Below are positions 1 through 64,000 of a stretch of 64,000 bases of DNA, piece by piece. This stretch comes from an uncultured Methylopila sp. (lineage in GTDB: Bacteria > Pseudomonadota > Alphaproteobacteria > Rhizobiales > Methylopilaceae). The notes below the pieces were generated by a model. That model worked only from the letters and a program-made list of their open reading frames with translations. It was not told the origin of the DNA and ran no database searches. The translations under genes were made by a program, and so were the position numbers. Location: contig CABHPB010000067.1 in the NCBI GenBank assembly GCA_902168115.1, positions 124,001-188,000 of the forward strand. The letters run 5' to 3'. Position 1 is the first letter of the stretch, and each line of letters opens with the position of its first letter.

Positions 1-17
1 CGGCCGACGCCGAAGAC

Positions 18-1121
18 GTGTGCGAAACGAAGACCGGCCGGCGGCGCTTTCTCGCCGCCGCCGCCGCGGCGACCGCGGGCGGCCTCGCCGCCCCGTCCGT
101 CGTCCGCGCCCAAGCGGCGGTGCGGCTGAAGTTCCAGTCGACATGGCCGAACAAGGACATCTTCCACGAATTCGCCAGCGATTTCGTGAAGAAGGTCAAC
201 GAGATGGGCACGGGCCGCATCCAGATCGAGCTGCTGCAGGCGGGCTCGGTGGTGCCGGCATTCCAGCTGCTCGACGCGGTCTCGACCGGCATTCTGGACG
301 GCGGCCACGGCGTCGCCGCTTACTGGTACGGCAAGAACAAGGCCTTCTCGCTGTTCGGCACCGCCCCGCCCTTCGGCTGGAACGCGAACCAGCTGCTCGC
401 CTGGATCCGCTATGGCGGCGGACAGGAGCTCTATGACGAGCTGACGCAGACCGTGCTGAAGCTCAACGTACGCGGCTTCCTGACCGGCCCGATGCCGACC
501 CAGCCCTTCGGCTGGTTCAAGAAGGAGATCGCCGGTCCCGACGACTTTAAGGGCATGAAGTACCGCACCGTCGGTCTCGGCGCGGATCTCGCCAAGGAGA
601 TGGGCGCGGCCGTCACCATCCTGCCGGGCGGCGAGATCGTCCCGGCGATCGACCGCGGCCTGATCGACGGCGCCGAGTTTAACAACCCGTCCTCCGACAA
701 GATCCTCGGCTTCCCGGACGTCTCGAAGATCTACATGGTCCAGAGCTACCACCAGGCGCTGGAGTGCTTCGAGATCCTGTTCAACAAGCGCAAGTTCGAG
801 GGCCTGCCGCCCGAGGTGCAGGCGATCGTCAAGTACGCTGCGGAAGCGGCCTCCGCGGACATGTCCTGGAAGGCGCAGGACCGCTACTCGAAGGACCTCG
901 AGGCCATCAAGGCCGCGGGCGTCAAGGTCATCCAGACGCCGAAGCCGATCCTCGAGGCGCAGCTCGCGGCCTGGGACAAGGTGATCGAGCACAACCAGGA
1001 TCCGTTCTTCCAGAAGGTGGTCGCGAGCCAGAAGGACTTCGCCAAGCGCGCCGTCGGCATGACGCGCGAGATGGAGGCGCCGCGCGACCTCGCCTACGAG
1101 CACTTCTTCCGCCAGGCGTGA
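18..1121 (+). CDS. dctP: TRAP transporter substrate-binding protein (DctP family)
   Basis: Periplasmic binding protein that captures a carboxylate-type solute and delivers it to the QM permease encoded just downstream. The N-terminus is a twin-arginine-like signal (RRRFLAAAAA near residues 8-17) with an Ala-rich core and an AQA-type cleavage region near residue 33, so the mature part begins about there. The region IVPAIDRGLIDGAEF (residues 212-226) is the conserved inter-lobe segment of DctP proteins, and overall it resembles the TakP/FcbT1-like branch (COG4663). The GTG at 18 is the first start in the window; the frame stays open upstream, so the true start could lie outside. Length (367 aa) is normal for this branch. 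The ligand cannot be told from sequence; the symbol is used in the family sense only. Confidence 0.9.
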   Translation: MCETKTGRRRFLAAAAAATAGGLAAPSVVRAQAAVRLKFQSTWPNKDIFHEFASDFVKKVNEMGTGRIQIELLQAGSVVPAFQLLDAVSTGILDGGHGVAAYWYGKNKAFSLFGTAPPFGWNANQLLAWIRYGGGQELYDELTQTVLKLNVRGFLTGPMPTQPFGWFKKEIAGPDDFKGMKYRTVGLGADLAKEMGAAVTILPGGEIVPAIDRGLIDGAEFNNPSSDKILGFPDVSKIYMVQSYHQALECFEILFNKRKFEGLPPEVQAIVKYAAEAASADMSWKAQDRYSKDLEAIKAAGVKVIQTPKPILEAQLAAWDKVIEHNQDPFFQKVVASQKDFAKRAVGMTREMEAPRDLAYEHFFRQA

Positions 1122-1128
1122 TCCGCCG

Positions 1129-1156
1129 GGGCGGCCGTCCGACCGGACGGCCGCCC
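1129..1156 (+). promoter_or_regulatory. Intergenic stem-loop between dctP and dctQ
   Basis: A perfect 12-bp stem (GGGCGGCCGTCC at 1129-1140 with its complement at 1145-1156) closes a GACC loop just after the binding-protein stop. There is no T-tract, so it is not a classical terminator. In binding-protein transporter operons such hairpins often protect the upstream mRNA from 3' decay or reduce read-through, giving more binding protein than permease; that role is inferred here. Confidence 0.6.
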
Positions 1157-1185
1157 ACGACCCACGCTTCGGGGAGCGTCGCCGC

Positions 1186-1800
1186 ATGCAGTCCTATCTT
1201 CTCGCCGTCGACCGCTTCAACGCGGCCGTCGGAAAACTTTTCGCCTGGTCGATCGTCGCCCTGACGCTCGTCATCACCTTCGAGGTCATCTCGCGCCGCG
1301 TCGTCAAAGCGCCCACCACATGGGCGTTCGACGCGAGCTACATGCTCTACGGCCTGCTGTTCATGTCGGCCGGCGCCTACACGCTGTCGCGCAACGGCCA
1401 TGTCCGCGGCGACTTCCTGTACCGCCAGTGGGCGCCCAAGACGCAGGCCGGGCTCGACCTCGTCCTTTACATCCTGTTCTTCTTCCCCGGCATTCTCGCG
1501 CTGATCTACGCCGGCTGGCAGTTCTTCGAGCTGTCGTTCGAGACGAAGGAGACCAGCTCCTTCTCGCCGGACGGGCTGCTGCTCTGGCCGTTCAAGCTGA
1601 TCATCCCGATCACGGGCGTGCTGATGGCGATGCAGGGCGTGGTCGAGGTTCTGCGCTGCGTGATCTGCCTCAAGACCGGCGAATGGCCCCCGCGCCAGAG
1701 CGACGTCGAGGAGACCGAACAGCTCATCCTCGCCGAGGCGGAAGCCAACCGCGTGAACATCGACCCGGACAAACTCAACGTCGACGAGGCGAAGCTGTGA
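1186..1800 (+). CDS. dctQ: TRAP transporter small permease (DctQ family)
   Basis: Small inner-membrane subunit of the TRAP transporter, 204 aa. Four hydrophobic segments are visible (about residues 17-36, 50-67, 90-110 and 132-158), the usual DctQ topology, followed by a charged cytoplasmic tail rich in Glu and Asp. The ATG at 1186 follows a GGGGAG ribosome-binding site. Its stop codon shares one base with the start of the large permease (TGATG), so the two membrane subunits are translationally coupled. Assignment rests on family topology and on its position between a binding protein and a DctM gene. Confidence 0.9.
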   Translation: MQSYLLAVDRFNAAVGKLFAWSIVALTLVITFEVISRRVVKAPTTWAFDASYMLYGLLFMSAGAYTLSRNGHVRGDFLYRQWAPKTQAGLDLVLYILFFFPGILALIYAGWQFFELSFETKETSSFSPDGLLLWPFKLIIPITGVLMAMQGVVEVLRCVICLKTGEWPPRQSDVEETEQLILAEAEANRVNIDPDKLNVDEAKL

Positions 1801-3143
1801 TGGCCGGGATGATCTCCGATCCGGCGATGGGCGTGATCATGCTCGCGCTGTTCGTCGTGCTGCTGCTGCTCGGCTTTCCGATCGCCTTCACGCTGATGGC
1901 CCTGGGCGTGGGCTTCGGCTACTACGCGATGGGCGACACGGTGTTCCAGCTGTTCGTCCAGCGCACCTACAGCGTGATGTCCTCGGACGTGCTGATCTCG
2001 GTGCCGCTGTTCCTGTTCATGGGCTATCTGGTCGAGCGCGCGAACATCCTCGACCGGCTGTTCCATTCGATCCAGCTGTCGGCCGGCGGCCTGCCCGGCT
2101 CGCTCGCCATCGCCACGCTCGCGACCTGCGCGCTGTTCGCGACCGCGACCGGCATCGTCGGCGCGGTCGTGACGCTGATGGGTCTGCTCGCCTTCCCCGC
2201 GATGCTGCGCGCCGGCTACGACACCAAGCTGTCGGCGGGCGTCGTCTGCGCGGGCGGGTGCCTCGGCATCCTGATCCCGCCAAGCGTGATGCTGATCCTT
2301 TACGGCGCGACGGCGGGCGTCTCCGTCGTCAAGCTCTACGCCGCGGCCTTCTTCCCCGGCCTGATGCTGGCCGGCCTCTACATCCTCTATGTGATCGTGC
2401 GCGTGATGATCACGCCCTCGCTCGCGCCCAAGCTGCCGCCGGAGAAGCGCGCGGCGTCCTACGGCGCGGTGATGTGGGCGCTGGCGACATCGTTCTTGCC
2501 GCTCGCGATGCTGATCGGCCTGGTGCTCGGCGCGATCATCGGCGGCTACGCGACGCCGTCGGAGGCCGCGGCGGTCGGAGCGATGGGAGCGATCGTTCTC
2601 GCCGTAGCGTACCGGCAGCTCACCTTCGACAAGCTGCGGGAGTCGGTCTACCTGACGGCCCGCGCCTCGGCCATGGTGTGCTGGCTGTTCGTCGGCTCCT
2701 TCGTGTTCTCGGCCGTGTTCGCCTATCTCGGCGGGCAGTCGGTGGTGGAGAACTTCATCATCGGTCTCGATCTGACGCCGCTGCAGTTCCTGATCCTGAC
2801 GCAGGTGATCATCTTCGTGCTCGGCTGGCCGCTCGAGTGGACGGAGATCATCGTGATCTTCCTGCCGATCTTCCTGCCGCTCTTGAGCCACTTCAACATC
2901 GACCCGCTGTTCTTCGGGGTGCTGGTGGCGCTCAACATCCAGACGTCGTTCCTGTCGCCGCCGGTCGCCATGGCGCCGTTCTACCTGAAGGGCGTCGCGC
3001 CGAAGCACGTGACGATCAACGAGATCTTCGCGGGCGTGATGCCCTTCCTGTTCATCGTGATGTTCTCGATGCTGCTCTACTACACCTTCCCGCAGATCGG
3101 GCTGTGGCTGCCGAACAAGATGTACGGCGGCGGGGCGCTCTAG
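1800..3143 (+). CDS. dctM: TRAP transporter large permease (DctM family)
   Basis: Large membrane subunit forming the sodium-coupled transport pathway, 447 aa with about 11-12 hydrophobic segments. Typical DctM features are the N-terminal LLLLGFPIAFTLM segment, GILIPPSVMLILYG (about residues 155-168), GGYATPSEAAAVGA (about 243-256) and the C-terminal SFLSPPVAMAPFYLKG. The frame is open far upstream (to 1320) but that part reads antigenic nonsense over dctQ; ATG 1800 is chosen because it overlaps the dctQ stop. Last gene of the operon, followed by a strong hairpin. Substrate unknown. Confidence 0.93.
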   Translation: MAGMISDPAMGVIMLALFVVLLLLGFPIAFTLMALGVGFGYYAMGDTVFQLFVQRTYSVMSSDVLISVPLFLFMGYLVERANILDRLFHSIQLSAGGLPGSLAIATLATCALFATATGIVGAVVTLMGLLAFPAMLRAGYDTKLSAGVVCAGGCLGILIPPSVMLILYGATAGVSVVKLYAAAFFPGLMLAGLYILYVIVRVMITPSLAPKLPPEKRAASYGAVMWALATSFLPLAMLIGLVLGAIIGGYATPSEAAAVGAMGAIVLAVAYRQLTFDKLRESVYLTARASAMVCWLFVGSFVFSAVFAYLGGQSVVENFIIGLDLTPLQFLILTQVIIFVLGWPLEWTEIIVIFLPIFLPLLSHFNIDPLFFGVLVALNIQTSFLSPPVAMAPFYLKGVAPKHVTINEIFAGVMPFLFIVMFSMLLYYTFPQIGLWLPNKMYGGGAL

Positions 3144-3173
3144 GGCGTTCCAAGGCCGATCGCAGCAACTGAG

Positions 3174-3206
3174 ACGCCGTCCTCCGGCCCGACCGGAGGG
3201 CGGCGT
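3174..3206. terminator. Hairpin between convergent dctM and hslO
   Basis: A 14-bp stem (ACGCCGTCCTCCGG at 3174-3187 with its near-complement at 3193-3206, one G-T pair) lies in the 66-nt gap between the convergent TRAP operon and hslO. Lacking a long T-run on either strand, it is probably a bidirectional terminator or 3'-end stabiliser. Confidence 0.65.
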
Positions 3207-3209
3207 TGT

Positions 3210-4211
3210 TCATTCGGAAGAGGGCGCGTCCGCGGCGTCCTCGTCCAGCGCCGCCGCGTCTTCGGCGGAGAAGCCGTACTTGGTCGAGCAGAAGTCGCAG
3301 GTGACCTCGATCGAGCCGTCGTCGGCGCGCATGTCGCGGCGCTCCTCGACCGAGAAGCTCTTCAGCATGCCGAGGACGCGCTCGCGCGAACACCGGCAGG
3401 CCTCGCGCACGCCGCGGCTCTCGAACACGCGGATCTCGCGCTCGTTGAACAGGCGGATCAGCAGCCGCTCGGGCTCGAGCGTCGGATCGATCAGCTCGTG
3501 GTCCTCGACAGTCGCGACCAGCGTCTGGGCCTCGACCCAGGCGTCGTCTTCCTCGCTCGACTCCGGCGTCTCGGCGCCTTCAGGCGCGTCGCCGGGATGT
3601 AGATCGACCGTGCGCATGCGCTCCGGCGCCTCGGGCAGGAACTGCACCAGCATGCCGCCCGCGCGCCAGGCGTGGCGCTGGCCAGCCTCCAGCGTCTCGG
3701 CGACGGCGAGCCGGACCTTGGTCGGGATCTGCTCGGACTGGCGGAAGTAGGTCTGCGCCGCGTCCTCGAGCGAGCCGCCCTCGAGCGCGACCACGCCCTG
3801 ATATCGCGACATGTCCGGCCCCTGGTCGATCGTCAGCGCAAGATGGCCGTGACCGAGCAACGCGCCGGAGCCGCGCACATCATAGAGCCGCTCCTTGTCG
3901 AAGCGCGCGCAGGCCCGGACCTTGTCGGGCGCCTCGAAATCGACGACCAGCATGCCGACCGGCCCGTCCGAGCGCGTCTGCAGCTGGAAGCGGCCGTCGA
4001 TCTTCAGCGCCGAGCCGAGCAGAACGGTGAGCGCCACCGCCTCGCCGAGCAGCTTCGACACGGGCGCCGGATAGGCGTGGCGCTCGATCACGGCGTCGAT
4101 CGACGGGCCGAGCCGCACGACGCGGCCGCGCACGTCGAGCGCCTCGATCTGGAACGGCAGGATGCGGTCGTCGCCGTCCTCGCGGAGGCTCGCGGTCGTC
4201 TGGTCTGTCAT
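3210..4211 (-). CDS. hslO: Redox-regulated chaperone Hsp33
   Basis: Cytosolic holdase chaperone switched on by oxidation: the reduced form binds zinc through four C-terminal cysteines; oxidative unfolding releases zinc and exposes the client-binding surface. All four ligands are present as a CXC pair (C272, C274) and a CXXC pair (C305, C308) in a 333-aa protein. The N-terminal core carries the family's LLGEAVALTVLL segment near residues 52-63. The protein has a slightly longer acidic linker (about residues 205-225, Glu-rich) and an acidic tail after the zinc motif, as is common in alphaproteobacteria. It is monocistronic here, convergent with the TRAP operon. Confidence 0.95.
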   Translation of the reverse strand: MTDQTTASLREDGDDRILPFQIEALDVRGRVVRLGPSIDAVIERHAYPAPVSKLLGEAVALTVLLGSALKIDGRFQLQTRSDGPVGMLVVDFEAPDKVRACARFDKERLYDVRGSGALLGHGHLALTIDQGPDMSRYQGVVALEGGSLEDAAQTYFRQSEQIPTKVRLAVAETLEAGQRHAWRAGGMLVQFLPEAPERMRTVDLHPGDAPEGAETPESSEEDDAWVEAQTLVATVEDHELIDPTLEPERLLIRLFNEREIRVFESRGVREACRCSRERVLGMLKSFSVEERRDMRADDGSIEVTCDFCSTKYGFSAEDAAALDEDAADAPSSE

Positions 4212-4279
4212 GATCGGCGATATTTAGGGGTCTTGGGCGCAAATCGGAAGACGCGAGCGATCGGGGAGGCCGGCGCGCC

Positions 4280-4996
4280 TCACAGCAGCACGGCGAAGCC
4301 GTCGGCCTTCACCTTGTCGAGCTCCCGCCGGCAGCGATCGTAGGACGGATCGTGGCGCGTGATGCGGCCGGCCGGTCCGGGCTCGCCGCGCTTTAGTGGG
4401 ATCATCGCGATCGCGGTCGCGACCGGCGCGAGCTGCGAGCCGCGGCCGGACTGAAGCGTCAGCAGCACGCCGTAGAGCGAGCCCTCGATCGTCGGGCGCG
4501 ACAGCACCACCAGCCGATGCTGCCCGTGGCGGTTGGTGACGAGGTAGATGTGGCCGGACTGGTGCGGGGCGGAGACCTCGCCGAACTGGGTGAAGGCGGC
4601 GTCGAGCCGCTCGCCTTCTCGAAAAACCATGCGCGAGCTGTCGTCCGACCACGAGATATCGGTGCGGTAGGCGTAGATCGCGGCGGGATCGCCGAAGGAG
4701 GGGCGCAGGGTGAGGTAGGCGCCCTCGATCCACGACATGCCTGGCCGCGAGTAGGAGCCGAGCTCCGGCGGCGCGAAGCCCGCGGCCGCCGGCGAGCGCG
4801 CGGTCGTGTCCGGCGCGACCCCGCGCAGCTTCCGGCCTAGCGCCTCCTCCAGCCGGACGGTCGTCGCGAGCGTGAAGGGCCGGCTGCCGGCCAGCGCCTT
4901 CTCGAGCGTCGAGATCGAAATCCGGGCGAGGTCGGCCAGCGCCTGCCGTGACATCCGCCGACGGGCGAGCTCCTCGCGCACGGCGTCGGCGATCAT
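4280..4996 (-). CDS. XRE-type helix-turn-helix regulator with unknown C-terminal domain
   Basis: Probable DNA-binding regulator of 238 aa. The N-terminus (residues 1-50) has a Cro/CI-like helix-turn-helix: REELARRRMSRQALADLARIS followed by a second helix ending near KALAGSRPFTL. Residues 85-238 form an unrecognised, probably ligand-binding or folding domain with several beta-prone stretches. The frame is open to an ATG at 5182, which would add 62 residues of low-complexity sequence; the ATG at 4996 is preferred because it begins right at the HTH helix. The gene diverges from the sortase-target gene, so it could regulate that pair, but no operator was identified. Confidence 0.75.
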   Translation of the reverse strand: MIADAVREELARRRMSRQALADLARISISTLEKALAGSRPFTLATTVRLEEALGRKLRGVAPDTTARSPAAAGFAPPELGSYSRPGMSWIEGAYLTLRPSFGDPAAIYAYRTDISWSDDSSRMVFREGERLDAAFTQFGEVSAPHQSGHIYLVTNRHGQHRLVVLSRPTIEGSLYGVLLTLQSGRGSQLAPVATAIAMIPLKRGEPGPAGRITRHDPSYDRCRRELDKVKADGFAVLL

Positions 4997-5240
4997 GCCG
5001 CTCTCGGCGCCGCCCAGATCTTTCTCGGACGCCCCGACGTCCTCGCCGTTCCCAGCCGTTCCGGACGCCACCGCCGCTCCCCGCACCAGCCCGTACAATT
5101 CCTCACATAACGGCGGAAACGCGTGAGGGGCAAGGCGGGGCGCGCCCGAAGGAGGCTGAACCAGACCATACCCTCGCGACACGAAGGAGCGGATCCATGA
5201 GGTCGGGATGACGCCGCCTCATCATCGGGAGACCGCCGAA

Positions 5241-7556
5241 ATGTCATATGCCCTGATCGACCTGCCGCCGCTCGGCGGCGACATCCCGGAGGCGCCCGCC
5301 CCGGGCGGCTTCCGCCGCTTCCTGCTCAATCTCGCCCTGCTGAGCCTCGCCTTCGTGGCGAGCGTCGGCGGGTTGATCGTCTCGACCGTCGCCGCGAGCG
5401 CCGAGACCGCCGCGCGCACGCTCGCTTTCGTCACGCCTGGCGACATGAAATCCGGCTCGCTGCTCTTCAAGGGGTCCGAGCCCGGCAAGTATGTCGAGGC
5501 GCCCCGCGTCAAGGCCGACTACGACGTCACCGTCTCCGGCCCGACCATCCGCACCCGCGTCACCCAGGCCTTCACCAACCCGACCGACGGCTGGGTCGAG
5601 GGCGTCTACGTCTATCCGCTGCCCGAAAAGGGCGCGGTCGACGCGATGAAGCTCATCGTTGGGGACCGGGTGATCGTCGCCGACGTCAAGGAGCGGCAGG
5701 AGGCCAAGCGCGTCTACGAGGAGGCCAAGGCCGACGGCAAGACCGCGGCGCTGGTCGAGCAGGAGCGGCCGAACCTCTTCACCAACTCGGTCGCGAACAT
5801 CGGCCCGGGTGAGACCATCGTCGTCCAGATGGAGTATCAGGCGCCCGCGACGCAGGTCGAGCAGCGCATGTCGCTCAGGATCCCGCTGGTGGTCGCGCCG
5901 CGCTACATGCCGACCCCGGTCCTCCAGACGGTCTCGATGGACGAGCGCGGCTGGGGCGTGACGCAGGCCGGCGCGAACGACCCGGTCCCGGACCGCGACC
6001 GCATCTCGCCGCCCGTCAACGACCCGCGCAAGGTCGCGCCGACCAACCCGGTGACCATCACCGTGCGGCTCAACGCCGGCTTCGCGCTGGGCGAGGTCGC
6101 GAGCTCCACGCATCGACTGAAGGAGCAGGTCCTCTCTGACGACAGCCGCATCGTCGCGCTCGACGAGGCGGACGTTCCGGCCGACCGCGACTTCGAGCTG
6201 AGCTGGACCCCGAAGTCCGGCCCGACCCCGTCCGTCGGCCTCTTCAGGGAGCGCATCGGGGCTGAGGACTACGTGCTCGGCTACGTCACCCCGCCGGCCG
6301 TCGAGCCGCAGGCCGAGAAGCGGCCGCGCGAGGCGATCTTCGTTATCGACAATTCGGGCTCGATGTCCGGCCCCTCGATGGCTCAGGCCAAGGCCAGCCT
6401 GATCTTCGCGCTCGACCGCCTCACTCCGGCCGACCGCTTCGACGTCATCCGCTTCGACGACACGATGGAGCGGCTGTTCATGGACACGGTCGACGCCACG
6501 CCCGAGAACGTCGCCAGGGCCAAGGACTTCGTCTCGCGACTCACCGCCGACGGCGGCACCGAGATGCTGCCGCCGCTGAAAGCGGCCCTGTTCGACCCGC
6601 GCCCCTCCGAGCAGCGTTACCTCCGTCAGATCGTGTTCCTGACCGACGGCGCGATCGGCGACGAGCAGCGCATGTTCGAGGCGATCGGCGCCAATCGCGG
6701 CCGCTCGCGGCTGTTCATGGTCGGCATCGGCTCGGCTCCGAACAGCTACCTGATGACCCGCGCCGCCGAGCTCGGCCGCGGCACCTTCACCCACATCGGC
6801 GGGACAGAGGAGGTCGACGCCCGCATGCGCGAGCTGTTCGCCAAGCTCGAGAGCCCGGTCGTCACGGGCCTGTCGGCGAAGTTCGAGCAGGGCGTGGCCG
6901 ACATGACGCCGAAGATCCTGCCGGACCTCTATCGCGGCGAGCCGCTGGTGTTCGCGGCGAAGATCGCCGAGGCGAAGGGCGCGCTCACGCTCTCCGGAAT
7001 GATCGGCGACACGCCGTGGTCGGCGAAGCTCGACCTCGCCAAGGCGGCGCCGGGCGCGGGCGTCTCCAAGCTCTGGGCGCGGCGCAAGATCGACGACGTC
7101 GAGGTCGCGCTCACCCTGCGCGAAACCAAGCCCGAGGCCGCGGACGCCGCGATCCTCAAGCTCGCCCTCGCCCACCAGCTGACGACGCGCCTCACCAGCC
7201 TCGTCGCGGTCGACCAGACGCCGCGCCGTCCCGCCGGCGCGAAGCTCACCCGCGCCGACGTGCCGCTGAACCTGCCGGCCGGCTGGGACTTCGACAAGGT
7301 GTTCGGCGAGCAGCCGGGCTCCGAGCTCGCCCCGCCGGAGATGCGCAAGGCGGAGGCCGAGGGACTGATGAAGGTCGCCTATCAGGGCGTCGCGCAGGCC
7401 AAGGCCCCCGCACAGGCGACCCGCGCGGTCCAGGCGCAGGCCCCGCTGCCGCAGACGGCGACCGACGCGGAGCTGAAGACGCTCCTCGGCTTCGCGCTGA
7501 TCCTGCTGTCGCTCGGCTTGCTGATCGTCAATCCGGCGCGCCGGAGGACGGCGTGA
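5241..7556 (+). CDS. VIT/vWA surface protein, class GN sortase target (LPQTA sorting signal)
   Basis: Matches the proteobacterial sortase target family (TIGR03788 type). With the 5241 start it is 771 aa: a hydrophobic N-terminal anchor or signal (about residues 22-47), a VIT domain (about 80-200), a von Willebrand A domain with the metal-binding MIDAS core DNSGSMSG (D370, S372, S374), a beta-rich region, and a cell-wall-type sorting tail: LPQTA (736-740), a hydrophobic helix (about 749-766) and a terminal RRR. The ATG at 5241 has GGGAGA 8 nt upstream; an in-frame ATG at 5208 lacks a well-spaced site. The cognate sortase overlaps the stop codon. The protein is likely exported and attached or processed at the envelope; what it binds is unknown. 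Confidence 0.9.
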   Translation: MSYALIDLPPLGGDIPEAPAPGGFRRFLLNLALLSLAFVASVGGLIVSTVAASAETAARTLAFVTPGDMKSGSLLFKGSEPGKYVEAPRVKADYDVTVSGPTIRTRVTQAFTNPTDGWVEGVYVYPLPEKGAVDAMKLIVGDRVIVADVKERQEAKRVYEEAKADGKTAALVEQERPNLFTNSVANIGPGETIVVQMEYQAPATQVEQRMSLRIPLVVAPRYMPTPVLQTVSMDERGWGVTQAGANDPVPDRDRISPPVNDPRKVAPTNPVTITVRLNAGFALGEVASSTHRLKEQVLSDDSRIVALDEADVPADRDFELSWTPKSGPTPSVGLFRERIGAEDYVLGYVTPPAVEPQAEKRPREAIFVIDNSGSMSGPSMAQAKASLIFALDRLTPADRFDVIRFDDTMERLFMDTVDATPENVARAKDFVSRLTADGGTEMLPPLKAALFDPRPSEQRYLRQIVFLTDGAIGDEQRMFEAIGANRGRSRLFMVGIGSAPNSYLMTRAAELGRGTFTHIGGTEEVDARMRELFAKLESPVVTGLSAKFEQGVADMTPKILPDLYRGEPLVFAAKIAEAKGALTLSGMIGDTPWSAKLDLAKAAPGAGVSKLWARRKIDDVEVALTLRETKPEAADAAILKLALAHQLTTRLTSLVAVDQTPRRPAGAKLTRADVPLNLPAGWDFDKVFGEQPGSELAPPEMRKAEAEGLMKVAYQGVAQAKAPAQATRAVQAQAPLPQTATDAELKTLLGFALILLSLGLLIVNPARRRTA

Positions 7557-8170
7557 GCGCCGTCGCCGCGATCAAACAGGAGGCCGGCGTCCGCGCCGGC
7601 TTCCGACTCTCAGGCCGCGCGGTCATCGCCGCCCTGCTCGCCCTCGCCGGCTTCGTCCTCGTCGGACAGGGCCTCTACATCCACGCCAAGGCGGCGCTGG
7701 CGCAAGTTCTGCTGGAGCGCGCCTTCGACGACAGCCTCGCCACGGGCAAGCCCGTCAAGGCATGGGGCTGGGCCGACACCTGGCCCGTCGCGCGGATCGA
7801 GGTCCCGCGCCTCAAGCAGAGCGCGATCGCCCTTCGCGGCGCGAGCGGCGAGGCGCTCGCCTTCGGGCCCGGCCATCTCGACGGCACGCCGGAGGCCGGC
7901 GAGCGCGGCACGGCGATCTACGCCGCCCATCGCGACACCCACTTCGCCTTCCTCAAGGACGTGACGCCCGGCGACGAGATCGTCGTGCGCCGCGCGGACG
8001 GATCCGTCGCGCGCTTCCGCATCGAAGGGACCCGCGTCGTCCGCTGGGACGCCTCCGGCCTCGACCCGCACGCGGCCGGCCGCAACCTCGCGCTTGTCAC
8101 CTGCTGGCCCTTCGACGCCACGACCCGCGGCCCGCTCCGCTACGTGGTCGAGGCCAGAGCGATCGACTGA
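7553..8170 (+). CDS. Class GN sortase (Gram-negative transpeptidase)
   Basis: Cysteine transpeptidase of the class GN sortase family (TIGR03784 type), 205 aa, membrane-anchored by one N-terminal helix (about residues 23-45). The sortase triad is visible: H126 in the AAHRDTHF segment, C184 in LVTCWPF and a candidate catalytic arginine at R196 in PLRYVVEA. The GTG start at 7553 overlaps the target gene's TGA (GTGA) and is preceded by GGAGG, so the two are one coupled unit. It should cut the LPQTA signal of its neighbour and join it to an amine acceptor, but the acceptor in Gram-negatives is not known. This dedicated one-sortase, one-substrate arrangement is typical of the family. Confidence 0.93.
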
Positions 8171-8243
8171 CGGGCGCGGTGGCGCTTCGGCGCCGGCCCG
8201 GCTATGCATCCGGCGACCGGAAACCGGAGCCGTCGCCAGACAC

Positions 8244-9299
8244 ATGCTCGTGCTGGGCCTAGAGACAACCTGCGACGAGACCGCCGCCGCGATCGTGCGG
8301 CGGACGGGCGAGGGACCGGGCGAAATCCTGTCGAACGTGGTGCGCGGCCAGGTCGAGGAACACGCGGCCTATGGCGGCGTGGTGCCGGAGATCGCCGCCC
8401 GCGCCCATGTCGAGGCGCTCGACGGCGTGGTCGCCAGGGCCCTGAAGGACGCCGGCGTCTCGGTGACGCACGTGGACGGCGTCGCCGCGGCCGCGGGTCC
8501 GGGCCTCGTCGGCGGGGTGATCGTCGGCCTCACCGCCGGCAAGGCCTATGCGCTCGTCGCGCAAAAACCCTTCGTCGGCGTCAATCATCTCGAGGCGCAT
8601 GCGCTGACCGCGCGACTGACCGACGGCGTCGCCTTCCCCTACCTGCTGCTGCTCGCCTCCGGCGGCCACACGCAGCTGCTCGCCGTGCTCGGCGTCGGCC
8701 GGTATGTGCGGCTGGGCTCGACCATCGACGACGCGCTCGGCGAGGCCTTCGACAAGATCGCGAAGATGCTGGGCCTCGGCTATCCGGGCGGTCCGGAGGT
8801 CGAGAAGCGCGCGCGCTCGGGCGATCCGGCCCGCTTCGCCTTTCCGCGCCCGATGCAGGGGCGGCCCGAGCCGAACTTCTCACTGTCGGGCCTCAAGACC
8901 GCCGTGCGCATCGAGGCCGAGCGCATCGCGCCGATCAGCGAAGCCGACATCGACGACCTCTGCGCGAGTTTTCAGGCCGCCGCGGTCGACGTCGTCGCCA
9001 ACCGCACGCGGGCGGCGCAGCGCATCTTCGCCGAGCGCTACGGCAAGCCGACTGCTCTGGTCGCGGCCGGCGGCGTCGCCGCCAACGGGCCGATCCGGCA
9101 GGCGCTGACGCGGCTCGCGAGCGAGTCCGGGACCCGCCTCGTCGCGCCGCCCCTGCCGCTCTGCGGCGACAACGGCGCGATGATCGCCTGGGCCGGGGCG
9201 GAACGCCTCGCTCTCGGTCTTGTCGACGGCCTCGACTTCGCGCCGCGCCCGCGCTGGCCGCTCGACGCGTCCGCCGCTCAGCCGGGAGCCAAGGCGTGA
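8244..9299 (+). CDS. tsaD: tRNA N6-adenosine threonylcarbamoyltransferase TsaD
   Basis: Transfers the threonylcarbamoyl group from TC-AMP to A37 of tRNAs that read ANN codons, working with TsaB/TsaE. The 351-aa protein starts with the family signature [13 protein letters not shown] (residues 4-16), has the metal-binding NHLEAH segment (H115, H119) and a C-terminal [10 protein letters not shown] nucleotide-binding loop. The ATG at 8244 is chosen since the conserved N-terminus begins there, although the frame is open further upstream. The stop overlaps the GTG of gpsA (GTGA); the tsaD-gpsA pairing is common in alphaproteobacteria. Confidence 0.97.
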
Positions 9300-10273
9300 G
9301 CGGGCGCGTCGCGGTCGTCGGCGCCGGCGCCTGGGGAACCGCGCTCGCCAACGTCGCCGCCGAGGCGAGCGGCGCGCTCGTTCCGCTGGTCGGCCGCGAC
9401 CGCGAGGAGATGGCCGAGATCGCCGAGCGGCGCATCAACGAACGGCGCCTGCCGGGCGTGCGCCTGCACCGCTCGGTCCTTCCGACGCCGGATCTTTCGA
9501 CCCTGACCGGCGCGCGCTTCGTGCTGGTCGTGACGCCGACACAGACACTGCGCGCGGTCGCGGGCGCGATCCGGCCGCATCTCGCGGCGCACGCGGTCGT
9601 CGTCGCCTGCTGCAAGGGCGTGGAGCGCGACAGCCTTGCTCTGCCGCATACGGTCCTCGCCGAGGCGATGCCGGGCGTCGCCAACGCGCTGCTGTCCGGC
9701 CCGAGCTTCGCCGACGACGTCGCGCGCGGCCTGCCCACCGCCGTCACGCTGGCGGCCGCGGACGAGGCGATCGCAGGGTCGGCCGCGCATGCGATCGCGA
9801 CGCGCTCTTTCCGTCCCTACCGCTCGACCGACGTCGCCGGCGTCGCGCTCGGCGGGGCGGCCAAGAACGTGCTCGCCATCGCCGCTGGCGTGGTCGAGGG
9901 CGCGGGTCTCGGCGAAAGCGCAGCCGCCGCCCTGATCGCGCGCGGTTTCGCCGAGCTCGCCCGGCTCGGAACGGCGCTCGGCGCCCGTCCCGAGACGCTG
10001 TCGGGCCTGTCGGGCCTCGGCGACCTCGTGTTGACCGCGACCAGCGAAAAATCCCGCAACTTCTCGCTCGGTCTCGCGCTCGGGCGCGGCGCCCCGCGCC
10101 CCGAAAAGCTCGCGGAAGGCGCCGCCACGGCTTCGGCGCTGGTCGCGCTCGCCCATGGGCACGACGTCGAGATGCCGATCTCCGCCGCCGTCGCCGAGGT
10201 GGTGGACGGAAAGCTTTCGGTCGCCGAGGCGATCGAGCGCCTGCTGGCGCGACCGCTCAGGGCCGAGGCCTGA
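9296..10273 (+). CDS. gpsA: Glycerol-3-phosphate dehydrogenase [NAD(P)+] GpsA
   Basis: Soluble enzyme reducing dihydroxyacetone phosphate to sn-glycerol-3-phosphate, the backbone for phospholipids. The 325-aa protein opens with a Rossmann [10 protein letters not shown] motif (G9-x-G11-x-W13-G14), has the [16 protein letters not shown] segment in the middle and the catalytic lysine in [13 protein letters not shown] (K190), followed by the C-terminal helical domain with the [14 protein letters not shown] stretch. The GTG start at 9296 overlaps the tsaD stop. Normal length for the family. Confidence 0.96.
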
Positions 10274-10332
10274 CGCGGCGTCCCGACGAAAGCGGCGGGG
10301 CGCGCCGCCCGGCGATCGGATAAGGACGGGGC

Positions 10333-11220
10333 ATGGCCCCCGTGTTCCGCTTCGCGCCCTCCCCGACCGGCCATCTCCACCTCGGCCACGCGTTGTCGGC
10401 GCTGAGCGTCTGGCGCGCGGCGCAGGCCGCCGGTGGCAGGGTCCTGCTGCGCATCGAGGACATCGACCGGTCCCGTTGCCGCCCGGACTTTGCAGCCGCC
10501 ATCGAGGAGGATCTTGCCTGGCTCGGCCTCGAATGGGACGGCGAGGTCCGCCGGCAGTCCGAACACTTCGACGACTACGCCGACGCGCTGGCGCGGCTTG
10601 AGGCGCGCGGGCTGATCTATCCGAGCCGCCTGACGCGCTCCGACATCTCGGAGGCCGTGACGCGCGTCGAGGAGGCGGAAGGCCGACCCTGGCCGCGCGA
10701 TCCGGACGGTGCCGCGCGCCAGCCCATCCCCGGCGCGCGGGAAAGCGAAAGCGAGACCCGAAGCGCGATGCGCCTCGACATGGCGGCGGCGCTCGCCGAG
10801 CTCGGCGGCGAACGCCTGTCCTGGCGCGAGGAAGGCGAAGGGCCGGCCGGCGAGACCGGCCTCGTCGAGGCCGCGCCCGAGCACTGGGGCGACGTCGTGC
10901 TCGCCCGCAAGGAGGCGCCGACGAGCTACCACCTCGCCGTCGTCGTCGACGACGCGCTGCAGGGCGTGACCCATGTCGTGCGCGGCCAGGACATGTTCTA
11001 CGCGACCGCCGTGCATCGGCTGCTGCAGCGACTGCTCGGCCTCCCCGTCCCGGCCTACCGCCATCACCGACTGGTTTCCGACGAGGACGGCCGGAAGCTC
11101 GCCAAGTCGCGCGGCTCGCCCTCCCTGCGCTCACTGAGGGTATCGGGATGGAGTCCGGACGACGTGATCGCGGCGGTGGACCAGCTTTTGACGCCGCACG
11201 TCTTGAAATCGTCGCCATAG
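10333..11220 (+). CDS. gluQRS: Glutamyl-Q tRNA(Asp) synthetase
   Basis: Class I synthetase-like enzyme that charges glutamate onto queuosine at position 34 of tRNA(Asp). The 295-aa protein has the HIGH-type motif HLGH (H16-H19) in FAPSPTGHLHLGH, the LLRIEDIDRSR segment that recognises glutamate, and a KMSKS-like KLAKS (255-259); it lacks the anticodon-binding domain of true GltX, which defines the family. Unusually, the zinc-binding cysteines found in many members near the GLxYPCxCTR region are absent (here YPSRLTRSDI). Start at ATG 10333 after a GATAAGGACGGGGC leader containing AAGGA. Confidence 0.92.
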   Translation: MAPVFRFAPSPTGHLHLGHALSALSVWRAAQAAGGRVLLRIEDIDRSRCRPDFAAAIEEDLAWLGLEWDGEVRRQSEHFDDYADALARLEARGLIYPSRLTRSDISEAVTRVEEAEGRPWPRDPDGAARQPIPGARESESETRSAMRLDMAAALAELGGERLSWREEGEGPAGETGLVEAAPEHWGDVVLARKEAPTSYHLAVVVDDALQGVTHVVRGQDMFYATAVHRLLQRLLGLPVPAYRHHRLVSDEDGRKLAKSRGSPSLRSLRVSGWSPDDVIAAVDQLLTPHVLKSSP

Positions 11221-11238
11221 ACCGATTTCCCTGCCGAT

Positions 11239-11264
11239 GGCCGGTCCGTCTCGGCGGACCGGCC
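11239..11264 (+). promoter_or_regulatory. Stem-loop in the leader of the glutamate dehydrogenase gene
   Basis: A perfect 10-bp stem (GGCCGGTCCG at 11239-11248 with its complement at 11255-11264, loop TCTCGG) lies in the 67-nt gap between gluQRS and the dehydrogenase gene, ending 14 nt before its GGAGGAAG ribosome-binding site. No T-run follows. It may end gluQRS transcripts or structure the downstream leader. Confidence 0.5.
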
Positions 11265-11287
11265 CAATAAAGGGTCGGGAGGAAGCA

Positions 11288-14200
11288 ATGTCCTCAGCGG
11301 AAGCCGCGCGCGCCAATCTCATCAGGGAGGCGGCGCATCGCTCCGGCGCCGCGCAGGACGCTCCTCCGAAGGAATTCGTCGAGGCCCTGTTCGGGCGCGC
11401 CGCCTCCGCCGATCTCGCGCCCTACCCCGCCGAAAACCTCGCCGCGCTCGCCCGCTCCGCCTGGACGCACCTGTCGTCCCGCACGCCCGGCGGCCACGAC
11501 GTCCGCCTCACCGACCACGACTTCGGCGGCGCCGGCGACATCACGGTCCTCGAGATCGTCAACGACGACATGGCCTTCCTGCTCGACAGCGTGCTGGCCG
11601 AGCTCGGCGACCGCGGCCTCAACGTGCGGCTGGTGGCGCATCCGATCCTCGCGGTCGAGCGCGACGGCGCCGGCAAGCTCGCCGCGTTCCGGGGCGAGGC
11701 GGACCGCGCGCAGTTCGAGAACGCCCCGCGCGAAAGCCTGATCCATCTCCATCTCGACCGGATCGACGACGCCGCCGCGCGGGCGGAGCTGACCGCGGCG
11801 CTCGACGGCGTGCTCGACGAGGTCCGGCAGGTCACTCAGGACCAGGACGGCATGGCCGCCGCGGTCGGGCGCGTGGTCGCCGGCTATCGCGACACCCCGC
11901 CGCCGCTCGACGCCGACGAGATCGGCGAGGCGGTGCAGTTCCTCGAATGGCTGACGGGCGGCGATTTCATCTTCCTCGGCGCCCGCGAGTACGCGCTGAA
12001 GGGCGACGGCGACGAGGACTGGCTGGAGCAGATCGCCGACACCGGCCTTGGCGCGCTGCGCGACCCCGAGACGCGCGTGCTCCGTCGCGGCGGCGAGCTC
12101 GTCAACATCACGCCCGAGATCCGCGCCTTCCTGCACGAGAAGAAGCCGCTCATCGTCACCAAGGCGTCGGTGAAGTCGAAGGTGTTTCGCCGGCTATACA
12201 TGGATTATGTCGGCGTCAAGCGGTTCGACGCGAAAGGCCAGCTCGAGGGCGAGCTCAGGATCGTCGGCCTGTTCACCGGCGGCGCCTTCACGCGCCCGGC
12301 GCGATCCACGCCGCTGATCCGCCGAAAGGTGTTCCAGGTCGTCGAGAACGCCGGCTTCGACCGCGAGAGCCATTCCGGCAAGGCGCTCGCTGCGGTGCTC
12401 GAGACACATCCGCGCGACGAGCTGTTCCAGTCGGACGTCGACACGCTGTTCGCTGTCGCGATGGACATTCTCGCGCTGTACGAGCGCCCGCGGGTCAAGG
12501 CGCTGAGCCGTCCCGACCCGTTCGGACGGTTCGTTTCGGTGCTCGTCTACGTGCCGCGCGAACTCTACGATTCCGACGTGCGCGCCCGCATCGGCGAGCA
12601 TCTCGCAAAACGCTTCGGCGGCCATGTCTCGGCCTACTACCCGGCCTTCCCCGAGGGGCCGCTGGCGCGCGTCCACTTCATCATCGGCTCCGAGGTCAAC
12701 GCCCCGCTCCAGCAGGTCGACGGCGACGAGCTCGACACGGAGCTCGCCGGCATCGTCCGCACCTGGGCCGACACGCTGCGCGTCGCGCTCGCGGAGACGA
12801 TGCCCGCCGCCAAGGCGCGCGCGCTCGCGCATGTCTACGGCCAGGCCTTCGGCCCGTCCTACGAGGCGCGCACGACGCCCGCCGACGCGGTGACCGACGT
12901 CGGCCATATCGAGAAGCTCGGACCCGGCCGCGCCTTTGGCATCGACTTCTACATCCGCGCCGACGAGGGCGAGACGCGCCTCAAGGTGTTCTCGCACGGG
13001 GCGCCGATCGCGCTGTCGCGGCGCGTGCCGATGCTGGAGAACATGGGTTTTCGCGTCATCGACGAGCGCACCTATCGCGTCGACCGCGCCGGCAAGTCCC
13101 GGGAAGAGCGTGTGTGGGTGCACGACATGACGCTGGAGCGCGCGAGCGGCCAGCCGGTCGCGTTCACCCGCGACCTCGACGACCGGCTGGAGGCGCTGCT
13201 GATTGCGGTGCTCAACGGCGAGGCCGAGAGCGATGGCTACAACGCGCTCGCGCTCGAGGCCGGCCTCGGCTGGCGCGACGTCGCGCTGGTGCGCGCGCTG
13301 TCGCGTTACCTGCGCCAGGCGCGCGTGCCTTACGACCAGGACTACATGTGGGCGACGCTGAACAAGCACGCCGCCCTCGCCGCGAAGATCGTCGAGCTGT
13401 TCCACGCCCGCTTCGATCCGCGCGAGGGCGAGAGCCGCGAGGGCCGAGAGGCGTCGCTCGCCGCCGGGATCGAGGAGGGTCTGCAGGCCGTCGAGAGCCT
13501 CGACGAGGACACGATCCTGCGCCGCTTCCTCAACCTCGTGCGGGCCTGCATCCGCACCAACTTCTACCAGACGGCCAAGGACGGAAGGGTGAAGCCGACC
13601 TTCGCCTTCAAGCTGGAAAGTCGGAAGATCGAGGGACTTCCGGCCCCGAAGCCGCTGTACGAGATCTCGGTCTATTCGCCCCGCGTCGAGGGCGTGCATT
13701 TGCGCTTCGGCAAGGTCGCGCGCGGCGGCCTGCGCTGGTCCGACCGTCCGCAGGATTTCCGCACTGAGGTTCTCGGCCTCGTGAAGGCGCAGCAGGTCAA
13801 GAACGCCGTCATCGTGCCGGTCGGCTCCAAGGGCGGCTTCGTGCCGAAGCAACTGCCGGCCGGGCCGCGCGACGCCTGGCTGGCGGAAGGCACCGAGGCC
13901 TACAAGATCTTCATCAACGCGCTGCTCGACGTCACCGACGATCTTGACCGCGACCAGGTCAAGCCCCCGGCCGACGTCGTCCGGCACGATCCGGACGACC
14001 CCTATCTCGTCGTCGCCGCGGACAAGGGCACCGCGACCTTCTCCGACACCGCGAACGGCATCGCGGAGGCGCGCGGCTTCTGGCTGGGCGACGCCTTCGC
14101 GTCGGGCGGATCGGCCGGCTACGACCACAAGGGCATGGGCATCACCGCCCGCGGCGCGTGGGAGGCGGTGAAGCGCCACTTCCGCGAGATGGACCACGAC

Positions 14201-16111
14201 ATCCAGACCACCCCCTTCACCGTCGTCGGCGTCGGCGACATGTCGGGCGACGTGTTCGGCAACGGCATGCTGTTGTCGCCGGCGATCAAGCTCGTCGCGG
14301 CCTTCGACCATCGCGACATCTTCATCGATCCGACGCCCGACCCGGCGAGCTCCTTCCCCGAGCGCCAGCGCCTGTTCGACCTCGGCCGGTCGAGCTGGCA
14401 GGACTACGACAAGTCGAAGATCTCGGAAGGCGGCGGCGTGTTCTCCCGCAGTCTGAAGACCATTCCGCTCTCGCCGCAGGCGCAAGGAGCGCTCGGCTTC
14501 GCGCAGTCGACCGCGACGCCCCAGCAGGTGATGAACGCGATCCTTAAATGCCCGGCAGACCTGCTCTGGTTCGGCGGCATCGGCACCTATATCCGCGCCA
14601 CCACCGAGAGCGACGAGGCGGCGGGCGACCGCGCCAACGACGCGATCCGCGTCACCCCGCCGGACTTGCGCGTGAAGGTGGTCGGCGAAGGCGCCAATCT
14701 CGGCGTGACGCAGAAGGCCCGCATCGAGGCCGGACGGAGGGGCGTCAGGCTCAACTCCGACGCGATCGACAACTCCGCCGGCGTCAACACCTCGGACGTC
14801 GAGGTGAACATCAAGATCGCCTTCTCAGGCCCGCTCCGCGACGGCGCGCTGACGCTGCCCGAGCGAAACCAGATCCTCGCCTCCATGACGGACGAGGTGG
14901 CGCGGCTCGTGCTCGCCAACAACTACGCCCAGACGCTCGCGATCTCGCTGTCGCAGCTCGCCGGGCTCGAGGAAGTCGGCTTCCAGACCCGCCTGATGCA
15001 GACGCTGGAGGCGCGCGGCCTGCTCGACCGCTCGGTCGAGACCCTGCCGGACGACGCCGTGTTCTCCGAACGCGCGCGGGCGGGCGACCCGCTCACGCGA
15101 CCCGAGATCGCGGTGCTGCTCGCCTGGGCCAAGATCGCGCTGTTCGACGACCTGCTGGCCTCGAACGTGCCGGACGACCCTTACGTCGCCAAGGACCTCG
15201 CCAGCTACTTCCCGAGCGGCATGCGCGCGCGCTTCGCCGGAGAGATCGCCGGGCATCGCCTGAGGCGCGAGATCGTCGCGACGATGCTCGCCAACGCCAT
15301 GATCAACCGCGGCGGCGCGGCGCTCGTGGTGCGGCTCGCCGACCAGACGGGCGCGCCCGCGCCGCGCATCGCCGCGGCCTACGCCGTCGCCCGCGACGCC
15401 TTCGGCCTGCCTGCGCTCAACGCCGAGATCGACGCGCTTGACACCAAGGTCTCGGGCGCTCTGCAGCTGAGGCTCTACGCCGAGGTGCGCGATCTCCTGA
15501 TCCACCGCATGGTCTGGTTCCTGAGGAACGTCGATCTCTCCGGCGACCTCGGCGCGGTCGTCGACCGCTTCCGCGCGCCGATCGAGGCGATCCGCGAGGG
15601 GCTCGACGCGGCGCTCGGCGAGGAGACGGCCGGGCGACGCGCCGGCCATGCGGCCGAACTCGTCCAGGTCGGCGTGCCGGAAGGTCTCGCCTACAAGGTC
15701 TCGTCGCTGCTTGCGCTCGAAGGCGCCTGCGACGCGGTGCTGGTGTCCGAGCGCTCGGGCCGGCCGATCGGCGAGGCGGCGGCGACGCTGTTCGCGGTCG
15801 CCGACCAGTTCGGCCTCGGCCGCGTCATCCAGGCGGCGCTCGCAGCCCCGGCGCCCGACCACTACGACCGGCTCGCGCTCGACAGGGCGCTCGACCAGAT
15901 CGGCGTCGCCGCCCGCGACATGGCGGTCGCGGCCCTCGCCGCCTCGCCGGGCGTGTCGGGCCCCGAGGCGGTGTCGACCTGGGCCGAGGCCTCGCCCGAC
16001 GCCGCCCGCGTCCGCCGCGCCGTGCTGGAGATCGCCGGCTCCGGCATCACGGTCGCGCGCCTGACGGTCGCCGCCAGCCTCCTGCAGGACCTGGCGCGCG
16101 TTACGGCCTGA
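11288..16111 (+). CDS. gdhZ: NAD-specific glutamate dehydrogenase, large (~180 kDa) class
   Basis: Catabolic enzyme that oxidatively deaminates glutamate to 2-oxoglutarate with NAD. At 1607 aa it belongs to the giant GDH class, with a long N-terminal regulatory region (about residues 1-700, ACT-like), a central catalytic domain and a C-terminal helical region. Catalytic-domain marks include GGLRWSDRPQDFRTEVLGL (about 814-832), the VPVGSKGGF substrate loop (about 845), DKGTATFSD (about 910) and VGEGANLGVTQ. The start at 11288 is supported by GGAGGAAG; an upstream in-frame ATG (11237) lies inside the leader hairpin. In Caulobacter the homologue GdhZ also restrains FtsZ; whether this is so here is unknown. 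Confidence 0.95.
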   Translation: MSSAEAARANLIREAAHRSGAAQDAPPKEFVEALFGRAASADLAPYPAENLAALARSAWTHLSSRTPGGHDVRLTDHDFGGAGDITVLEIVNDDMAFLLDSVLAELGDRGLNVRLVAHPILAVERDGAGKLAAFRGEADRAQFENAPRESLIHLHLDRIDDAAARAELTAALDGVLDEVRQVTQDQDGMAAAVGRVVAGYRDTPPPLDADEIGEAVQFLEWLTGGDFIFLGAREYALKGDGDEDWLEQIADTGLGALRDPETRVLRRGGELVNITPEIRAFLHEKKPLIVTKASVKSKVFRRLYMDYVGVKRFDAKGQLEGELRIVGLFTGGAFTRPARSTPLIRRKVFQVVENAGFDRESHSGKALAAVLETHPRDELFQSDVDTLFAVAMDILALYERPRVKALSRPDPFGRFVSVLVYVPRELYDSDVRARIGEHLAKRFGGHVSAYYPAFPEGPLARVHFIIGSEVNAPLQQVDGDELDTELAGIVRTWADTLRVALAETMPAAKARALAHVYGQAFGPSYEARTTPADAVTDVGHIEKLGPGRAFGIDFYIRADEGETRLKVFSHGAPIALSRRVPMLENMGFRVIDERTYRVDRAGKSREERVWVHDMTLERASGQPVAFTRDLDDRLEALLIAVLNGEAESDGYNALALEAGLGWRDVALVRALSRYLRQARVPYDQDYMWATLNKHAALAAKIVELFHARFDPREGESREGREASLAAGIEEGLQAVESLDEDTILRRFLNLVRACIRTNFYQTAKDGRVKPTFAFKLESRKIEGLPAPKPLYEISVYSPRVEGVHLRFGKVARGGLRWSDRPQDFRTEVLGLVKAQQVKNAVIVPVGSKGGFVPKQLPAGPRDAWLAEGTEAYKIFINALLDVTDDLDRDQVKPPADVVRHDPDDPYLVVAADKGTATFSDTANGIAEARGFWLGDAFASGGSAGYDHKGMGITARGAWEAVKRHFREMDHDIQTTPFTVVGVGDMSGDVFGNGMLLSPAIKLVAAFDHRDIFIDPTPDPASSFPERQRLFDLGRSSWQDYDKSKISEGGGVFSRSLKTIPLSPQAQGALGFAQSTATPQQVMNAILKCPADLLWFGGIGTYIRATTESDEAAGDRANDAIRVTPPDLRVKVVGEGANLGVTQKARIEAGRRGVRLNSDAIDNSAGVNTSDVEVNIKIAFSGPLRDGALTLPERNQILASMTDEVARLVLANNYAQTLAISLSQLAGLEEVGFQTRLMQTLEARGLLDRSVETLPDDAVFSERARAGDPLTRPEIAVLLAWAKIALFDDLLASNVPDDPYVAKDLASYFPSGMRARFAGEIAGHRLRREIVATMLANAMINRGGAALVVRLADQTGAPAPRIAAAYAVARDAFGLPALNAEIDALDTKVSGALQLRLYAEVRDLLIHRMVWFLRNVDLSGDLGAVVDRFRAPIEAIREGLDAALGEETAGRRAGHAAELVQVGVPEGLAYKVSSLLALEGACDAVLVSERSGRPIGEAAATLFAVADQFGLGRVIQAALAAPAPDHYDRLALDRALDQIGVAARDMAVAALAASPGVSGPEAVSTWAEASPDAARVRRAVLEIAGSGITVARLTVAASLLQDLARVTA

Positions 16112-16131
16112 AGCGGGGATCGCACTCATCC

Positions 16132-16161
16132 GTCATGCCCGGTTGGCGGGCCGGGCATGAC
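16132..16161. repeat. Palindromic intergenic unit after the glutamate dehydrogenase gene
   Basis: GTCATGCCCGG at 16132-16142 and its exact complement at 16151-16161 form an 11-bp stem with an 8-nt loop, 20 nt after the gene's stop. Palindromes containing GTCATGCCCGG are common dispersed intergenic repeats in Rhizobiales genomes; this one may serve as a 3' end. Only one copy is seen in the window. Confidence 0.6.
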
Positions 16162-16760
16162 GATGGTAGATCGGAAACGATATCGGAATATTTTCCTTGA
16201 CATTTGCTCTCCGCTGATGTCTGCTTTCGACATCCCTTCCCGTTGCGGAAGGCGTGTCCGGACCGGCCGGCCATGCGGGGAGGGAGCGGCGCCTGCGCCC
16301 GAAAGCACCGGAGCTTTCGGTCCCGGGACGTCGGTCTGCGGCGCCGGGATGTGATGCGGGGGGCCTTCGGGTTCCTTGAGGATCGCCCGACGTGAATCGG
16401 CCGCCCGCCCTGCATTACGACGGGGCCGCCCTTGAGTGGGCCGTAACGCGGCGGGACTCGTCCGGACCCTCGGAAACCTCCGAGGCCCACGGGTGGCCCG
16501 TCGCCGGAGCGCGAGAGCTGCGGCAGTCGACGAAAAATCGCCGTGCGCGGGACGCCGGGCGACCGGTACTCCGAAATACGGAACAAGCGGTGGCCCGACG
16601 TCCCGCGCCTTCCCATCATGCGCTGTCTGACAGGTGAGCGAGACCTGGCCGGGGAGAAAAGCCCGCGGCGGATGAGGCGCGCCCAGACGAAGTTGCCCGG
16701 ATGTTCCAGGGGGCCTAAACGGACTCTCCCCCGACCGCCGCCAGAAAAGAGAGCCAGCCC
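16162..16760. other. Gene-free, hairpin-rich region of about 600 nt
   Basis: No convincing coding sequence is seen on either strand; short open frames have no recognisable product and no good ribosome-binding site. The first ~60 nt are AT-richer (GATATCGGAATATTTTCC) and could hold a promoter. Perfect hairpins occur at 16299-16320 (8-bp stem around ACCGGA) and 16468-16485 (CCTCGGA, loop AACC), with further G/C inverted repeats between. The stretch could be a structured RNA, a dispersed repeat or a decayed gene. The right end holds the leader of the first DUF3617 gene, with AAAAGAGAG before its ATG. Confidence 0.4.
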
Positions 16761-17237
16761 ATGAGGATCGCCGTCGCCGCCATCGCCCTGACTTTCGCCC
16801 TGCCGGTGCTCGCGGAGGAGCTTCCGCAGCGCAAGCCCGGGCTCTGGGAGTCGAAGTCGATCGGGGCGGACGGGGAGACGGTCGCCAAGCAATGCGTCGG
16901 CGAGGGCACCGACCAGGCGGCGATGGGAGCGATCTCGGGCAAGGCCTGCACGAAGAACGTCGTGACGAAGACCGGCGACGGCTACGCCATCGAGACCGAA
17001 TGCGCGATCGGGCAGATCAAGGCGGCCGGCAAGGGGATCATCACCGGCGACTTCGCCTCTGCGCTCCGCACCGAGACGACGACGACGCTGACCGGGGCGC
17101 CCGGCCAGACATCGCCGATGGAGCGCAAGACGGTGATCGAGGCGAAGCGGCTCGGCGACTGCGAGGCCGGCCAGAAGCCGGGCGACATCATCCTGCCGGA
17201 CGGCAAGGTGATCCCGATGCCGACGGCGCCGAACTAG
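16761..17237 (+). CDS. DUF3617 periplasmic protein, copy 1
   Basis: Small exported protein of the DUF3617 family, 158 aa, function unknown. A Sec signal (residues 1-18, ending VLAEE) precedes the family opening QRKPGLWESKS. Four cysteines (in KQCVGEG, KACTKN, TECAIG and GDCEAG) are well placed for two disulfides and are matched by four in the next gene. The C-terminus has the family's GQKPGDIILPDGKVI segment. The adjacent downstream gene is a paralogue, 108 nt away on the same strand, indicating tandem duplication. Confidence 0.85.
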   Translation: MRIAVAAIALTFALPVLAEELPQRKPGLWESKSIGADGETVAKQCVGEGTDQAAMGAISGKACTKNVVTKTGDGYAIETECAIGQIKAAGKGIITGDFASALRTETTTTLTGAPGQTSPMERKTVIEAKRLGDCEAGQKPGDIILPDGKVIPMPTAPN

Positions 17238-17345
17238 CGATCGGCCTCCGGCGCGGGCGTTACGAAAATCCCATTGCCGCGGGGCGTGCGGCGCCGCACT
17301 TCTGCACGTGACGAGATTCGCGCCGCCGCGGAAGGACCCGCCCCG

Positions 17346-17843
17346 ATGAGACCGCTGATCCTGCCGCTCGCCGCCTCGCTGCTCGGCTGCGCCCTCGCCC
17401 CGGCGCTCGCCGCCGAACGGGTGCCGACCCGCACGCCGGGTCTGTGGGAGAGCTCGACCATCACCAACGCCGGCCGCACCACGGTGAAGGAGTGCGTCGA
17501 CGCCCAGACCGACCGGCTTGTGCTGCAGCTGACCGCGGTGCTGACCTGCAAGAACACCGACTTCCGCCGCACCGCCGACGGCTTCTTCGCCGGCGCCAAG
17601 TGCTCGGCCGGCGGCATGACGGTGGACAACCAGATCACGGTGACGGGCGACTTCGAGAGCTGGGCGCGCGCCGAAGCCATCACCAACATGGTCTCGGCCG
17701 ACGGCGACGCCGGCGTCAACCGCACCTTCTCGACCGCGATCGAGACGCGCCGGATCGGCGAGTGCGACGAGGGGCAGATCCCCGGCGACATCGTCCTGCC
17801 GGGCGGCAAGACGATCCACGTCAACCCGTCGGCCCGGCGCTGA
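17346..17843 (+). CDS. DUF3617 periplasmic protein, copy 2
   Basis: Second DUF3617 family member, 165 aa, with a signal peptide (residues 1-22) whose LLGCALAP segment contains a cysteine. Whether that cysteine is a lipobox is doubtful since the segment continues hydrophobic to ALAA. The mature part begins ERVPTRTPGLWESS and shares the four-cysteine layout and the GQIPGDIVLPGGK ending with copy 1, though the middle is diverged. ATG 17346 was chosen because the signal peptide starts there; the frame is open to 17274. No function is known. Confidence 0.82.
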   Translation: MRPLILPLAASLLGCALAPALAAERVPTRTPGLWESSTITNAGRTTVKECVDAQTDRLVLQLTAVLTCKNTDFRRTADGFFAGAKCSAGGMTVDNQITVTGDFESWARAEAITNMVSADGDAGVNRTFSTAIETRRIGECDEGQIPGDIVLPGGKTIHVNPSARR

Positions 17844-17848
17844 GGGCC

Positions 17849-17980
17849 TCAGCCCTGCCGGTCGCGCTCCTCGTCGTCGGAGGCGCCGCGCACCAGCGCC
17901 ATGGCGAGCCCGCCGCCGATGACCAGCAGGGCGCTCGCGCCGGTCATCAGCCAGAAGAGATCGCCGCCTTCCCCGATCAT
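17849..17980 (-). CDS. Small single-pass membrane protein (43 aa)
   Basis: A 43-residue protein with a short N-terminus, one hydrophobic helix (about residues 9-31, FWLMTGASALLVIGGGLAMAL) and a charged tail (ASDDEERDRQG). The ATG at 17980 is preceded on the minus strand by GGGAG with 6-nt spacing, a good ribosome-binding site, which with the clean helix-plus-charged-tail design supports a real gene. It ends 6 nt from the stop of the convergent DUF3617 gene. Not recognised; similar small membrane proteins are widespread but unnamed in Rhizobiales. Confidence 0.6.
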   Translation of the reverse strand: MIGEGGDLFWLMTGASALLVIGGGLAMALVRGASDDEERDRQG

Positions 17981-18140
17981 GTGATGCTCCCGATCGTCTC
18001 GAATGGGGTCCGAATCGGACGGCGGACGGTGTAGGGGGTCGCGGTGGCGGACGAAGGGCGCGGAGGCGCCCGCCCCGCCGCGTTTGAAACGAGGAGCCGC
18101 CGCATTTCGGACGGGCGGTCCCATTAGGGAGGCGAAACCG

Positions 18141-18566
18141 ATGAACCGGAGAAGCGCGCTTGCGGCGCTCATGATTGCGGCATTCGCGGCGACCTCGCCG
18201 CTCGCCGCTGCGGAGGTGAAGAGCATGTCGAACGGACTGAAATATGTGGACGTCGCGAGCGGCTCCGGCCCCGAGGCCAAGCCCGGCCAGCGCGTCGAGG
18301 TGCACTACACCGGCTGGCTTGACCAGGGCGGCCAGAAGGGCAAGAAGTTCGACTCGTCGGTCGACCGCAACGAGCCTTTCTCCTTCAGCCTCGGCGCGGG
18401 CGAAGTCATTCGCGGCTGGGACGAAGGAGTCGCCGGCATGAAGGTCGGCGGCAAGCGTACGCTGATCATCCCGGCCGATCTCGGCTACGGCGCGCGCGGC
18501 GCCGGCGGCGTCATCCCGCCGAACGCGACGCTGATCTTCGACGTCGAGCTGCTCGGCGTGAAGTGA
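18141..18566 (+). CDS. Exported FKBP-type peptidyl-prolyl cis-trans isomerase
   Basis: Catalyses proline isomerisation during folding, probably in the periplasm: residues 1-24 form a signal peptide ending LAAAEV. The rest is a single FKBP domain with VEVHYTGWL, FDSSVDRNEPFSFSLG, VIRGWDEGVAGMKVGGKRTLIIP and LGYGARGAGGVIPPNATLIFDVELL, so the active-site aromatic and acidic residues are intact. At 141 aa it is the minimal one-domain form. ATG 18141 follows GGGAGG at 8-nt spacing; the frame extends upstream but without a better start. Confidence 0.93.
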   Translation: MNRRSALAALMIAAFAATSPLAAAEVKSMSNGLKYVDVASGSGPEAKPGQRVEVHYTGWLDQGGQKGKKFDSSVDRNEPFSFSLGAGEVIRGWDEGVAGMKVGGKRTLIIPADLGYGARGAGGVIPPNATLIFDVELLGVK

Positions 18567-18581
18567 TTTGGCGCGGCGCGC

Positions 18582-19607
18582 TCACACGCGCGCCACGACC
18601 AGCCTGAGGCCGCGCCAGGCGAAGTTCGAGACCGCGCCGGCGAGCAGCGATCCGAACCAGACCAGAACGCCGATCAGGTGCTTCATCAGCATCTCGGAGA
18701 GGCGGATCGAGGTGCGGAACGCCCGAAGGCTCGCGCGGCCCATCAGCTCGGCGACCGCGCGGGAGCGCGTTCCGAAGCGTTGCGCGAAGCGGCGCATGTC
18801 GGAGAGCTCGTCGACGTTGCGGGCGTATTTCATCAGCCGCACCGTCTCGGCCGCGCCGACCGCCGACCCGACCGCACGCAGCTCCGTGGTCGCGCCGGAA
18901 ATCGCCGCGAGCCCCTTCGCGCCGACGGACGCCGCGTCGTCCGCCTCGCGCGTTCCGACGCGGGCGAGGCGGCGGCCGAGATCGGCGGCGAACTCCGCCG
19001 TCATCGCGCCGGTTCTTCGCGCGGCCTTCAGCACCGACAGGCCGAACCGCGCAGGGGCCGCGCCGCCGGCGGTCGCGTAGGTCGCGGCGGTGACCGCGAC
19101 GCCGGCCGTCGCTATCCCGAGGATCAGGTTCGAATGCTCCTCGCCGCGCGCGATCTTCGCGCTCTCCCGTGCGATGTCGCGGACGTCGCCGATCACGGTG
19201 AGGTCCGCGGCGAGCGCGCCTGCGAGGGAAGCTGAGTCCTCGATCTCGCCGGTCGCGAAGCCGCGCGCGGCGCCCTTGGCGTTCCGCATCGCGACCGCGG
19301 CCGGCGCCTCGGCCTCGGCGAGACGAGCGAGGGTCTCGGCGGGCAGCGGACGCTTCAGCTCGGCGGCGAGGTCCGCGAAGCCGCGCGCGAGCGCGACGTC
19401 GTCGGCGTCGAGCGCGGCCTTCGCCTTCGCGTCCAGCCGGTCCGGCCCTGCGGCCTCGGAAAGCCCGCGCTCGATCGCGACCTCGAGCGGGACGGTCCAG
19501 CCGAAATCGCTCGCGATCCCCGCACCGACCAGAATAACCGAGCCGGCGAGCGCCGCGCGGCAGCCACGGGACGTCCAGTCGATGGCCTTGACGGCGCGCG
19601 CGCCCAT
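18582..19607 (-). CDS. Membrane protein of unknown function
   Basis: A 341-aa Ala-rich protein with no domain recognised. Hydrophobic stretches lie near residues 19-35, 163-182 and 308-332; the region between the first two is a charged Ala/Glu/Asp-rich stretch typical of helices or coiled coil, containing LARLAEAEAPAAVAMRNAKG. The last ~30 residues form a C-terminal membrane helix ending in RLVVARV. It is convergent with the FKBP gene (15 nt between stops) and divergent from moaB. Distribution looks lineage-specific, but this could not be searched. Confidence 0.65.
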   Translation of the reverse strand: MGARAVKAIDWTSRGCRAALAGSVILVGAGIASDFGWTVPLEVAIERGLSEAAGPDRLDAKAKAALDADDVALARGFADLAAELKRPLPAETLARLAEAEAPAAVAMRNAKGAARGFATGEIEDSASLAGALAADLTVIGDVRDIARESAKIARGEEHSNLILGIATAGVAVTAATYATAGGAAPARFGLSVLKAARRTGAMTAEFAADLGRRLARVGTREADDAASVGAKGLAAISGATTELRAVGSAVGAAETVRLMKYARNVDELSDMRRFAQRFGTRSRAVAELMGRASLRAFRTSIRLSEMLMKHLIGVLVWFGSLLAGAVSNFAWRGLRLVVARV

Positions 19608-19702
19608 CGGCTCCAGGCTCCGGAATTCGAGACCCGAGAGTTGGCCCCGAACCGCCGCCCATGCAAGAGATCGCGGCGCGGACGCGGGAAAGGACGAAAG
19701 CC

Positions 19703-20269
19703 ATGGCCGGACTGGACGAGACGCGGCCCTTCGTGCCGCTCGGCATCGCGATCGTGACGGTGTCGGACACGCGCGGCCTCGCCGAGGACAAGTCCGGCGA
19801 GGCGCTCGCCACGCGCATCTCCGAGGCAGGCCATCGCGTCTCGGGCCGCACGATCGTGCGCGATGATCGCGAGGCGCTGCGCGCGGCCGTTTCGCACTTC
19901 GTCGCTGACCCCGCGACCGACGTCGTGCTGACGACCGGCGGCACTGGCTTTACGGGCCGCGACGTCAGCCCCGACGCGCTGGAGCCGCTGTTCGAGAAGC
20001 GGATGGACGGCTTTTCCGCCCTGTTCCACGACTATTCGAACGGGACGATCGGAACCTCGACCCTGCAGTCGCGCGCCACCGCCGGCGTCGCGGGAAAGAC
20101 CTTCGTGTTCGTGCTGCCGGGCTCGACCGGCGCCTGCCGCGACGCCTGGGACGGCGTGCTGAAGGCGCAGCTCGACTACCGACACAAGCCCTGCAATTTC
20201 GTGGAGATTCTTCCGCGGCTCGACGAGCACCTGAAGCGCGGCAAGCTCCGCGCCGGCGCGTCAGCCTAG
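19703..20269 (+). CDS. moaB: Molybdenum cofactor biosynthesis protein MoaB
   Basis: MogA/MoaB-fold protein, thought to adenylylate molybdopterin before metal insertion. The 188-aa form has IVTVSDTR (residues 17-24), the nucleotide/pterin-binding loop TTGGTGFTGRD (77-87) and VLPGSTGACRDAW in the C-terminal half. ATG 19703 is preferred over an upstream ATG (19661) because the upstream 14 residues are not family-like and AAAGGA lies upstream of 19703. Its 3' end overlaps the convergent glycosyltransferase gene by 9 nt. Confidence 0.9.
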   Translation: MAGLDETRPFVPLGIAIVTVSDTRGLAEDKSGEALATRISEAGHRVSGRTIVRDDREALRAAVSHFVADPATDVVLTTGGTGFTGRDVSPDALEPLFEKRMDGFSALFHDYSNGTIGTSTLQSRATAGVAGKTFVFVLPGSTGACRDAWDGVLKAQLDYRHKPCNFVEILPRLDEHLKRGKLRAGASA

Positions 20270-20950
20270 CCGGGCGACGACGCTCGTCGGCAGGCGCAGC
20301 ATGAGGAGACCGCCGCGCAGCGCGGCCTTGCCCCAGGCGCCGCGCGCGTCCGGATCGACAGGAGCGAGCGCCCGCGACCTGAGGCGCAGCAGGCGGCGCG
20401 AGCCGATACGACGCACGAGGTCGGCCTCGGCCATTGCGGGAAGGTTCCGGAAGCCGCCGGCTTTCTCGTAGAGCGCGCGGTGGACGATCAGCCCCTGCTG
20501 CGCGCGCGGCAGTCCGGTCAGAAAGCGATAGAGCCCAGAAAAGCGCTCGGTCAGGCGCGCGCTGGCGTCGAAACTGTCGAGGCCGAACGAGAAGGTCAGA
20601 GCGCGCCGCTCGGCCTCGCCGCGCCGCTCCAGCGTCTCGATCATGGCGGCCGCCTCGCGGTGCCAGCCCTCCTCGAGGACGACGCCGGGTTCGAGCACCA
20701 TCACCCATGGCCCCTTCGCGGCGCGGGCCGCACGGTCGAGCCTGGCGCCGCGGGCCTGAGCGCCGCCTGCGACGGCATCCGCGACCCGGCAACCGGCGAG
20801 GTCCGCAACCTCGAGCGTGGCGTCCGAGGACCCCAGATCCGCGACCGTCACGTCCCGCACCACGCCGTCCGCGGCGGCCGAGACGAGCGACGCCAGCGTG
20901 CGCACGAGGGCCCGCTCGTCGTTCCGGGTTGGGATGACAACGCTCAGCAT
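20261..20950 (-). CDS. Family 2 glycosyltransferase-like protein
   Basis: GT-A-fold protein, 229 aa, opening with the typical MLSVVIPTRNDERALVRTL. The nucleotide-sugar site is only partly standard: VADLGSSDATLEVA takes the place of the usual D-G-S-x-D-x-T segment, and the metal-binding DXD position reads LEPGV, so catalytic activity is not certain. A later segment with FRNLPAMAEADLVRRI resembles the acceptor-side EDxDL motif of TIGR04283-like transferases. The C-terminus has a hydrophobic stretch without clear membrane helices. Starts divergently from the radical SAM gene, with 117 nt between. Confidence 0.75.
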   Translation of the reverse strand: MLSVVIPTRNDERALVRTLASLVSAAADGVVRDVTVADLGSSDATLEVADLAGCRVADAVAGGAQARGARLDRAARAAKGPWVMVLEPGVVLEEGWHREAAAMIETLERRGEAERRALTFSFGLDSFDASARLTERFSGLYRFLTGLPRAQQGLIVHRALYEKAGGFRNLPAMAEADLVRRIGSRRLLRLRSRALAPVDPDARGAWGKAALRGGLLMLRLPTSVVARLG

Positions 20951-21028
20951 CGCCAAATCCCTAGCATGCCAGCGATTATCTGTCCGTTGCGCCATTGCGC
21001 CGCTGCTTCGGGAAACGCGGCACGAAAT

Positions 21029-21043
21029 GTTCTTGCTATGTTC
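21029..21043 (+). promoter_or_regulatory. LexA (SOS) box upstream of the PA0069-family radical SAM gene
   Basis: The sequence GTTC-TTGCTAT-GTTC is an exact match to the alphaproteobacterial LexA operator, the direct repeat GTTC-N7-GTTC. It ends 24 nt before the ATG at 21068, a position where LexA would block transcription of that gene. It lies in the 117-nt divergent intergenic region, so the minus-strand glycosyltransferase could also respond. Flanking AT-rich bases (TTTTTG) fit a promoter. Confidence 0.75.
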
Positions 21044-21067
21044 CTTTTTGTTTCCTAGATTTCCTGC

Positions 21068-22204
21068 ATGTCGCTGCCGCTCCCCTCTCCGGTCTTCCGG
21101 ACAGCTCCCGAAACCGCCGTCTCGCACGAGCGGCGCCGCGGACGCGGCGTGGTCTCGAACGCGTCCGGACGGTTCGAGCCGTACCAGCGCGCCGTCGAGG
21201 ACGACGGCTGGGAGGGTCTTGGCGACCTGCCGCCGTTCAAGACCGAGGTGACGCTGGAGACGGCGCGCACGGCGATCACCCGCAACCAGTCGCCCGACAT
21301 CGCCTTCGACCGATCGATCAACCCCTATCGGGGCTGCGAGCACGGCTGCGTCTACTGCTTCGCGCGGCCGACCCACGCCTTCCTCGGCCTGTCGCCCGGG
21401 CTCGACTTCGAGAGCCGGCTGACGGCCAAGCCAAACATCGCCGAGCTGCTGCGGCGTGAGCTCGCCGCGCCGAGCTACAAGCCGCGGACGATTGCGCTCG
21501 GCACAAACACGGACCCCTACCAGCCGATCGAACGCACGCACCGCCTGACGCGCAAGATCCTCGAGGTGCTGGAGGAGACGCGGCATCCGGTCGGCATCGT
21601 GACGAAGTCGGCGCTGGTGCTGCGCGACATCGATATCCTCGCCCGCATGGCCGCGCAGGGGCTCGCTAAGGTGGCGATCTCGATCACGACTCTCGATCCG
21701 GTTCTCGCCCGCGACATGGAGCCAAGGGCGCCGACGCCGGCGCGACGGCTCGAGACGGTGCGCACGCTGGTCGCGGCCGGAATTCCCGTCACGGTGCTGA
21801 CGGCCCCGATCATCCCCTCGCTCAACGACCACGAGATCGACCGGCTGCTGGAGGCCGCGCACGCCTCGGGCGCGACGGAGGCGGGCTACGTGCTGCTGCG
21901 GCTCCCGAACGAGATCAAGGACCTCGTGCAGGAGTGGCTGCTGGAGCGCCATCCGGGGAAGATGCGCCGCATCCTGTCGCTGGTGAAGGATACGCGCGGC
22001 GGCAAGATGTACGATTCCGGCTGGGGCGTGCGGCAGACCGGTGAGGGCCCGGTCGCGTGGACGATCGGCCGCCGCTTCGAGCTCGCCGCGCGACGGCTCA
22101 AGCTCGACCGCCGGCACCTTCGCCTCAGGACCGACCTGTTCACGCCACCGCCGAAGGCGGCGCGCGGCGGGCAGTCGCCGGAGGACCAGCTCAGCCTGTT
22201 CTGA
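21068..22204 (+). CDS. PA0069-family radical SAM protein (SplB-like)
   Basis: Radical S-adenosylmethionine protein of 378 aa with the cluster-binding CX3CX2C motif C90-EHG-C94-VY-C97 in NPYRGCEHGCVYCFARPTH. The family is annotated as related to spore photoproduct lyase (COG1533), but its reaction is unknown. Other family marks are GTNTDPYQPIE, VTKSALVLRD and the KDLVQEWLLE segment. A perfect LexA box 24 nt before the start suggests it is induced by DNA damage, which would fit a repair-linked role. Convergent with the ICMT-like gene. Confidence 0.92.
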   Translation: MSLPLPSPVFRTAPETAVSHERRRGRGVVSNASGRFEPYQRAVEDDGWEGLGDLPPFKTEVTLETARTAITRNQSPDIAFDRSINPYRGCEHGCVYCFARPTHAFLGLSPGLDFESRLTAKPNIAELLRRELAAPSYKPRTIALGTNTDPYQPIERTHRLTRKILEVLEETRHPVGIVTKSALVLRDIDILARMAAQGLAKVAISITTLDPVLARDMEPRAPTPARRLETVRTLVAAGIPVTVLTAPIIPSLNDHEIDRLLEAAHASGATEAGYVLLRLPNEIKDLVQEWLLERHPGKMRRILSLVKDTRGGKMYDSGWGVRQTGEGPVAWTIGRRFELAARRLKLDRRHLRLRTDLFTPPPKAARGGQSPEDQLSLF

Positions 22205-22224
22205 GCGGCGCCGAAGCGTTCCGG

Positions 22225-22734
22225 TCAGTAGGCGTCGAACTTCTCCCTCATCGCCTCCTCCTCCTGTCGGACGCGGCGCCAGAGGGGGATGCAATAAAGC
22301 GGCAGCCCGACCAGCAGCGTGGCGAAGCCGTGCATGGCGAGCGCGAAGCCGATCAGTTCGGGCAGGATGTTCAGAACGTAGTTCGGATGTCGCACATGGC
22401 GGTAGAGCCCGGTCGCGACCAGCCGGTGGCCGGGCGACACGATGAGCTTGACCGTCCATTGCGGGCCGATATCCCGCAGGACGAGCAGCAGCGCGACGGC
22501 GCCGAAGGCGTAGATCGCAAGGCCCGCCGCGCTGATCCCATTGAACGAGGAGCCTCGCAGAACGCCCTCCGCGATCGCGGCGAGATAGAAGACCGTGTGC
22601 GCGATCGCGAGCAGGCGCGTGTTGCCTGCGCCGAACTCGACGGCGCCGGCCGCCTTCAGGCGCTTTTCGTTGCTGACCGAGACCACGAGCGTCGCGAGGC
22701 GGAAGGCGATCGCCGCGAGTGCAATCAGGATCAA
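22225..22734 (-). CDS. Isoprenylcysteine carboxyl methyltransferase (ICMT)-like membrane protein
   Basis: Membrane methyltransferase-fold protein, about 169 aa, with several hydrophobic segments and the ICMT/PEMT-type signature in VATGLYRHVRHPNYVLNILPE. The HPNY motif and nearby glutamate normally form the SAM site. The start is uncertain: the only ATG in frame (22869) would add 45 unlike residues and overlap the divergent rnhB start; TTG 22734 matches where the hydrophobic N-terminus begins (LILIALAAIAFRLATL). Bacterial members rarely act on prenylated proteins; the substrate is unknown. Confidence 0.8.
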   Translation of the reverse strand: MILIALAAIAFRLATLVVSVSNEKRLKAAGAVEFGAGNTRLLAIAHTVFYLAAIAEGVLRGSSFNGISAAGLAIYAFGAVALLLVLRDIGPQWTVKLIVSPGHRLVATGLYRHVRHPNYVLNILPELIGFALAMHGFATLLVGLPLYCIPLWRRVRQEEEAMREKFDAY

Positions 22735-22844
22735 TTCAGCGGCCCCGAGACAGGGTTGAAGGGACGCCCCTCCGATAGCCCGAAGGCGACCGCCGACGGA
22801 AGCCAAAGCGCCCTGCGCACTCGCGGGCGCGGATCGAATCGTCC

Positions 22845-23555
22845 ATGTTCGCCGCCATGCGCAAGCCATTCGACGCGCGGGTCCCGGCGCCCGGCATCGC
22901 CCCGAAACCGGTTCAGGCCAAGGCGATCACGCTCGTCGCGACCTTCCGGCGCGAGACGGCGGCGATGAAGGCCGGCCGCCAGGTCGTCGCCGGCGTCGAC
23001 GAGGCCGGACGCGGCCCGCTCGCAGGCCCGGTGGTCGCCGCCGCCGTCGTGCTCGATCCGAAGCGCCGGCCGAAGGGGCTGGCGGACTCCAAGACGCTGA
23101 CGGCCGAGCGGCGCGAAGAGCTGTTCGCCGAGATCATGGCGACGGCGTCGGTCTCCTTCGTCGCGGCCTCCACGGCGCGGATCGAGGCGCTCAACATCCG
23201 CGGCGCGACGCTCTGGGCGATGTCGCGCGCCGTCGCCGGGCTGAACCGGCGACCGGACATCGCCTTCATCGACGGGCGCGACAGGCCGCCGGGCCTCGCC
23301 TGCGACGCCGAGGCGGTGATCGGCGGGGACGGGCTTGTGATGTCGATCGCGGCCGCCTCGATCGTCGCGAAAGTCGTGCGCGACCGGATGATGCGCCGGC
23401 TCGCGCAGGATTTCCCGGACTACGGCTTCGAGCGGCACATGGGATACGGCACGCCGGAACACCTTGCAGCCTTGTCCCGCGTCGGCCCCTGCGCGCATCA
23501 CCGCCGCGGCTTCGCGCCGATCGCGGCGCTGCTGGCGGCGCAAGTCGCGGCCTGA
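22845..23555 (+). CDS. rnhB: Ribonuclease HII
   Basis: Endonuclease that nicks RNA in RNA-DNA hybrids and single ribonucleotides in DNA. The 236-aa protein has [15 protein letters not shown] with catalytic D52-E53, GLADSKTL, the FIDG aspartate and [17 protein letters not shown] with the fourth acidic residue. The first ~40 residues before the catalytic core are an extension common in alphaproteobacteria; an alternative start at ATG 22857 would shorten it by four residues. It lies two genes upstream of ccrM, a neighbourhood often seen in this class. Confidence 0.96.
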
Positions 23556-23615
23556 GGCGAACGACGGAACGTTTCGGCCGCCCGGCCGCTTCCCGTCCAT
23601 GCATGGGAGGGAGCG

Positions 23616-24110
23616 ATGCCGGCGACGCTGAAAGGCTCCTGCCGCTGCGGCGGCGTGACGTTCGAGGTGGAGAGCGCAGCGCCGGTCCCCTACCAGCTCT
23701 GTTACTGCACGATCTGCCGCAAGACCGCGGGCGGAGGCGGATACGCCATCAACCTGTCGGCCGACGCCCGCACGCTGAAGCTCGGCGGCGACGCGAAGCC
23801 CTCCGTCTACCACGCCGAGATCGCCGACGAGGACGGCGCCTGCGAGCGCTCGCCGGCGGAGCGCAACTTCTGCCCGCGTTGCGGAACCGCGCTCTGGCTG
23901 TTCGACCCGCGCTGGCCGGAGCTGCTCCACCCCTTCGCCTCGGCGATCGACAGCGAGCTTCCCGCCCCGCCAGAACGGACTCATCTGATGCTGCGGTTCA
24001 AGGCCGACTGGGTCGAGCCGGACGTCGGGCCCGGCGACCGCACGCACGACCTCTATCCCGACGAGTCGATCGAGGACTGGCACAGGCGGCACGGTTTGTG
24101 GGTCGACTGA
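23616..24110 (+). CDS. GFA-family zinc protein, copy 1
   Basis: Member of the GFA (glutathione-dependent formaldehyde-activating enzyme-like) family, 164 aa. Zinc-binding cysteines appear as the first set in GSCRCGGVTFEVE, the second in CYCTICRKTAGG and a third in NFCPRCGTALW. The family name is historical: most members have no proven formaldehyde activity. ATG 23616 follows GGGAGG. A second, shorter GFA protein is encoded at 36143-36472. Lies between rnhB and ccrM. Confidence 0.88.
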   Translation: MPATLKGSCRCGGVTFEVESAAPVPYQLCYCTICRKTAGGGGYAINLSADARTLKLGGDAKPSVYHAEIADEDGACERSPAERNFCPRCGTALWLFDPRWPELLHPFASAIDSELPAPPERTHLMLRFKADWVEPDVGPGDRTHDLYPDESIEDWHRRHGLWVD

Positions 24111-25343
<1,233 letters not shown>

Positions 25344-25405
25344 GCGGGCGACAAGCAACCGCTAACCAATCCGCTGCACAATTTTCACGCGCCGCGCGTG
25401 GCGGC

Positions 25406-27112
25406 ATGATTCGGATGGCCGCCATGTTCGGTTTTTCTCTGCGTGCGTCGCTGATCGCGCTCTCCGCTTTGTCGCTGGCGCTGGCGGTCGGCCTCGGAAC
25501 AGTCTCCCTTCACGGGCTCAAAGCGGTGAACGCCGGCGCTGAGGCGCTGCGCGGCAACCTGCGCGACCGGCTCGACAACGCCGCGGGCATGGCGGTCGCC
25601 TTCAATCGCATGCGGGTCGCAGAGGCCGAGCATGTCGCGACCTCGAACGCGCCGGAGAAGCAGGACGCGGTGAACGCGATCCAGACGGCGAAGGGCGAGT
25701 TCCACAAGCGCGCGGACGCCTACAGGGCGACGCTCGGAGCGGACGACGAGCAGGAAGCCAGGCTCCTGACCGGCCTCACCCGCAGCTTCGAGACCTACCA
25801 GCAGCTTGACGCCCAGTTCATCGACTTCTCCTCGACCTATCGCGAGATCGACGCCGGAGCCCTCTTCACCGGGGCCATGAAGCAACGCGCCAAGCCGATC
25901 GAGAACGCGGTCGAGGAGCTGATGTCGCTGAGCGCCCTCACCGCCGACGGCGCCGAGGCCCAGAACGTCGCGACCTACTCCCAGGCCTGGTGGCTCGCGC
26001 TGCTCTTCCTCATCGGTTCGCTCGCTGTCTCGCTCGGGCAGAGCGCCTTCGCACTCGTCGGCGTCAGCCGGCCGCTCGACCGGATCCGTTCGGTGATGAC
26101 CAAGGTCGCCGGCGGCGATCTCGCGGTCGAAGTGCCTTACGCCGGCCGCCGTCACGAGATCGGAGCGATGGCCCGCGCGGTCGAGGCCTTCAAGCAGGAT
26201 CTCGTCCACGCCCGCGAGCTTGAAAGCGAGAACGCCCTCGCCAAGGCCGGCGTCGAGGCGCAGCGCAAGACGGCCTCGCTCGCGCTCGCCGACCAGTTCG
26301 AAGGCGCGATCGGCGGCATCATCTCGAGCGTATCCGCGGCCGCGACCGAGCTCGCCACGACCGCCCGCGCCATGTCCACGACCGCCGACCGCACCGCCAC
26401 CCAGTCGAACCGCGTCGCGGAAGCAGCCGAGCAGGCCGCCGCGGACGTGAACGGCGTCACCTCCTCCACCGAGGAGCTCGGCCACTCCGTCGAGGAGATC
26501 GGCCGGCAGGCGGTCGACGCCGCGCGCCTCGCCCAGCAGACCGTCGACGACGCCGCGCGCACCGGGCAGCTGGTCCGCGACCTCAGCGAGGCGGCGCGGC
26601 GCATCGGCGACGTGGTCGACCTCATCTCGGACATCGCCGCCCAGACCAACCTGCTGGCGCTCAACGCCACCATCGAGGCGGCGCGCGCGGGAGAAGCCGG
26701 CCGCGGCTTCGCGGTCGTCGCCCAGGAAGTGAAGACGCTCGCCACCCAGACTGCAAACGCGACCGCCGAGATCACCCGCCAGATCGGCGCGACGCAGAAC
26801 GCAACGCATGACGCCGTCGACGCCATCGAAGGCATCAGCGGACGCATCCGGGCCATGAGCGAGACGGCCGACGCCATCGCCTCGGCGGTCGGGCGTCAGG
26901 AGATCTCGACGCGGGACATCGCGCAGCGCGTCTCGCTCGCCGCCACCGGCACGAGCGACATCAAGACGGGCATCTCCGACGTCGCCACGGCCACCGACGA
27001 GACCGGCACCGCCGCGACCCAGGTGCTCGAGGCGGCGACCGACCTGTCGCGCCAGTCCGAAAGCCTCGCCGCCGAGCTCGGCCGCTTCATGTCGAGCGTG
27101 CGCGCGGCCTGA
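25406..27112 (+). CDS. Methyl-accepting chemotaxis protein
   Basis: Transmembrane chemoreceptor, 568 aa. An N-terminal helix (about residues 14-36), a helical periplasmic domain rich in charged residues (about 37-193, likely a four-helix bundle), a second membrane helix (about 195-217), a HAMP domain (about 218-272) and a long cytoplasmic coiled coil. The kinase-binding tip is the conserved [20 protein letters not shown] segment (about 411-430) followed by [11 protein letters not shown]. No chemotaxis genes are nearby, so it is a lone receptor. The first start is ATG 25406; ATG 25418 or 25424 are equally possible. Its end overlaps the convergent mutY by 26 nt. Confidence 0.93.
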
Positions 27113-28187
27113 GCCGATCGCCGAGCGCATGGGCGAGCACTTTCCGGAAGACCGTCGGCAGCGCCTCGTCTGCGAGACGCTCGACCGGCGTCCAGCGCGC
27201 GCCTGAGGGCGCGCGCGCCCCAGCCGGGGCGTCGGCGACCAGCACCGCGAGCTCCAGCGCGAAGTGCGTGAACACATGCGTGGCGACGCCGGGCGTGCGC
27301 CGCCAGGTGGCGGCGAGCGGCGCGTCGGCCGCGAGGCTCGCGAGCGGCGCCGAAAGGTCGAGGTCTTCCGACCAGCGTCCGGTCGGCGTCTCGGTCATTC
27401 CGCCGAGCAGCCCCTTCGCCGGGCGGTCCCGCAGCAAGACCTCGCCGTCGGCCCGCTCGAGGACGAAGGCGACGCCGTAGCGTGTCGGCCGCGCCGCCTT
27501 CGGCGCCTTGCGCGGATAGGTCTCCGGCGCGCCCTCGGCGTGCGCGACGCAGGCGCCGCTCCAGGGGCACAGCGCGCAGGCCGGCTTTCGCGGCGTGCAG
27601 ATCGTCGCGCCGAGATCCATCATCGCCTGCGCGAAATCGCCGTGACGCGACGCCGGCGCGAGCGTCGCGGCGAGCCGGCGAATCTCGGGCTTCGCGCCCG
27701 GCATCGACGCCTCGACCGCGAACAGGCGGCTCACGACGCGCTCGACATTGCCGTCGACGACCGTCGCCGGGCGGTCGAAGGCGATCGACGCGATCGCGGC
27801 CGCCGTGTAGGGGCCGACGCCCGGCAGCGCGAGGAGCGCCGCCTCGCTGTCGGGAAAGCGCCCGCCATGGTTTTCGACCACGGCCTTCGCGCAGGCATGG
27901 AGGTTGCGAGCGCGGGAGTAGTAACCGAGCCCGGCCCAGAGCTTCAGCACCTCGTCGAGCGGCGCCGCGGCGAGGCTCGCGACGTCGGGAAAGCGGTCGA
28001 GAAAGCGCAGGAAGTAGGGACCTGCCGCCTTCACCGTGGTCTGCTGGAGCATGATCTCGGACAGCCAGACCCGGTACGGGTCGGCCCGCGCGCCCGGCTC
28101 CGCCCGCCACGGGAGCCGGCGCCGATGGCGGTCGTACCAGGCGAGCAAGGCGTTCGGATCGGGCGCGACTGGCTGGCGGCGGACCAT
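27087..28187 (-). CDS. mutY: A/G-specific adenine DNA glycosylase MutY
   Basis: Removes adenine mispaired with 8-oxoguanine, limiting oxidative mutations. The 366-aa protein has catalytic E44 in [10 protein letters not shown], the helix-hairpin-helix [11 protein letters not shown] (121-131), catalytic D145 in VVDGNVER, and a [4Fe-4S] cluster motif C197-X6-C204-X2-C207-X5-C213. The C-terminal third (about 235-360) is the NUDIX-like domain that reads 8-oxoguanine. It is convergent with the chemoreceptor and divergent from the DUF721 gene. All key residues are intact. Confidence 0.97.
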
Positions 28188-28255
28188 TGCGACGGGATAG
28201 ACTCAGAATGATTTGAGCCGACACGTCGACAGAACTCCGCCGCCCCCGCAAGGCC

Positions 28256-28768
28256 ATGCTGAAACCATCCCGCGTCAAACGCCTGTCCGACTTCGTGCCC
28301 GAGGCGATCGGCCCGGTCGCGGCGCGTCAGGGATTTGCGGGAGGCGAGGTCGTCGCGCGCTGGGCGGCGATCGTCGGCCCGGAGATCGCGGCGGTGGCGG
28401 CGCCGGTGAAGCTGCATGCGCCGCGCTCGAAGTCGTCCGATCCGGACGCGGCCCCCGAGCGCGCGAGCCTGACGCTGCGCGTCGAGGGCGCCTTCGCGCT
28501 CGAGATCCAGCATCGCTCGCATGAGATCATCGAGCGGGTGAACGCGCATCTCGGCTGGCCCTGCGTCGGCCAGATCAAGATCCGCCAGGGCGCCGTGGTC
28601 CCTTCGAGCGCACAGCCGGCGCGGCGCGCCCCGCCCCCGGCGACCGAGGCGGAGCGCGTCGCGGCGCGCGCCGCGACGGCGGCCGTCGACGATCCGGAGC
28701 TCGCCGAGGCGCTAGCCCGGCTCGGCGAGGCCGCGCTGGCGGCGGCGCGCGGGCCCGGCGGCGGCTGA
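28256..28768 (+). CDS. DUF721 protein (DciA-like)
   Basis: DUF721 family protein of 170 aa, related to DciA, the ancestral loader of the replicative helicase DnaB. The N-terminal two-thirds carry the DUF721 fold (FVPEAIGPVAARQG, VVARWAAIVGPEIA, the SLTLRVEGAFALEIQHRSHEI segment typical of KH-like folds), and the C-terminus is an Ala/Pro-rich, probably disordered tail with a short helix (DPELAEALARLGEAALAA). Position next to mutY and before a DsbA gene and smc fits the alphaproteobacterial arrangement. A role in helicase loading is inferred from the family. Confidence 0.85.
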   Translation: MLKPSRVKRLSDFVPEAIGPVAARQGFAGGEVVARWAAIVGPEIAAVAAPVKLHAPRSKSSDPDAAPERASLTLRVEGAFALEIQHRSHEIIERVNAHLGWPCVGQIKIRQGAVVPSSAQPARRAPPPATEAERVAARAATAAVDDPELAEALARLGEAALAAARGPGGG

Positions 28769-28944
28769 CCCGCCGGCCCCTCGAAAATACGAGAGCGTGA
28801 CGGCCCGTCTTGCCGCCCGGCTTGCTTAAGCCACATTCCTCTTGCGAAAAGGCGGGAACCTCGCGACCTTCCGCGCCTCCGGACGCCGAGAGCGTCGCTT
28901 CGAAGACGCGCCGAAACGAGCGCTCCGACCCAAGGATCCGTCAC

Positions 28945-29625
28945 GTGAGCCTGACGACCAGCATCACCCGCCGCAGCCTGCTCGAAAGCGCCGCCCTCGC
29001 CACGGCCGGCCTCGCCGCCCTGTCGCTCATGCCCCGGCTCGGCGTCGCCCCGTCCGCCTTCGCCCAGGCCCCCAGCGCCGAGGAGCTCGCGGTCACCGGC
29101 AAGCTGCCCGAGATGTCGGAAGGCAAGGCCGACGCGCCCGTGACGATCATCGAATACGCGTCCATGACCTGCGGCCACTGCGCCCAATTCGCGGCGCAGA
29201 CCTTCCCCAAGCTGAAGGCCGAATACATCGACACCGGGAAGGTGCGCTTCATCCTGCGGGAGTTCCCGCTCGATCCGCTAGCCGCCGCCGGCTTCATGAT
29301 CGCCCGCTGCGCCGGGGACGACAAATACTTCGCCGTCGTCGACCTGCTGTTCAAGGAGCAGAAGAGCTGGGCCTACTCCGACAAGCCGGTCGAGGGGCTG
29401 CAGAACCTGGTGAAGCAGGTGGGATTCTCACAGCAAAGCTTCGAGGAGTGCTTGCAGAATCAGGAGCTGCTCGATGGAGTGAACGAGGTTCGCCAGCGGG
29501 CGGCCGAGAAATTCGGGGTCAACTCGACGCCGACGTTCTTCATCAACGGCAAGATCCAGCGCGGGGCGCTGACGTTTGAGAACCTCAAGCAGATCCTCGA
29601 CCCGCTCGTGGAGAAGAAGAGCTGA
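28945..29625 (+). CDS. DsbA-family thiol:disulfide oxidoreductase, exported
   Basis: Periplasmic thioredoxin-fold protein, 226 aa, with the catalytic C76-GH-C79 motif in YASMTCGHCAQF and the cis-proline loop in NSTPTFFINGK. The N-terminus has a twin-arginine pair (ITRRSLLESA) and a long hydrophobic core, ending FAQA near residue 41, so export may be by Tat or Sec. GTG 28945 is chosen for its AAGGA at 8-nt spacing and the signal peptide; the open frame begins earlier (28810) but without signal-like sequence. The DsbA-like oxidoreductase-smc gene pair is common in alphaproteobacteria. Confidence 0.93.
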   Translation: MSLTTSITRRSLLESAALATAGLAALSLMPRLGVAPSAFAQAPSAEELAVTGKLPEMSEGKADAPVTIIEYASMTCGHCAQFAAQTFPKLKAEYIDTGKVRFILREFPLDPLAAAGFMIARCAGDDKYFAVVDLLFKEQKSWAYSDKPVEGLQNLVKQVGFSQQSFEECLQNQELLDGVNEVRQRAAEKFGVNSTPTFFINGKIQRGALTFENLKQILDPLVEKKS

Positions 29626-29709
29626 GCTTTTCGCTCTCCAGGCGCGCGCTCGCGAATCGTCGCCGGGCCTGACACGTAAGGGCCGGCCGCTTCTCGGCGG
29701 GGGCCCGCG

Positions 29710-32700
29710 ATGAACTTCACGCGGCTGCGCCTCGCCGGCTTCAAGACCTTCGTCGATCCCATAGACGCGCCGATCGAGCCGGGGCTGACCGGCATCGTCG
29801 GCCCGAACGGCTGCGGCAAGTCGAACCTCGTCGAGGCGCTGCGCTGGGTGATGGGCGAAAGCTCCTTCAAGTCCCTGCGCGCCTCGGGGATGGAGGACGT
29901 CATCTTCGCCGGCTCGACCAGCCGCCCGGCGCGCAACCACGCCGAAGTCTCCCTCACGCTCGACAACGCCTCCGGCTTCGCGCCGGCGCCCTATGAGGCC
30001 GCCGCCGAGATCGAGGTGTCGCGCAAGATCTCGCGCGGGCTCGGCTCGGCTTACCGCATCAACGGCCGCGAGGTGCGGGCGCGCGACGTCCAGCTGCTGT
30101 TCGCGGACGCCTCCTCCGGCGCGCGCTCGCCATCGATGGTGGGACAAGGCCGCGTCGGCGAGATCATCAACGCCCGGCCCGACCAGCGCCGCCGCATCCT
30201 GGAAGAAGCCGCCGGCATCGCGGGCCTGCACCAGCGCCGCCGCGAGGCCGAACAGCGGCTCGAGGGCGCGGAGCAGAATCTGTCGCGCGTCGAGGACGTG
30301 CTCGGCCAGCTCGCCGGCCGCATCGAGAGCCTGAAGAAACAGGCGCGCGGCGCCGAGCGCTACCGCCAGCTCAGCGAGGAGATCCAGACGGCCGAAGGCC
30401 TGTCGCTGCTCGCGCGGCACGCGGCGGATTCGGCGGGGATGCATGCGGCGGAGTCCGCAGAGACCGAGGCGCTCGCGGCGGTCGCCGAAGCGACGCGCCT
30501 CCAGGGCGAGGCCGCGCGCGCGGAGGCGGTCTCCGCCCATGCGCTCGAACCCGCCCGTCACGCCGCCGCGGAAGCGGAGGCGGCGCTCCGCCGGATCGCG
30601 CTCAAGGCCGGCGAGCTCGAGGGCGAGGAAGGCCGCGCCCGCGCTCGGCTCGCGGAACTCGCCGCCCGGCTCGCGCAGATCGAGGGCGACGTCGCACGCG
30701 AGGGATCGCTGGGAGAGGACGCCGCGGCGGCGCTTCGGCGGATCGAGGCCTCGCTAGCGGAGTTTTCCGATGCGGCGGCGGCGCCGTCGGACGAGGCCGA
30801 TCGCGCGGCGCTCGCCGAGGCCGAGCAGGCCGTCGCGACGCACGAGGCTTCGCTTGCCGAGGCCACCGAGGCGCAGGCCGCGTGCGTCGCGGAACGTCGT
30901 GACCTGGAACGCCGGCGGCACGAGCAGGCGGAGCGCATCGCGCGGCTCGACCGCGAGGCGGCAGGGCTCGCGGGCGAAGCTGCGACGCTCAATCAAGAAG
31001 CCGGCCGCAACGGCGACGTCGAAGCGCTCGGCGCGCGGTTCGAGGCGGAGCGGGCGCGCAACCGCGACGCGGACCGCGCCGTCGAGGCCGCCGAAGCCGC
31101 CCATGCGGCGGCGCGCACGGCCGAGGCCGACGCCCGCCGCCCCGCCGGCGATGCGACGTCGCGCGCCGAGCGGGCGCTCGCCGAGGCGCGGGCGCTGGCG
31201 AAGCTCGTTGCCGACGTTCCCGGCCGCGCCTATCCGCCGGCGGTCGAGCTTTTGGTCGTCGATCCGGGCTACGAGGTGGCGCTCGGCGCAGCGCTCGGCG
31301 ACGATCTCGACGCCGCCGTCGACCCGCGCGCGCCGGCCCATTGGGCGGCGAGCGCGGCCGTCGGCGACCCAGCGCTGCCCCAAGGAGTCGACACGCTCGC
31401 CGAACATGTGGTGGCGCCGGCGGAGATGTCCCGGCGGCTCGCCCAGATCGGCGTCGTGTCGCGCGCCGACGGCCCGCGTCTTCGCGCGATGCTGAAGCCC
31501 GGCCAGCGGCTTGTCAGCCGCGAGGGCGACCTGTGGCGTTGGGACGGGCTGACGCTCGGCGCGGACGCGCCGACGCCGGCCGCGCGCAGGCTCGCCGAGA
31601 AGAACCGGCTCGGCGCCGTCGAGCGCGCCGCCGCCGAGGCTTGCGCCGAGCGCGACCGCCTGCGCGCCGCGTCGGAGATCGCGCGCGCAAGAGCCGGTCA
31701 GGCCGCCAACGCCGAGCGCGCGGCACGCGAGGAAGCCAAGGCCCGGCGCGCGGCGGTCGAATCCGCCCGCGAGGCTCATGTGGCCGCCGAGCGCGCGGTC
31801 GCGCGCGTCGCGGCGCGGCTTTCGGCCGTCGAAGAAGCGCGGGCGCGAATCGCGGCCCAGCTGGAAGAGGCGCGGGCCGCCGCCGGCGACGTCTCCGCCC
31901 GGCTCGCCGCGCTGCCCGAGCCCGGGGCGGAGGTCGACCTTTCCGAACTGAAGGCGGCGGTCGCCGAGGGGCGGCGCGAGGCCGCCGCACGCCGGGCGGC
32001 GCTCGAAACCCGTGCGGCGGAGGCGCGGCGCCAGGCGGCGCGACGGCAGGAGCTTCAGGCCGAACGCGAGGCGTGGACCCGTCGTCGCGACGGCGCCGCC
32101 GAGCGGCTCGCCGACTTTGCGCGACGCCGCGCCGAGACCGAGGCCGAGCGCGCCGGCCTCGCCGACCGCCCGGACGAGCTTGCGGCGGAACGCATCCGGC
32201 TGCGCGTCGCGCTGGACGGCGCCGAAAAGGCCGCGCGGGCGGCCGCTGAAGCGTTTTCCATCGCGGAGACGCGTCACCGCGAAGCCGAACGCGCCGCACG
32301 GGTCCGCCTCGACGCCCTGTCCCAGGCGCGCGAAGGGGCCGCCCGGGCCGGCGCAAGATTGGAGGCCGCGCGCGAAAAGGCCGCGGCCGCCGCTGAGCGC
32401 ATCATGGAAACGCGCGGCCTGACGCCGGGAGAGCTGGCTGCCTCGCTGTCAGGCGCGCCGCGCGAGACGCCGGAAGAGATCGAGGCGCGGCTGTCGCGCG
32501 CGCTCGCCTCGCGCGAGCGTCTCGGCCCGGTGAACCTGCGCGCCGAGCAGGACCTCGCAGAGGCGGAACAGGCGACCGGAACCCTGTCAGCGGAACGCGA
32601 GGACCTGACGGAGGCGATCGCGCGCCTCAGGGCCGCGGTGCGCTCGCTCAACAGCGAGGGCCGGGGTCGGCTTCTGTCCGCATTCGAACGGGTCGACGCC

Positions 32701-33147
32701 AATTTCCGGACGCTGTTCCAGAAACTGTTCGAGGGCGGCGAGGCCCGGCTCGAACTGGTCGAATCGGACGATCCGCTGGAGGCCGGCCTCGAAGTGATCG
32801 CGCGCCCGCCGGGTAAGAAGCCGCAGACGCTTTCCCTGCTGTCGGGCGGGGAGCAGGCGCTGACGGCGCTCGCGCTCGTCTTCGGGGTGTTCCTTACCAA
32901 TCCCGCGCCGGTCTGCGTGCTCGACGAGGTCGACGCGCCGCTCGACGACGCCAATGTCGAGCGCTTCTGCGCGCTGCTTGCGGAAATGTCGTCGATCACG
33001 ACCACGCGCTTCCTGACGGTGACGCACAACCCGATCACCATGGCGCACATGGACCGGCTGCTCGGCGTCACCATGTCGGAGCGCGGCGTCAGCCAGCTCG
33101 TCTCGGTCGATCTGCAGACGGCGGAGCGTCTGGCCGAGGCGGTGTAG
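29710..33147 (+). CDS. smc: Chromosome segregation ATPase SMC
   Basis: Core subunit of the bacterial condensin that compacts and aligns sister chromosomes. Complete at 1145 aa: Walker A GPNGCGKSN (31-39) in the N-terminal head, a first long coiled coil, a hinge region (about 505-620, with LLVVDPGYEVALGAALG), a second coiled coil extremely rich in Ala, Glu and Arg, and a C-terminal head with the signature LSGGEQ (1044-1049) and Walker B VCVLDEVDAP (D1072, E1073). The partner genes scpA and scpB are not in the window. The start follows GGGGG at the leader end. Confidence 0.97.
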   Translation: MNFTRLRLAGFKTFVDPIDAPIEPGLTGIVGPNGCGKSNLVEALRWVMGESSFKSLRASGMEDVIFAGSTSRPARNHAEVSLTLDNASGFAPAPYEAAAEIEVSRKISRGLGSAYRINGREVRARDVQLLFADASSGARSPSMVGQGRVGEIINARPDQRRRILEEAAGIAGLHQRRREAEQRLEGAEQNLSRVEDVLGQLAGRIESLKKQARGAERYRQLSEEIQTAEGLSLLARHAADSAGMHAAESAETEALAAVAEATRLQGEAARAEAVSAHALEPARHAAAEAEAALRRIALKAGELEGEEGRARARLAELAARLAQIEGDVAREGSLGEDAAAALRRIEASLAEFSDAAAAPSDEADRAALAEAEQAVATHEASLAEATEAQAACVAERRDLERRRHEQAERIARLDREAAGLAGEAATLNQEAGRNGDVEALGARFEAERARNRDADRAVEAAEAAHAAARTAEADARRPAGDATSRAERALAEARALAKLVADVPGRAYPPAVELLVVDPGYEVALGAALGDDLDAAVDPRAPAHWAASAAVGDPALPQGVDTLAEHVVAPAEMSRRLAQIGVVSRADGPRLRAMLKPGQRLVSREGDLWRWDGLTLGADAPTPAARRLAEKNRLGAVERAAAEACAERDRLRAASEIARARAGQAANAERAAREEAKARRAAVESAREAHVAAERAVARVAARLSAVEEARARIAAQLEEARAAAGDVSARLAALPEPGAEVDLSELKAAVAEGRREAAARRAALETRAAEARRQAARRQELQAEREAWTRRRDGAAERLADFARRRAETEAERAGLADRPDELAAERIRLRVALDGAEKAARAAAEAFSIAETRHREAERAARVRLDALSQAREGAARAGARLEAAREKAAAAAERIMETRGLTPGELAASLSGAPRETPEEIEARLSRALASRERLGPVNLRAEQDLAEAEQATGTLSAEREDLTEAIARLRAAVRSLNSEGRGRLLSAFERVDANFRTLFQKLFEGGEARLELVESDDPLEAGLEVIARPPGKKPQTLSLLSGGEQALTALALVFGVFLTNPAPVCVLDEVDAPLDDANVERFCALLAEMSSITTTRFLTVTHNPITMAHMDRLLGVTMSERGVSQLVSVDLQTAERLAEAV

Positions 33148-33273
33148 CGCCGTTCGCTGGGACGCCAGCCCCTCGCCCGCGCTCCTGCGTCGCGGCGCGA
33201 CCTTTGGGCAATAGTGGGCAGCGCGCAACCTTTTCACAGTCTTGTCAGACACTTAGCGCTTTGCGGCGGAACC

Positions 33274-33302
33274 TTGACACGCCAAGGCCCGAAAACTAGG
33301 GT
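33274..33302 (+). promoter_or_regulatory. Candidate sigma-70 promoter of the F0 ATP synthase operon
   Basis: TTGACA at 33274-33279, a 17-bp spacer and TAGGGT at 33297-33302 (matching T, A and the final T of TATAAT) form a good vegetative-type promoter in the 229-nt gap between smc and atpI. It lies 75 nt before atpI. Confidence 0.6.
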
Positions 33303-33376
33303 GCGCGCGATTTTCGGGGGCGGTCGGTCGCTCCGGGGGTTCGTCGCGATCGGCGCGCCAAGTCGCAAGGCTCTGG

Positions 33377-33730
33377 ATGTCGCAGGATCCTGACCGTAGC
33401 CCCGGACCGACCCGTTCCCAGGACGACGGCGCCTTGTCCGACCGGCTCGCCCGGCTGGACAGCGCGCTGAAGCGGCGGTCGGACCCGGGCGGGACCGGTG
33501 ACGCCGGAGCCCCCTCGCGGAGCTCCGACGCCAAAGGTCTCGCCATTGCGCTGCGCATGGGGTCCGAGTTCATCGCCGCGGTCATCGTCGGCGGCGCGAT
33601 CGGATGGGGCATAGATCGCCTCGCCGGATCGAGCCCTTGGGGAATGATCGTCTTCCTGATGCTCGGCTTCGCGGCGGGCGTGCTGAACGTCCTGCGTTCA
33701 GCCGGTCTCGTCAGTAAGCCGGGAGACTGA
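33377..33730 (+). CDS. atpI: ATP synthase assembly-associated protein AtpI/AtpZ
   Basis: Small membrane protein with two hydrophobic helices (about residues 62-80 and 88-107, [16 protein letters not shown] and [17 protein letters not shown]), 117 aa. The long hydrophilic N-terminus is rich in Ser, Asp and Arg. AtpI family members help assemble the c-ring or conduct Mg2+/Ca2+; AtpI is usually the first gene of the alphaproteobacterial F0 operon, as here. Start at ATG 33377, with no strong ribosome-binding site visible. Confidence 0.88.
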
Positions 33731-33801
33731 ACGCAGGCCGCAAGGCCATTTGGGATTACACGGCGCCATCTGCGCGCCGCGACGAGGAAGCTCAGGAACA
33801 G

Positions 33802-34551
33802 ATGGCCGGCGAATCCCCCGACCCAATCCACCAGTTCAATATCGTTCCGCTCGTCGGCGACGGCCCCCTCGCTTTCACCAATTCCGCGCTGTTCATGGCG
33901 ATCACCACAGCGGTGATCATCGGCTTCCTGCTGCTCGCCACGTCGAGCCGCACGCTGGTGCCGAGCCGCCTTCAGTCGCTCGCGGAGCTCGGCTACGAGT
34001 TCGTCGCCAAGACGGTCAGGGACTCGGCGGGCAACGAGGGGATGAAGTTCTTCCCCTTCGTGTTCTCGCTGTTCATGTTCATCCTGGTCTCGAACATGAT
34101 CGGGCTGATCCCGTACACCTTCACGGTGGCGAGCCATCTGATCGTGACCTTCGCGCTGGCGATGTCGGTGTTCCTCACCGTCATCATCTACGGCTTCATC
34201 AAGAACGGCTCGCACTTCCTGAAGCTGTTCGTGCCGTCGGGCATCCCGGGCTACATCCTGCCGCTGGTGGTGCTGATCGAGATCATCTCGTTCTTCTCCC
34301 GGCCGATCAGCCTCAGCGTCCGTCTGTTCGCCAACATGCTGGCGGGCCACATCACGCTGAAGGTGTTCGCCGGCTTCGTGACCATGCTGAGCGGCGCGCT
34401 CGGCGCGGTCGGGCTGCTGGTCGGCATCCTGCCGCTGCTGCTCGCCGTGGCGATCACGGGCCTTGAGCTGCTGGTCGCCTTCCTGCAGGCCTACGTCTTC
34501 ACGATCCTGACCTGCATCTACCTCAACGACGCGATCCACCCCGGCCACTGA
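33802..34551 (+). CDS. atpB: ATP synthase F0 subunit a
   Basis: Stator membrane subunit providing the two proton half-channels. The 249-aa protein has about five to six membrane helices and the essential arginine R174 in [14 protein letters not shown], which interacts with the c-ring carboxylate. The C-terminal helix ends [21 protein letters not shown], as in rhizobial subunit a. It is the second gene of the F0 operon. Confidence 0.97.
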
Positions 34552-34632
34552 CCGGACCGGAAACTCCGGCGGCCCGGCTCAGAAGTCCGCGTCGCCGCAC
34601 ACCTCGAACGAACGCCTGAAGGAGCATCTGTC

Positions 34633-34857
34633 ATGGAAGAACTGGGCAAGTACATCGGCGCGGGCCTCGCGACCATCGGCCTCGCCGGCGCCGGCATCGG
34701 CGTGGGCCAGATCTTCGCCGCCTTCCTGGCCGGCGCGCTGCGCAACCCCTCGGCCGCCGACGGCCAGTTCGCCCGTCTGATCTTCGGCTTCGCCGTGACG
34801 GAAGCGCTCGGCATCTTCTCGCTGCTGATCGCGCTGCTGCTGCTCTTCGCCGTCTGA
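34633..34857 (+). CDS. atpE: ATP synthase F0 subunit c
   Basis: Proteolipid of the rotating c-ring, 74 aa, made of two membrane helices joined by the polar RNPSA loop. Helix 1 has the GAGIGVGQ glycine pattern; the proton-carrying acid is E57 in [13 protein letters not shown] 34633 has GAAGGAGCA upstream (34616-34624), a strong ribosome-binding site fitting the high copy number of the subunit. Confidence 0.97.
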
Positions 34858-34929
34858 ACCCCGGCGTTCGTTCGAAAACGGCCGCGCGACGCCTGACCGG
34901 CGTCGCGTGAGCCCACGGAAAACGGCGTG

Positions 34930-35574
34930 ATGTTCGACAAGATCGGCCCAACCAGCCTCTACGTCCTGTCCCAGGACGACCCCCACGCCCCGCTGCTGCA
35001 CCTCGCGGCGGCGACGGACACGCATGGCTCGCCCGAGACCCATGCGACGACCGAGGCGCATGGCGGCGCCGAGGGCCACAAGGGACCCTTCCCGCCCTTC
35101 GACAGCTCGAACTTCGCCGGTCAGCTGTTCTGGCTCGCCATCTTCTTCGGCGTGCTGCTGATCGTGATGGCCAAGGTCGCGCTGCCGCGGCTGAAGAACA
35201 TCGTCGAGGGCCGCGCGGAGCGGATCGCGAGCGACCTCGCCGAGGCGAACCGCCTCAAGAAGGAAACGGACGACGCGATCGCGGCCTATGAGAAGACGCT
35301 GGGCGACGCCCGCGCCGAGGGCCACCGCATCGCCGCCGAGACGCATGAGAAGGTCGCGCGCGAAGCCGACGAGCACCGCAAGGGACTCGAGGCGGACCTG
35401 AACGCCAAGCTCGAGGCGTCCGAGGCGCAGATCTCCGCGACCAAGTCGGCCGCGCTCGGCAACGTCCGCGGCATTGCGGTCGACGCCGCCGGCGCGATCG
35501 TCGAGCGCCTGACCGGACGGCCTGCAGCCGGCCCGGACATCGAGCGGGCGGTCGACGCCTCGCTCGCGAACTGA
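34930..35574 (+). CDS. atpF': ATP synthase F0 subunit b'
   Basis: First of two peripheral-stalk subunits; photosynthetic-type and alphaproteobacterial synthases use a b/b' heterodimer. The 214-aa protein has a membrane helix (about 60-78, FWLAIFFGVLLIVMAKVALP), then a long charged coiled coil. Before the helix is a ~55-residue extension with six histidines among Asp, Glu, Thr and Gly, ending GPFPPFDSSNFAGQLFWLA, the b'-type entry. ATG 34930 is chosen over the GTG three bases upstream. Confidence 0.93.
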   Translation: MFDKIGPTSLYVLSQDDPHAPLLHLAAATDTHGSPETHATTEAHGGAEGHKGPFPPFDSSNFAGQLFWLAIFFGVLLIVMAKVALPRLKNIVEGRAERIASDLAEANRLKKETDDAIAAYEKTLGDARAEGHRIAAETHEKVAREADEHRKGLEADLNAKLEASEAQISATKSAALGNVRGIAVDAAGAIVERLTGRPAAGPDIERAVDASLAN

Positions 35575-35586
35575 CGGGAGACGACG

Positions 35587-36069
35587 ATGGGCAGCGCTGA
35601 ATTCTGGGTCCTTGTCGCCTTCGTCCTGTTCGTCGCGTTGCTGTTCTACGTCGGCGCGCCGGGCAAGATCGTCGGCTCGCTCGACAGCCGCGCCGACAAG
35701 ATCAAGGCCGAGCTCGAGGAAGCCCGCGCGCTTCGCGAGGAGGCGGCGCAGGTTCTGGCCGACTACAAGCGCAAGCGCGAGGAGGCCGAACGGGAGGCCC
35801 ACGCGATCGTCGAGGCCGCCAAGAAGGACGCCGCCGCCTATGCGGCCGACGCCAAGGCCAAGGCCGAGGAGTTCGTCGCGCGCCGCACCAAGGCGGCCGA
35901 GCAGAAGATCGCTCTCGCCGAAAGCCAGGCGGTCGCGGAAGTGCGCGCCGCCGCCGCCGACGCGGCCGTCGCCGCCGCCGAGAAGGTTCTCTCGGGCCAG
36001 GCCAAGGGCGAACTCGGCGACAGCCTGTTCGACAAGGGTCTTTCGGAAGTCCGCGCCAAGCTCAACTGA
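35587..36069 (+). CDS. atpF: ATP synthase F0 subunit b
   Basis: Second peripheral-stalk subunit, 160 aa: membrane helix at residues 6-22 (FWVLVAFVLFVALLFYV) followed by GAPGKIVGSLDSRADKIKAELEEAR and a continuous coiled coil rich in Ala, Glu and Lys. GGGAGA lies 5 nt before the ATG. It is the last gene of the F0 operon, 12 nt after b', and is followed by an intrinsic terminator. Confidence 0.95.
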   Translation: MGSAEFWVLVAFVLFVALLFYVGAPGKIVGSLDSRADKIKAELEEARALREEAAQVLADYKRKREEAEREAHAIVEAAKKDAAAYAADAKAKAEEFVARRTKAAEQKIALAESQAVAEVRAAAADAAVAAAEKVLSGQAKGELGDSLFDKGLSEVRAKLN

Positions 36070-36094
36070 GCCGCAAAATCTCGTAAAATCGCTC

Positions 36095-36120
36095 AAGGCC
36101 GTCCGCGAGGGCGGCCTTTT
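36095..36120 (+). terminator. Intrinsic terminator of the F0 ATP synthase operon
   Basis: A 10-bp stem (AAGGCCGTCC at 36095-36104 with GGGCGGCCTT at 36109-36118, one G-T pair) with a GCGA tetraloop runs directly into TTTT, 26 nt after the atpF stop. Confidence 0.85.
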
Positions 36121-36142
36121 GCGTTTCAAGGCCAGCAGTTGG

Positions 36143-36472
36143 TCAGACCGAAGCGTCGTCCTCGACGATGCGCTCCGCTGCGAATACGTCGAAGCCCTCC
36201 AGCATCCGCGCATTGACCCCGCATTCGGGATAGGCGCCGCGCGGCGTCCAGGCCAGGCCGCAGCCGCATGCGGCGCAGCGGTGAAACGCAAGGTGGCGAC
36301 GGCCCCAGACATAGGTCTCGATCGCTCCCTCGATCGCCACCGAGCCGACCGGGTAGTAGGCCCAGAGCGCTCCATAGCGACGACAGATCGAGCAGCGGCA
36401 GTCGGTGACGGCGCCCGGGGGACCAGGTGTCGTGACGCACACGGCGCCGCAGTGGCATCGCCCTTCCATCAT
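36143..36472 (-). CDS. GFA-family zinc protein, copy 2
   Basis: Second GFA-fold protein, 109 aa, shorter than copy 1. Cysteines appear as GRCHCGAV, CRCSICRRYG and HRCAACGCGLAW, preserving the metal-binding arrangement. Residues after 85 are a short C-terminal tail. No catalytic role can be deduced. Convergent with the F0 operon. Confidence 0.85.
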   Translation of the reverse strand: MMEGRCHCGAVCVTTPGPPGAVTDCRCSICRRYGALWAYYPVGSVAIEGAIETYVWGRRHLAFHRCAACGCGLAWTPRGAYPECGVNARMLEGFDVFAAERIVEDDASV

Positions 36473-36506
36473 CGATTGCCTCCCGCTCCTGCCATGACCC
36501 TCGCGG

Positions 36507-36537
36507 CAAACAGAAAGGGCGGCCAGATCGGCCGCCC
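36507..36537 (-). terminator. Intrinsic terminator of the secreted Arg/Gln-rich protein gene
   Basis: On the minus strand, GGGCGGCC (36537-36530), a 5-nt loop and its exact complement GGCCGCCC (36524-36517) precede a T-rich TTTCTGTTT stretch, about 30 nt after the gene's stop. Confidence 0.7.
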
Positions 36538-36568
36538 ATTGGTCTGTCGGATATGGCCAGCTCGCGCG

Positions 36569-37567
36569 TCAGTTCGTCTGGGCGGCCTGCGTCGCGGGAC
36601 CACGAACCGGCTGCGCCTGCGCGGAACGGGAGCCCGGCTGCGGAGGCTGAGGCGCCCGTCCCTGCTGGCGGGCTGCAGTCGCCTGCTGCTGGCGCTGCTC
36701 GGCCAGCGCCTTGTCGCGCCGCTCGGTGAAGCCCTGCGCGGCGCGGGCCATGGCGCCGCCATTGGTGCCATTGGCGACCGTGGTGGTGACCTGCGCGCCG
36801 GGCGCGCCGGCTTGCGGCTTGGCCGAGACGACCACGGGCGACGGCTGCGGCTGGATCTCGATGCGCTGGCGGTTCGAACGGGTGGCGCGGGCGTAGCGGA
36901 AGGCCTTGGCGCGCGCGGACTTCGAGCGGTAGCTGCGCGCCGAACGAGTCGACCGGCCCGAGCGCGAGGATTTCGCGACCGGCTCCTCGACCTGCTCCTC
37001 GGCGGAGGCGACCTCGTCTCCGGCGTCCGCGCCCACGGCGGGATCGAGCCCGACGACGATGGTCCACTTGGCGTAGCCTTCGGCGGAAGGCGGCGGCAGC
37101 GACACGTTCTCCTCGACGTGCTGGAAGGACACCTTCTGCACGCCCTCCGGCATCTCGACCTTCAGGTTGATCCGCCGCGTCTCGATCTCGTTGCCCGAGG
37201 CGTCCTTGATCTGGATGGTCATCGGCGCATCGACCTGCGCCGTGTCCTTCGACTTCTTCCGCACGCTCTCCCCGACCACCCCGACCTTGACGATCGTCTC
37301 GGCGCCGAGATTGGCGCAGTCGCGGGCGAGCGCGTCCAGAGTCGCCTTGGCGCCGTCGGACTTGCGGCTGTCGCCGTCAGGCGCGAGCGTCACGGTCGGG
37401 CAGTTGGGATCGTTCGCGGGCTTGGCCGCGACACCGGCGGAGACGAGCTCCACCGCCTGCTGGGAGTCGGCGTCCGTCGGCGCGGCCGCCTCGATCGCGA
37501 GCGCGCTCGTCGCCATCATCAGCGATGCGGTCAGGCCGAAGGCGGCCGTCCGGAAGAGTTCGGACAT
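36569..37567 (-). CDS. Secreted protein with Arg/Ser-rich and Gln/Pro-rich tail, function unknown
   Basis: A 332-aa exported protein: signal peptide residues 1-24 (LTASLMMATSALA), a folded region (about 25-180) with two or three cysteines (NDPNCPTVTL, RDCANLG) and beta-prone VDAPMTIQIKDASGN, then a basic low-complexity stretch (about 205-235, RSGRSTRSARSYRSKSARAK) and a Gln/Ala/Pro-rich C-terminus. ATG 37567 follows AAGG on the minus strand; an earlier ATG lacks signal sequence. The basic region might bind DNA, LPS or peptidoglycan. No family recognised. Confidence 0.7.
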   Translation of the reverse strand: MSELFRTAAFGLTASLMMATSALAIEAAAPTDADSQQAVELVSAGVAAKPANDPNCPTVTLAPDGDSRKSDGAKATLDALARDCANLGAETIVKVGVVGESVRKKSKDTAQVDAPMTIQIKDASGNEIETRRINLKVEMPEGVQKVSFQHVEENVSLPPPSAEGYAKWTIVVGLDPAVGADAGDEVASAEEQVEEPVAKSSRSGRSTRSARSYRSKSARAKAFRYARATRSNRQRIEIQPQPSPVVVSAKPQAGAPGAQVTTTVANGTNGGAMARAAQGFTERRDKALAEQRQQQATAARQQGRAPQPPQPGSRSAQAQPVRGPATQAAQTN

Positions 37568-37653
37568 GAATCGAACCTTAAGAAGTCTGTGTTCGCCACC
37601 TACCACATTAAATCTTTGGAGACGAATCAGGCCGAATTGCGGAAAGGCCGCAG

Positions 37654-38274
37654 TCAAGCGCGTTCCACAGAACTATCGTCAGAACTTCGCGTCGCCGGAT
37701 GGACCCGCTTGCGCCCTGCCGCCGTGCGGGCGGCATGGTCGAGCGCGTCGAGCATCCATCGCGCGCGCCGCCTGACCGCCGGATCAGGCGAAGTTCCCCG
37801 CTCACCGACGGCGCGCCGGAATTCTGCGGAGTCGACGAACGCCGCCAGCCGGCAATAGGCACGGAACTCGCGTCGGTCCCGGCCGTCGACCGCCGACAGC
37901 GCGACCGCCCGCAGCCGGCGCATCTCTGCGGCGCCGACTCGAACGCGCGAGATCAGCGCGATCAGCCGGACCTTGAGGTACCCGCTCCTGAAGAAATACG
38001 GGTCGGCCTCGAGGAAGCGGACCGCGCCCTCGAGCCCTGCCGGATCCTGCCGCTGCAGCGCCTCGTAGTCGGCCGCGAAGGTCGGCGGATAGGCGGCCTC
38101 GACGGCCGCCCAGACGCGCTCGGCCGCCTCGCGCCACGCGGCCCGCGCCGGGTCCTTCGGATCGCGCCGGTCCTGGATGCGCGCGAACGCCTCTCCGAGC
38201 GCCCGGCGCGCAGCCTCCGCCGCAGCTGCGCGGCCGGCGTAGTCGAAGTCAGCCCTCGAGCGCTTCGAGCTCAC
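37654..38274 (-). CDS. Conserved hypothetical protein (206 aa)
   Basis: Soluble-looking, Ala/Arg/Glu-rich helical protein without recognised domain. Distinct segments are RVWAAVEAAYPPTFAADYEALQRQ, LEADPYFFRSGYLKVRLIALISRV (possible amphipathic helix) and the C-terminal KRVHPATRSSDDSSVERA. The start at 38274 lies 26 nt inside the end of the upstream pepF frame, so the pair are likely co-transcribed with coupled translation. No function can be proposed. Confidence 0.6.
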   Translation of the reverse strand: MSSKRSRADFDYAGRAAAAEAARRALGEAFARIQDRRDPKDPARAAWREAAERVWAAVEAAYPPTFAADYEALQRQDPAGLEGAVRFLEADPYFFRSGYLKVRLIALISRVRVGAAEMRRLRAVALSAVDGRDRREFRAYCRLAAFVDSAEFRRAVGERGTSPDPAVRRRARWMLDALDHAARTAAGRKRVHPATRSSDDSSVERA

Positions 38275-40132
38275 CGATCATGCGCTCGATCAGTCCGAGA
38301 CCGGTACGCCAGAAGGCCGGGTCGGCGGCGTCGAGACCGAACGGCTTCAGCAGCTCGGAATGATGCTTGGTGCCGCCGGCCGAGAGCAGCGCGAAGTAGC
38401 GCTCGGCGAAGCCGTCCGCGGCGTTCTCGTAGACCGCGTAGAGCGAGTTCACGAGGCAGTCGCCGAAGGCGTAGGCGTAGACGTAGAACGGCGAATGCGT
38501 GAAGTGGCTGATGTAGGTCCAGTAAGTCTCGTAGCCCTCGGTGAGCGCGATCGCCGGCCCGAGGCTCTCCGCCTGGACCTCCAGCCAGATCTCGCCGATG
38601 CGCTCGGTCGGGAGCTCGCCGTTGCGGCGCTCGAGATGGACCCTGCGCTCGAAGGTGTAGAAGGCGATCTGCCGGACCACCGTGTTCAGCATGTCCTCGA
38701 CCTTCTGGGCGAGCATCGCCTTGCGCTGCGCCGCGTCGGTCGTGCGCGCGAGCATGGCGCGGAAGGTCAGCATCTCGCCGAACACCGAGGCGGTCTCGGC
38801 GAGGGTCAGCGGGGTCGGCGCCATCAGCGGTCCCTGCACGCCTGCCAGCACCTGATGGACGCCGTGGCCGAGTTCGTGCGCGAGGGTCATCACGTCGCGC
38901 GGCCGGCCGAGATAGTTCAGCAGCACGTAAGGATGCGCAGACGGGGTCGTCGGATGCGCGAAGGCGCCGGGCGCCTTGCCGGGCCGGGCCGGCGCGTCGA
39001 TCCAGCGCTCGTCGAAGAAGCGGCGAGCGATGTCCGCCATCTTGGGCGCAAAGCCCCCATAGGCGCCGAGAACCGTGTCCTTCGCCTCCTCCCAGGGGAT
39101 CGTGCGGGACGGGGCCGTCGGCAGCGGCGCGTTGCGGTCCCAGTAGTTCAGCTTCTCCATGCCGAACCACTTGGCTTTCAGCCGGTAATAGCGATGCGAC
39201 AGGCGCGGATAGGAGTCGCGCACGCTCTCGACCAGCGCGTCGACCACCTCCCGCTCGACCCGGTTCGACAGGTGCCGCGCGTCGGCGACGTCTGCGAAGC
39301 TGCGCCAGCGGTCGGAGATTTCCTTGTCCTTGGCGAGCACGTTGGTGATGAGGCCGAAGGTCCGCGCGTTGGCCCTGAAGGTCTTGGCCAGGGCATGCGC
39401 CGCCTGTTCGCGGACCGCGCCGTCGGCGTCCTGCAGCTTGTTGAGGGCGGGCTCGAGCGTCAGGGTCTCGCCGCCGATCTCGTAGCGGGTCGAGGACAGC
39501 GTTTCGTCGAACAGCCGTCGCCATGCGCTCGCGCCGGTCTGCGACTTCTCGTGGAACAGCTGCTCGACGCGGTCCTCGAGCTGGTGCGGCCGCTCCTTGC
39601 GGACGTCGTCGAGGAACGGCCGGTAGCGCGCCAGCCCCTCGTCCTCGAGCGCCCTGTCGAGCGCGGCGTCGTCGAGCCGGTTGAGCTCGAGATTGAAGAA
39701 CAGCAGGTGCGACCAGACGTCGGTCAGCTTCTCCTGGATGTCGCCGTAGAACTTCGAGCGCTTCGGATCGGACGTGTCCTCGGAATAGACGAGCCCGGCA
39801 TAGGAGGCGACGCGCCCGGTCAGGTCGTCGATCGCCTCGTAGTCGATCACCGCCCGGACGAGGCCGCCGGCCTCGGTGAGCGCCGGCAGCTTGCCCTTGT
39901 AGGCCTCCTCGAAGGCGCGCGCGTCGTCGAGGCATTTGGCGAGGTCGCGCGCGAGCTCCGGCGCCTCGGTCGAGGCGTAGAGGTCCGCAAGGTTCCACTC
40001 CGGCAGGGCGCCGAGCACGGCTTGGGGCTGCGACAAGAGGCGTGTCTCCGGGTTCGGAAGGCGTGCGGGGTCGTGCGCAGATATCGCAAGGGCGAGCCGC
40101 CCGATCAATGGCGCCCCGGCGGAACCGTTCAT
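38249..40132 (-). CDS. pepF: Oligoendopeptidase F (M3 family)
   Basis: Cytosolic zinc metallopeptidase degrading short peptides. The 627-aa protein carries the M3 active site HELGH (H419-H423) in LAHELGHGVHQV, with the third ligand E in the downstream LAETASVFGEML segment. The N-terminal helical domain and the C-terminal YETYWTYISHFTHSPFYVYAYAFG segment are typical of PepF/clostridial-type enzymes. The ATG at 40132 gives a ~35-residue leader before the conserved EWNLADLY; a later start is possible. Divergent from the NtrC-type regulator. Confidence 0.93.
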   Translation of the reverse strand: MNGSAGAPLIGRLALAISAHDPARLPNPETRLLSQPQAVLGALPEWNLADLYASTEAPELARDLAKCLDDARAFEEAYKGKLPALTEAGGLVRAVIDYEAIDDLTGRVASYAGLVYSEDTSDPKRSKFYGDIQEKLTDVWSHLLFFNLELNRLDDAALDRALEDEGLARYRPFLDDVRKERPHQLEDRVEQLFHEKSQTGASAWRRLFDETLSSTRYEIGGETLTLEPALNKLQDADGAVREQAAHALAKTFRANARTFGLITNVLAKDKEISDRWRSFADVADARHLSNRVEREVVDALVESVRDSYPRLSHRYYRLKAKWFGMEKLNYWDRNAPLPTAPSRTIPWEEAKDTVLGAYGGFAPKMADIARRFFDERWIDAPARPGKAPGAFAHPTTPSAHPYVLLNYLGRPRDVMTLAHELGHGVHQVLAGVQGPLMAPTPLTLAETASVFGEMLTFRAMLARTTDAAQRKAMLAQKVEDMLNTVVRQIAFYTFERRVHLERRNGELPTERIGEIWLEVQAESLGPAIALTEGYETYWTYISHFTHSPFYVYAYAFGDCLVNSLYAVYENAADGFAERYFALLSAGGTKHHSELLKPFGLDAADPAFWRTGLGLIERMIGELEALEG

Positions 40133-40214
40133 CCTTAAGCGCGCGTTTACCCTGCGGGCCGATGCTTCGGCGAGGTCCGCGGCCTGTCCGCCGACGTTTC
40201 GCGAAAGCCCCCTG

Positions 40215-41708
<1,494 letters not shown>

Positions 41709-41787
41709 AACGATCGTGTCCGAAGACGTTGTTGAATTCAGGCCCGGACGGAAGCATCGTCTCCGGGTACGACAAAGGATGAAGCCG

Positions 41788-43749
41788 ATGGCAATCTTCA
41801 CTCCAGCGTCCGCCGTCCGGCGGTCCTTTGTCATGCGCGCGTCCGCACTTTTCAGCGCAGCCGCCGTCTGCGCCCTCGTCGCCGGCTCGGCTCAGGCCGA
41901 GACCCGCAGCGACCCCGTAGCGGCCGCGGCTCCCGATCCGCTCTACACGCCGCCGGCCGTCGGCGACCGCGACTTCTCGACCGGCGCGCTCGCCAATCCC
42001 GCCGCGACGCCCGACGCCGCCGCCACTGCGCCCGCTGCGACCTCGCCCGCTGCGACGGCGCCCGCGACCGCCGCGCCTTCGCCGGCCCCCGTTCCGACGA
42101 CCGAGCTCAGCGGTCTCGCGCCGCTGCCCGCGGCGGTGATCGCGACGCTCGGCGATCCGACCTTCAAGATCTCGCAGTCGGACCGCGACGCGCTCAAGGC
42201 GTTCTACTCGGCGCGTCAGGGCGCGCCGTTCTGGATTTCGAACAACGGCTTCACCGACAAGGCCGAGGCCGCCAAGTCGCGCATCGCCAGGGCGTCCGAG
42301 GACGGCCTCGATCCGAAGGCGTTCAAGCTGCCGGCGTCCCCCGCGGGCGCTGCGCCTTCCGACGTCGCGCAGGCCGAGATCCGCATGTCGCTTGCGGCCC
42401 TCGCCTATGGCCGGCAGGCCTGGAGCGGCCGGATCACGCCGAGCGCGATCAGCCCGCTCGTCACCGCCCAGCCGTCGCCCTTCGACGCGCAGGCCGCGCT
42501 CGCCTCGCTCGAGCAGAGCCACGACGTCGCCGTCACCCTCGACGGCTTCAACCCTCAGCACCCGCAGTTCCTGGAGCTCCGCAAGCTGCTCGCCTCGGCG
42601 CGCGCGACGCATGTCGAGGCGCCCGAGCAGCCGCGGATCGCGGCCGGCAAGCTGCTGGAGCCGGGCGGCCAGGATCCGCGCGTGCCGGCCCTGCGCAAGC
42701 GGCTCGGCATCTCGGGCGCGCCCGACGACCTTTATTACGACGGCGAGCTCGAGCAGGCGGTCATCGACTTCCAGAAGAAGAACAAGATCGGCGCGTCCGG
42801 CCTCGTCAACAAGATCACCATCCGCGCGCTGAACGCCGGCTCCCACCCGCGCAGCGACGCCGAACTGATCGAGCTCAACATGGAGCGCTGGCGCTGGATG
42901 CCGCGCGAGCTCGGCGCCAAGCACGTCTTCGTCGACATCCCGGTCTTCCGCCTCCACATCATGGAGGATGGCCGCTCGACCTACGACACCCGCGTGATCG
43001 TCGGAAAGGCGACCAACCAGACGCCGGTGTTCTCCGACGAGATCGACCACATCGTCGTCAATCCCTACTGGAACGTTCCCTCGACCATCGCCCTGAAGGA
43101 GATGCAGGGCTCCTCGCTGCGCGGCTTCGAGGTCGTGGACAGCCGCGGCCGCAAGGTCGAGGACTTCAGCTGGGAGGACGTGAAGGCCAACAAGGTGCGC
43201 ATCCGGCAGCCGCCGGGCGAGCGCAACGCCCTCGGCCACATCAAGTTCATGTTCCCGAACAAGCACTCGGTCTATCTGCACGACACCTCGTCGCGCTCGC
43301 TGTTCGAGAAGAGCGCCCGCGCGATGAGCCATGGCTGCGTGCGCGTCGACCGGCCGCTGGAGTTCGCCGACGCCCTGTCCGGCGACCAGGGTCTGTCCGG
43401 CTCGAAGCTGAAGTCGATGATCGGCGGCAAGGAGCGCAGCCTGACGCTGTCGCGCAAGATCCCCGTCCACCTCACCTACTTCACCGCCTGGGTGGACCCG
43501 AACGGCAAGCTCGAGACCCGCGACGACCTCTACGGCCTTGACGCGCGGCTCAGGCTCGCACTGAGGGGCGAGCCGCTGCCGGCGCTTCCCAAGGACGAGG
43601 CGCCGCGGGTCATCGCCAAGCCCAAGCCCAAGCCCAAGCCGGCTCCCACGCCGGAAGAGACGATGGCGTCGGCCGTTCCGGCCCCCGCGGTGGAGCGACC
43701 CAAGTCGGTCAACTGGATTCACCGGCTTTTCGGCGTTGATTCGCGCTGA
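41788..43749 (+). CDS. L,D-transpeptidase (YcbB/LdtD-like) with peptidoglycan-binding domain
   Basis: Peptidoglycan cross-linking enzyme that joins meso-diaminopimelate residues. With the 41788 start (AAAGGA 8 nt upstream) it is 653 aa: signal peptide (about 1-36, ending GSAQAE), a Pro/Ala/Thr-rich linker, an N-terminal scaffold domain, a peptidoglycan-binding-like domain (about 290-350, LRKRLGISGAPDDLYYDGELEQ) and the YkuD catalytic domain with SHGCVR (H515, C517, R519). The C-terminus ends in a KPKP-rich tail. The next gene encodes another envelope protein. Confidence 0.94.
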   Translation: MAIFTPASAVRRSFVMRASALFSAAAVCALVAGSAQAETRSDPVAAAAPDPLYTPPAVGDRDFSTGALANPAATPDAAATAPAATSPAATAPATAAPSPAPVPTTELSGLAPLPAAVIATLGDPTFKISQSDRDALKAFYSARQGAPFWISNNGFTDKAEAAKSRIARASEDGLDPKAFKLPASPAGAAPSDVAQAEIRMSLAALAYGRQAWSGRITPSAISPLVTAQPSPFDAQAALASLEQSHDVAVTLDGFNPQHPQFLELRKLLASARATHVEAPEQPRIAAGKLLEPGGQDPRVPALRKRLGISGAPDDLYYDGELEQAVIDFQKKNKIGASGLVNKITIRALNAGSHPRSDAELIELNMERWRWMPRELGAKHVFVDIPVFRLHIMEDGRSTYDTRVIVGKATNQTPVFSDEIDHIVVNPYWNVPSTIALKEMQGSSLRGFEVVDSRGRKVEDFSWEDVKANKVRIRQPPGERNALGHIKFMFPNKHSVYLHDTSSRSLFEKSARAMSHGCVRVDRPLEFADALSGDQGLSGSKLKSMIGGKERSLTLSRKIPVHLTYFTAWVDPNGKLETRDDLYGLDARLRLALRGEPLPALPKDEAPRVIAKPKPKPKPAPTPEETMASAVPAPAVERPKSVNWIHRLFGVDSR

Positions 43750-43788
43750 CGCCGATCAATCCGGAATCGTGTTGAAAAAGAGAACGCC

Positions 43789-43830
43789 AGCGCCTTTTCG
43801 CCGTGATGCGGTAAAAAGGCGCTAGCTTTT
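43789..43830 (+). terminator. Hairpin terminator after the L,D-transpeptidase gene
   Basis: A perfect 10-bp stem, AGCGCCTTTT at 43789-43798 and AAAAGGCGCT at 43814-43823, with a structured 15-nt loop, is followed shortly by TTTT (43827-43830), 40 nt after the gene's stop. Confidence 0.6.
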
Positions 43831-43995
43831 CCGGGAACCTGCGTCTAGGAAGGCACAGATCGGGGGATCGGGGGACGGTTTTTCCGCAGTTGGTCACTGC
43901 GCGTTAACCACCCTCGCTGAAACTTTGTTGATCAATTTCGGCGTACGAGCGTCTCAGGGGCGTCGCCGGTGGTCTCATAGGGTCAGGACGGATCA

Positions 43996-45957
43996 TTGCT
44001 TGACATCCCTCAGCCCAAAGGCTCGGCGAAGCGCTATCTGAAGCGCGGGGTCACCGCCGTCCTCCTTGGAACCGCTGCGCTCGTCGCAGGTTCCGAGGCC
44101 ACCCAGAACGCGGTCGCGAACGGCGACACGCGCACCCTGACGCTCTACCACACGCACCGCGGCGACACGACGACCGTCACCTTCAAGCGCAACGGTCGCT
44201 ACGACGCCGACGGCCTGCGGCAGCTCAGCTACTTCCTGCGCGACTGGCGCAACAACAAGCAGACGCGGATGGAGCCGCGGCTGTTCGACATCGTCTGGGA
44301 GGCGCACCGCCAGGTGGGTCGCGGCGGGATGATCAACATCGTCTCGTCCTACCGCTCGCCCGAGACCAACGCCTATCTGCGCGCCCACTCGCGCGGCGTC
44401 GCCAAGTTCAGCCAGCACATGCTCGGCCGAGCGATGGACTTCTACATCACTGGCGTCCCCGTCTCGGCGGTGCGCGAGGCCGGCATCCGTCTCCAGCGCG
44501 GCGGCGTCGGCTTCTATCCGACCTCGGGCCGCCCCTTCGTCCATCTCGACGCCGGCAACATCCGCGCCTGGCCGCGCATGAGCCGCAGCCAGCTCGCCCG
44601 CATCTTCCCGGACGGCAAGACTGTTCATCAGCCGGCCGAAGGCGGCCAGATGCCCGGTTATCAGGTGGCTCTCGCCGAGCTCCGGAGCCGTGGCGAGGTC
44701 TCGCTCGACAACGCCTATGCCGGCGGCGGCTCTGGCGGCGGCGGCGTGAAGAGCTTCTTCGCCCGCCTGTTCGGCGGCGCCGATCAGGCCGACGACGAGG
44801 CCGAGACCAGGGTCGCGGCCTCCCCGGCCCGCGGCGGCGCGACGACCTCCTCTTCCGGCGGCGACGACGAGGGCGGCGAGAGCGCCGCTCCGGCCGCCGC
44901 CACTGCCCCGATCCGTGTCGCGACCGCCCGGGTCGCGCCGATGCCGCCGACCCGCCCGGCAGACATGGTCCGCCCGGCGGCGGCCCAGGCCGAGACCGTG
45001 GTGGCTTCGGTCGTCCCGATGCCGCCGGTCGCGCCGGCCCGCCCGCAGCAGGGCGAGATGCAGCTTGCGGCCGTCGTGCCGCTGCCGCCTGTGGCCCCGA
45101 CGGTGGTGGCCTCCAAACCGATCCCGCTGCCGCCGAGCGCGCCGGCGGGCGAGATTCAGCTCGCTTCCGCGGAGCGGACGACCGGCCAGGACATGTCCTG
45201 GCGGATCGGCGCCCAGCCGGCCAAGGCAAGCCCGGTCCAGGCCACCGACCCGGCGCTGGCCCTCGCCTCCTCGATCCCGACTCCGCGCTCCAAGCCGAAC
45301 TCCGACAGCGCGATCGCGGTGCTCGCGGCGCTGCCGACGCCGGCCCGCGCCAACGACTCGCCACGCGAGATCGATCCGCAGGCCGCGGCCTCGCAGTCGG
45401 CTGAAGCCTCCAGCTTCCCGCGCCTGCCGGACGGCTTCCTCGGCCGCCGCAAGGCCGAGGACGGCGAAATCGCCATGGCCTATGCGCCGGAGGCGACAGA
45501 TCCGACCGCCGTCGCCCCGGCCGCCCAGACGCGCGCCGCCGTCGCGCCGCGCACCCACGTCACGGCGACGGCCCCGACCGATCCGAACGTCCGGGTGCTG
45601 TCGCCCTATGCGACGCCGGCCGCGATCTACGCCGCCGCCACCGCGCCGCTGCGCAGCCGCGCGACGCTTCCCGCGCCTGAGGCGCTGGTGACGACGCCGC
45701 TCGACGAGTACGGCTACCAGGCCTTCATCAACGCCACCCCGGTCGAATGGGCGGCGGAGATGGTCCATCCGATCGAGACGGCCTCTCTGGCCGCGATCCC
45801 GAGCGCCGCGCTTGCGGGCGGCTTCGCGGGTGATCCGAACGCCGGCATGCGGTGCGACCGGTTCGCCGGCTCTTCCGTCGCCCTGCTGCGGACGCTGTCC
45901 TTCGCGCCCGCCGGCAACTCGACCGCTGCGGTCCGCAAGAACCGCAACCAGGGCTGA
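43996..45957 (+). CDS. DUF882/M15-like peptidoglycan protein with Pro-rich repeat tail
   Basis: Envelope protein of 653 aa. A hydrophobic N-terminal segment (about 15-33) directs export. The DUF882 domain (about 40-190) has the zinc site of VanY/M15-type D,D-peptidases: H141 and D148 in SQHMLGRAMDF and H183 in FVHLD, suggesting a peptidoglycan-cleaving or binding role. Residues 190-653 are low complexity, with repeated P-x-P-P units (VAPMPPTRP, VVPMPPVAP, VVPLPPVAP, IPLPPSAP). The start is a TTG at 43996 with AGGA at 8-nt spacing; no ATG lies near. A terminator follows. Confidence 0.88.
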   Translation: MLDIPQPKGSAKRYLKRGVTAVLLGTAALVAGSEATQNAVANGDTRTLTLYHTHRGDTTTVTFKRNGRYDADGLRQLSYFLRDWRNNKQTRMEPRLFDIVWEAHRQVGRGGMINIVSSYRSPETNAYLRAHSRGVAKFSQHMLGRAMDFYITGVPVSAVREAGIRLQRGGVGFYPTSGRPFVHLDAGNIRAWPRMSRSQLARIFPDGKTVHQPAEGGQMPGYQVALAELRSRGEVSLDNAYAGGGSGGGGVKSFFARLFGGADQADDEAETRVAASPARGGATTSSSGGDDEGGESAAPAAATAPIRVATARVAPMPPTRPADMVRPAAAQAETVVASVVPMPPVAPARPQQGEMQLAAVVPLPPVAPTVVASKPIPLPPSAPAGEIQLASAERTTGQDMSWRIGAQPAKASPVQATDPALALASSIPTPRSKPNSDSAIAVLAALPTPARANDSPREIDPQAAASQSAEASSFPRLPDGFLGRRKAEDGEIAMAYAPEATDPTAVAPAAQTRAAVAPRTHVTATAPTDPNVRVLSPYATPAAIYAAATAPLRSRATLPAPEALVTTPLDEYGYQAFINATPVEWAAEMVHPIETASLAAIPSAALAGGFAGDPNAGMRCDRFAGSSVALLRTLSFAPAGNSTAAVRKNRNQG

Positions 45958-45989
45958 CGCCCGACGGTTCGTCGGCCTTCCAGAACGCG

Positions 45990-46023
45990 AAAAGCCCCGG
46001 ACCTCGTCGGTCCGGGGCTTTTT
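45990..46023. terminator. Strong intrinsic terminator after the DUF882 gene
   Basis: AAGCCCCGGACC (45992-46003) pairs perfectly with 46009-46020 around TCGTC, flanked by AAAA on one side and TTTTT on the other. It would serve both this gene and the convergent gapR. Confidence 0.9.
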
Positions 46024-46045
46024 CGTTTCGTCCGAGGGATCGGAG

Positions 46046-46303
46046 TCAGTCGGACGCCATGCCGAGAGCCGAGAGGTAGAGGTCGAGGATCGCCTCCTGC
46101 TCGGCGCGCTCGGACGCGTCCTGCTTGCGGACCGAGATCACCTTGCGAAGCACCTTGACGTCGAAGCCGTTGCCCTTGGCCTCGGCGTAGACCTCCTTGA
46201 TGTCGTCGGCGATGCCCTTCTTCTCTTCCTCGAGACGCTCGATGCGCTCGACGAAGGCGACAAGCTGGTCCTTGGCGACTTCATCCGGATTGACGGTGCT
46301 CAT
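46046..46303 (-). CDS. gapR: Nucleoid-associated protein GapR (DUF2312)
   Basis: Small DNA-binding protein of the DUF2312 (UPF0335) family, 85 aa. In Caulobacter GapR clamps overtwisted AT-rich DNA ahead of replication forks and RNA polymerase and stimulates topoisomerases. The sequence matches family layout: coiled-coil helix ([21 protein letters not shown]), then [24 protein letters not shown] and a short C-terminal helix. Convergent with the DUF882 gene and sharing its terminator. Confidence 0.93.
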
Positions 46304-46360
46304 GCTCGGGCGCCTCCCCTGTTCGCGGGCGCACTCGGTTCGCAGACCAGCGCGAGTCGG

Positions 46361-46681
46361 TCAAGCATGCGGGACGGTTGTCCCCTTGGCGAAGGCCGCC
46401 GCCTGCTCCGGGCTCGCCTCGCTCTGGTGGCGCGCCTTCCACTCGTCGTAGGGCATGCCGTAGACCGCCTCGCGCGAGGCGTCCTTCGAGAGATCGAGCC
46501 CGCGCTCGTCGGCTGCGTCCTTCAGCCAGTCGGACAGGCAGTTCCGACAGAACCCCGCAAGGTTCATCAGGTCGATGTTCTGGACCTCGGGCTTGTCGCG
46601 CAGATGCCGGACAAGCCGCCGGAAGGCGGCCGCCTCCAGCTCCTGCCGGGTCGGGGCATCAAATTGGTCGAAGGCGCTCAT
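46361..46681 (-). CDS. DUF1244 domain protein
   Basis: DUF1244 family protein, 106 aa, function unknown. Family marks are the AAFRRLVRHLRDK segment, DLMNLAGFCRNCLSDWL with two cysteines, and the YGMPYDEWKARHQ motif; the C-terminus ends in an AAFAKG tail. The start overlaps the stop of the upstream N-formylglutamate amidohydrolase (ATGA), so both are in one coupled operon, a pairing conserved in alphaproteobacteria. Confidence 0.88.
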   Translation of the reverse strand: MSAFDQFDAPTRQELEAAAFRRLVRHLRDKPEVQNIDLMNLAGFCRNCLSDWLKDAADERGLDLSKDASREAVYGMPYDEWKARHQSEASPEQAAAFAKGTTVPHA

Positions 46682-47514
46682 TTCGGTCTCCTCACGCCGG
46701 CGCGCGAGCCGTAGTGGGCGACGCGACGCGTTTCCGGCAGTTCCAGGATCGGCGGCACGAGCCGCGCGAAGCGATCCGCCCATGCGGCCTGCCCGGCCGC
46801 GTCGGCGACGAGGTCCTGGCGGATCTCGACCAGCACGTGCGGCAGTCCGCGATCGGTGCCGTGGCGGTTCATGCCGTCGCCGATCAGCGCGCCGTCATAG
46901 GGCTCGTTGTCGCCGACCTCTATGTCGCCCTCCGCCCGCAGCGCTTCAAGCAGCGGCCGGGCGAGCCGGTCGTCGAGATCCCAGAGCAGCCCGACATGCC
47001 AGGGCCGCGCGAACGTCTTCCAGCGCGGCGTGAAGCTGTGCATCGCCAGAAGGACCGGCGTCTCGCCCTCGGCGGCAAGAGCGTCCAGCCGCTCGGTTAT
47101 CGCCGTATGATAGGGCCGGTGATAGCGCGCGACGCGACGCTCGACCTCTTCGCGGTCGACCCGGGCGTTGCCCGGCACCAGATCTCCGTCCGAAAGCCGC
47201 ATCACGAGCGTCGGGTCGTCCTCGCCGCGGTTCGGATCGATCAGCAGCCGCGAGAAGGTCGACATGATCGCCGTCGCGCCCAGCCGCTCGGCGAGCATCT
47301 GCGTCACGCCCCGCATGCCGATGTCGTAGGCGATATGCCGCTCGAAGCTCGCCGCCCCGAGGCCGAGGTCGCCGTAGGGGGGCGGGACGCGGTTCGAGGC
47401 GTGGTCGCAGGTCAGCACGACCCGCCGGCGCGCGCCGCCCTCGATCACCTCGAAGGCAGGCGTTTCGTCTTTGGTATCGAGCGGGAATGGGTCGCAGCGC
47501 ATGTATGGTCGCAC
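46678..47514 (-). CDS. N-formylglutamate amidohydrolase family protein
   Basis: Metal-dependent amidohydrolase family, 278 aa, that in histidine degradation releases formate from N-formylglutamate; paralogues outside hut loci have unclear substrates. Family segments are VVLTCDHASNRVPPPYGDLGL near residues 32-52, the RLLIDPNRGEDDPTL active-site region, AMHSFTPRW and HVLVEIRQDLV. No other histidine-utilisation gene is near, so the substrate is left open. Start at ATG 47514; ATG 47502 is possible. The stop overlaps the DUF1244 start. Confidence 0.87.
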   Translation of the reverse strand: MRPYMRCDPFPLDTKDETPAFEVIEGGARRRVVLTCDHASNRVPPPYGDLGLGAASFERHIAYDIGMRGVTQMLAERLGATAIMSTFSRLLIDPNRGEDDPTLVMRLSDGDLVPGNARVDREEVERRVARYHRPYHTAITERLDALAAEGETPVLLAMHSFTPRWKTFARPWHVGLLWDLDDRLARPLLEALRAEGDIEVGDNEPYDGALIGDGMNRHGTDRGLPHVLVEIRQDLVADAAGQAAWADRFARLVPPILELPETRRVAHYGSRAGVRRPK

Positions 47515-47616
47515 AGTAGTGACGGCCGGCGCCCGATGCCATAGGAAGAGCGCCCGCCGCAGGAACGGTTGAAGGCTCGCAGACGCAGACGAGCGAATTT
47601 CGGGGAGCTATCGCAC

Positions 47617-48927
47617 ATGACGCCAGACGAGCGCCGCGCGCTGCTTCGACGCGCCTTCGACGCGGGCGTCGCCGCCGCTCATCCGGCGATCTGCATTCCC
47701 CCGCATCTGCCGGAGCCGCCCAAGGGCCGCGTCGTCGTGCTGGCCGCCGGCAAGGGCGGCGGCGCCTGCGCCGAGGTCGCTGAGAAGTTCTATCGCGAAA
47801 AGTATGGCCTCGGCCCTGACCGGCTGACCGGCCTCGCCGTCACCCGTCACGGCCATGCGCGGCCGACCGAGATCATCAAGGTCGTAGAGGCCGGCCATCC
47901 CGTGCCGGACGCCGCCGGCCTTCAGGGCGCGGCCGACACCATCGCGATCGCCGAGCAGGCCGGCCCGGACGACCTCGTGCTCGCGCTCATCACCGGCGGC
48001 GGCTCGGCGAACTGGGTCTCTCCGGCGGACGGGCTCGACCTCGCGGTAAAGCAGGCGACGACCAAGGCGCTGCTGCGCTCGGGCGCGCCGATCGACGCCA
48101 TCAACACCGTCCGCAAGCACCTCTCGAAGATCAAGGGCGGCCGGCTCGCCCGCGCCGCGCATCCGGCGCGGCTCGTCGCGCTCGCGATCTCCGACGTGCC
48201 GCGCGACGACCCCTCCGTCATCGCCTCCGGCCCGACCGTGCCGGATCCCTCGACCCTCGCCGACGCGCGCGCGGCGCTCGCGAAGTTCAAGGTCGAGCCG
48301 CACCCGGACGTCGCGAAGGCGCTGAGCGATCCCGCAAACGAAAGCCCCAAGCCCGGCGACGCCGCCTTCGAGAACACGAGCTTCACCGTCGTGTCGCGGC
48401 CGGCCGACGCCCTGAAGGCCGTGATCGAGACGCTCGAGGGAGCCGGCGTCGAAGTCAGGGTCGTCGGCGCGGACATCGAGGGCGAGGCCCGCGAGGTGGC
48501 GGCCGAGCACGCAGCCCTCGCCCGCGCGATCGTCGGCAACGAGCGCCCGGTCGCGCTGGTCTCGGGCGGCGAGCTCACCGTCACGATCCGCGGCAAGGGC
48601 GGCCGCGGCGGGCCGAACCAGGAATATGCGCTGGCGCTCGTGAAGGAGCTCGCCGGCTCGCCCGGCTGGGCGGCGCTCGCCGGCGACACCGACGGCGCGG
48701 ACGGCGGCGGCGGCGCCCCGACGGATCCGGCTGGCGCGCTGGCGGACGCCGGCAGCTACGAGCGCGCCCGCGCCAAGGGAATGGACGCGGTGGTCTTCCT
48801 GGACGGCAACGACTCGACCGGCTTCTTCGAGGAGACCGGCGACCTGCTGAACACGGGCCCGACCTGCACCAACGTCAACGACCTTCGCATCCTGCTCGTT
48901 GACATCCCGGACGAGACGCCGCGATAA
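47617..48927 (+). CDS. ttuD: Glycerate 2-kinase (DUF4147 type)
   Basis: Phosphorylates D-glycerate to 2-phosphoglycerate, feeding lower glycolysis. The 436-aa protein has AAGKGGGACAEVAE near residue 45, LITGGGSANWVSPADG (about 127-142), TVRKHLSKIKGGRLA with the conserved lysines and the C-terminal PNQEYALAL and GDTDGADG segments of the MOFRL/DUF4147 family. ATG 47617 follows GGGGAG at 9-nt spacing; the frame opens slightly earlier. Pyruvate kinase, which uses the next glycolytic product, lies 0.6 kb downstream on the same strand. Confidence 0.92.
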   Translation: MTPDERRALLRRAFDAGVAAAHPAICIPPHLPEPPKGRVVVLAAGKGGGACAEVAEKFYREKYGLGPDRLTGLAVTRHGHARPTEIIKVVEAGHPVPDAAGLQGAADTIAIAEQAGPDDLVLALITGGGSANWVSPADGLDLAVKQATTKALLRSGAPIDAINTVRKHLSKIKGGRLARAAHPARLVALAISDVPRDDPSVIASGPTVPDPSTLADARAALAKFKVEPHPDVAKALSDPANESPKPGDAAFENTSFTVVSRPADALKAVIETLEGAGVEVRVVGADIEGEAREVAAEHAALARAIVGNERPVALVSGGELTVTIRGKGGRGGPNQEYALALVKELAGSPGWAALAGDTDGADGGGGAPTDPAGALADAGSYERARAKGMDAVVFLDGNDSTGFFEETGDLLNTGPTCTNVNDLRILLVDIPDETPR

Positions 48928-48975
48928 CGTCACCCGCCTCGCGGCGCCTCTTCCGGCGTTCGCGCCGTCACGCGA

Positions 48976-49506
48976 ATGATTCGAATGCCCGCTACTGCCA
49001 GCCTCAGGCTCGCGACCGCGATCGTCGCCGCCGCCCTCGCGGCCGGCGCGTGGAGCGCGCCTGCTTCGGCCGATTTCCGGCTCTGCAACAAGACCGCGAG
49101 CCGCGTCGGCGTCTCGGTCGGCTACAAGGAGCAGGGCGCTTGGTCGACCGAGGGCTGGTGGAACGTCGGCGCGAACTCGTGCGAGACGCTGCTGCGCGGG
49201 CCGCTGTCGGCCCGGTTCTATTACGTCTACGCGATCGACTACGACCGCGGCGGCGACTGGAACGGCAAGGCCTACATGTGCACGCGTGAAAAAGAATACA
49301 CCATCAAAGGGATCGAGGACTGCCTGGCGCGCGGCTACGACCGCACCGGCTTTTTCGAGATCGACACCGGCGAACAGAAGAGCTGGACCGTGCAATTGAC
49401 CGAACCGAACGGCGCGCCGAAGGGCGTGCAGAAGCCCGCCGCGATGGCCCCCGCACCGGCGACCGACGCCCGCGCCGGCCTCGAGAACGGATCGGCGGCC
49501 CGATGA
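48976..49506 (+). CDS. DUF1036 exported protein
   Basis: Periplasmic or secreted DUF1036 protein, 176 aa. Signal peptide residues 1-32 (AAALAAGAWSAPASA), then the family pattern FRLCNKTASRVGVSVGYKEQ, WSTEGWWNVGANSCETLL, FYYVYAIDYDRGGDW and AYMCTREKEYTI GIEDC, with four cysteines likely paired. The C-terminus is a Pro/Ala-rich tail. Its stop overlaps the start of pyruvate kinase (ATGA), so the two are translationally coupled, a conserved and unexplained pairing in Rhizobiales. Confidence 0.9.
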   Translation: MIRMPATASLRLATAIVAAALAAGAWSAPASADFRLCNKTASRVGVSVGYKEQGAWSTEGWWNVGANSCETLLRGPLSARFYYVYAIDYDRGGDWNGKAYMCTREKEYTIKGIEDCLARGYDRTGFFEIDTGEQKSWTVQLTEPNGAPKGVQKPAAMAPAPATDARAGLENGSAAR

Positions 49507-50951
49507 GGCGCCTGCGCAGGGTCAAGATCGTCGCCACGCTCGGCCCGTCTTCCTCGACGGCGGAGATGGTCACGCGCCTGTTCGAGGCGGGCGCCGACGT
49601 GTTCCGCATCAACATGAGCCACACCAGCCACGAGCGGCTGAACGAGCTCGTGGACGTGATCCGCGGCGTCGAGAAGAAGATGAGCCGCCCGATCGGCATT
49701 CTGGTCGACCTGCAGGGCCCGAAGCTGCGGCTCGGCAAGTTCGCCGAAGGCGCGGTCATGCTGGAGAAGGGCGAGACCTTCATCCTGGACAGCGACCCCA
49801 CTCCCGGCGACGCCCGGCGCGTGCACCTGCCCCATCCGGAAATCCTCGAGGCGCTCGAGCCCGGCCATCACCTGTTGCTTGACGACGGCAAGGTGCGGCT
49901 CATCGCGGAGAGCTCGACGCCGACCGAGACGGTGACCCGCGTGATCGTCGGCGGCCGCATGTCGGACCGCAAGGGCGTCTCGCTGCCCGACACCATGATC
50001 AAGACCTCGGCCATGACGCCGAAGGACCACTCGGACCTCGCCGCGGCCCTCGAGACCGGCTGCGAATGGATCGCGCTGTCCTTCGTCCAGCGTCCCGAGG
50101 ACGTCTCCGAGGCCAAGGAGATCATCCAGGGCCGCGCGGCGGTCATGGTGAAGATCGAGAAGCCGCAGGCGATGGGACGGCTGCAGGAGATCATCGATCT
50201 CTCCGACGCCATCATGGTGGCGCGCGGCGATCTCGGCGTCGAGATGCCGATCGAGAAGGTGCCCGGCCTGCAGAAGCAGATGACCCGCGCCTGCCGCCGC
50301 TCCGGCAAGCCGGTGATCGTCGCGACGCAGATGCTGGAATCGATGATCACCCAGCCGATGCCGACCCGCGCCGAGACCTCCGACGTCGCGACCGCCGTGT
50401 TCGAAGGCGCCGACGCCATCATGCTGTCGGCGGAATCGGCCGCCGGCTCCTACCCGACTGAGGCCGTCGCGATGATGGACTCGATCGCCCGCAGCGTCGA
50501 AAGCGACCCCTACTACCGCAGCATCATCGACGCGCAGCACGCGGTCCCCGAGGCGACCGGCGCCGACGCGATCTCCGCGGCCGCCCGCCAGATCGCCGAG
50601 ACCCTCGACCTCTCCGTCATCATGTGCTGGACCGCTGGCGGCACGACCGGCAGGCGCGCGGCGCGCGAACGGCCGAAGACGCCCATCGTCGCGCTGACGC
50701 CGAACCTCGACACGAGCCGTCGGCTCACCCTCACCTGGGGCGTGCATTCGGTCCTGACGTCGGACGCCTACGACCTCGACGACATGGTCGATCGCGCCTG
50801 CGACTTCGCCCTGGCGGAAGGTTTCGCGCAACCCGGCGACCGGGTCATCGTCTCGGCCGGCGTGCCGCTGCGCCAGCCCGGCGCGACCAACATGCTGCGC
50901 ATCGCCTACATCTCGCAAGACGGCCGCGGCGCCGACAACGCCCGCCGCTGA
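49503..50951 (+). CDS. pyk: Pyruvate kinase
   Basis: Last step of glycolysis, phosphoenolpyruvate and ADP to pyruvate and ATP. The 482-aa protein has the substrate/metal signature IGILVDLQGPKLRLGKF, the K/E segment MVKIEKPQAMGRLQEII with the catalytic lysine, VARGDLGVEMP, and MLESMITQPMPTRAETSDVA. The C-terminal effector domain is present (GTTGRRAARERP, VIVSAGVPL). The start ATG overlaps the DUF1036 stop by 4 nt. Followed by an inverted-repeat element that probably ends the transcript. Confidence 0.97.
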   Translation: MRRLRRVKIVATLGPSSSTAEMVTRLFEAGADVFRINMSHTSHERLNELVDVIRGVEKKMSRPIGILVDLQGPKLRLGKFAEGAVMLEKGETFILDSDPTPGDARRVHLPHPEILEALEPGHHLLLDDGKVRLIAESSTPTETVTRVIVGGRMSDRKGVSLPDTMIKTSAMTPKDHSDLAAALETGCEWIALSFVQRPEDVSEAKEIIQGRAAVMVKIEKPQAMGRLQEIIDLSDAIMVARGDLGVEMPIEKVPGLQKQMTRACRRSGKPVIVATQMLESMITQPMPTRAETSDVATAVFEGADAIMLSAESAAGSYPTEAVAMMDSIARSVESDPYYRSIIDAQHAVPEATGADAISAAARQIAETLDLSVIMCWTAGGTTGRRAARERPKTPIVALTPNLDTSRRLTLTWGVHSVLTSDAYDLDDMVDRACDFALAEGFAQPGDRVIVSAGVPLRQPGATNMLRIAYISQDGRGADNARR

Positions 50952-50975
50952 CGCCCAAGAATCGGCGCGACCGCT

Positions 50976-51111
50976 CCCCCCTCTCCCGCTTGCGCGAGAG
51001 GGGGGCGTCGGCGCCAGGGTTCAGAGCTGGGAGCGGGCTGGGCGGACGAGCTCGCTTGGAGCCTCGGCGCCACTCGCGCTCATCCTACCTTCTCCCGCAA
51101 GCGGGAGAAGG
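50976..51111. repeat. Paired inverted-repeat element after pyk
   Basis: Two related palindromes bracket about 80 nt: CCCCCCTCTC (50976-50985) with its complement at 50996-51005, and CCTTCTCCCGC (51088-51098) with its complement at 51101-51111. Both contain a CTCCCGC-(t/a)(t/a)-GCG core. GGCGCC repeats (51010-51015 and 51066-51071) lie inside them, giving a nested symmetric layout like a short mobile palindromic element. The first palindrome may end pyk transcripts. Confidence 0.7.
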
Positions 51112-51167
51112 GACGGCCAGCGTCGCGGGAGTCTTCCTTAGGAACGCGCTCGACGGCTGTTCGCGCG

Positions 51168-54074
51168 TCACCCGCGCCGGAACGCGCCCTGCATGACTCG
51201 CCGGCCCGGGTTTGGGGCGGCGAGGCCGAGCAGACGATCGCAGTCCTCGGCCGACATCTGGTCCCCGAACACATAACCCTGCGCGTAAACACAGCCGAGG
51301 TGGAACAGCTCGACAGCCTCCGAGTCGGCGTCGACGCCCTCCGCCGCGACCTCGACGCCGAGTTCGCGCGCCAGCCGGACCATCGGACGTAGGATCGCCG
51401 GGCGGTCTCCGCCGGGTTTGTGGCGCGTCAGCGACCGATCGAGCTTGAGCGCCGAGAAGCGCATCGCGTGCAGTTCGGCGAGGTTCGAGCATCCGGCGCC
51501 GAACTCGTCCAGCACCAGCCCGACGCCCTGGCCGCGGAGCTTGCCCAGTGCGAGCGCGGCGTGCTCCGGATCGCGGGTGACGAGCGCCTCGCAGACCTCG
51601 AGCTTGAGCGCCCCGGCAGGCAACTCCTCGCGATCGACGGCCGCGACCAGCGCCTCGCCGATGCCCGGATCGAGCGCGAGCTCGCCGGAGAGCTTCAGCG
51701 ACATGAACAGCGGCGGCTCGCCCGGCACCTCGGCCTGCCAGCGCCGCAGCTGCGACGCCGCCTGCCCGATCGCGAAGCGCGCGAAGTCCGCGCTCAGGCC
51801 GGCGTCTTCCGCGATCGCGAAGATCTCGGCGGGAGGGCGGCGGCCGTAGCGCGCATGGCTCCACCGGATCGCCGCCTCGAAGCCGGCGACCGACCGGTCG
51901 TCGAGCCGCACGACGGGCTGGTAGTGGACGACGATCTCCTCGCGCTCGAGCGCGAGGGCGAGCTCGCCCTGGACGAGAAGGCGGTCCGTCGCCGCGGCGC
52001 GCATGCTGGGGCGGAAGGTCTCGACGTGATCCCCGCCGAACCGGCGCGCGTGATACATCGCGACCTCGGCGTTCCGGACGACGTCCTCGGCGTTGCGTGC
52101 GCCGTCCGCCGCCAGCTTCACCGGCGCCGCGCCGATCGAGGCGGTCAGGACGAGCTCGCGGTCGCCGAGACCGATGGGCGCGCCGAGCGCGCGTTTCAGC
52201 GCGTCGGCCTGCGCCGCGACCGCCTGCGCTCCCCGTTCCGACAGCAGCAGCACGCCGAACTGGTCGCCGCCGAGCCGCGCCAGCGTGTCTTCCGGCTTCA
52301 TGAGCCGCGCCAGACGCCGCGCGACAGTGACCAGCACCGTGTCGGCCGAGCCGGGACCGACGCCGACGAGCTTGCGGTAGCGGTCGACGTCGAGCACCAG
52401 CACCGCCGGCGTGTCGCCGTCCGCCTGGCTGAGCGCGGTCGCCACGCGGTCGAGGAAGATCTGCCGGTTCGGCAGGCCCGTGAGATTGTCACGCACCGCG
52501 TTGGCCAGCAGGCGCTCCTCGACCGTCTTCGAGGCGTTGACGTCGAGCAGCGTGCCGATGCAGCGGACCACCTCGCCGTCCGCGCCGACGACCGGCCGCG
52601 CGCGCAGGAGATACCAGAGATAGCGCCCATCGGCGCCGCGCATCCGGAACGTCTCGACCAGTCGTCCGCGCCGCTCGGAGACCAGCGTGTCGAGCGCGGC
52701 GCGGAACCGGTCGCGATCCGCGACATGGACGATCTCGGCCCAGTCGGCGGCGGCGCCCTGCAGTTCGCCGCGGCGAAGCCCGAGCGCGATCTCGAGCTCG
52801 TGGCCCGCATGGATCTGGTCGGCCTCGACGTCCCAGTCCCACACGACGTCGCCGGCGCCCGACATGGCCAGCGCGCGGCGCTCGATGTCGGACGCGGCGC
52901 CCTGCGCGACCGCGCCGCCGGCGAAAGCGTGCTGCATGACGGTGACGCCGATCAGCAGCACGATCAGCACCAGAGCGCCGGTCAGCGCGGGAGCGACGAG
53001 GGGATTGGCCAGCAGGCCCGCCACCGTCGCGCCTGACGCTGCGACCCAGCAAAGCAGCAGCAGCCAGGTCGGCGCGAGCATCACCGCCCGGTCGTAGCCC
53101 TTGACGGCGAGCCAGACGACCAGCCCGAAGCCGACCGAGGCGATGACCGCGAGGGAGACGCGCGCGATGCCGGCCGCGAGCGGCGCGTCGTAGGCGGCGA
53201 GCCAGACGACGGCGACGAGGAACACGAGCCAGACGCCGACGACGTGGCCGTAGCGCACATGCCAGCGGTTGAGGTTGAGATAGGCGAACAGGAAGACCAG
53301 CAGCGTCGCCGCGAAGGCCGCCTCGCCGCCCGCCCTCAGGATTCGGTCCGCCTCGGGCTGCAGCGACAGGATGGTCCGCCAGAATCCGAAATCGACGCCG
53401 AGATAGAACAGGACGGCCCAGGCGAGCGCCGCCGCCGCCGGAAACATCACCGACCCCTTCACCACGAACAGGATCGTCAGGATCAACGCCAGCAGGCCGG
53501 CGATGCCGAGCATGATGCCGCGATAGAGCGTGAAGCTGTTGACCCGGTCCTCGTAGTCGTCGGGCTGCCACAGCGTCAGCTGCAGGAGCTTCGGCGAGGC
53601 GAGCTCGGCCACGAAGGTGACGGTCGCGCCGGGATCGAGCGTAATGGCGAAGACGTCGTCGTCCGCCGAGGCCTGCCGTTCCGGCTTCAGCCCCTCGCTC
53701 GCGGTGATGGCGCGGATGCGCGTCTCGCCGAGGTCGGGCCGCATGGCGCCCGAACCGACGAATCGGAAGCGCGGCGCGACCAGCAGCCGGTCGATCTGCT
53801 CGTCGCCCTCGTTCTTGAGGGCGAAGACCGCCCATTGCCGCCCGTCCCCGGCCTTCTCCGCCCGCACCTCGATGCGACGGACGATGCCGTCGGGACCTGG
53901 CACTGTGGCGACCTGGACGCGATCGGCCTCGCCCTGCGGCCGCTCGATCGCGCGGGTGAGATCGACCGCCTCGTCGCTCGGCCGCACGGACAGCGGCTCG
54001 AGCGCGGCCGCCGGCGAGGCCAGCGCGGCGAGCGCAAGAGCAAGACTGGCCGCGAGAGCGCGGAGGATACGCAA
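51168..54074 (-). CDS. Membrane receptor with PAS, degenerate GGDEF and degenerate EAL domains
   Basis: Probable cyclic-di-GMP-linked sensor, 968 aa. Signal peptide (1-25, MRILRALAASLALALAAL), an extracytoplasmic sensory domain (about 30-180), seven or more membrane helices (about 185-395), a PAS domain (about 415-530), a GGDEF-type domain with GGDQF (602-606) in place of GG[D/E]EF, and an EAL-type domain with E733-A-A instead of EAL, the metal-ligand N of the NLS motif replaced (SLKLSGEL), and DEFGAG instead of DDFG. It is likely a receptor or protein-interaction module, not an enzyme. TTG 54074, preceded by AGGGGAGG, is chosen; the ATG at 54128 gives no signal peptide at its start. Confidence 0.88.
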   Translation of the reverse strand: MRILRALAASLALALAALASPAAALEPLSVRPSDEAVDLTRAIERPQGEADRVQVATVPGPDGIVRRIEVRAEKAGDGRQWAVFALKNEGDEQIDRLLVAPRFRFVGSGAMRPDLGETRIRAITASEGLKPERQASADDDVFAITLDPGATVTFVAELASPKLLQLTLWQPDDYEDRVNSFTLYRGIMLGIAGLLALILTILFVVKGSVMFPAAAALAWAVLFYLGVDFGFWRTILSLQPEADRILRAGGEAAFAATLLVFLFAYLNLNRWHVRYGHVVGVWLVFLVAVVWLAAYDAPLAAGIARVSLAVIASVGFGLVVWLAVKGYDRAVMLAPTWLLLLCWVAASGATVAGLLANPLVAPALTGALVLIVLLIGVTVMQHAFAGGAVAQGAASDIERRALAMSGAGDVVWDWDVEADQIHAGHELEIALGLRRGELQGAAADWAEIVHVADRDRFRAALDTLVSERRGRLVETFRMRGADGRYLWYLLRARPVVGADGEVVRCIGTLLDVNASKTVEERLLANAVRDNLTGLPNRQIFLDRVATALSQADGDTPAVLVLDVDRYRKLVGVGPGSADTVLVTVARRLARLMKPEDTLARLGGDQFGVLLLSERGAQAVAAQADALKRALGAPIGLGDRELVLTASIGAAPVKLAADGARNAEDVVRNAEVAMYHARRFGGDHVETFRPSMRAAATDRLLVQGELALALEREEIVVHYQPVVRLDDRSVAGFEAAIRWSHARYGRRPPAEIFAIAEDAGLSADFARFAIGQAASQLRRWQAEVPGEPPLFMSLKLSGELALDPGIGEALVAAVDREELPAGALKLEVCEALVTRDPEHAALALGKLRGQGVGLVLDEFGAGCSNLAELHAMRFSALKLDRSLTRHKPGGDRPAILRPMVRLARELGVEVAAEGVDADSEAVELFHLGCVYAQGYVFGDQMSAEDCDRLLGLAAPNPGRRVMQGAFRRG

Positions 54075-54140
54075 CGCCTCAGCCCTCCCCTTCAGTCGTT
54101 GAGCCGGCCGGGATCGGCGGGCGTGCAAGCGGCGCGCACG

Positions 54141-54725
54141 TTAGCCGACGATGTCGCTTCGAAGAAGCGCGTAGAGCAGATGGTCCTGCCAGCGGCCGTC
54201 GATGCACAGATATTCACGGGCGAGGCCTTCGCGCCGGAAGCCGGTCTTTTCCAGAAGACGGATCGACGCGGCGTTGTGCGGCAGGCAGGCGGCCTCGATG
54301 CGCCGGAGCTTGAGCGTCTCGAACACGAAGGGCGCGACGAGGGTCACCGCCGCCGTCATATAGCCGTGGCCGGCATGGCGACGACCCATCCAGTAGCCGA
54401 GAGAACAGGTCTGCGAGACGCCCCGCCGGATCTGGCTGACGGTGACGCCGCCCACCAGCGCGCCTTCGGCCCGGAAGACGAAGAACGGATAGGCTTGGTC
54501 GGCCTCGAGCTCCCGGACGTAGCGCTTCAGCCGCTTGCGGAAAGCGAGGCGCGAGACGTCGTCCGGCGGCCATGTCGGCTCCCATGGCTGAAGGAAGCCG
54601 CGGCTCTCTTCGCGCAGGGCCGACCAGGCGGCGTAGTCGGCCATCTGGGGCGTCCGCAGCGTCACGCCCTCGCCCGCGAGAACCGGAACGGCTTCGATGG
54701 CGGAGAGCGAGCGGAAGAAGGCCAC
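54141..54725 (-). CDS. GNAT-family N-acetyltransferase (RimJ/RimL-like)
   Basis: Acetyl-CoA-dependent acetyltransferase of the RimJ/L branch, 194 aa, perhaps acting on the N-terminus of a ribosomal protein. Family segments are GEGVTLRTPQMADYAAW, the SLGYWMGRRHAGHGYMTAAV acetyl-CoA loop (GHGY) and IEAACLPHNAASIRLLEKTGFRREG. The gene lies downstream of the M16 peptidase gene on the same strand, 12 nt away, so they are probably co-transcribed. Confidence 0.9.
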   Translation of the reverse strand: MAFFRSLSAIEAVPVLAGEGVTLRTPQMADYAAWSALREESRGFLQPWEPTWPPDDVSRLAFRKRLKRYVRELEADQAYPFFVFRAEGALVGGVTVSQIRRGVSQTCSLGYWMGRRHAGHGYMTAAVTLVAPFVFETLKLRRIEAACLPHNAASIRLLEKTGFRREGLAREYLCIDGRWQDHLLYALLRSDIVG

Positions 54726-54737
54726 CGCCCGCCTCCC

Positions 54738-56015
54738 TCAGGCCGCCGAGGCCCGGCGGGCGCCGAGCCGGTCGTGCAGCCGCTCCGGCGGCGTCAAACG
54801 CTTAATCGGCCCGATCGCGGCTAGGGCGGGACGCGAGGCCAGCATGGCGCGGCCGGCGGCGCGCGCCGCCTCGACCGTGACGGCCTCGATCTTCTCGACC
54901 GTCTCCGCGACGTCGAGCGGACGGCCGAAGGCCAGCTGGTGCCGGGCGTGCTGGTCGGCGCGGGCGGCCGGCATCTCCAGCGACATCAGCAGACCCGCCT
55001 TCATCTGCGCCTTCGCCCGGTCGAGCTCGCGCTCGTCGGCCGTCTCCGCCGCCTCCATCAGGACGTCGAGCGCGACCGGCAGGATGTCGGCGGCGTCCTC
55101 GCCGCCGAGCCCGGCGTAGACGCCGAACAGCCCGGTGTCGGCATAGGACCAGTGGAAGGCGTTGATGGAATAGGCGAGGCCCCGCTGCTCGCGCACCTCC
55201 TGGAACAGCCGCGAGGACATGCCGCCGCCGACGAGATTGGCGAAGACCTGGGCCGCGTAGGCTTCCTCGGCCGCGAAGGCGAAGCCCTCAAAGGCGAGCG
55301 TGACGTGCAGCTGCTCGAGGTTGCGCTTCTCGCGCCTGTCGCCGCCGACGTAAGCCGCCGGCTGGGGCGCCTCGCTCTGGCCCGCGGGAAGGCCGGCGAA
55401 CAAACGTTCGGCCTCGCGGACGACGGCGTCGTGCTCGACAGCTCCGGCGGCCGTGACGACGGCGTCCTTCGCGCGGTAGCAGCGGTCGCGGAAGCCGCGG
55501 ATCGCCGCTTCGTCGAGCGCCTTCACCGACTTCGGCGTGCCGAGGATGGAGCGACCGAGGGTCTGGCCGGGGAAGGCCGTTTCCTGCAGCCAGTCGAACA
55601 CCACGTCGTCCGGCGTGTCCTCGACGCCGGCGATCTCCTGCAGGATGACGTTGCGCTCGCGCTTGAGCTCCTCGCGGTCGAAGGTCGGCGAGATGACGAT
55701 GTCGGCCAGCACGTCGAGCGCGAGTGGCACGTCCTCGGCGAGCACGCGGGCGGAATAGGCGGTCTGCTCGGTGCCGGTGGCCGCGTTGAGGTCGCCGCCG
55801 ACCTGCTCGATCTCCTCCGAGATCTCCCGCGCGGACCGGCGGGCCGTTCCCTTGAAGGCCATGTGCTCGAGCAGATGCGCGAGCCCGTGCTCCGGCTCGG
55901 TCTCGGAGCGGGAGCCTGCGCCGAACGTGATCCCCACGGCGGCGGTTCCAAGTTCGGGCATGGGGTCGGTGACGACAGTCAGCCCTGACGCCAGCGTCGT
56001 CGCCCGCGCGCTCAC
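54738..56015 (-). CDS. M16 family zinc peptidase (processing-peptidase-like)
   Basis: Zinc peptidase related to the mitochondrial processing peptidase beta subunit, 425 aa. The inverted zinc motif HLLEH (H47, E50, H51) in EHGLAHLLEHMAFKGT is intact, with the third ligand in ERNVILQEIAGVEDTPDD; the C-terminal half is the usual non-catalytic repeat with the GGGMSSRLFQEVREQRGLAY segment. A GTG at 56015 overlaps the stop of threonine synthase (GTGA), and the thrC-M16 linkage is conserved in alphaproteobacteria. Role here not known; often thought to trim exported or imported peptides. Confidence 0.92.
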   Translation of the reverse strand: MSARATTLASGLTVVTDPMPELGTAAVGITFGAGSRSETEPEHGLAHLLEHMAFKGTARRSAREISEEIEQVGGDLNAATGTEQTAYSARVLAEDVPLALDVLADIVISPTFDREELKRERNVILQEIAGVEDTPDDVVFDWLQETAFPGQTLGRSILGTPKSVKALDEAAIRGFRDRCYRAKDAVVTAAGAVEHDAVVREAERLFAGLPAGQSEAPQPAAYVGGDRREKRNLEQLHVTLAFEGFAFAAEEAYAAQVFANLVGGGMSSRLFQEVREQRGLAYSINAFHWSYADTGLFGVYAGLGGEDAADILPVALDVLMEAAETADERELDRAKAQMKAGLLMSLEMPAARADQHARHQLAFGRPLDVAETVEKIEAVTVEAARAAGRAMLASRPALAAIGPIKRLTPPERLHDRLGARRASAA

Positions 56016-57430
56016 GCGGCCGCGTCCTGGACGATGCGGGCGCGCTTCTCGACGAAGGCTTCGAGCTCGCCGAGATCGTTCGGCAGCTGGTTGATCCGCT
56101 CGGGGGCGGACATGAGCTCGGACAGGTGCGCCGGCAGTTCCGGGCGCACGCCCGACGCCGCCTCGACCGCGTCCGGGAACTTGGCGGGATGGGCGGTCGC
56201 GAGCACCACCGTCGGCGTCGCGGGATCGAGGCCGGCGGCGTCGGCGACGGCGTGGCCGACCGCAGTGTGCGGATCGAGCAGGTAGCCGGTTTCGCGACGG
56301 ACCCTGCCGATCGTCTCGGCGACCGTCGCCTCGTCGGCGCGGCCGGCGTCGAACTCGGCGCGCATGTTTGCGAGCGTCCGCTCGTCCAGCGTGAAGGCGC
56401 CGGACTGGCCGAGCGAGGCCATCGCGGCGCGCACGACGCCCGCGTCCCGGCCGCAGGCGTCGAACAGCAGGCGCTCGAAGTTCGAGGAGACCTGGATGTC
56501 CATCGAGGGCGAGGTCGTCGGCGTCACGCCGGTGACCTCGTAGCGCCCGGTCTCGAGCGTGCGGGCGAGGATGTCGTTGACGTTGGTCGCGACGACGAGG
56601 CGCCCGATCGGCAGGCCCATGCGCTTGGCGACATAGCCGGCGAAGACGTCGCCGAAATTCCCGGTCGGCACCACGAAGTCGACCGGACGGCGCGGCGCGC
56701 CGAGCGCGACGGCGGCGACGAAATAGTAGACGACCTGCGCCAGCACCCGCGCCCAGTTGATCGAGTTCACCCCACCGAGCGCGAGGCGGTCGCGGAAGGC
56801 GTGGTGGTTGAAGGCCGCCTTGAGCAGGGCCTGGCAATCGTCGAAAGAGCCGTCGACGGCGATGGCGTGGACGTTGGCGTCCGGCGCGGTCGTCATCTGC
56901 CGGCGCTGGACCTCCGACACCTTGCCGTGCGGCATCAGGATGAAGACGTCGGCGCGCTCGCGGCCGCGGAAGGCCTCGATCGCCGCGCCGCCGGTGTCGC
57001 CCGAGGTCGCGCCGACGATGGTGGTCCTGAGGCCTCTCTCCGCCAGCACATGGTCCATCAGCCGCGCGAGCAGCTGCATGGCGACGTCCTTGAAGGCGAT
57101 GGTCGGGCCGTGGAACAGCTCCAGCACGAAGCGGTTCGGCCCGGTCTGGACCAGCGGCGTGACGGCGGGATGCCGGAAGCCCTCATAGGCTTCGACGATC
57201 ATCTCGCGCAGCTTCGCCGGCGCGATCGCGTCGCCGACATACGGCGCGATGACGGCCTCGGCGACCTCCGCATAGGAGCGGCCGGCGAACCCGGCGATCG
57301 TCTCCCGCGAAAGCGTCGGCCACGCCTCCGGCACGTAGAGTCCGCCGTCCCGCGCCAGGCCCGCCAGCATGGCTTCGGCGAAGCCGAGCTTCGGCGCTTC
57401 TCCACGGGTCGAGACATAGGCGAGAGACAT
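56012..57430 (-). CDS. thrC: Threonine synthase
   Basis: Pyridoxal-phosphate enzyme converting O-phosphohomoserine to threonine. The 472-aa protein has the PLP lysine K114 in HGPTIAFKDVAMQ, the phosphate-binding GATSGDTGGAA and the VPTGNFGDVFAGYVAKRMG segment. It is of the longer, gamma/alpha-proteobacterial type. ATG 57430 starts the conserved MSLAYVSTRGEAP; the open frame runs upstream to 57916. It is first of a coupled operon with the M16 peptidase and GNAT genes. Confidence 0.95.
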   Translation of the reverse strand: MSLAYVSTRGEAPKLGFAEAMLAGLARDGGLYVPEAWPTLSRETIAGFAGRSYAEVAEAVIAPYVGDAIAPAKLREMIVEAYEGFRHPAVTPLVQTGPNRFVLELFHGPTIAFKDVAMQLLARLMDHVLAERGLRTTIVGATSGDTGGAAIEAFRGRERADVFILMPHGKVSEVQRRQMTTAPDANVHAIAVDGSFDDCQALLKAAFNHHAFRDRLALGGVNSINWARVLAQVVYYFVAAVALGAPRRPVDFVVPTGNFGDVFAGYVAKRMGLPIGRLVVATNVNDILARTLETGRYEVTGVTPTTSPSMDIQVSSNFERLLFDACGRDAGVVRAAMASLGQSGAFTLDERTLANMRAEFDAGRADEATVAETIGRVRRETGYLLDPHTAVGHAVADAAGLDPATPTVVLATAHPAKFPDAVEAASGVRPELPAHLSELMSAPERINQLPNDLGELEAFVEKRARIVQDAAA

Positions 57431-57593
57431 GAGGGGGCAGGCTTCCGGGGGTTTTCGACGATCCGGCCAAACTAGGCGCGCCGCCCCTGCGCCGCAACGC
57501 TCTTCTCCCGTCACCCCATCCCCAAAGTCTGGGATGCCGGCGTCCGCCGCGGCTCCATATGCGGTGCGGAACCACCGTCCGGAGCCTTCCCGC

Positions 57594-58718
57594 ATGGACC
57601 AGCACGCCTTCCGCTTCGGAATCGAGGAGGAGTACTTCCTCGCCGACGCGGATACGGGCGAGAGCCCGGGGTCGGAGAGGGCCGACCGGTTCCACGCGGA
57701 GGCTCCGCGGATCGTCGAGCCGGCGAGCCACGAGTTCCTCAAGGGCCAGGTCGAGGTCCAGACCGAGCCGCTGGCCGACTTCGACGCCGCGCGCGCCAGC
57801 CTCCAGGGCATGCGACGCGCCTTGTCGGGGCTCGCAGCCGAGCACGGGCTGACGTTGTTCGCCGCTGGCGCGCATCCGCTCGCCAGGGTCCGAGACCAGG
57901 TCGCCAGCCCCGACAAGCGCTACCGGCGGCTGGAGCGCGAGCTCGGCGTCATCGCCATGCGCGCGATGATCTGCGCGACCCATATCCACGTCGAGGCGCC
58001 GGAGCCGGACCGGCGGATCGAACTGATGAACCGGCTGATTCCGTTCCTTCCGCTGTTTTACGCGCTGTCGGTCTCGTCGCCGTTCTGGCAGGGCCGCGAC
58101 TCCGGACTGAAGGGGATCCGGCTGTCCGCCTTCGCGGAATGGCCGCGCATGGGCCTGCCCGAGATCTTCGCGGACGGCGCCGACTACCAGCGCTATGTCG
58201 ACCTGCTCGTGGCCGCCGACGTCGTCGACGACGCCAGTTTCGTCTGGTGGCACATCCGTCCCTCCGCCCGTTTCCCGACGATCGAGCTGCGGATCTGCGA
58301 CAGCTGCACCCGGCTCGACGACCTGATCTCGATCGCCGCGCTCTATCGATCGCTGGTGCGGTGCCTCGCCCGCCGGCCTGAGATCAATGCGGACGTCGGA
58401 GCGGTGGAGCGCGGCGTCTGCGCCTCCAACATCTGGCTCGTCCAGCAGCACGGCGTGCAGGCCAGCCTGATCGACGTCAGCCGGCGGGCCGCGATCCCGG
58501 TTTCGCAACATCTCGCGGAGGCGATCGAGCTGACGCGGCCAGACGCCGAGGCGCTCGGCTGCGCCGAATGGGCGGAACGCGCCCGCACGATCGTCGACCG
58601 CGGCTCGAGCGCCGACCTGCAGCGCGCCGCCTTCCGGGACGCGACAGCCCACGGATCGAGCGTCGATGACGCGCTGCGGGCGGTGGTCAACATGCTCGGC
58701 CGGGAGACGGCGGCCTGA
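57594..58718 (+). CDS. Carboxylate-amine ligase, YbdK (glutamate-cysteine ligase 2) family
   Basis: ATP-dependent ligase family, 374 aa, related to glutamate-cysteine ligase type 2. The opening FRFGIEEEYFLAD (residues 6-18) and the central ATHIHVEAPEPDRRI and RPSARFPTIELRICDS segments with the metal/substrate residues are conserved. The real substrate is not fixed by the family (weak glutamate-cysteine activity in E. coli YbdK). ATG 57594 has GGAG at 9-nt spacing; upstream sequence in frame is not family-like. Divergent from thrC. Confidence 0.9.
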   Translation: MDQHAFRFGIEEEYFLADADTGESPGSERADRFHAEAPRIVEPASHEFLKGQVEVQTEPLADFDAARASLQGMRRALSGLAAEHGLTLFAAGAHPLARVRDQVASPDKRYRRLERELGVIAMRAMICATHIHVEAPEPDRRIELMNRLIPFLPLFYALSVSSPFWQGRDSGLKGIRLSAFAEWPRMGLPEIFADGADYQRYVDLLVAADVVDDASFVWWHIRPSARFPTIELRICDSCTRLDDLISIAALYRSLVRCLARRPEINADVGAVERGVCASNIWLVQQHGVQASLIDVSRRAAIPVSQHLAEAIELTRPDAEALGCAEWAERARTIVDRGSSADLQRAAFRDATAHGSSVDDALRAVVNMLGRETAA

Positions 58719-58864
58719 TCGTCGCAACCGCCCGGCGGCGTGGAACTTTTCCGCGCCCCGGCCCGTTCGCACCTGCAACGAAATGACGACGGCGACGTGA
58801 CAGATTTCGCTTGCCCGCCTTCGCAACCGCAGCATTTAATCCGCATCGCGGATTGGAGAGCAGG

Positions 58865-59059
58865 ATGCCTTATGTCGTGCGTTGGGTCCCGCGAGGCCCG
58901 GATATGTCCGTGACCTGCCACACCATGGCGGACGTCATCGAACTCACCCGCGAGATCAAGGCGTCCGGACGGGGTATGGAGCTGCACGTCCTGCGGGACG
59001 ACATCGAGATCGATGTCGACGCCCTGCCGGGTCTCGGCGTTGCGGACACCGCCAAGTAA
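58865..59059 (+). CDS. Small conserved-looking protein (64 aa), function unknown
   Basis: A 64-residue acidic protein, MPYVVRWVPRGPDMSVTCHT at the N-terminus, then a predicted helix (MADVIELTREIKASG), a beta strand (MELHVLRDDIEID) and a short tail, a compact mixed alpha/beta design. GAGAGCAGG precedes ATG 58865. One cysteine (C18). Base composition is somewhat lower in GC than neighbours. Not recognised; stands alone between the carboxylate-amine ligase and a large secreted protein. Confidence 0.6.
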   Translation: MPYVVRWVPRGPDMSVTCHTMADVIELTREIKASGRGMELHVLRDDIEIDVDALPGLGVADTAK

Positions 59060-59354
59060 CTGATCGATCGACACATCACTTTGTCGTCGGGCGGCCTGCG
59101 GTCTGAGCCGCTGTTCGGAATTACCTCTCAAGCCGACGTTCCGGGCCTTGGTCGCCCATCGCTTGATCCTGAGCGCCTTTGCAGGCGACGCCAACGATCA
59201 TTGGAATGATTCCAGCGCTCGGCGCCATCCGCCGGTGCGACGGTATTCGGTTAATGAGCGCTGATAGTAATCGATAGGTATTTCCACTTATCTGGACTTG
59301 CACCCGCCCTGCTGAAACATGGCTTTTCGCCTGGGGTTCGGTGGGGAGATACCG
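59060..59354. other. Less GC-rich intergenic stretch before the large secreted hydrolase
   Basis: About 295 nt with no coding signal. Base composition is visibly richer in A/T than around it (for example GATAGTAATCGATAGGTATT near 59261-59280). A 13-bp perfect palindrome, TGGAATGATTCCA at 59203-59215, could be an operator; it also contains a GATTC (GANTC-type) site. The right end supplies the leader of the next gene, with GGGGAGA 5 nt before ATG 59355. Confidence 0.4.
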
Positions 59355-61886
59355 ATGCGATCCGTTTCAATTGCTCGCCGTGTTCGCGACGGTTTGCGAA
59401 ACGCGCGACGCGCCTTCACGCCGAAGGCGACGATGGCCGCCTTCGCCGGCCTCGCGCTCAGCGTCGGTCTGTGCGGCGCCGCAGCGGCGGCGGTCGCCGA
59501 CGATCCGACCGGAAACGGCCCCTACACGGCCAAGAGCGGCGACTACAAGCTTCCGGCCGGTTTCGATCAGCTCGTGACCAAGCAGGTCGCGGCGAAGACC
59601 GAGCTCTGGGCGCGCGTCTGGTACCCGACGAAGGGGCCGGACCTGAAGGACGCGCCGATCGTCGTCTTCCTGCATGGCGAGCACGGCACGTGCGGCAAGG
59701 TCGATCCGACCGGCAAGTGGCGCCTCGACGGCAGCAAGGAATACAGCAGCTCCGGAACCTGCACGGGCGAGTACCCGATCGTGACCCCCAACCACTGGGG
59801 TTACGACTACATCGCCGAGCGACTGGCCACGCAGGGCTACGTCACGATCTCGATCAACACCAATCTCGGCATCAACCAGACGGGCTACCACCCGATCGAT
59901 CCCGATCCCTTCCTGATCATCCGCCGCGGCCGGATGATCCTGCGGCACCTCATGCAGTTCGGCCGCTGGAACTCCGGCCTCGACACGTCGAACCGCCCCA
60001 GCTTCTTCTCGAACTTCCAGGGCAAGCTCGACTTCTCGAAGATCTCGCTCGTCGGCCATTCGCGCGGCGGCGACGCCATCGTGAACGCCTATTTCCAGCT
60101 GGTCGGAAACACCGACGGCTGGCAGTCGCGCCTGCCGGGCAACGCCAAGATCGTCGCGCTCGCGGCCATGGCGCCGACGGACTTCGCCGCCCAGCGCAAC
60201 GTCGCCAGCCAGATCCCGATGGACGGGGCGGCCTACGGCGTGCTGCTGCCGATGTGCGACGGCGACGTCTCGCGCTTGTCCGGCATGCGGTTCTACGACC
60301 GCGCGGTCGGCTACTTCCCCGATGACGGCGGCAACTACCGCGCCGCCTTCGCGGTCGAGGGCGCGGACCACAACGGCTTCAACACCGAGTGGCACACCCA
60401 GGACAACTATTCGCTCGGCGGCGACAACCAGCCGACGCTGCACAAGTGTCTTGGGCAAAAGAAACTGTTCAAGGAGATCGGCACCGTCGCCGATCAGCAG
60501 GAGATCGGCCGCTACTTCGTGATGTCGATCATCCGCTCCAAAACCAAGGACGGTTCGTGGGCGGAGCTGCTCAACCCGGCCTACGATCTGCCGAAGCCTC
60601 TCGCCGAGATCACCAAGTACGATCGCAGCTATTTCCCCGCGACCGACATCGGCGCGAACAAGCTGCTGTCGCGCTTCGCCGCCTATCCGCAGGGCGCCTG
60701 CGCGAACAAGGTGTTCGGCTACATGGGCGTGACGACCCAGTGCACCAACAATCCGGAGCACTTCTTCAACTACCAGAACTACGGCGACGCCTATAACGCC
60801 TGGGCCGCGCGCATTCGCTGGGGCGCTCCTGCGAACAAGAAGAAGCCTGAGGACGGCTACTACTGGGCGTTCTTCACGATGTACGAGGGCACCAAGCCCG
60901 TGAACATCTCGAAGATGAAGTCGATCGAGATGCGGATCGGGCCGGACTGCACGCTGTTCTCCGGCACCGACATTCCGGGCGACAACGACGACGATCCGGA
61001 GCTCGCCTGCTCCGACCTGTCCAAGCAGGCGATGGACGAGGCCGGCTCGCAGAACGTCGCCGTGCAGTTCGTCGACGACAAGCGGAAGTACTCCAACCGC
61101 CACATGATCAGCCTCAAGGAGCTGACCCGCGAGCGGCAGGCGATCGGCATCGAGGAGAACGAGCCCTCCAACCCGGTCAAGCCGCTCTACCACGCGCTGA
61201 TGTCGACGGTCCGGATCCCGATGTCGGAGTTCCTCAGGGACGCCGACAAGGGCTTCAACCCGGCGAAGATCACCGGCATGTTCGTCCTCCTGTCGCCGAA
61301 GGGCGCCAAGAAGGACAACGGTTCTGGCGGCCTCATCATCGGCGACATCTGGGCGACGCAGAACACGCCGTTCAGCATGAACTTCGACGCGCCGGCCGAT
61401 CTGCCGGCTGTGGTCGCGGTCGCCGACCGTCCGCACGGTTCGACGCCGCGTCCGCCCTCGCTCGAAGGCTTCACGCCGGGGACTGAGCGTCTGCCCTCGC
61501 GCTCCGCGGCGAGCGGCGTGCGGACCGCATCGGCCGACGGCGCCGCGGGCCCGGCCGACGTCGGAGCCCGGATCGTCGACGTGGCGCGCGCGAGCAACCC
61601 CGGCCTCTCCGGCGCCTTCGCCGGCGCGGGCGGCCCCGACGTCGCGGAGATCACGGTCTCGACCCTGTCGACCATGATCGAGAGCTCGAGCGGCTTCAGC
61701 GTCACGATCGGCGGAAAGGCCGCGCAGGGCGTTCGCGTCGAGCGCGCCTCGGCGAATCCGCGCGAGACGACCATCGCGGTCCCCGCTGCGCTCGTCGACG
61801 GCGCAGCGGATGGCGCGCCGGTCGCCGTGTCGAGCGGCGGTTCGGTGTGGCGCTTCGGCTCGCTGAGCAAGACAAGCGTGCGCTGA
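59355..61886 (+). CDS. Large exported alpha/beta-hydrolase with C-terminal Ala/Pro linker and IPT-like end, substrate unknown
   Basis: An 843-aa exported protein. N-terminal signal (about residues 1-48, LALSVGLCGAAAAAVA), then an alpha/beta-hydrolase domain (about 60-400) with VVFLHGEHGTC (oxyanion HG region) and nucleophile S236 in LVGHSRGGDAIV. The probable histidine lies in EGADHNGFNTEW. Middle region (about 400-700) contains cysteine-bearing segments (GACANKVFGYMGVTTQCTNN) and a carbohydrate/esterase-like beta region of unknown kind. Residues 690-760 are Ala/Pro/Ser linker; the last ~75 look like an IPT/TIG beta domain. ATG 59355 has a good ribosome-binding site. Lipase, polyester or polysaccharide esterase activity is possible but unproven. 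Confidence 0.8.
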   Translation: MRSVSIARRVRDGLRNARRAFTPKATMAAFAGLALSVGLCGAAAAAVADDPTGNGPYTAKSGDYKLPAGFDQLVTKQVAAKTELWARVWYPTKGPDLKDAPIVVFLHGEHGTCGKVDPTGKWRLDGSKEYSSSGTCTGEYPIVTPNHWGYDYIAERLATQGYVTISINTNLGINQTGYHPIDPDPFLIIRRGRMILRHLMQFGRWNSGLDTSNRPSFFSNFQGKLDFSKISLVGHSRGGDAIVNAYFQLVGNTDGWQSRLPGNAKIVALAAMAPTDFAAQRNVASQIPMDGAAYGVLLPMCDGDVSRLSGMRFYDRAVGYFPDDGGNYRAAFAVEGADHNGFNTEWHTQDNYSLGGDNQPTLHKCLGQKKLFKEIGTVADQQEIGRYFVMSIIRSKTKDGSWAELLNPAYDLPKPLAEITKYDRSYFPATDIGANKLLSRFAAYPQGACANKVFGYMGVTTQCTNNPEHFFNYQNYGDAYNAWAARIRWGAPANKKKPEDGYYWAFFTMYEGTKPVNISKMKSIEMRIGPDCTLFSGTDIPGDNDDDPELACSDLSKQAMDEAGSQNVAVQFVDDKRKYSNRHMISLKELTRERQAIGIEENEPSNPVKPLYHALMSTVRIPMSEFLRDADKGFNPAKITGMFVLLSPKGAKKDNGSGGLIIGDIWATQNTPFSMNFDAPADLPAVVAVADRPHGSTPRPPSLEGFTPGTERLPSRSAASGVRTASADGAAGPADVGARIVDVARASNPGLSGAFAGAGGPDVAEITVSTLSTMIESSSGFSVTIGGKAAQGVRVERASANPRETTIAVPAALVDGAADGAPVAVSSGGSVWRFGSLSKTSVR

Positions 61887-61943
61887 TCGCAGCGACGCTG
61901 GAAACAGGGCCCCGCGCGGCGACGTGCGGGGCCCTAATCTTTT

Positions 61944-62543
61944 CTACCGGGTCTTCGGCCGGACCAGCACCATGGGCAGCGCGGAGAAGGCGGCGAGGTC
62001 GGCCCGGCGCTCCGCCTTCAGCGCCTGATAGAACGCCGTCCGGTCAGCGCCGTAGGCTCGGCGGCTGAGACCGAACAGCACCACGCCACGCCCGCCGGGC
62101 GCCGCGGCGTAGCGATAGGCGTTCCATTCCGAAATTCCGCCGCCGGCCGCGTCGGGCGCGCTCAGCGTGAAGTCGAGCAGGATCTCGCCGGCCGCGGCGT
62201 TTCTCGCGATCGACCAGTTGGTCGTCGGATCGTTCGGCTTGCGCGCCTTGAGCTCCTCGACCTTGGCCGCCGCCGCCTTGACCGGATCGACGCCGGCGGC
62301 GTGCTCGATCAGAATCATCCGCTCATACCTTTCCGGCGACTGGCCGACCGGAAGGTACTCGTGCTTGGCGTAGGCGGCGGTCGGCTGCGAACTCCAGGCG
62401 AGCCGGTACTCGACGCCGCGCAGCGTGTAGGGGCCGGGAAGGCCGAGATGATCGACGACGCCCGTCTGGGCTCTTGCGGACGGGCAGCACAGCGCGAGAG
62501 CGACCGCGAGCGCGACGATCCCCAGCGCCCTGCGCGAGATCAT
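61944..62543 (-). CDS. Secreted hypothetical protein
   Basis: A 199-aa protein with a signal peptide (about residues 1-25, ALAVALALCCPSARAQ) and a mature part of mixed alpha/beta character. It includes EYRLAWSSQPTAAYAKHEYLP, YERMILIEHAAGVDPVKAAAAKVEEL and GGRGVVLFGLSRRAYG. The start ATG overlaps the GST stop by 4 nt (ATGA), so the pair are co-translated. No family is recognised with confidence. Confidence 0.7.
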   Translation of the reverse strand: MISRRALGIVALAVALALCCPSARAQTGVVDHLGLPGPYTLRGVEYRLAWSSQPTAAYAKHEYLPVGQSPERYERMILIEHAAGVDPVKAAAAKVEELKARKPNDPTTNWSIARNAAAGEILLDFTLSAPDAAGGGISEWNAYRYAAAPGGRGVVLFGLSRRAYGADRTAFYQALKAERRADLAAFSALPMVLVRPKTR

Positions 62544-63157
62544 CCGGGATAGGCCCGGCGATAGGCCGGCCGCGCGGCGATGCGGTCGAGATAGGGCGTG
62601 AAGCGGTCCGGCTCGGGCAGCTTGCCCCAGGCGTTCAGCCAGCCGAGCAGCGCGCCGATCATCAGGTCGGCCGCGGTGAAGCGGTCGCCGACCAGCCACG
62701 GTCCCGGCGTCAGACCGCCGAGAACGCGCTCCAGAGCCTTGTCGAAAGGCGGCCAGCCGACCGCGCGGGCCGGCGCAGGCTCTGCGCGCGGAAACATGAC
62801 GTCCGAAAAGGCAGGTTCGAGCGCCGCCGCGGCGTAGGTGATCCAGGTCAGATAGGGACCGCGCTCGACCGACCCCGGCGCCGGAGCGAGACCGGCCTCG
62901 GGACAGCAATCGGCGACATGGATCACGATCGCGGCGCTTTCCGTCACCGCGACCTCCGCGGTCCCGTCGGGGCCGCGATCGATGAGCGTCGGCAGCTTGC
63001 CGTCCGGATTGAGCTTCAGGAAGTCCGGGCGCTTGTGGGTGCCGCCCTCGAGATCGTGGAGGACGATCTCATAATCGGCGCCCGTCTCCTCCAGCAGCCA
63101 CTTGATGCGCTGGGCGCGGGACTGCGGATGGTGATGCAGCACGAAGCGTGCGGCCAT
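62540..63157 (-). CDS. Glutathione S-transferase family protein
   Basis: Thioredoxin-like GST fold, 205 aa. N-terminal domain: FVLHHHPQSRAQRIKWLLEETGADYE and LNPDGKLPTLID with the cis-proline loop, then VTESAAIVIHVAD, the S/E pair that binds glutathione. C-terminal helical domain with FTAADLMIGALLGWL. The catalytic Ser/Tyr/Cys position near residues 12-14 (QSRA) suggests serine. Substrate unknown. The downstream secreted-protein gene is coupled. Confidence 0.88.
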   Translation of the reverse strand: MAARFVLHHHPQSRAQRIKWLLEETGADYEIVLHDLEGGTHKRPDFLKLNPDGKLPTLIDRGPDGTAEVAVTESAAIVIHVADCCPEAGLAPAPGSVERGPYLTWITYAAAALEPAFSDVMFPRAEPAPARAVGWPPFDKALERVLGGLTPGPWLVGDRFTAADLMIGALLGWLNAWGKLPEPDRFTPYLDRIAARPAYRRAYPG

Positions 63158-63213
63158 GTCGTCTCCTTTCGAAGCCCGCGCCCGCCCTGCGGGGGCGCGG
63201 GATCGCGAAGGTC

Positions 63214-63651
63214 TCAGACGCGCGGGGCGGGCCCCGAGGCGAGGATGTCGCGGATCTCGGCCAGCAGCTTGACGTCCGCCGGCACCTCTGCGGCCGGCGC
63301 CGGCTTGGCCTCTTCCTTCTTCTTCATCCTGTTCATCGCCTTGATCACCATGAAGAGGATAAAGGCGATGATGATGAAGTTGATGGTGATGGTCAGGAAG
63401 TTGCCATAGGCCAGCACCGCGCCCTGCTTCTTGGCGTCGACGAGCGCAGGAGAGTTGACCGCCGAGGATAGACCGACGAAATAGTTCGAGAAATCCAGAC
63501 CGCCGATGACCGCGCCGACGATCGGCATGAAGATGTCGGCGACCAGGCTTTCGACGATCTTGCCGAAGGCAGCGCCGATGATGACGCCGACCGCAAGGTC
63601 GACGACGTTGCCTTTCATGGCGAATTCTTTGAATTCCTGAACCATCGACAT
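63214..63651 (-). CDS. mscL: Large-conductance mechanosensitive channel MscL
   Basis: Pressure-release channel that opens under hypo-osmotic shock. The 145-aa protein has the amphipathic N-terminus [21 protein letters not shown]1 (about 16-45, [21 protein letters not shown]) with the pore-lining Gly/Ala pattern, a periplasmic loop and TM2 (about 80-105), then a charged [10 protein letters not shown] segment and C-terminal helix. ATG 63651 or 63645 may be the start. Gene is single here. Confidence 0.96.
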
Positions 63652-63807
63652 TACGGAAGTCCCCTCGTAATCGGCATGTTGGCGCTGAGCCGCTCGTCCG
63701 GTTAGACGTTAACGAAGACTTGACCGCCTTCGCAAGCGGACGAAGGGACGGCGGGGAGCCGTGCGCGACGGGAGCGCCCGGCGCCGCAGCGGCAGGACAG
63801 GAGCCCC

Positions 63808-64000
63808 TTGCAGGCCTTTCTCCTCATTTGCTTGACGCTCGGCTACCTCGCCGCGCTCAGCGCCCTCGCCGCCTTTGTCGACCGGCGCAAGCCGCTTTGG
63901 CTGAAGGGACGCCTGCGCGCAGGCGCCTACGCGCTCGGCCTCGGGGTCTACTGCACGTCCTGGGCGTTCTTCGGCTCGGTCGGCTACGCCGCCCAGGCAG
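63808..64000 (+). CDS. N-terminus of a sodium:solute symporter-type sensor (partial at window end)
   Basis: Only the first 64 codons fall in the window. They encode LALLSALAAFVDRRKPLWL-like sequence with two membrane helices and the motif YCTSWAFFGSVGYAAQ, typical of the SSSF-type symporter domain that begins CbrA-like hybrid sensor kinases. The TTG at 63808 with AGGAG four bases upstream is the only fitting start; no ATG or GTG in frame lies nearby. Whether a histidine kinase follows cannot be seen. Confidence 0.7.
   Translation, partial: MQAFLLICLTLGYLAALSALAAFVDRRKPLWLKGRLRAGAYALGLGVYCTSWAFFGSVGYAAQA

Follow-up and report, generated by a model that had tools for sequence, protein, structure and literature searches.

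The 64,000-nucleotide stretch of DNA analysed here (the window), from an uncultured Methylopila species, encodes a class GN sortase directly downstream of its dedicated target, a protein with VIT and vWA domains. The pair is real, intact-looking and dedicated, but it is of an already catalogued kind. It is best explained as a one-enzyme, one-substrate system in which the sortase would tether a periplasmic, inter-alpha-inhibitor-like protein to the cell wall through meso-diaminopimelate, a reading to which we assign a probability of about 0.55. The identities of both proteins, the catalytic residues, the sorting tail, the matching occurrence and adjacency of the two genes, and the other tail types found on homologues that lack the sortase were all computed directly.

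Table 1 Features of the VIT-vWA protein gene and the adjoining sortase gene; nucleotide positions refer to the window and residues to the respective protein
Feature	Position	Strand	Family, motif or remark
VIT-vWA sortase target protein, 771 aa	5241..7556	+	TIGR03788, Pfam VIT + VWA_3
Target protein, N-terminal export helix	about residues 22-50		
Target protein, VIT domain	residues 92-199		
Target protein, vWA domain	residues 366-515		MIDAS-like DNSGS at 370, TDG at 468
Target protein, C-terminal sorting signal	7446..7553	+	residues 736-771; LPQTA TDAELK - hydrophobic helix - RRRTA
Class GN sortase, 205 aa, GTG start	7553..8170	+	TIGR03784, Pfam Sortase
Sortase, parts			one N-terminal membrane helix (predicted), sortase barrel, H126 / C184 / R196

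The first gene product belongs to the NCBIfam equivalog family TIGR03788. It scored 784.3 bits against a cut-off of 551.65 (E 8e-236), the Pfam VIT and VWA_3 domains were both above their cut-offs, and the protein ends in a C-terminal sorting signal of the form LPQTA-helix-RRR. Its start is uncertain; position 5241 is used here, and an in-frame alternative lies at 5208. The original prediction of a vWA protein with such an end was borne out, with LPQTA at residues 736-740 and, in an AF2 model, a helix at residues 743-763 followed by RRRTA. The alignment behind this model (mean pLDDT 76.7) comprised the window sequence and 26 targets from a set of 80 named loci; these are near kin, being the top 80 among 282 relatives. 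The closest fold was that of human inter-alpha-inhibitor heavy chain 1 (6fpy; Foldseek, E 5.9e-35, 620 columns, 16% identity), and in a sequence-profile search PARP4, a vault protein, ranked first, with heavy chains H4 and H1 next.

The second gene had been predicted to overlap the stop codon of the first, and its GTG start indeed shares four bases with the TGA. The product scored 205.8 bits against a cut-off of 158.25 for the equivalog model TIGR03784 (E 3.5e-61, covering model positions 2-174 of 174), which places it in class GN, and Pfam Sortase was likewise above its cut-off. An AF2 model of the enzyme (window sequence plus 50 of the 79 named sortases; mean pLDDT 93) matched 127 PDB chains at E<=1e-3; all 50 of the matches listed were sortases, and the matches spanned classes A, C, D and E. 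The residues H126, C184 and R196, proposed in the original prediction to form the active site, were present in every one of the 115 sortases compared (112 distinct sequences), a set made up of 36 from the order sample described below, the host's own included, and 79 from the named loci. With a beta-barrel fold and the active-site His, Cys and Arg, the gene was thus placed within the sortase superfamily by sequence and by fold alike, as the prediction had it. The best PDB profile match (E 1.1e-19) was 2ln7, the class D sortase BaSrtC of Bacillus anthracis (PMC4498605). By fold, structures of classes E, A and C came out ahead of class D, with 2ln7 at rank 14, and the enzyme fell short of the NCBIfam class D models NF033746 and NF058671 (64.5 bits for a cut-off of 165, and 66.8 bits for one of 140). 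Because of this ranking and these scores, class D serves here as a working analogy for mechanism, and membership of that class is not claimed.

The architecture of the tail was common to all 36 targets of the order sample. The fourth motif position was threonine in 29 of them and glycine, serine or alanine in the other seven, and the commonest motifs were LPQTAT (15) and LPKTAT (7). Among the named tails, 79 of 80 fitted the search expression, with threonine at position 4 in 75 and glycine in 4; the one outside it reads LPQTGI. A further 27 tails from the phylum sample, read by eye, had leucine at the first position in 13 cases and another residue in 14, giving motifs such as YPQTAT, MPKTAT, FPQTAT and VPATAT. 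The signal is better written as mostly hydrophobic-P-x-T-A/S-T than as a strict LPxTG, and the rules for LPxTG would carry over inexactly, since position 1 is not leucine in 14 of 27 phylum tails. Residue 102 of the sortase was methionine in 9 of 10 sequences paired with a non-threonine at motif position 4, compared to 3 of 105 others. This link is suggestive only, and the non-threonine label showed weak grouping on the tree, 61 of 500 shuffles giving a value as low.

Within the host genome (4.10 Mb in 154 contigs, 98.4% complete, 3.7% contamination), we found a single match to TIGR03784 and a single match to TIGR03788 above cut-off, together with two weak partial matches to the latter. The genome-wide search for further sorting tails that the original prediction had called for was run as a DNA pattern for LP.TA[ST], with F also admitted for L. 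The pattern occurred at 29 places (39 for the backwards control), and among these only the window's locus showed a hydrophobic stretch followed by a basic end. Within the limits of that pattern, the possibility of several substrates was therefore rejected. The system is a dedicated one, with one sortase and one adjacent target as the sole example in the genome, and a second copy may have been missed because the assembly is 98.4% complete and in 154 contigs. That LPQTA is a chance string of the LPxTA kind was also considered and rejected, on the TIGR03788 and TIGR03784 scores, the co-occurrence in the order sample and the genome-wide pattern search.

The two genes occurred together in two genome samples. 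Among 199 genomes of the host's order, 36 encoded the sortase above cut-off and 36 the target above cut-off; these were identical genomes, and in 36 of 36 the two genes were adjacent on one strand with the target first. Three more genomes of the order had sortase matches under the cut-off and no target above it. Among 398 genomes of the phylum, the target was above cut-off in 37, and the same 37 had a sortase at E<=1e-3, of which 33 were above the cut-off and 4 below. Ten of these 37 genomes were common to the order sample; in the remaining 27, the sortase adjoined the target on the same strand in every case. The sortase was also adjacent in 79 of the 80 named loci, and in the one exception the sequence stops 144 bases past the target match. 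Pairwise distances between targets correlated with those between sortases (r 0.89 over 115 loci, with shared ancestry uncorrected). These results, together with the tail, support the earlier proposal that the first protein is the target of the second. The titles of the 80 named loci were those of Alphaproteobacteria or of unplaced Rhizobiales-type records, save for two doubtful labels, 'Bacillus subtilis' and 'Frankia', which were not accepted at face value. Since the named carriers include Bradyrhizobium, Rhizobium, Ensifer, Methylobacterium, Caulobacter, Labrys and Erythrobacter, the terms 'marine' and 'halotolerant' are too narrow for the family.

The pair was present in 3 of the 7 genomes of the host's genus in the order sample (the host, G142 and G170). 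TsaD-GpsA was found in all six congeners, and the 1.5 kb to either side of it did not contain the pair. Where congeners do have the pair, TsaD is 1.7 Mb away from it in G142 and on a different contig in G170. The three targets of the genus formed one clade (95/90) in a tree of 46 hand-picked targets out of 115, from which the last 70 alignment columns were left out. This distribution fits loss combined with relocation, or transfer within the genus.

We then inspected the C-terminal ends of 22 VIT-vWA homologues with no class GN sortase next to them (13 from the order and 9 from the phylum sample). All but one were in genomes without a TIGR03784 match; the exception shares its genome with a regular pair, as a second homologue. 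One further homologue, in genome G024, was left out since its gene is cut by a contig end. None of the 22 combined a tail of the LPxT[AS] type with a following helix; four phylum tails read VP[SG]T, but immediately before PEP. Eleven of the homologues had a PEP-CTERM-like end. In ten of these an exosortase match adjoined in the same orientation, the two matched stretches being no more than about 0.9 kb apart, possibly with a small gene in between. The eleventh lies at the start of its contig, where the open reading frame on the 5′ side runs off the contig and has no Pfam match. A GlyGly-CTERM-like end was seen in six homologues, five of them in the order sample, and these five genomes were exactly those of the 199 with a rhombosortase above cut-off, located 330-380 bases 3′ of the target match. 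The search for rhombosortases covered the order sample; the sixth GlyGly-type homologue, in G372, comes from the phylum sample. For another of the 22, in genome G210, a rhomboid-family gene lies on the 3′ side (Pfam Rhomboid, 40.4 bits), and an exosortase is found elsewhere in that genome. Three of the 22 homologues had no membrane tail, and the one in G009 looks decayed.

The PEP-CTERM and GlyGly-CTERM labels rest on motif and neighbouring gene, because the tail models scored under their cut-offs or gave no listed match: TIGR02595 (PEP-CTERM) gave 13.5-15.5 bits against a cut-off of 16 in three of six PEP-like proteins scanned and no listed match in the other three, and the GlyGly-CTERM model gave no listed match for three scanned proteins. 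Of 13 order genomes with an exosortase, six had a PEP-like homologue adjoining it, in G024 it adjoined the contig-cut homologue, and G057 had a sortase pair with the exosortase elsewhere. The other five showed none of these arrangements among the homologues read. The presence of an exosortase alone is thus neither exclusive of the sortase pair nor restricted to a PEP-like neighbour.

The original prediction had hinted at adhesion or assembly of a surface structure. This was unsupported by the distribution of the type II secretin GspD, which was above cut-off in 27 of the 199 order genomes: 8 of the 36 with the pair and 19 of the 163 without. None of the five rhombosortase-type and none of the seven PEP-type order genomes had it. 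Surface export by type II secretion was consequently rejected as a general rule, and a cell-surface location is not to be assumed. Most carriers in the order sample show no type II route, counted by secretins above cut-off with room for diverged secretins and other export routes, and a periplasmic product is therefore favoured. The host is one of the eight pair genomes with GspD, so that a surface location is possible in its case.

Taken together, these results are consistent with a model in which an N-terminal signal would direct export of the VIT-vWA protein, whose C-terminal helix and RRR tail would then keep it in the inner membrane. The N-terminal helix of the sortase would anchor the enzyme there too, with the barrel in the periplasm, a topology we infer from sequence and the AF2 model. 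C184, helped by H126 and R196, would then cut LPQTA between T739 and A740, a site predicted from class D sortases, to leave a thioacyl intermediate, and an amine would take the new C-terminus of the VIT-vWA protein. The side chain of meso-diaminopimelate, whether in lipid II or in peptidoglycan, is the likeliest donor of this amine; the host's wall is presumably of the meso-diaminopimelate type. Drawing the acceptor from the nearest relative is weak, because the class D scores lie under the NCBIfam cut-offs for that class. The GlyGly-type relatives also speak against wall attachment, as the studied member of that system is linked to glycerophosphoethanolamine and not to peptidoglycan (PMC6219818).

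The same enzyme and the same cut could also serve a different acceptor, for instance phosphatidylethanolamine or another membrane lipid amine, in which case the helix would be swapped for a lipid anchor of the sort that rhombosortase seems to make. We consider this unlikely, and we know of no sortase that uses a lipid acceptor. It draws its strength from the five order genomes (of 199) in which members of this protein family have a GlyGly-CTERM-like tail and a rhombosortase next to them, as interchangeable tails suggest a shared end product, and from VesB of Vibrio cholerae, a studied rhombosortase substrate with a glycerophosphoethanolamine-containing end, possibly phosphatidylethanolamine (PMC6219818). 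VesB then needs type II secretion (PMC6219818), however, and this speaks against the parallel given the GspD counts in sortase-, rhombosortase- and PEP-type genomes. Release is also unlikely, and slightly more so: water would resolve the intermediate and free the VIT-vWA protein as a soluble periplasmic or secreted product. The single substrate, the lack of a partner among what was seen and the type II secretin of the host would agree with release, and a need for release alone would also fit with tails of one kind being handled by three unrelated enzymes. Sortases characteristically transfer to amines, however, and a signal peptide without a tail would yield the same soluble product with no dedicated enzyme; three of the 22 homologues indeed lack a membrane tail.

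Least probable by far is a fibre, in which the sortase would join copies of the VIT-vWA protein to each other in the manner of a pilin sortase to give an adhesive structure. vWA domains occur in sortase-built pilus tips, and the pilus adhesin SpaC (6m48) was, with others, a weak partial Foldseek match to the target model. Against this, the host genome yielded no second sortase, no second target above cut-off and no second LP.TA[ST] tail, and the AF2 model of the sortase has no C-terminal helix of the class C kind, a feature of class C sortases. In addition, no recurring third neighbour stood out in neighbour clustering, which is weak evidence as it was blurred by antisense shadow ORFs. Wall attachment through meso-diaminopimelate stays our preferred reading. 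A broader idea, which we hold to be rather doubtful, is that VIT-vWA proteins form a class whose C-terminal helix has to give way to a covalent bond, made by the enzyme that the particular host has: sortase, exosortase or rhombosortase in bacteria, with a C-terminal glycosaminoglycan ester in animals. If this were true and the bacterial end products were alike, class GN would be, to our knowledge, the first sortase whose acceptor is a lipid amine and not peptidoglycan or protein.

We found no published answer to the question of which acceptor a sortase uses in a cell that has an outer membrane and a thin wall. In line with the original prediction, the acceptor for class GN is not established in the literature, and a passage of a 2023 paper calls the role of these enzymes unknown (PMC10581121). 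Among the titles listed by a full-text literature search that covered few subscription journals, none was of an experimental study of a class GN sortase. An Ensifer gene annotated as a marine proteobacterial sortase target protein appears among the changed genes in a transcriptome table (PMC6637203). The pair family is a convenient test bed for the acceptor question, since it occurs in Bradyrhizobium and Methylobacterium. The question can be tested by comparing three mature C-termini, because natural exosortase and rhombosortase counterparts of the substrate exist.

The class GN sortase TIGR03784 and the marine proteobacterial sortase target TIGR03788 were described by Haft and Varghese in 2011, as was the three-way exchange between sortase, exosortase and rhombosortase (PMC3237569), and the pair studied here accordingly belongs to a known kind. 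It has the same architecture, adjacency, single target found per genome and LPxT-helix-basic tail, and it exceeds the curated cut-offs. We found no essential difference from that family, which is called 'marine' yet has carriers such as Bradyrhizobium, Rhizobium, Methylobacterium and Caulobacter. The original prediction made no mention of the pair as a catalogued family. A VIT-domain family that goes with an exosortase (TIGR04477, XrtN system) is likewise on record in NCBIfam. The present work contributes a larger count, with the misses included; it also shows exosortases and rhombosortases adjoining homologues in proteobacteria, loosens the motif and examines type II secretion.

The class D sortase of B. 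anthracis cuts its LPNTA substrates, BasI and BasH, between T and A and joins them to m-Dpm, with basI in the same operon (PMC3297441). It resembles the window's enzyme in being its best PDB profile match, in the alanine after the threonine of the motif, in having few substrates and in the substrate gene within the operon. It differs in its spore-forming Gram-positive host and its other substrates, and the window's sortase scores under the class D cut-offs. The rhombosortase/GlyGly-CTERM and exosortase/PEP-CTERM systems of VIT-vWA proteins share with the sortase pair a homologous substrate, a tripartite tail and an adjoining cognate enzyme, but their enzymes are unrelated (a rhomboid serine protease and a multi-helix exosortase) and their tail motifs differ. 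Human inter-alpha-inhibitor heavy chain 1 has the VIT-vWA architecture and is the best fold match, and the heavy chain is joined covalently at its C-terminus, by an ester to the GalNAc of chondroitin sulfate (PMC7170535), although it is eukaryotic, only 16% identical, and attached to another acceptor by other chemistry. The C-terminal attachment seen in the heavy chain and proposed for the bacterial family may reflect descent of a common habit or coincidence.

Methionine occupied sortase position 102 in nine of the ten sortases whose substrate motif has a residue other than threonine at position 4 (the T of LPxTA), compared with 3/105 of the others, counts that ignore ancestry. The sortase of the window carries leucine at this position (L102). 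This comparison points to position 102 as a candidate specificity residue.

The VIT-vWA homologue L238, found in genome G009, has lost the MIDAS motif (DQLKM where DxSGS is expected) and likewise its LPxT tail. The adjoining ORF encodes 198 amino acids with one hydrophobic stretch, and neither sortase similarity nor a Pfam match was detected for it. The homologue and its neighbour are possibly a pair that decayed jointly, a single case in a genome that is 84% complete.

Additional matches to the two families were observed in two pair-bearing genomes of the phylum sample. G334 encodes a sortase-paired VIT-vWA protein (L221/L241) and, on the same contig, a second homologue (L226) without any membrane tail. 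G365 contains a second, weaker sortase match (C1:587676-588047) scoring 84.4 bits, below the class GN cut-off (TIGR03784, 158.25 bits).

Two loci with sortase-target pairs belong to records titled Bacillus subtilis SK6B4 (L141) and Frankia sp. RB7 (L133). Because in the sortase tree they nest with Ochrobactrum/Rhizobium and with Bradyrhizobium, these deposits are likely mislabelled or contaminated.

Positions of features beside the window pair and at homologue L238
Feature	Sequence	Position	Strand	Remark
L238 VIT-vWA homologue	G009:C324	3774-6098
ORF neighbouring L238	G009:C324	6172-6765
Divergent gene	window	4280-5182	-	HTH_31, below threshold
AAGGAG and 4-codon ORF	window	5184-5211		read by eye

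Near the 5′ end of the vWA gene, AAGGAG lies 7 bases upstream of a 4-codon ORF (5197-5211, ATG..TGA). The stop of this ORF overlaps position 5208, where the vWA reading frame has an alternative start. Judged from this arrangement, the short ORF is possibly a coupled leader. The product of the divergent gene matches the helix-turn-helix model HTH_31 at 21.2 bits, below the threshold of 27, and is a possible regulator of the sortase-target pair.
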